A stretch of 13,290 bases of DNA from Candidatus Dadabacteria bacterium (lineage in GTDB: Bacteria > Desulfobacterota_D > UBA1144 > Nemesobacterales > JADFKM01): the NCBI GenBank assembly GCA_022564935.1, contig JADFKM010000057.1, forward strand, positions 1 to 13,290. The letters run 5' to 3'. How positions within the stretch are numbered: position 1 is the first letter of the stretch; each line of letters opens with the position of its first letter. The translations under genes and the position numbers were made by a program. The notes below the pieces were generated by a model that did no database searches, had not been told where the DNA came from, and saw only the letters and a program-made list of their open reading frames with translations. This document shows, in pieces, positions 1 to 13,290 of the stretch.

Positions 1-82
1 GCAGAAACCATGTAAAGTCATGTGAAAGCAGAAATGTTTATGTAGGGCTGATTTCATTAATACATCATAATTCTTGAATAAT

Positions 83-112
83 TTGCTTTCTTTTATAGAT
101 TTGTGATATAGA
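83..112 (+). promoter_or_regulatory. Predicted sigma-70 promoter of the first UMF1 transporter
   Basis: A -35-like TTGCTT (83-88) lies 18 nt before a -10-like TATAGA (107-112). The -10 is preceded by TG one base away, giving an extended -10 (TGATATAGA, 104-112). Transcription would start near 119, leaving a leader of about 43 nt before the TTG start at 162. The same 9-mer sits at the equivalent place upstream of the second transporter, which is the main support. Inferred from motif and position only. Confidence 0.45.
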
Positions 113-161
113 TAGAATTGGGTTAGGCATCCTAAATACATTGGCCTAGGGTTCATTCAAG

Positions 162-1418
162 TTGAAAAAGGTTATTTCCTGGGCGTTATACGACTGGGCA
201 AATTCGGCCTATTCCGGCGTAATGGCTGCCTTCTTTCCCGTGTTTTTTAAAGAGTATTGGAGCGCAGGCGCCGACGTTACTATGAGTACGTTCAAGCTCG
301 GCATGGCAAACTCGCTTGCCAGTGTCATAGTGGCCTTGTCCTCTCCTTTGATAGGCGCTATTGCCGACAGGGGAGGAATTAAGAAACGACTCCTTTTTTT
401 CTTCGCTATGCTCGGGATTGTGATGACCGGCTCGCTTTACTTTATCCAGAGAGGCGATTGGGTCATGGCTGTGTCTCTCTACATAATTTCCACCGTGGGT
501 TTTATGGGCGGGAATGTGTTCTATGACTCATTAATTGTGAGCGTTGCCAAACCAAAGAGTATGAACTTCATCTCGTCATTGGGGTTCTCTTTAGGTTATC
601 TAGGCGGAGGACTCCTCTTTGCGATAATAGTTTGGATGATTATGCGGCCCGCAACCTTTGGTCTGAGCAGCAGTAATGACGCCCTGCGTATCTCGTTCGT
701 AATGGTAGCTGTATGGTGGGCGGTGTTCAGCATACCGATATTTCTCTTTGTTAAGGAGCCGGAAAGCGATGTCAAGACTACCGGGTGGAGGTGCGTCACC
801 GAAGGTTTTGCGCAGCTGAAGAGCACTTTATCCGAGGCTCGAAGAATGAGGGTGGTTTTCCTTTTCCTCATCGGCTACTGGCTGTATATCGACGGTGTGG
901 ACACGATGGTGCGAATGTCCATAGACTACGGCATGTCTATCGGTTTTGATTCGAAAAGCCTTATGGGTGCATTGCTTATAACTCAGTTCGTGGGGGTGCC
1001 GGCCACCATATTGATGGGAAAAGTCGGGGACTGGATCGGGACTAAAAATGGTATTTACATCGGCATAGCGACCTATTTGGGTATTACAATATTTGCGTAC
1101 GGTATGGAAAGTGTGAAGGATTTTTATGTCCTTGCAGTTGCCGTTGGGCTTGTACAGGGGGGAATACAGTCTTTAAGCCGCTCCTTTTATACGACCATAA
1201 TTCCAAAAAACAAGTCGGCTGAGTTTTTCGGCCTTTACAACATGCTTGGGAAATTAGCCGCTGTCTTAGGCCCCATGATGATAGGATGGGTCAGCGTGCT
1301 TTCGGGCAGTCCCAGACTCTCTATCCTTCCGCTAATGCTGCTGTTCATCTCTGGGGGTGTGGTTCTTTATTTCGTAGACGAGAAAGAGGGAAAACGTATG
1401 GCGAGGGAGTTGGAATAG
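162..1418 (+). CDS. UMF1-family MFS transporter (Atg22-like), copy 1
   Basis: An integral inner-membrane permease of 418 aa in the major facilitator superfamily, UMF1/Atg22-like branch. The family signature WALYDWANSAYS is at residues 7-18. The rest is a succession of hydrophobic segments compatible with about 12 membrane helices, with the charged MFS loop GAIADRGGIKK after helix 2. The bacterial family has no generally established substrate, so none is assigned. The start is TTG at 162: it gives the family N-terminus MKKVISW, and the second copy begins identically, also with TTG. An AGGG at 148-151 is a possible ribosome-binding site. By eye about two thirds of residues match the neighbouring copy (1556-2815), so the pair is a tandem duplication. 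Copy 1 is one residue shorter in helix 1 (SAYSGVMAAFF against SAFSTTVMAGFF). The family is clear; the function is not. Confidence 0.9.
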   Translation: MKKVISWALYDWANSAYSGVMAAFFPVFFKEYWSAGADVTMSTFKLGMANSLASVIVALSSPLIGAIADRGGIKKRLLFFFAMLGIVMTGSLYFIQRGDWVMAVSLYIISTVGFMGGNVFYDSLIVSVAKPKSMNFISSLGFSLGYLGGGLLFAIIVWMIMRPATFGLSSSNDALRISFVMVAVWWAVFSIPIFLFVKEPESDVKTTGWRCVTEGFAQLKSTLSEARRMRVVFLFLIGYWLYIDGVDTMVRMSIDYGMSIGFDSKSLMGALLITQFVGVPATILMGKVGDWIGTKNGIYIGIATYLGITIFAYGMESVKDFYVLAVAVGLVQGGIQSLSRSFYTTIIPKNKSAEFFGLYNMLGKLAAVLGPMMIGWVSVLSGSPRLSILPLMLLFISGGVVLYFVDEKEGKRMARELE

Positions 1419-1467
1419 AGTAGGTGCCTTTTTAAGTATGAGAAGGAAGACTGGGATTCGCTGTTAT

Positions 1468-1496
1468 TTGTTTTCCCATACGGTTCATGATATAGA
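1468..1496 (+). promoter_or_regulatory. Predicted sigma-70 promoter of the second UMF1 transporter
   Basis: TTGTTT (1468-1473), a 17-nt spacer and TATAGA (1491-1496), with the extended -10 TGATATAGA at 1488-1496. The 9-mer is identical to the one upstream of the first copy, and the predicted leader (about 53 nt) is of similar length. This suggests that the duplication included the promoter and that each copy is transcribed on its own. Motif-based inference. Confidence 0.45.
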
Positions 1497-1555
1497 GTAC
1501 TCTGAGTAGGTGATGTTAACGCCTATACCCACAACTCTGGGGGCTCCGCGAACAT

Positions 1556-2815
1556 TTGAAAAAAGTACTTTCCTGGGCGTTTTACGACTGGGCCAATTCG
1601 GCGTTCTCGACTACGGTGATGGCCGGTTTCTTCCCCGTGTTATTCAAGGAGTACTGGAGTCACGGCGCCGATGTAGCCGAGAGCACGTATAAGCTCGGCA
1701 TGGCTAACTCTCTGGCAAGCGTTATAGTGGCAGTTATGGCGCCCGTGATAGGGGCTATAGCGGACAGGGGGGGAGTCAAGAAGAAGTTCCTGTTTTATTT
1801 TGCGTTGATGGGAGTCGTTATGACGGGCTCGCTTTATTTCGTGGAGATGGGGAATTGGGCACTGGCCGTCTTCATCTACGTAATGGCCACAGTAGGCTTT
1901 TCGAGCGGCAACGTGTTTTACGACTCGCTGATCTTTGAGGTGGCCGATAAAAGGAGCATGAATTTTGTTTCTGCCCTGGGCTACTCGCTTGGGTACCTCG
2001 GAGGAGGGGTGCTGTTTTCGATAAATGTGTGGATGGTTCTGCGACCCGAAACATTCGGCCTAAGTGGGATGGAGGAGGCCAAGAGGCTTGCTTTTGTCAT
2101 GGTAGCCGTGTGGTGGGCGGTCTTCAGCATACCGATATTGCTGTTCGTGCCTGAGAGCAAAACCGGGAGAGAGACTGCGGGCTGGAGGTGTATTCCTCAG
2201 GGTTTCGCGCAGCTGAAGAGCACATTCTCGGAGGCGAGAAAGATGAGGGTCGTGTTCCTTTTCCTTATCGCATACTGGCTGTATATAGACGGGGTGTCCA
2301 CGATTATACGCATGGCAGTGAACTTCGGAATGGATCTGGGGTTCGACTCGTCCAAGCTTATTCTCGCACTGCTGGTTACTCAGTTCGTGGGTTTTCCCGC
2401 GGCCATTGTTATGGGCAAAATGGGGGATTGGGTAGGCACGAAAAAGGCCATATATTTCTGCATAGGCGTGTATATTGCCGTCACTATATATGCAATGTTC
2501 CTTGACAGCGTGAAAGGGTTTTACGTGCTTGCAGTATCCATCGGATTGGTTCAGGGTGGGGTTCAATCCCTCAGCCGCTCTTTTTATACGACCATAATTC
2601 CCAAGAGCAAATCGGCCGAGTTTTTCGGCCTTTACAACATGCTTGGGAAATTCGCCGCAGTTTTGGGCCCTCTGATGATCGGATGGGTCAGTCTGCTCAC
2701 GGGAAATCCGAGGCTTTCGATTCTGTCCCTCGTTCTGCTTTTCGCTTCCGGCGCCGTGGTTCTCTGGTTTGTCAACGAAGAGGAGGGCAGACGTATGGCG
2801 GAGGAATTGGAGTAG
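1556..2815 (+). CDS. UMF1-family MFS transporter (Atg22-like), copy 2
   Basis: A 419-aa MFS permease of the UMF1/Atg22-like family, paralogous to the gene just upstream. It shows WAFYDWANSAFSTTVMAGFF at the N-terminus, the loop GAIADRGGVKKK after helix 2, and the strongly conserved C-terminal stretches QSLSRSFYTTIIPKSK and AEFFGLYNMLGK, both shared with copy 1. About 12 membrane helices are expected. The start is TTG at 1556, giving MKKVLSW as in copy 1; the upstream G-rich run (GGGGG) is only a weak ribosome-binding site. The 137-nt gap to copy 1 contains its own promoter-like sequence, so the two need not form one operon. Helix 1 keeps the TTVMAGFF form that I regard as typical of the family, so copy 2 may be the less altered of the pair. 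Substrate unknown. Confidence 0.9.
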   Translation: MKKVLSWAFYDWANSAFSTTVMAGFFPVLFKEYWSHGADVAESTYKLGMANSLASVIVAVMAPVIGAIADRGGVKKKFLFYFALMGVVMTGSLYFVEMGNWALAVFIYVMATVGFSSGNVFYDSLIFEVADKRSMNFVSALGYSLGYLGGGVLFSINVWMVLRPETFGLSGMEEAKRLAFVMVAVWWAVFSIPILLFVPESKTGRETAGWRCIPQGFAQLKSTFSEARKMRVVFLFLIAYWLYIDGVSTIIRMAVNFGMDLGFDSSKLILALLVTQFVGFPAAIVMGKMGDWVGTKKAIYFCIGVYIAVTIYAMFLDSVKGFYVLAVSIGLVQGGVQSLSRSFYTTIIPKSKSAEFFGLYNMLGKFAAVLGPLMIGWVSLLTGNPRLSILSLVLLFASGAVVLWFVNEEEGRRMAEELE

Positions 2816-3279
2816 CGGGTCTGTGTGAATTAGTTGGCGATTGAATGTATGCAACGGCGGCAGTCTCAGCACCTATGTCCTTGAGTGTAGTCGCACACCT
2901 AAATCTGTCTTCTCCTTCACAGCCATCTCTTAGCCGCGCAGGGATATTGTCTTACTCTATTAATTCGTGCATATAACCCACGTACATTCTCACATAAAAT
3001 TAGGGGTGAAATTTGTGTGTATTGGGGTGATAATTGTTAAAAAAGGGGCGGTTTGCAAAGCAGATACAAAGGTTTAAGCGATGTGAAATTTGTGGGATAG
3101 AAAACCACATCGGTTGATAGCCTTAATCAGCCACAGCAAGCAAACATCTCTAGAATCCCTATAAGTAAAAACGCTGATCGGGTTAGATGCGTTCTATCTT
3201 TTAAGGGGATGGGTTTTCAGCGAAGAATAATTACTTATTCGGATAAGCATTAAGTATAAACAGATATTGAGTCTGATTA
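2816..3279. other. Gene-free AT-rich spacer of 464 nt
   Basis: No coding region, tRNA or clear rho-independent terminator could be supported in this stretch between the second transporter and the GAF stub. It holds a 12-nt direct repeat (3006-3017 and 3083-3094), a 7-bp stem with a 20-nt loop (3079-3112) and a small perfect hairpin CTTAT-TCGG-ATAAG (3234-3247) with no following T-run. A weak promoter-like pair, TTACTT (3231-3236) and TATAAA (3255-3260) with an 18-nt spacer, could serve the GAF stub. The stretch reads as decayed or regulatory DNA at the edge of a rearranged segment. Confidence 0.5.
3006..3094 (+). repeat. 12-nt direct repeat pair GTGAAATTTGTG
   Basis: The identical 12-mer GTGAAATTTGTG occurs at 3006-3017 and 3083-3094, 77 nt apart start to start. 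The second copy overlaps the left arm of the stem CGATGTG/CACATCG (3079-3085 and 3106-3112). It is AT-rich enough that chance cannot be ruled out. Confidence 0.5.
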
Positions 3280-3372
3280 TTGAAGTACAAATTCAATACC
3301 GATAACTGGGGGTATGAGTCTAGTCGATTGAGTGGGGGCGCAGACTCAAATTTATTTTGGAGAATCCGGCAA

Positions 3373-3552
3373 ATGGAGTCTAATGAATATTATGAAAATG
3401 ATTTAGTGATTTTAGCTAAAATCACTAAAGCCGTACATAAATCTTCCAGTTTGGATGAAATTTACGATGTAGCTTTGGACGCGGTTCTAGAGCGGCTAAA
3501 CGTTAATATGATGGCAATCTATCTGGTAGATGAAGAAAAACCCCAAGCCTAA
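3373..3552 (+). pseudogene. Truncated GAF-domain protein, N-terminal stub
   Basis: A 59-aa reading frame starting at ATG 3373, with GGAG at 3359-3362 as ribosome-binding site. The frame is open upstream to a possible TTG start at 3280, but those extra residues look unconserved. The sequence LAKITKAVHKSSSLDEIYD followed by LDAVLERLNVNMMAIYLVDEE is the typical first helix and first strand of a GAF sensory domain, as found at the front of histidine kinases and other signalling proteins. GAF domains are about 150 aa. Here the frame stops after EEKPQA at a TAA (3550-3552) that overlaps the stop codon of the convergent hydrolase gene. The rest of the GAF domain and any output domain are absent, so this is most likely the remnant of a signalling gene cut by a rearrangement. 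A functional micro-protein is unlikely. Confidence 0.65.
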
Positions 3553-4130
3553 TCGATGTCTTCGATTGTGCCTGTAACGGCTCCAAGCCCAGTCATTTCT
3601 TGTATAGCCCTCTCGCAGTCGTCCGGCTCTGCGTCAATTCCCCGCGAGGCGTCGTCCAGGTAGACCACATCAAATCCGTGCCGCAGTCCGTCAAGCACGG
3701 TGTGCTTAACGCAGTAATCAGTGGCAAGACCGCCTATGAAGAGCCTCGTGACTCCCTTTTTCCTCAGCATCTCCTCAAGCTCCGTGTCCTCGAATCCGGA
3801 GTATCCCTCAAGCTCTGGGTCGGTGCCCGCGTCGATTATGATTGCGGAGGAGGGCAGCGCTACGCCGTCATGGATCTCCGCCCCTGGGGTTCCCTGGACA
3901 CAGTGGTTGGGCCAAGGCCCGCCGTTTTCATTGAATGAGCCGTGGCCGGGAGGATGCCAGTCCCTCGTGGCGAACACATGACCCTCGGCATTGACGAATA
4001 TGGAAATGTACTCGTTGATAACAGGCACGACCGCATCACCGCCGGGGACGGGCAGCGCGCCTCCGGGGCAGAAATCGTTTTGCAGGTCGATTATGATAAG
4101 GGCATCAGCTCCTGTGATCTTAATGGGCAT
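3549..4130 (-). CDS. pncA: Nicotinamidase/isochorismatase-family cysteine hydrolase (PncA-like)
   Basis: A 193-aa cytoplasmic cysteine hydrolase of the isochorismatase fold, closest in pattern to nicotinamidase, which deamidates nicotinamide to nicotinate for NAD salvage. Seen: the catalytic Asp in LIIIDLQNDF (D15), the metal-binding pattern RDWHPPGH (D57, H59) and WPNHC (H76), and the catalytic Cys in GLATDYC (C140). The triad lysine, normally in a KG-x-x-P stretch before YSGF, reads Ala here (A101 in DAGTDPELEGYSGF). Activity as a classical nicotinamidase is therefore uncertain. The start is ATG 4128-4130: CCTCC at 4140-4144 (GGAGG on the coding strand) lies 9 nt upstream, and the predicted transcript begins near 4166, which excludes the farther in-frame ATG at 4167-4169. 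The gene converges on the GAF stub with overlapping stop codons, and an IS element lies upstream. Confidence 0.82.
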   Translation of the reverse strand: MPIKITGADALIIIDLQNDFCPGGALPVPGGDAVVPVINEYISIFVNAEGHVFATRDWHPPGHGSFNENGGPWPNHCVQGTPGAEIHDGVALPSSAIIIDAGTDPELEGYSGFEDTELEEMLRKKGVTRLFIGGLATDYCVKHTVLDGLRHGFDVVYLDDASRGIDAEPDDCERAIQEMTGLGAVTGTIEDID

Positions 4131-4139
4131 CAGGGGATT

Positions 4140-4144
4140 CCTCC
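4140..4144 (-). promoter_or_regulatory. Ribosome-binding site fixing the hydrolase start
   Basis: On the coding strand this is GGAGG, 9 nt before the ATG at 4128-4130. No comparable site precedes the two upstream in-frame ATG codons, so the shorter 193-aa product is preferred. Confidence 0.6.
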
Positions 4145-4172
4145 GCGCACGCATATGGATCAGGGTCATTAT

Positions 4173-4202
4173 ATATTAAATGTAATTAATGGATGGAAAC
4201 AA
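4173..4202 (-). promoter_or_regulatory. Predicted sigma-70 promoter of the hydrolase gene
   Basis: On the minus strand, TTGTTT (4197-4202) and TAATAT (4173-4178) are separated by 18 nt. A perfect TATAAT also overlaps at 4168-4173 but lacks a well-spaced -35. Both lie in the short gap between the IS element and the gene, so the insertion left the promoter intact. Motif-based inference. Confidence 0.4.
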
Positions 4203-4214
4203 GTATTGTTTAAG

Positions 4215-4241
4215 TGTGCGATTCACATAGATCGTTTCAAT
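4215..4241 (+). repeat. IS481 terminal inverted repeat, left
   Basis: A 27-bp repeat starting TGTGCGATTCA. It matches the reverse complement of 5208-5234 at 22 of 27 positions. The 3' end of the transposase frame runs into it. Confidence 0.85.
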
Positions 4242-4642
4242 TTTCTTAATCGCAATTCTATCTTATAATCCGCTTCCTGTATATGCTCTTTAGATTCATC
4301 GTACATATCTCCTACCTCCTCCCAGAGTGGCGTTTTGTGCATTAGTTCGAAGTACTTATCCATAGGTGTCTTTCCGCTCAAAGATCCGTGTGGACGGTGC
4401 GAGTTGTAGAAGTGCTGCCATTCCTGCAACAGGTCTTCCAGCGTAGGATCATTGAGGTCAACGGTTGAATAAAACTCCTCAAAGTCTGTTCTCTGTGAGC
4501 GCTCTGCTTTGCCGTTGAGATGAGGGGACTTGGGTTTAATGGGACGGAACTTAATGCAGTACTCCATTAGTTTTTTCTGTACCTTATAGGCAAAAAACTC
4601 CCTGTCCCTGTCGGTCTGAATTCTCTGGATGGCAAACGGCAT
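4223..4642 (-). pseudogene. IS481-family transposase, C-terminal half
   Basis: This 139-aa frame continues the N-terminal half (4643-5194) in the same frame after a single TAA. It holds the remainder of the DDE integrase core: Asp in QTDRDREFF (residue 195 of the whole) and Glu in HLNGKAERSQRT (residue 231). Exactly 35 residues lie between them, the DD35E spacing. The C-terminal LNDPTLEDLLQEW and FYNSHRPHGSL are typical of IS481/IS3-type transposases. An ATG follows the stop directly (UAA AUG), but no ribosome-binding site supports real re-initiation. TDRDREF has Asp where I would expect Gly (TDRGREF) in this family, a second possible mutation. Alone, this half lacks the DNA-binding domain and the first catalytic Asp, so the element is probably immobile unless served in trans. 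Confidence 0.8.
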
Positions 4643-5194
4643 TTACTCAATGAGCTTCTCCAAAAAAAGTAAAGTATTTGAAGCAGTCCTTTTTTTATAA
4701 AGCCCCAAGGCCCTGTATCTGGTGCAATCATCCACCGCAGTATATTGATATAGACCGGACGCAATTTTGCAGGTGTCTATCTGCACCCTTTCTCCGGGAA
4801 TAGGCCTTGAGTATCGTTTGAAATCTTTTTTACGCCTATGTCTTTTCAGAGGCGCAGCATTATTTCTTTTGAGAACCTTATGGATGGTAGCCAGGGAGAA
4901 TGAGATGTCGTGGTGTCTTTTTAACTCGTTCTGAATCCTTCTTGCCCCGATCTTTCTTTTTTTTCTGAGCTGTAATATTAATTTTTCTTGCTGCTCAAAT
5001 ACTTTAGTTTTTGGAGAGCGTTTTGGCCTTCGGCTGAGGCTACAAAGACCTTCGATTCCATTCTCCTTATATCTTTTAACCCACTTCCTCAAAGTAGGTC
5101 TGGATATCCCGCATCTCCTGCAAACTAAACCGGCATTCCCAGTTTCCAAATAAAGCTCAACCCAGCCAAGTCTCTTCTTAATTTCTCTGCTCAT
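4643..5194 (-). pseudogene. IS481-family transposase, N-terminal half (ends at premature TAA)
   Basis: A 183-aa frame starting at ATG 5192-5194. Residues 26-50 (CRRCGISRPTLRKWVKRYKE region) form a helix-turn-helix of the homeodomain-like type that binds the IS ends. A basic linker (RRPKRSPKTK, KRHRRKKDFKR) follows, and then the start of the integrase catalytic core with the first catalytic Asp in GERVQIDTCKI (D140). The frame halts at TAA (4643-4645) after FLEKLIE. Sequence characteristic of the same protein resumes immediately in frame, so one nonsense change (for example GAA to TAA) explains the split. Joined, the protein would be about 323 aa, a normal IS481 length. A perfect TATAAT (5203-5208, minus strand) lies just upstream of the start but lacks a convincing -35. 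Confidence 0.82.
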
Positions 5195-5207
5195 AGATCA
5201 TCATTAT

Positions 5208-5234
5208 ATTGAAACGATGTCTATGAATCATACA
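5208..5234 (-). repeat. IS481 terminal inverted repeat, right
   Basis: Read on the minus strand it starts TGTATGATTCA and matches the left repeat at 22 of 27 positions. It is the end nearest the transposase start codon and stops 6 bases before the first base of the frr stop codon. Confidence 0.85.
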
Positions 5235-5240
5235 GTTAAA

Positions 5241-5813
5241 CTATATCTCCATAATTTCTTTTTCTTTTTCTCCTAAGATTTCATTTATTTTTTTTATGTA
5301 ATCGTCGGTTAAGCTCTGAATCTTTGTGAGAGCACTTTTTACTTTATCCTCGGAGATGTGCTCTTCCTTTTCTACTTCCTTCATATAATTATTGGAGTCT
5401 TTTCGTATCTGTCTTATGGTGATTCTGTGATCTTCTGTTATTTTACCGACATGTTTAACGAGCTCTTTTCTTCTTTCTTCGGTGAGGTTTGGAATCACAA
5501 GTCTAATTATCTTGCCGTCGTTGGTCGGGTTTATTCCGAGGTCGGATTTTTGTATCGCCTTTTCAATTTCCCTAATAGCATTTGTATCCCATGGCTGAAT
5601 GATTATGGTTCTGGGCTCAGGCACGGAGATTGACGACATCTGGTTTAGGGGAGTTTGTGTGCCGTAATAATCCGCTCTGATATCTTCGACCAGCGATGTG
5701 GATGCCCTGCCTGTTCTGAGCTTTGAAAATTCGTTTCTAAGGGATTGTGCAGAATTTTCCATTCTGTTCTTTGCATCGTCTAAAATTTCGTCAAGGATTT
5801 GATCTTCGCTCAA
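5241..5813 (-). CDS. frr: Ribosome recycling factor
   Basis: Cytoplasmic RRF, 190 aa (family about 185). With EF-G it splits the post-termination ribosome so that subunits can be reused. Seen: an N-terminal helix with [20 protein letters not shown], the family signature KLRTGRAS near residues 31-38, the domain II stretch [21 protein letters not shown], and a long charged C-terminal helix ending [10 protein letters not shown], as usual for RRF. The protein is therefore complete although an IS element lies 5 nt beyond its stop codon. The start is TTG at 5811-5813, overlapping the pyrH stop as TTGA, which implies translational coupling. No strong ribosome-binding site is visible. It is the last gene of rpsB-tsf-pyrH-frr. 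The uppS and cdsA genes that often follow in other bacteria are not present downstream. Confidence 0.95.
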
Positions 5814-6532
5814 TGTTTGCTGGCTCTCACGATTGATCCAATCTCTTCACCCATAACAATTCTTTTTATATTGCCCTCCTCAAAGAGGTTGAACACTATA
5901 ATGGGTATATTGCCCTCCATGCATAGAGAGATGGCGGTTGCGTCCATGACTTTTAGTTCCTGCTTCAGAACTTCCATGTAGCTTAAATCCTTGAATTTAA
6001 CTGCATCGTCATGGATTAAGGGGTCTTTGTCGTAAACCCCGTCCACCTTAGTGGCCTTTAGGATAACGTCGGCGCCGATTTCCAGGGCCCTGAGAGTGGC
6101 TGCGGTATCTGTGGTAAAAAAAGGGTTGCCCGTTCCGGCTGCTAATATTACAACCCTGCCCTTCTCCAGGTGTCTGATGCATCTCCTTCTTATGTAAGGC
6201 TCGGCGACCTGTTTAATTTCCAGGGCCGATTGCACCCTTGTATGTACGTCTTTCCTCTCAAGAAAATCCTGTAGAGCAAGGGCGTTAATAACGGTGGCCA
6301 GCATTCCCATGTAGTCGGACGCTGCCCTGTCAATTCCTGATTTGGTACCTGAATTGCCCCTGAATATATTGCCTCCGCCTATCACTACGGCAACTTGTAT
6401 CCCCAAGAAATGAATTTCCGATATTTCTCCGGTAATTTTTTCAATAACACTGTCGCTAATTCCATAACCCGCTTCACCCTGAAGCGCCTCACCGCTGATT
6501 TTTAACAGGATCCTTTTGTAATTGGGTGTCAT
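5810..6532 (-). CDS. pyrH: Uridylate (UMP) kinase
   Basis: Bacterial-type UMP kinase, 240 aa, of the amino-acid-kinase fold. It phosphorylates UMP to UDP in pyrimidine nucleotide synthesis, in the cytoplasm as a homohexamer in known members. Seen: the N-terminal phosphate-binding segment [13 protein letters not shown], the glycine-rich [11 protein letters not shown], the nucleotide-binding region [14 protein letters not shown], and [13 protein letters not shown], all standard for PyrH. The start is ATG at 6530-6532, 21 nt after the tsf stop, with no obvious Shine-Dalgarno sequence; coupling with tsf is likely. The 3' end overlaps the TTG start of frr. The position inside the rpsB-tsf-pyrH-frr cluster agrees with the assignment. 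Confidence 0.96.
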
Positions 6533-6553
6533 ATTATTAGAATAGGTAAGGTG

Positions 6554-7165
6554 TTATTGCTCTTCATTGCTTTGACCGAGTTGATACCTTGTAAACCTGC
6601 TCACAACGATATTTTCGCCTACCTTTGCCACAAGCGCTTTGAGGAGCTCCTCTACCTTTATTTTCGGCTCTCTTATATACGGCTGCTCCATTAAACATTT
6701 CTCTTCAAAAAATTTGTCGATTTTTCCATCGACAATTTTTTCAGCTATTTTCTCGGGCTTGCCTGATTCTATCACCTGAGCTTTAAAGATTTCCTTCTCT
6801 TTTTCGAGTACTTCGCCGGGCACATCGTCTCTGGATACATAACTGGGTTTGTTTGCGGCAATCTGCATCGATATTTCCTTTGCAAAGTTTTGGAATTCGT
6901 CGTTTCTGGCGACAAAATCGGTTTCGCAATTGATTTCAACAAGTATGCCGATTTTCCCTCCTGCGTGTATGTACGATGCGACAATGCCTTCGGGTGTTGC
7001 TCTTCCGGCTTTCTTGTCGGCTTTTGCGAGTCCTTTAATCCTTAAAATATCCGTGGCCTTCTCGTAATCGCCGTTTGTTTCTTCAAGGGCCTGCTTGCAG
7101 CCCAGAAATGTTGCGCCCGTTCTGTCACGTAGTTCTTTGACCATCTTGGCCGATATTTCAGCCAT
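6554..7165 (-). CDS. tsf: Translation elongation factor Ts (short form)
   Basis: EF-Ts, 203 aa, the nucleotide exchange factor that releases GDP from EF-Tu. The N-terminal UBA-like domain has VKELRDRTGATFLGCKQAL. The core contact motif CETDFVARNDEF (D83, F84) that inserts into EF-Tu is intact. A single core domain then leads to VGENIVVSRFTRYQLG. The length fits the short class of EF-Ts rather than the 283-aa E. coli type. The usual TGAGMMDCK of the UBA domain reads TGATFLGCK here, which is atypical. Start ATG 7163-7165 overlaps the last base of the rpsB TAA (TAATG). It has a strong AAGGAGG (7176-7182) inside the rpsB 3' end, with 10 nt spacing. S2 and EF-Ts are commonly co-transcribed. Confidence 0.95.
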   Translation of the reverse strand: MAEISAKMVKELRDRTGATFLGCKQALEETNGDYEKATDILRIKGLAKADKKAGRATPEGIVASYIHAGGKIGILVEINCETDFVARNDEFQNFAKEISMQIAANKPSYVSRDDVPGEVLEKEKEIFKAQVIESGKPEKIAEKIVDGKIDKFFEEKCLMEQPYIREPKIKVEELLKALVAKVGENIVVSRFTRYQLGQSNEEQ

Positions 7166-8595
7166 TAATCTGTTTCCTCCTTCGGTTCCACTGTGTCTGA
7201 TGTTTGCTGAGTAGTTTCCTCTGCCAACTCGGGAGCTTGCGCCTCAGGGGCTTGGTCGTTGACTTCGTTCTCCTCAGTGGTCTCCTCGGCTGCGGTTTCT
7301 TGCTCTTGAGTTTCCTCGCTTGGGTTTTGATCCTTAGTCTCTATCTCTTCTGCTGATTCTGTGGATCCCTCTTCTATTGAATCTGTTTCTTGTTTTGAAT
7401 CAGTCAACTCATCAGATACGGTATCGGTCTCTTGAGCTTCCTCCGAAGCTTCTTCAGGTTCGGTACTTGACTCAGGCTCAGGAGTTTCATCCTCCTTATC
7501 AACTTGAGTTTGCGGTTCAGACTTCATAGTTGCTTCTACGTCCTCAGGTTCTGCTTCCGTATCGGGCTTCGGAGTTTGCTTAATGGACTCTTGTGCTAGT
7601 GCTTCATCCTTAGGAGTTTTATCTGTTTCGCCGTCCTTGGGTGTTTGAAAGATATCCGGAGCGGATTGAACAGAACCATTTGATGCTTGGGGCTGCGGCT
7701 CTTCGGTTTTAACGTCTTTGACTTCTACCTCTGTCTTTTCAGATTCAGCCGTTTCTTTTACAGAGGCAGTTTTGGTTTGTTCCTTCTGCTCATCGTATTC
7801 TCTAAATACAAAGACTTTCCTTTCCACTACAACCGGTTTTGCTTCTTCTTGCGCCTTAGGCAGTATCTCTCCTGAGCTAACCCTCTCCTCGTAGATATGT
7901 TTACCCTCTATACACGCCTCGGCTATTCGGGAAGTGAAGAGCTTGATTGCCCTTATGGCATCATCGTTTCCGGGAATTAAATAATCTGCGCTCGTGGGCT
8001 CGCAGTTCGTGTCAATTACAGCGACTACCGGAATGCCAAGCTTTTTTGCTTCATTTACGGCTATGTATTCCTTTCGGGTATCGACTACGAATAACGCCCG
8101 GGGCAGCCTTTTCATCATTATTATACCCCCGAGCAAATAATTTAATTTCTTTATCTGTCGCCTCAAGACTATTACTTCTTTCTTAGGCAGATGCTCCATC
8201 TGTTCATCCTCTTCCATTTTCATAAGCTGGAGCAGGTACTCCACTCTTGAATGTATTGTAGCGAAATTGGTTAATGTTCCTCCAAGCCATCTGGTGTTGA
8301 CGTACGGCATATTACACTTTTGAGATTCTTCGGAAATAATGCCCTGCGCCTGTTTTTTTGTGCCTACGAAGAGTATTGTGCCGCCGTCTGCAACTGTGTT
8401 TTTGATGTATTCGAAGGCTTTTTTGAAAAGCCCTGTGGTTTGTTGTAAATCGATGATGTGTATCCCGTTCCTAGCGCCGAATATGAACGGTTTCATTTTG
8501 GGATTCCAGTGGCTTATCTGATGGCCGAAGTGCACACCGGCCTCCAAAAGCTGTTTCATTGTAATGAGGTGGCTCACCTGGGTTACTTCACTCAT
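7165..8595 (-). CDS. rpsB: 30S ribosomal protein S2 with long acidic C-terminal extension
   Basis: Residues 1 to about 240 are a complete ribosomal protein S2: MKQLLEAGVHFGHQ, WNPKMKPFIFGARNGIHIID, TRWLGGTLTN, DTRKEYIAVNEAKKLGIPV and DTNCEP are all present. S2 sits on the back of the 30S subunit and helps hold S1. Usual length is about 230-260 aa; here the protein is 476 aa. Residues about 241-476 form a low-complexity tail rich in Glu, Thr, Ser, Pro, Asp and Gln. After F316 there is no Phe, Tyr, Trp, Arg, His or Cys, so the tail is predicted to be disordered and strongly negative. Only one short segment, VVVERKVFVFREYDE (about 255-269), looks structured. Start ATG has GGAGG 7 nt upstream. 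It is the first gene of the operon, with a predicted promoter at 8639-8667. Confidence 0.95.
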   Translation of the reverse strand: MSEVTQVSHLITMKQLLEAGVHFGHQISHWNPKMKPFIFGARNGIHIIDLQQTTGLFKKAFEYIKNTVADGGTILFVGTKKQAQGIISEESQKCNMPYVNTRWLGGTLTNFATIHSRVEYLLQLMKMEEDEQMEHLPKKEVIVLRRQIKKLNYLLGGIIMMKRLPRALFVVDTRKEYIAVNEAKKLGIPVVAVIDTNCEPTSADYLIPGNDDAIRAIKLFTSRIAEACIEGKHIYEERVSSGEILPKAQEEAKPVVVERKVFVFREYDEQKEQTKTASVKETAESEKTEVEVKDVKTEEPQPQASNGSVQSAPDIFQTPKDGETDKTPKDEALAQESIKQTPKPDTEAEPEDVEATMKSEPQTQVDKEDETPEPESSTEPEEASEEAQETDTVSDELTDSKQETDSIEEGSTESAEEIETKDQNPSEETQEQETAAEETTEENEVNDQAPEAQAPELAEETTQQTSDTVEPKEETD

Positions 8596-8638
8596 TCGTA
8601 CCTCCAGAATTTATGTAAATAGCAACAATGAACAGACT

Positions 8639-8667
8639 TTAATAACATGAAAAACTGTAGTTTTCAA
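8639..8667 (-). promoter_or_regulatory. Predicted sigma-70 promoter of the rpsB operon
   Basis: On the minus strand, TTGAAA (8662-8667), a 17-nt spacer and TATTAA (8639-8644). Transcription would begin near 8632, giving a leader of about 37 nt before the rpsB ATG. The -35 matches the consensus at 5 of 6 positions and the -10 at 4 of 6. It lies in the 152-nt gap shared with the divergent sucD. I see no clear promoter of similar quality for sucD. Confidence 0.5.
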
Positions 8668-8747
8668 GTTGAAACCCCTAAATCGTTATGTTATTATCGC
8701 ATCCTTGCCCGCAAGTTTATACAAGCGAAAAAGGATAGTTAGAATTA

Positions 8748-9617
8748 ATGAGCATACTGGTTAACAATCACACCCGCGTTGTAATTCAGGGAATCACAGG
8801 CAGCGCCGGTATTTTCCATGCCACTCAGTGCCGCGAATACGGCACCATTGTGGTGGGAGGCGTCACCCCGGGCAAAGGTGGAACCGAGATAGAAGGCTTC
8901 CCCGTGTTCAACACCGTTACTGAAGCCGTTAGAGAAGTTGACGCCAATACTTCGCTAATTTTCGTCCCTGCGCCGTTTGCGATGGATGCCATAATTGAAG
9001 CCGCAGACGCCGGTATTGAGCTAATAGTCTGCATCACCGAAGGGATACCTACCCTCGATATGGTCAAGGCTAAAAATTATATAAACTGCAGGTCAGCAAC
9101 TCTCATTGGCCCGAACTGCCCCGGAGTGATCACCCCCGGTCAGGCAAAGGTCGGCATAATGCCCGGATACATTCATAAGCCCGGCAAGATTGGGATCATT
9201 TCCCGCAGCGGCACCCTCACATATGAGGCAGTATGGCAGCTCTCAAACCTCGGAATCGGCCAGTCCACCTGCGTAGGGATAGGCGGAGACCCCATAATCG
9301 GCTCTACGTTTATCGATGTGCTCAAAATGTTCAACGAAGACGATGAGACCGAAGGTGTCGTAATCATCGGTGAAATCGGCGGAACTGCTGAGCAGGAAGC
9401 GGGCGAGTATATTAAAGAGCACTTCAAAAAGCCGGTAGCGGCCTTCATAGCGGGTCAAACCGCGCCCAAGGGTAAGAGGATGGGACACGCCGGAGCCATA
9501 ATCTCAGGAAGCTCCGGCTCCGCAGATGAAAAGATCGCCGTCCTCGAAGACGCAGGCGTTCGTGTGTCGAGAAGCCCCGCAGAGATGGGCGAGACCATCA
9601 AAGCGGCGCTTGGTTAA
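8748..9617 (+). CDS. sucD: Succinyl-CoA ligase (synthetase) alpha subunit
   Basis: Alpha subunit, 289 aa (family about 290), of the TCA-cycle enzyme that interconverts succinyl-CoA and succinate with synthesis of ATP or GTP. The alpha subunit binds CoA and carries the phosphorylated histidine. Seen: the CoA-binding fold with VVIQGITG and [28 protein letters not shown], the [11 protein letters not shown] segment, and the active-site His247 in [16 protein letters not shown] is followed by SAG where REG is more usual. The enzyme needs the beta subunit SucC, normally encoded directly upstream. Here the upstream neighbour is rpsB on the other strand and downstream is a convergent epimerase, so sucC must be elsewhere. 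AAGGA lies about 12 nt before the ATG, a rather long spacing. The N-terminus [11 protein letters not shown] matches the family. Confidence 0.96.
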
Positions 9618-9821
9618 GGCTCAGTTTTATGACTTCATAAGCCCAATATTATGGTAAATAAAACTGGGTGGGGAAGACAAATTTATCTCACAATAAATCC
9701 CTCTCAAACATTGACCACCGTCCCGTCGAACTTTGTAAGAGTAAACCCGTCAAAATCTTCGTTGTATGTGGGCTTCGTCCAGTCACAAAAGTTAGAGCAA
9801 AACCCGAAGCAAACAATAAAT

Positions 9822-10775
9822 TCAAAAATCATAAAGCTCGATGTTTTTCTCAAGCCATTCGCAGTGCCTTTCAAGGCCTTCGCGAAGGGATAATTGTGGT
9901 GAGTATTCAAAATCTTTCTTCGCCTTTGAGACGTCGGAGAAGGTGTGCTTTGCGTCGCCTTTTTGCCTTTCCACGAACTTCAGTTTTGCCTTCTTACCGG
10001 TTATGTCCTCAATTATACCAATAGCTTCAATCAATCGTACCCTGCTGCCCCCGCCTATGTTGTACACCCCGCCGCCTATACCATTAAAGAAGGCGCTTAT
10101 ATTGGCCTCCACGGCGCTGTCGATGTATGTAAAATCCCTGGTTTGCTCGCCGTCGCCATATATCTCAATCTCCTCTCCCTTAAGCGTTTTGTAGATGAAT
10201 TTATGAAACCCCATGTCCGGTCTCTGCCGGGGGCCGTAGATGGTGAAATACCTGAGAGACACCACCGGGAGTCCGTAGTTTTTGTAGTAGAGATGTGCCA
10301 GGTGCTCCCCGGCAAGCTTCGTCACGCCGTAGGGAGAAATCGGCGCCGTGGGGGTTTGTTCCGTAACCGGCAGCGCTTGGGCGTCTCCATAAACGGAGGA
10401 CGATGAGGCGTATACGAATTTTTTGATGTCCAGCTCCATACAAGCCTCAAGCAGGAGCTGGGTGGCAAGGACGTTGTTTTTAATGTATCGGTCAAACAGG
10501 GTTCCCCAGCTCGACCTCACTCCGGCGATTGCAGCCTGGTGGAAAACACCATCTACTCCGCTAAGAAGCTCCGACAAGCTCAAATCGCACAAATCTCCAT
10601 CTACAAATTGGAGATTCGGATTGTGGATGATGTTTAAGACGTTGTTTTCCTTGACCTTGCGCGGATAGTGGTCAAGGAATGAATCAACCCCGATGACTTC
10701 ATGGCCGTCATAGAGAAGCCTCTCGCAGAGGTGTGAGCCAATAAATCCGGCCGCTCCGGTTACAAGAAAGAGCAT
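9822..10775 (-). CDS. NAD-dependent nucleotide-sugar epimerase (extended SDR)
   Basis: A 317-aa cytoplasmic extended short-chain dehydrogenase/reductase, of the UDP-glucose or UDP-glucuronate 4-epimerase type. Seen: Rossmann NAD-binding TGAAGFIGSHL (residues 6-16), an acidic residue ending the second strand (VDSF), catalytic Ser in YASSSSVYGD (about 125), and Tyr149/Lys153 in SPYGVTKLAGEHL. The substrate-side motifs are RYFTIYGPRQRPDMG and IEIYGDGEQTRDFTY. The length fits GalE-like or UDP-glucuronate epimerases. Motifs alone do not settle which sugar is used, so no symbol is given. The gene is divergent from a GT9 glycosyltransferase 148 nt away, which suggests a role in envelope polysaccharide or LPS precursor supply. 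Start ATG gives the family N-terminus LFLVTGAAG; GGAG lies about 12 nt upstream. Confidence 0.9.
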   Translation of the reverse strand: MLFLVTGAAGFIGSHLCERLLYDGHEVIGVDSFLDHYPRKVKENNVLNIIHNPNLQFVDGDLCDLSLSELLSGVDGVFHQAAIAGVRSSWGTLFDRYIKNNVLATQLLLEACMELDIKKFVYASSSSVYGDAQALPVTEQTPTAPISPYGVTKLAGEHLAHLYYKNYGLPVVSLRYFTIYGPRQRPDMGFHKFIYKTLKGEEIEIYGDGEQTRDFTYIDSAVEANISAFFNGIGGGVYNIGGGSRVRLIEAIGIIEDITGKKAKLKFVERQKGDAKHTFSDVSKAKKDFEYSPQLSLREGLERHCEWLEKNIELYDF

Positions 10776-10866
10776 TCCTTCTTATATCTCCCCGATTTAA
10801 GGCTGGTATTGTATCACATAAATGGAGATGTCCACAGGATCAGGATCTATGAAATCCTTTAATTGC

Positions 10867-10876
10867 CTCCATGGAG
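10867..10876. repeat. Perfect 10-bp palindrome between divergent epimerase and GT9 genes
   Basis: CTCCATGGAG, symmetrical on both strands, lies about 50 nt before the GT9 start in the 148-nt divergent region. A second CATGG half follows at 10879, so part of it can also pair as CCATG-GAGT-CATGG. It could be an operator, but nothing independent supports this. Confidence 0.3.
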
Positions 10877-10923
10877 TCATGGCATAATCTACTGAGGACG
10901 CACAGTCAAGCCAGTTTTTTCCG

Positions 10924-11883
10924 ATGAAGATACTCGTTATAAGACAGGGAGCAATTGGGGACATTGTCGTTACGATACCCACTATTGAGCTGTTGAGGGA
11001 GAGCTACCCCAATGCACACATAGAAATCCTGGGCAACGTCACCAACCTGGAATTGGTAAATGACGGGAAGCTTACAAACAAAGCAACCCCCGCCGAGGCC
11101 AAGCTCACACCAGGGCTCTATATCGAAGACGGCGACATAGACCCGGAAATAAGAGATTATTTCTCATCCTTTGACATTATTCTAGCCTATATGAAGGATA
11201 CAGACGGGGTTATCGCTCGGAATTTACAAAAAGCCGGGGCTGAGAAAATTTTTAAGATGAGCCCGTTCCCATCCGCGCACGGGCCTCACGCCGTTGAATA
11301 CACGGCGGAAATGCTGGAGTTTCTCGGCATCAAGTTCACCCCTCCCCTTTATCCGCACCTGCGTCTGCAAAAGAGCTACACAGAAAGCGCCTATTCGCTC
11401 CTTAAAGATGTGCTTGAATCAAGACCACTCGTTGCCATACACCCCAGGACATGGGGAGTAAAATCGTGGCCGTTGGAGAGCTTCATCTCTATAGGCAGGT
11501 GGATTGAGGAGAGCGTTGGGGCTAAGAGCGTTTGGTTAATTGGCCCCGTAGAGGAGGAAAGCGCAGCAGCTATTGAGTACGCATTTCCCTTTTCTCCCGT
11601 GGTTAAAGAGCGCTCTCTTATGAGTGTAGCTGCCGTGTTGGAAATGTGTGATTTGTATTTCGGATGCGACACCGGCATATCGCACATAGCTTCAGCCGTA
11701 GGAACGCCCGTAATAACGCTTTTCGGTCCCACCGACCCTGATGTTTGGGCTCCGCGAGGTGAATCCGTTACGGTCATCAAGACCGATAATTTGAGAGATA
11801 TAGGCGTGGACTTTGCTTCTCGGGTAATTGCAGATGTAATGCAGACAATGCCGCATAAACTGCGTATTATTAACCATCGATAA
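10924..11883 (+). CDS. Glycosyltransferase family 9 (heptosyltransferase-like)
   Basis: A 319-aa GT-B fold glycosyltransferase resembling ADP-heptose:LPS heptosyltransferases, which add heptose to the inner core of lipopolysaccharide on the cytoplasmic face of the inner membrane. Seen: N-terminal MKILVIRQGAIGDIVVTIP, with the family's conserved Asp13 in the GD pair. In the C-terminal nucleotide-sugar domain, FGCDTGISHIASAVGTPVITLFGPT (residues about 247-270, in pieces) corresponds to the GT9 donor-site motif, followed by WAPRG. The usual HPGSG-type stretch reads IHPRTWGVKSWP (172-183), an unusual variant. Acceptor and donor sugars cannot be assigned, and some GT9 proteins act outside LPS. Start ATG at 10924 gives the family N-terminus; no strong Shine-Dalgarno precedes it. 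The hydantoinase B gene follows after 15 nt, so the two are probably co-transcribed. Confidence 0.88.
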   Translation: MKILVIRQGAIGDIVVTIPTIELLRESYPNAHIEILGNVTNLELVNDGKLTNKATPAEAKLTPGLYIEDGDIDPEIRDYFSSFDIILAYMKDTDGVIARNLQKAGAEKIFKMSPFPSAHGPHAVEYTAEMLEFLGIKFTPPLYPHLRLQKSYTESAYSLLKDVLESRPLVAIHPRTWGVKSWPLESFISIGRWIEESVGAKSVWLIGPVEEESAAAIEYAFPFSPVVKERSLMSVAAVLEMCDLYFGCDTGISHIASAVGTPVITLFGPTDPDVWAPRGESVTVIKTDNLRDIGVDFASRVIADVMQTMPHKLRIINHR

Positions 11884-11898
11884 AGGAGTAGCGAAACG

Positions 11899-13290
11899 AT
11901 GGCTCTTAGTCCCTACGAGTTGGAAATATTCCAGAATATGCTCAGCTCAATAGCCGAAGAGATGGGTATGGTGCTCATTATGGCGGGGTATTCCCCCAAC
12001 ATTAAAGAGCGGAGAGACCTGTCATGCGCCATTTTTGACCCTGAAGGCAACATGGTCTCCCAGGCCGCCCATATCCCGGTGCACCTCGGCTCGATGAGCT
12101 TTGCCGTAAAGGCGGTGCTTGATGAGCTGGGTATTAATGAGGGCGATATATTCGTGCTGAACGACCCCTTCAAGGGCGGCACTCACCTTCCTGACATAAC
12201 GTGCATAACGCCGTTCTTCGTAGACGGCAGGTTGGAATTCTTCCTAGCCTCCAGAGCCCATCACGCAGACGTGGGGGGTATCAGCCCGGGGTCAATGCCG
12301 CTTTCGACCTCACTCGATGAAGAAGGGGTGTTGATTCCACCCTCTAGACTATACGAAAACGGCAAGCTAAATAAAGCCTTGTTTCACGACATCGTTTCAA
12401 AATCCCGCGACCCAGAAGAGAGGGAAGGAGACTTTAGAGCGCAAGTCGGCTGCCTGGAGTTCGGTGCTGGCCGGTTGAAGGAAATAATAAGCAAATACTC
12501 TCTGGACAAAATCAAGGAAGCCGCCGCCGAGCTTCTAAACTACAGCGAGAAGTTAATGAAGGCGGAGATAAAAAACATCCCTGACGGCACTTACAGCTTT
12601 GAGGATTATATGGACGACGACGGCGCGGGGACTACGGACATCCCGATCAGGGCGACAATTACAATTTCGGGGGAGGAAGCCAGGGTTGATTTTAAAGGCA
12701 CATCACGGCAAGTGAGCGGCTGCGTCAATACCCCGTTCAGCGTTACTACGGCAGCAGTGCTGTACGTCTTTCAGTGCTTGGCTTCTGGGGATGATGTGGA
12801 TATGCCCTTGAATTCCGGCCCACTGCGCGCAATTGAGATCGTAGCTGAGCCCTCATCCCTGGTTAATGCTACATACCCATCGGCCGTATCGGCGGGAAAC
12901 TGCGAGACCTCTCAGCGTATCGTCGATGTCGTATTGGGCGCGCTCTCAAAAGCCATCCCCGATAAGGTGCCGGCCGCAAGCAACGGCGGGATGAACAACG
13001 TTACATTCGGCACGCTCGATCCGGTTACTGGAAAGGAGTTTGCTTACTATGAGACGATTGGAGGGGGCATGGGCGGGATCATTGGGCGAAGCGGTCCGAG
13101 CGCGATACACAGCCATATGACCAATACACTCAATACCCCAGTGGAAGCCTTCGAAAGGGAGCTTCCGATAATGATAGATACTTATTCGGTCAGGGAAAAC
13201 AGTGGCGGGGAGGGGAAATATCCCGGAGGAGACGGCATAACCCGGTCTTTTAAGTTTCTTACCGACACAACCGTCACCGTTATCACTGAG
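11899..13290 (+). CDS. Hydantoinase B/oxoprolinase-family protein, 3' truncated by window
   Basis: The reading frame is open from ATG 11899 to the last base, 464 codons without a stop. Known HyuB proteins are somewhat over 500 aa, so perhaps 50-100 residues are missing. Seen: the N-terminal ISP motif-like DLSCAIFDPEGNMVSQAAHIP in pieces, NDPFKGGTHLPDITC (from residue 88), SRAHHADVGGISPGSMP (His121, His122, Asp124), SAGNCETSQRIVD and ASNGGMNN, all typical of the HyuB family. Family members pair with HyuA in ATP-dependent hydrolysis of hydantoins or 5-oxoproline, or in acetone carboxylase-type complexes; the true substrate here is unknown. AAGGAG (11883-11888) overlaps the stop of the GT9 gene, 10 nt before the ATG, a good ribosome-binding site. 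No hyuA precedes it; it may follow beyond the window. Confidence 0.92.
   Translation, partial: MALSPYELEIFQNMLSSIAEEMGMVLIMAGYSPNIKERRDLSCAIFDPEGNMVSQAAHIPVHLGSMSFAVKAVLDELGINEGDIFVLNDPFKGGTHLPDITCITPFFVDGRLEFFLASRAHHADVGGISPGSMPLSTSLDEEGVLIPPSRLYENGKLNKALFHDIVSKSRDPEEREGDFRAQVGCLEFGAGRLKEIISKYSLDKIKEAAAELLNYSEKLMKAEIKNIPDGTYSFEDYMDDDGAGTTDIPIRATITISGEEARVDFKGTSRQVSGCVNTPFSVTTAAVLYVFQCLASGDDVDMPLNSGPLRAIEIVAEPSSLVNATYPSAVSAGNCETSQRIVDVVLGALSKAIPDKVPAASNGGMNNVTFGTLDPVTGKEFAYYETIGGGMGGIIGRSGPSAIHSHMTNTLNTPVEAFERELPIMIDTYSVRENSGGEGKYPGGDGITRSFKFLTDTTVTVITE

Follow-up and report, generated by a model that had tools for sequence, protein, structure and literature searches.

Organization of the rpsB locus

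The window analysed here, a stretch of 13,290 nucleotides, is one whole contig (C75) of a Candidatus Dadabacteria draft genome, which comprises 1.99 Mb in 104 contigs and is 88.6% complete. It carries the gene for ribosomal protein uS2, rpsB, in the bacterial gene context rpsB-tsf-pyrH-frr on the minus strand. The features considered are as follows.

7165-8595, minus strand: rpsB (uS2) open reading frame, 476 aa, a length that rests on one draft contig
7876..8595, minus strand: uS2 body, residues 1-240 (PF00318 over residues 16-231; TIGR01011 over residues 11-233; AlphaFold2 pLDDT mostly >90)
7834..7875, minus strand: variable acidic linker, residues 241-254 (SGEILPKAQEEAKP), beginning with SGE or AGE in most relatives, pN/pS above that of the body
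7801..7833, minus strand: near-invariant basic/hydrophobic motif, residues 255-265 (VVVERKVFVFR), from the motif profile, pN/pS and column counts
7168..7800, minus strand: distal acidic tail predicted to be disordered, residues 266-476, 211 aa, net charge -54, from composition, charge and pLDDT
6554..7165, minus strand: tsf (EF-Ts; PF00889), its start overlapping the S2 stop as TAATG
5810..6532, minus strand: pyrH (UMP kinase; PF00696), next gene, order and strand kept
5241..5813, minus strand: frr (ribosome recycling factor; PF01765), next gene, order and strand kept

The uS2 body scored 309 bits with PF00318 (cut-off 26.1) and 329 bits with TIGR01011 (cut-off 76.3), and its last helix spans residues 214-240 in the AlphaFold2 model. 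Elsewhere in the window, a transposase-like gene with HTH and rve integrase domains (4223-5194, minus strand) lies just downstream of frr; it is split into abutting ORFs (4643-5194 and 4223-4642) and is possibly a decayed insertion element. A tandem pair of MFS/Atg22-like transporter genes encoding similar proteins occupies positions 162-1418 and 1556-2815 on the plus strand. No RNA leader was detected in the window with Rfam.

An earlier sequence-only reading had described a complete S2 core to about residue 240 followed by a tail of 236 residues, and this description holds, with codons 241-476 occupying exactly positions 7168-7875 and the tail running to the junction at which its stop and the tsf start overlap. 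The reported lack of aromatic residues, Arg, His and Cys between residues 317 and 476 was likewise borne out, the last Phe being at residue 316, Tyr at 267, Arg at 265, His at 233, Cys at 228 and Trp at 103. The tail is coding, acidic and of low complexity; residues 277-476 contain 66 Asp/Glu and 14 Lys/Arg, a net charge of -52. The disorder proposed for it is also predicted by the charge-hydropathy rule, which classifies the tail as disordered and the body as folded, and by AlphaFold2, in which residues 251-476 have a pLDDT of about 43-65 per 10-residue block and show no secondary structure. No Pfam family was matched in the tail even at an E-value of 10, and no solved-structure homologue of the tail base was found.

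An assembly error, a frameshift or a recent read-through could in principle have fused an unrelated ORF to rpsB, and the fragmented, incomplete state of the draft and the lack of a same-family genome for comparison leave room for such an event. However, the chance of 236 stop-free codons at the local base composition is approximately 5.6e-6; over the tail, the two alternative frames on this strand are interrupted by 9 and 24 stops. The amino-acid make-up of the tail has a cosine similarity of 0.96 to the pooled tails of relatives, whereas among 303 other ORFs of the window genome the C-terminal 211 residues reach no more than 0.84. The tail DNA is without tandem repeats, which also speaks against DNA repeat expansion as the source of its length. 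The rare open frame, the relative-like composition and the absence of tandem repeats thus make read-through or misassembly unlikely. Relatives are tailed too, the conserved motif lies in frame, and in some of them (L002 and L009) the tail also ends at tsf as TAATG. An origin by error is therefore already largely refuted and is considered very improbable.

A tail and a near-invariant motif across the Dadabacteria

A total of 56 genomes of the same order and class were compared, the window's own family having no second genome. The S2 protein was detectable in 53 of them, and the tails were read in most of these. Every relative read has a tail, in frame, extending 45-107 residues past residue 240: 45-48 in f8 (small genomes), 53-58 in f4, 60-61 in f7, 66-74 in f6, 73 in f5 and 84-107 in f2, a range that leaves out L020, whose tail is interrupted by a contig end. 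The corresponding length in the window is 236 residues. An S2 ending near residue 250 in close relatives, which the sequence-only reading had named as a sign of error, was found in none of those read. Its description of a doubled S2 is upheld in that the length is exceptional here, but the tail itself is not unique, being universal in the Dadabacteria genomes read. The part past the motif measures 21-84 residues in relatives and 211 in the window, about 2.5 times the longest relative, and the mean Asp/Glu content of the distal tails is 25-37% in every family over lengths from 21 to 211 residues. In the tree of S2 bodies, the window stands alone on a long branch of uncertain placement. Among named records, the closest is Candidatus Dadabacteria UBA2774; one relative, G035, matches it exactly in the S2 tail and the bases after it (L022, L031), and the group is called Dadabacteria here for this reason. 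The S2 gene was not detected in another relative, G034, which is a single contig of 1.6 Mb and 91% complete.

About 15 residues past the body, each Dadabacterial tail read carries a segment with the consensus [VI]VERK[VA]FVFK. There are small variants: two f4 genomes have VIERK, f5 has VEKKVYVFK and VEKRVHVFR, and in the window FK is replaced by FR. A motif profile of 20 columns was built from 20 sequences, which match it by construction; independent tests are provided by the remaining relatives and by 138 outside genomes. In 53 of 56 relatives the profile had a single match, located at the S2 tail, and the three genomes without a match were also without an S2 hit. It had no match in the 138 genomes of other lineages, and a second copy in the window genome was not found beyond an eight-residue match with an E-value of 0.13.

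Because synonymous sites are near saturation in f4 and parts of f8, selection was assessed by pN/pS instead of dN/dS. The motif had a pN of 0 in f6, f2g9 and f2g2 despite pS values of 0.32, 0.61 and 0.11, respectively, and a pN/pS of about 0.07 in f4 and f8 (overall range 0-0.075). The pN/pS of the S2 body was 0.04-0.13, that of the distal tail 0.18-0.52 and that of the linker 0.14-0.70, the last exceeding the body in every family. The motif is ten codons long and each single ratio is noisy, so that the weight lies in the agreement of five groups and in the identity across families. The constraint on the motif is no weaker than that on the ribosomal fold to which it is attached, and the phylum-wide near-invariance of the motif, rather than the doubled length, is the notable new result. 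The segment VVVERKVFVFREYDE, singled out earlier as a possible anchor, is thus strongly supported as a conserved element by the profile and by pN/pS, whereas anchoring is a role that we infer for it.

Selection on the distal tails was measured in the relatives, the window's 211 residues having no same-family counterpart. To judge from the substitution patterns, relatives do translate their distal tails, on which purifying selection acts less strongly than on the motif (dN/dS 0.12-0.34 within families, where computable). The sequence of these tails is poorly conserved and their length changes by in-frame indels.

Acidic tails also occur on other ribosomal proteins of the window genome. In a sample of 825 kb, or 41% of this genome, containing 697 ORFs of 100 aa or more, uS2 and bL17 have the two longest C-terminal stretches of the acidic, E/T/S/P/D/Q-rich kind; the remaining entries of the short list are bL25 and others that are Ser/Pro/Thr-rich rather than acidic, or shorter. 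The two additional ribosomal proteins are as follows.

L193:14388-15194, contig C20, minus strand: bL17 of the window genome, with a 152-residue acidic tail
L204:180-851, contig C30, plus strand: bL25 (CTC type) of the window genome, with a short acidic tail at its end

The length of the S2 tail correlates with that of the bL17 open frame across 46 genomes (Spearman 0.72, uncorrected for relatedness). This joint rise fits a general permissiveness to tails, and together with the poor conservation and the indels of the distal sequence it is consistent with the window's distal tail being largely non-functional drift, in which a permissive, solvent-exposed terminus expanded in one lineage and only the motif matters. 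The purifying selection on the relatives' distal tails, their acidity in every family and the prominence of ribosomal proteins (uS2, bL17 and bL25) among the bearers of acidic E/T/S/P/D/Q tails argue against it, and drift as the main explanation is regarded as distinctly unlikely.

Surroundings of the motif and its possible role

In the AlphaFold2 models, the pLDDT of the motif was about 40-47, whether the tail was complete or the protein was truncated at residue 280. That the motif is predicted to stay unfolded with or without the distal tail would fit a partner other than S2. The alignments behind these models contained just two motif-bearing sequences, so the evidence against docking on S2 itself is weak; docking in cis, for which both runs gave low confidence, was set aside but is not strongly excluded.

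At the mRNA exit site, uS2 carries the OB1 domain of bS1, and the E. coli residues joining the two proteins have been reported (PMC10123108). Matched by eye, their apparent counterparts in the window S2 are HFGH, PFIF and PGNDD. The S1 of the window genome is full-length, with FAELYEDSVKE near its N-terminus as the apparent counterpart, again by eye, of the S2-binding segment. S1 docking thus looks ordinary in the window genome, and with both sets of binding residues apparently intact, nothing suggests that the tail replaces it. Leaving the end of the S2 body, the tail could reach the S1/mRNA-exit area. Of the sequence-only interpretation, which is partly supported overall, the suggested influence on S1, on mRNA docking or on ribosome hibernation found no support. 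The loss of bS21 was also considered as a cause of the tail. Its gene, rpsU, has no match in the window genome and is present in all 41 relatives that are at least 90% complete, but dnaG, its neighbour in relatives, has no match either. An assembly gap over the rpsU-dnaG-rpoD region is therefore likely, the absence of bS21 is not evidence, and this explanation was dropped.

The motif probably binds a partner on the ribosome or close to it. The explanation tentatively preferred here, at somewhat less than an even chance, is that the Dadabacterial tail is a phylum-specific uS2 extension whose motif docks in trans on a ribosomal neighbour and whose acidic part serves as a polyanionic bristle. The ten-residue basic/hydrophobic segment [VI]VERK[VA]FVFK would lie as an extended strand on a fixed partner; this is most likely an adjacent surface of the ribosome, near the uS2/bS1 side of the 30S subunit, such as 16S rRNA, bS1 or another ribosomal protein. 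The distal acidic tail would remain free and disordered, its exact sequence and length mattering little, and may stop RNA and other proteins from adhering to the mRNA-exit surface or to freshly synthesized S2. This bristle would have grown to 211 residues in the lineage of the window. Such docking and a partly drifting distal tail can both be partly true. A more ambitious version, in which the motif is a docking site not described before that defines the phylum, is confined to the Dadabacteria and recruits or fixes a specific partner at the mRNA-exit side while the acidic tail tunes RNA access, appears unlikely.

It is also conceivable, though somewhat unlikely, that the motif is the recognition site of a non-ribosomal trans factor, with the acidic tail as a flexible tether; a chaperone dedicated to S2, a factor in hibernation or in transcription coupling, or a protease or modifier would be candidates. 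Extreme constraint on a short linear motif within a disordered region is typical of peptide-recognition motifs, and the ten residues considered here show such constraint. Their failure to fold onto S2 in AlphaFold2 points the same way, and their restriction to the Dadabacteria among the genomes searched fits a lineage-specific partner. However, no candidate partner of this kind emerged, and Dadabacterial rRNA or ribosomal proteins could equally be the lineage-specific partner, as in the preferred docking on a ribosomal neighbour.

Tails on ribosomal proteins are common, and most of them have no assigned function. In the present case, ten residues are preserved throughout a phylum no less strictly than the fold that bears them, and the rest of the tail is free to vary. 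The motif therefore offers a clean, mutable element for asking what such tails bind, and the tails themselves form a natural series of lengths, from 45 to 236 residues beyond the S2 body.

Comparison with other lineages and known systems

Among 150 S2 entries listed from a domain-wide set of 279 S2-bearing genomes, the window's open frame of 481 codons, counted from stop to stop, is the longest, followed by frames of 458, 436 and 414. In 20 long frames that were read, much of the length lies upstream of the body, and the C-terminal tails reach up to about 133 residues. S2 tails are thus widespread and of a known kind, and the window is extreme in length. The S2 tails of other groups carry recurring segments of their own, e.g., KKVSRFEGDIDLKGVDAADLEAME, KPFVDESVLEEEKYDEYE, ITKEIAQNFTEEDNEDDIPGGVWRAED and EAITAADAGVE, in L050-L074 (Bdellovibrionota), L032-L048 (Syntrophorhabdus and related), L052-L053 (rumen bacteria) and L070-L110 (mostly Gastranaerophilales). 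One further tail of about 110 residues (L152, G162:C96:5100-7000) has at its end an apparent helical segment of the SAP/Rho-N type (MTVAELRKLAKERGLSGYSALKKAELIALIEEN).

The S2 of E. coli is 241 aa long. Lineage-specific, mostly disordered extensions of ribosomal proteins are reported to be common across bacteria and were defined in a Mycoplasma pneumoniae survey as reaching past the E. coli terminus by more than 20 residues (PMC9534751). At 476 aa, against 241 aa in chains such as 11bq_B and 7ug7_SB, the window S2 exceeds this length, and its tail is predicted to be disordered by charge-hydropathy and AlphaFold2. Like the extensions in that survey, Dadabacterial S2 reaches well past the E. coli terminus and is predicted to be disordered there; unlike them, it has a phylum-wide near-invariant short motif and is far longer in the window.

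The NCBIfam families NF051451 (S2) and NF051448 (50S L17), termed "sunset domain variants", resemble the present case in that both proteins are extended, as are uS2 and bL17 here. The window S2 scored 292.8 bits with NF051451 (cut-off 710), its match ending at model position 309 of 382 and leaving the last 73 positions unmatched, and the bL17 of the window genome scored 156.9 bits with NF051448 (cut-off 280). With scores so far below the cut-offs, neither protein is a sunset-domain member, and the pairing of S2 with L17 is a parallel. Among the papers searched, none was relevant to the NCBI "sunset domain".

Eukaryotic uS2 (RPSA, the 67-kDa laminin receptor) has a C-terminal region with acidic TEDWS-like repeats (PMC12026610). 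It shares an acidic C-terminal extension with the window uS2, but the window tail is without such repeats, having no Trp, and the body is bacterial; no evidence of a shared origin of the two extensions was found.

In actinobacteria, a C-terminal extension of bS16 binds uS4 (PMC10085706; PMC6133939). The two cases differ in the protein concerned and in that the bS16 docking has been seen by cryo-EM, whereas that of the S2 motif is what we infer. The bS16 extension is likewise a lineage-specific ribosomal-protein tail, and it offers a model for how the S2 motif may dock.
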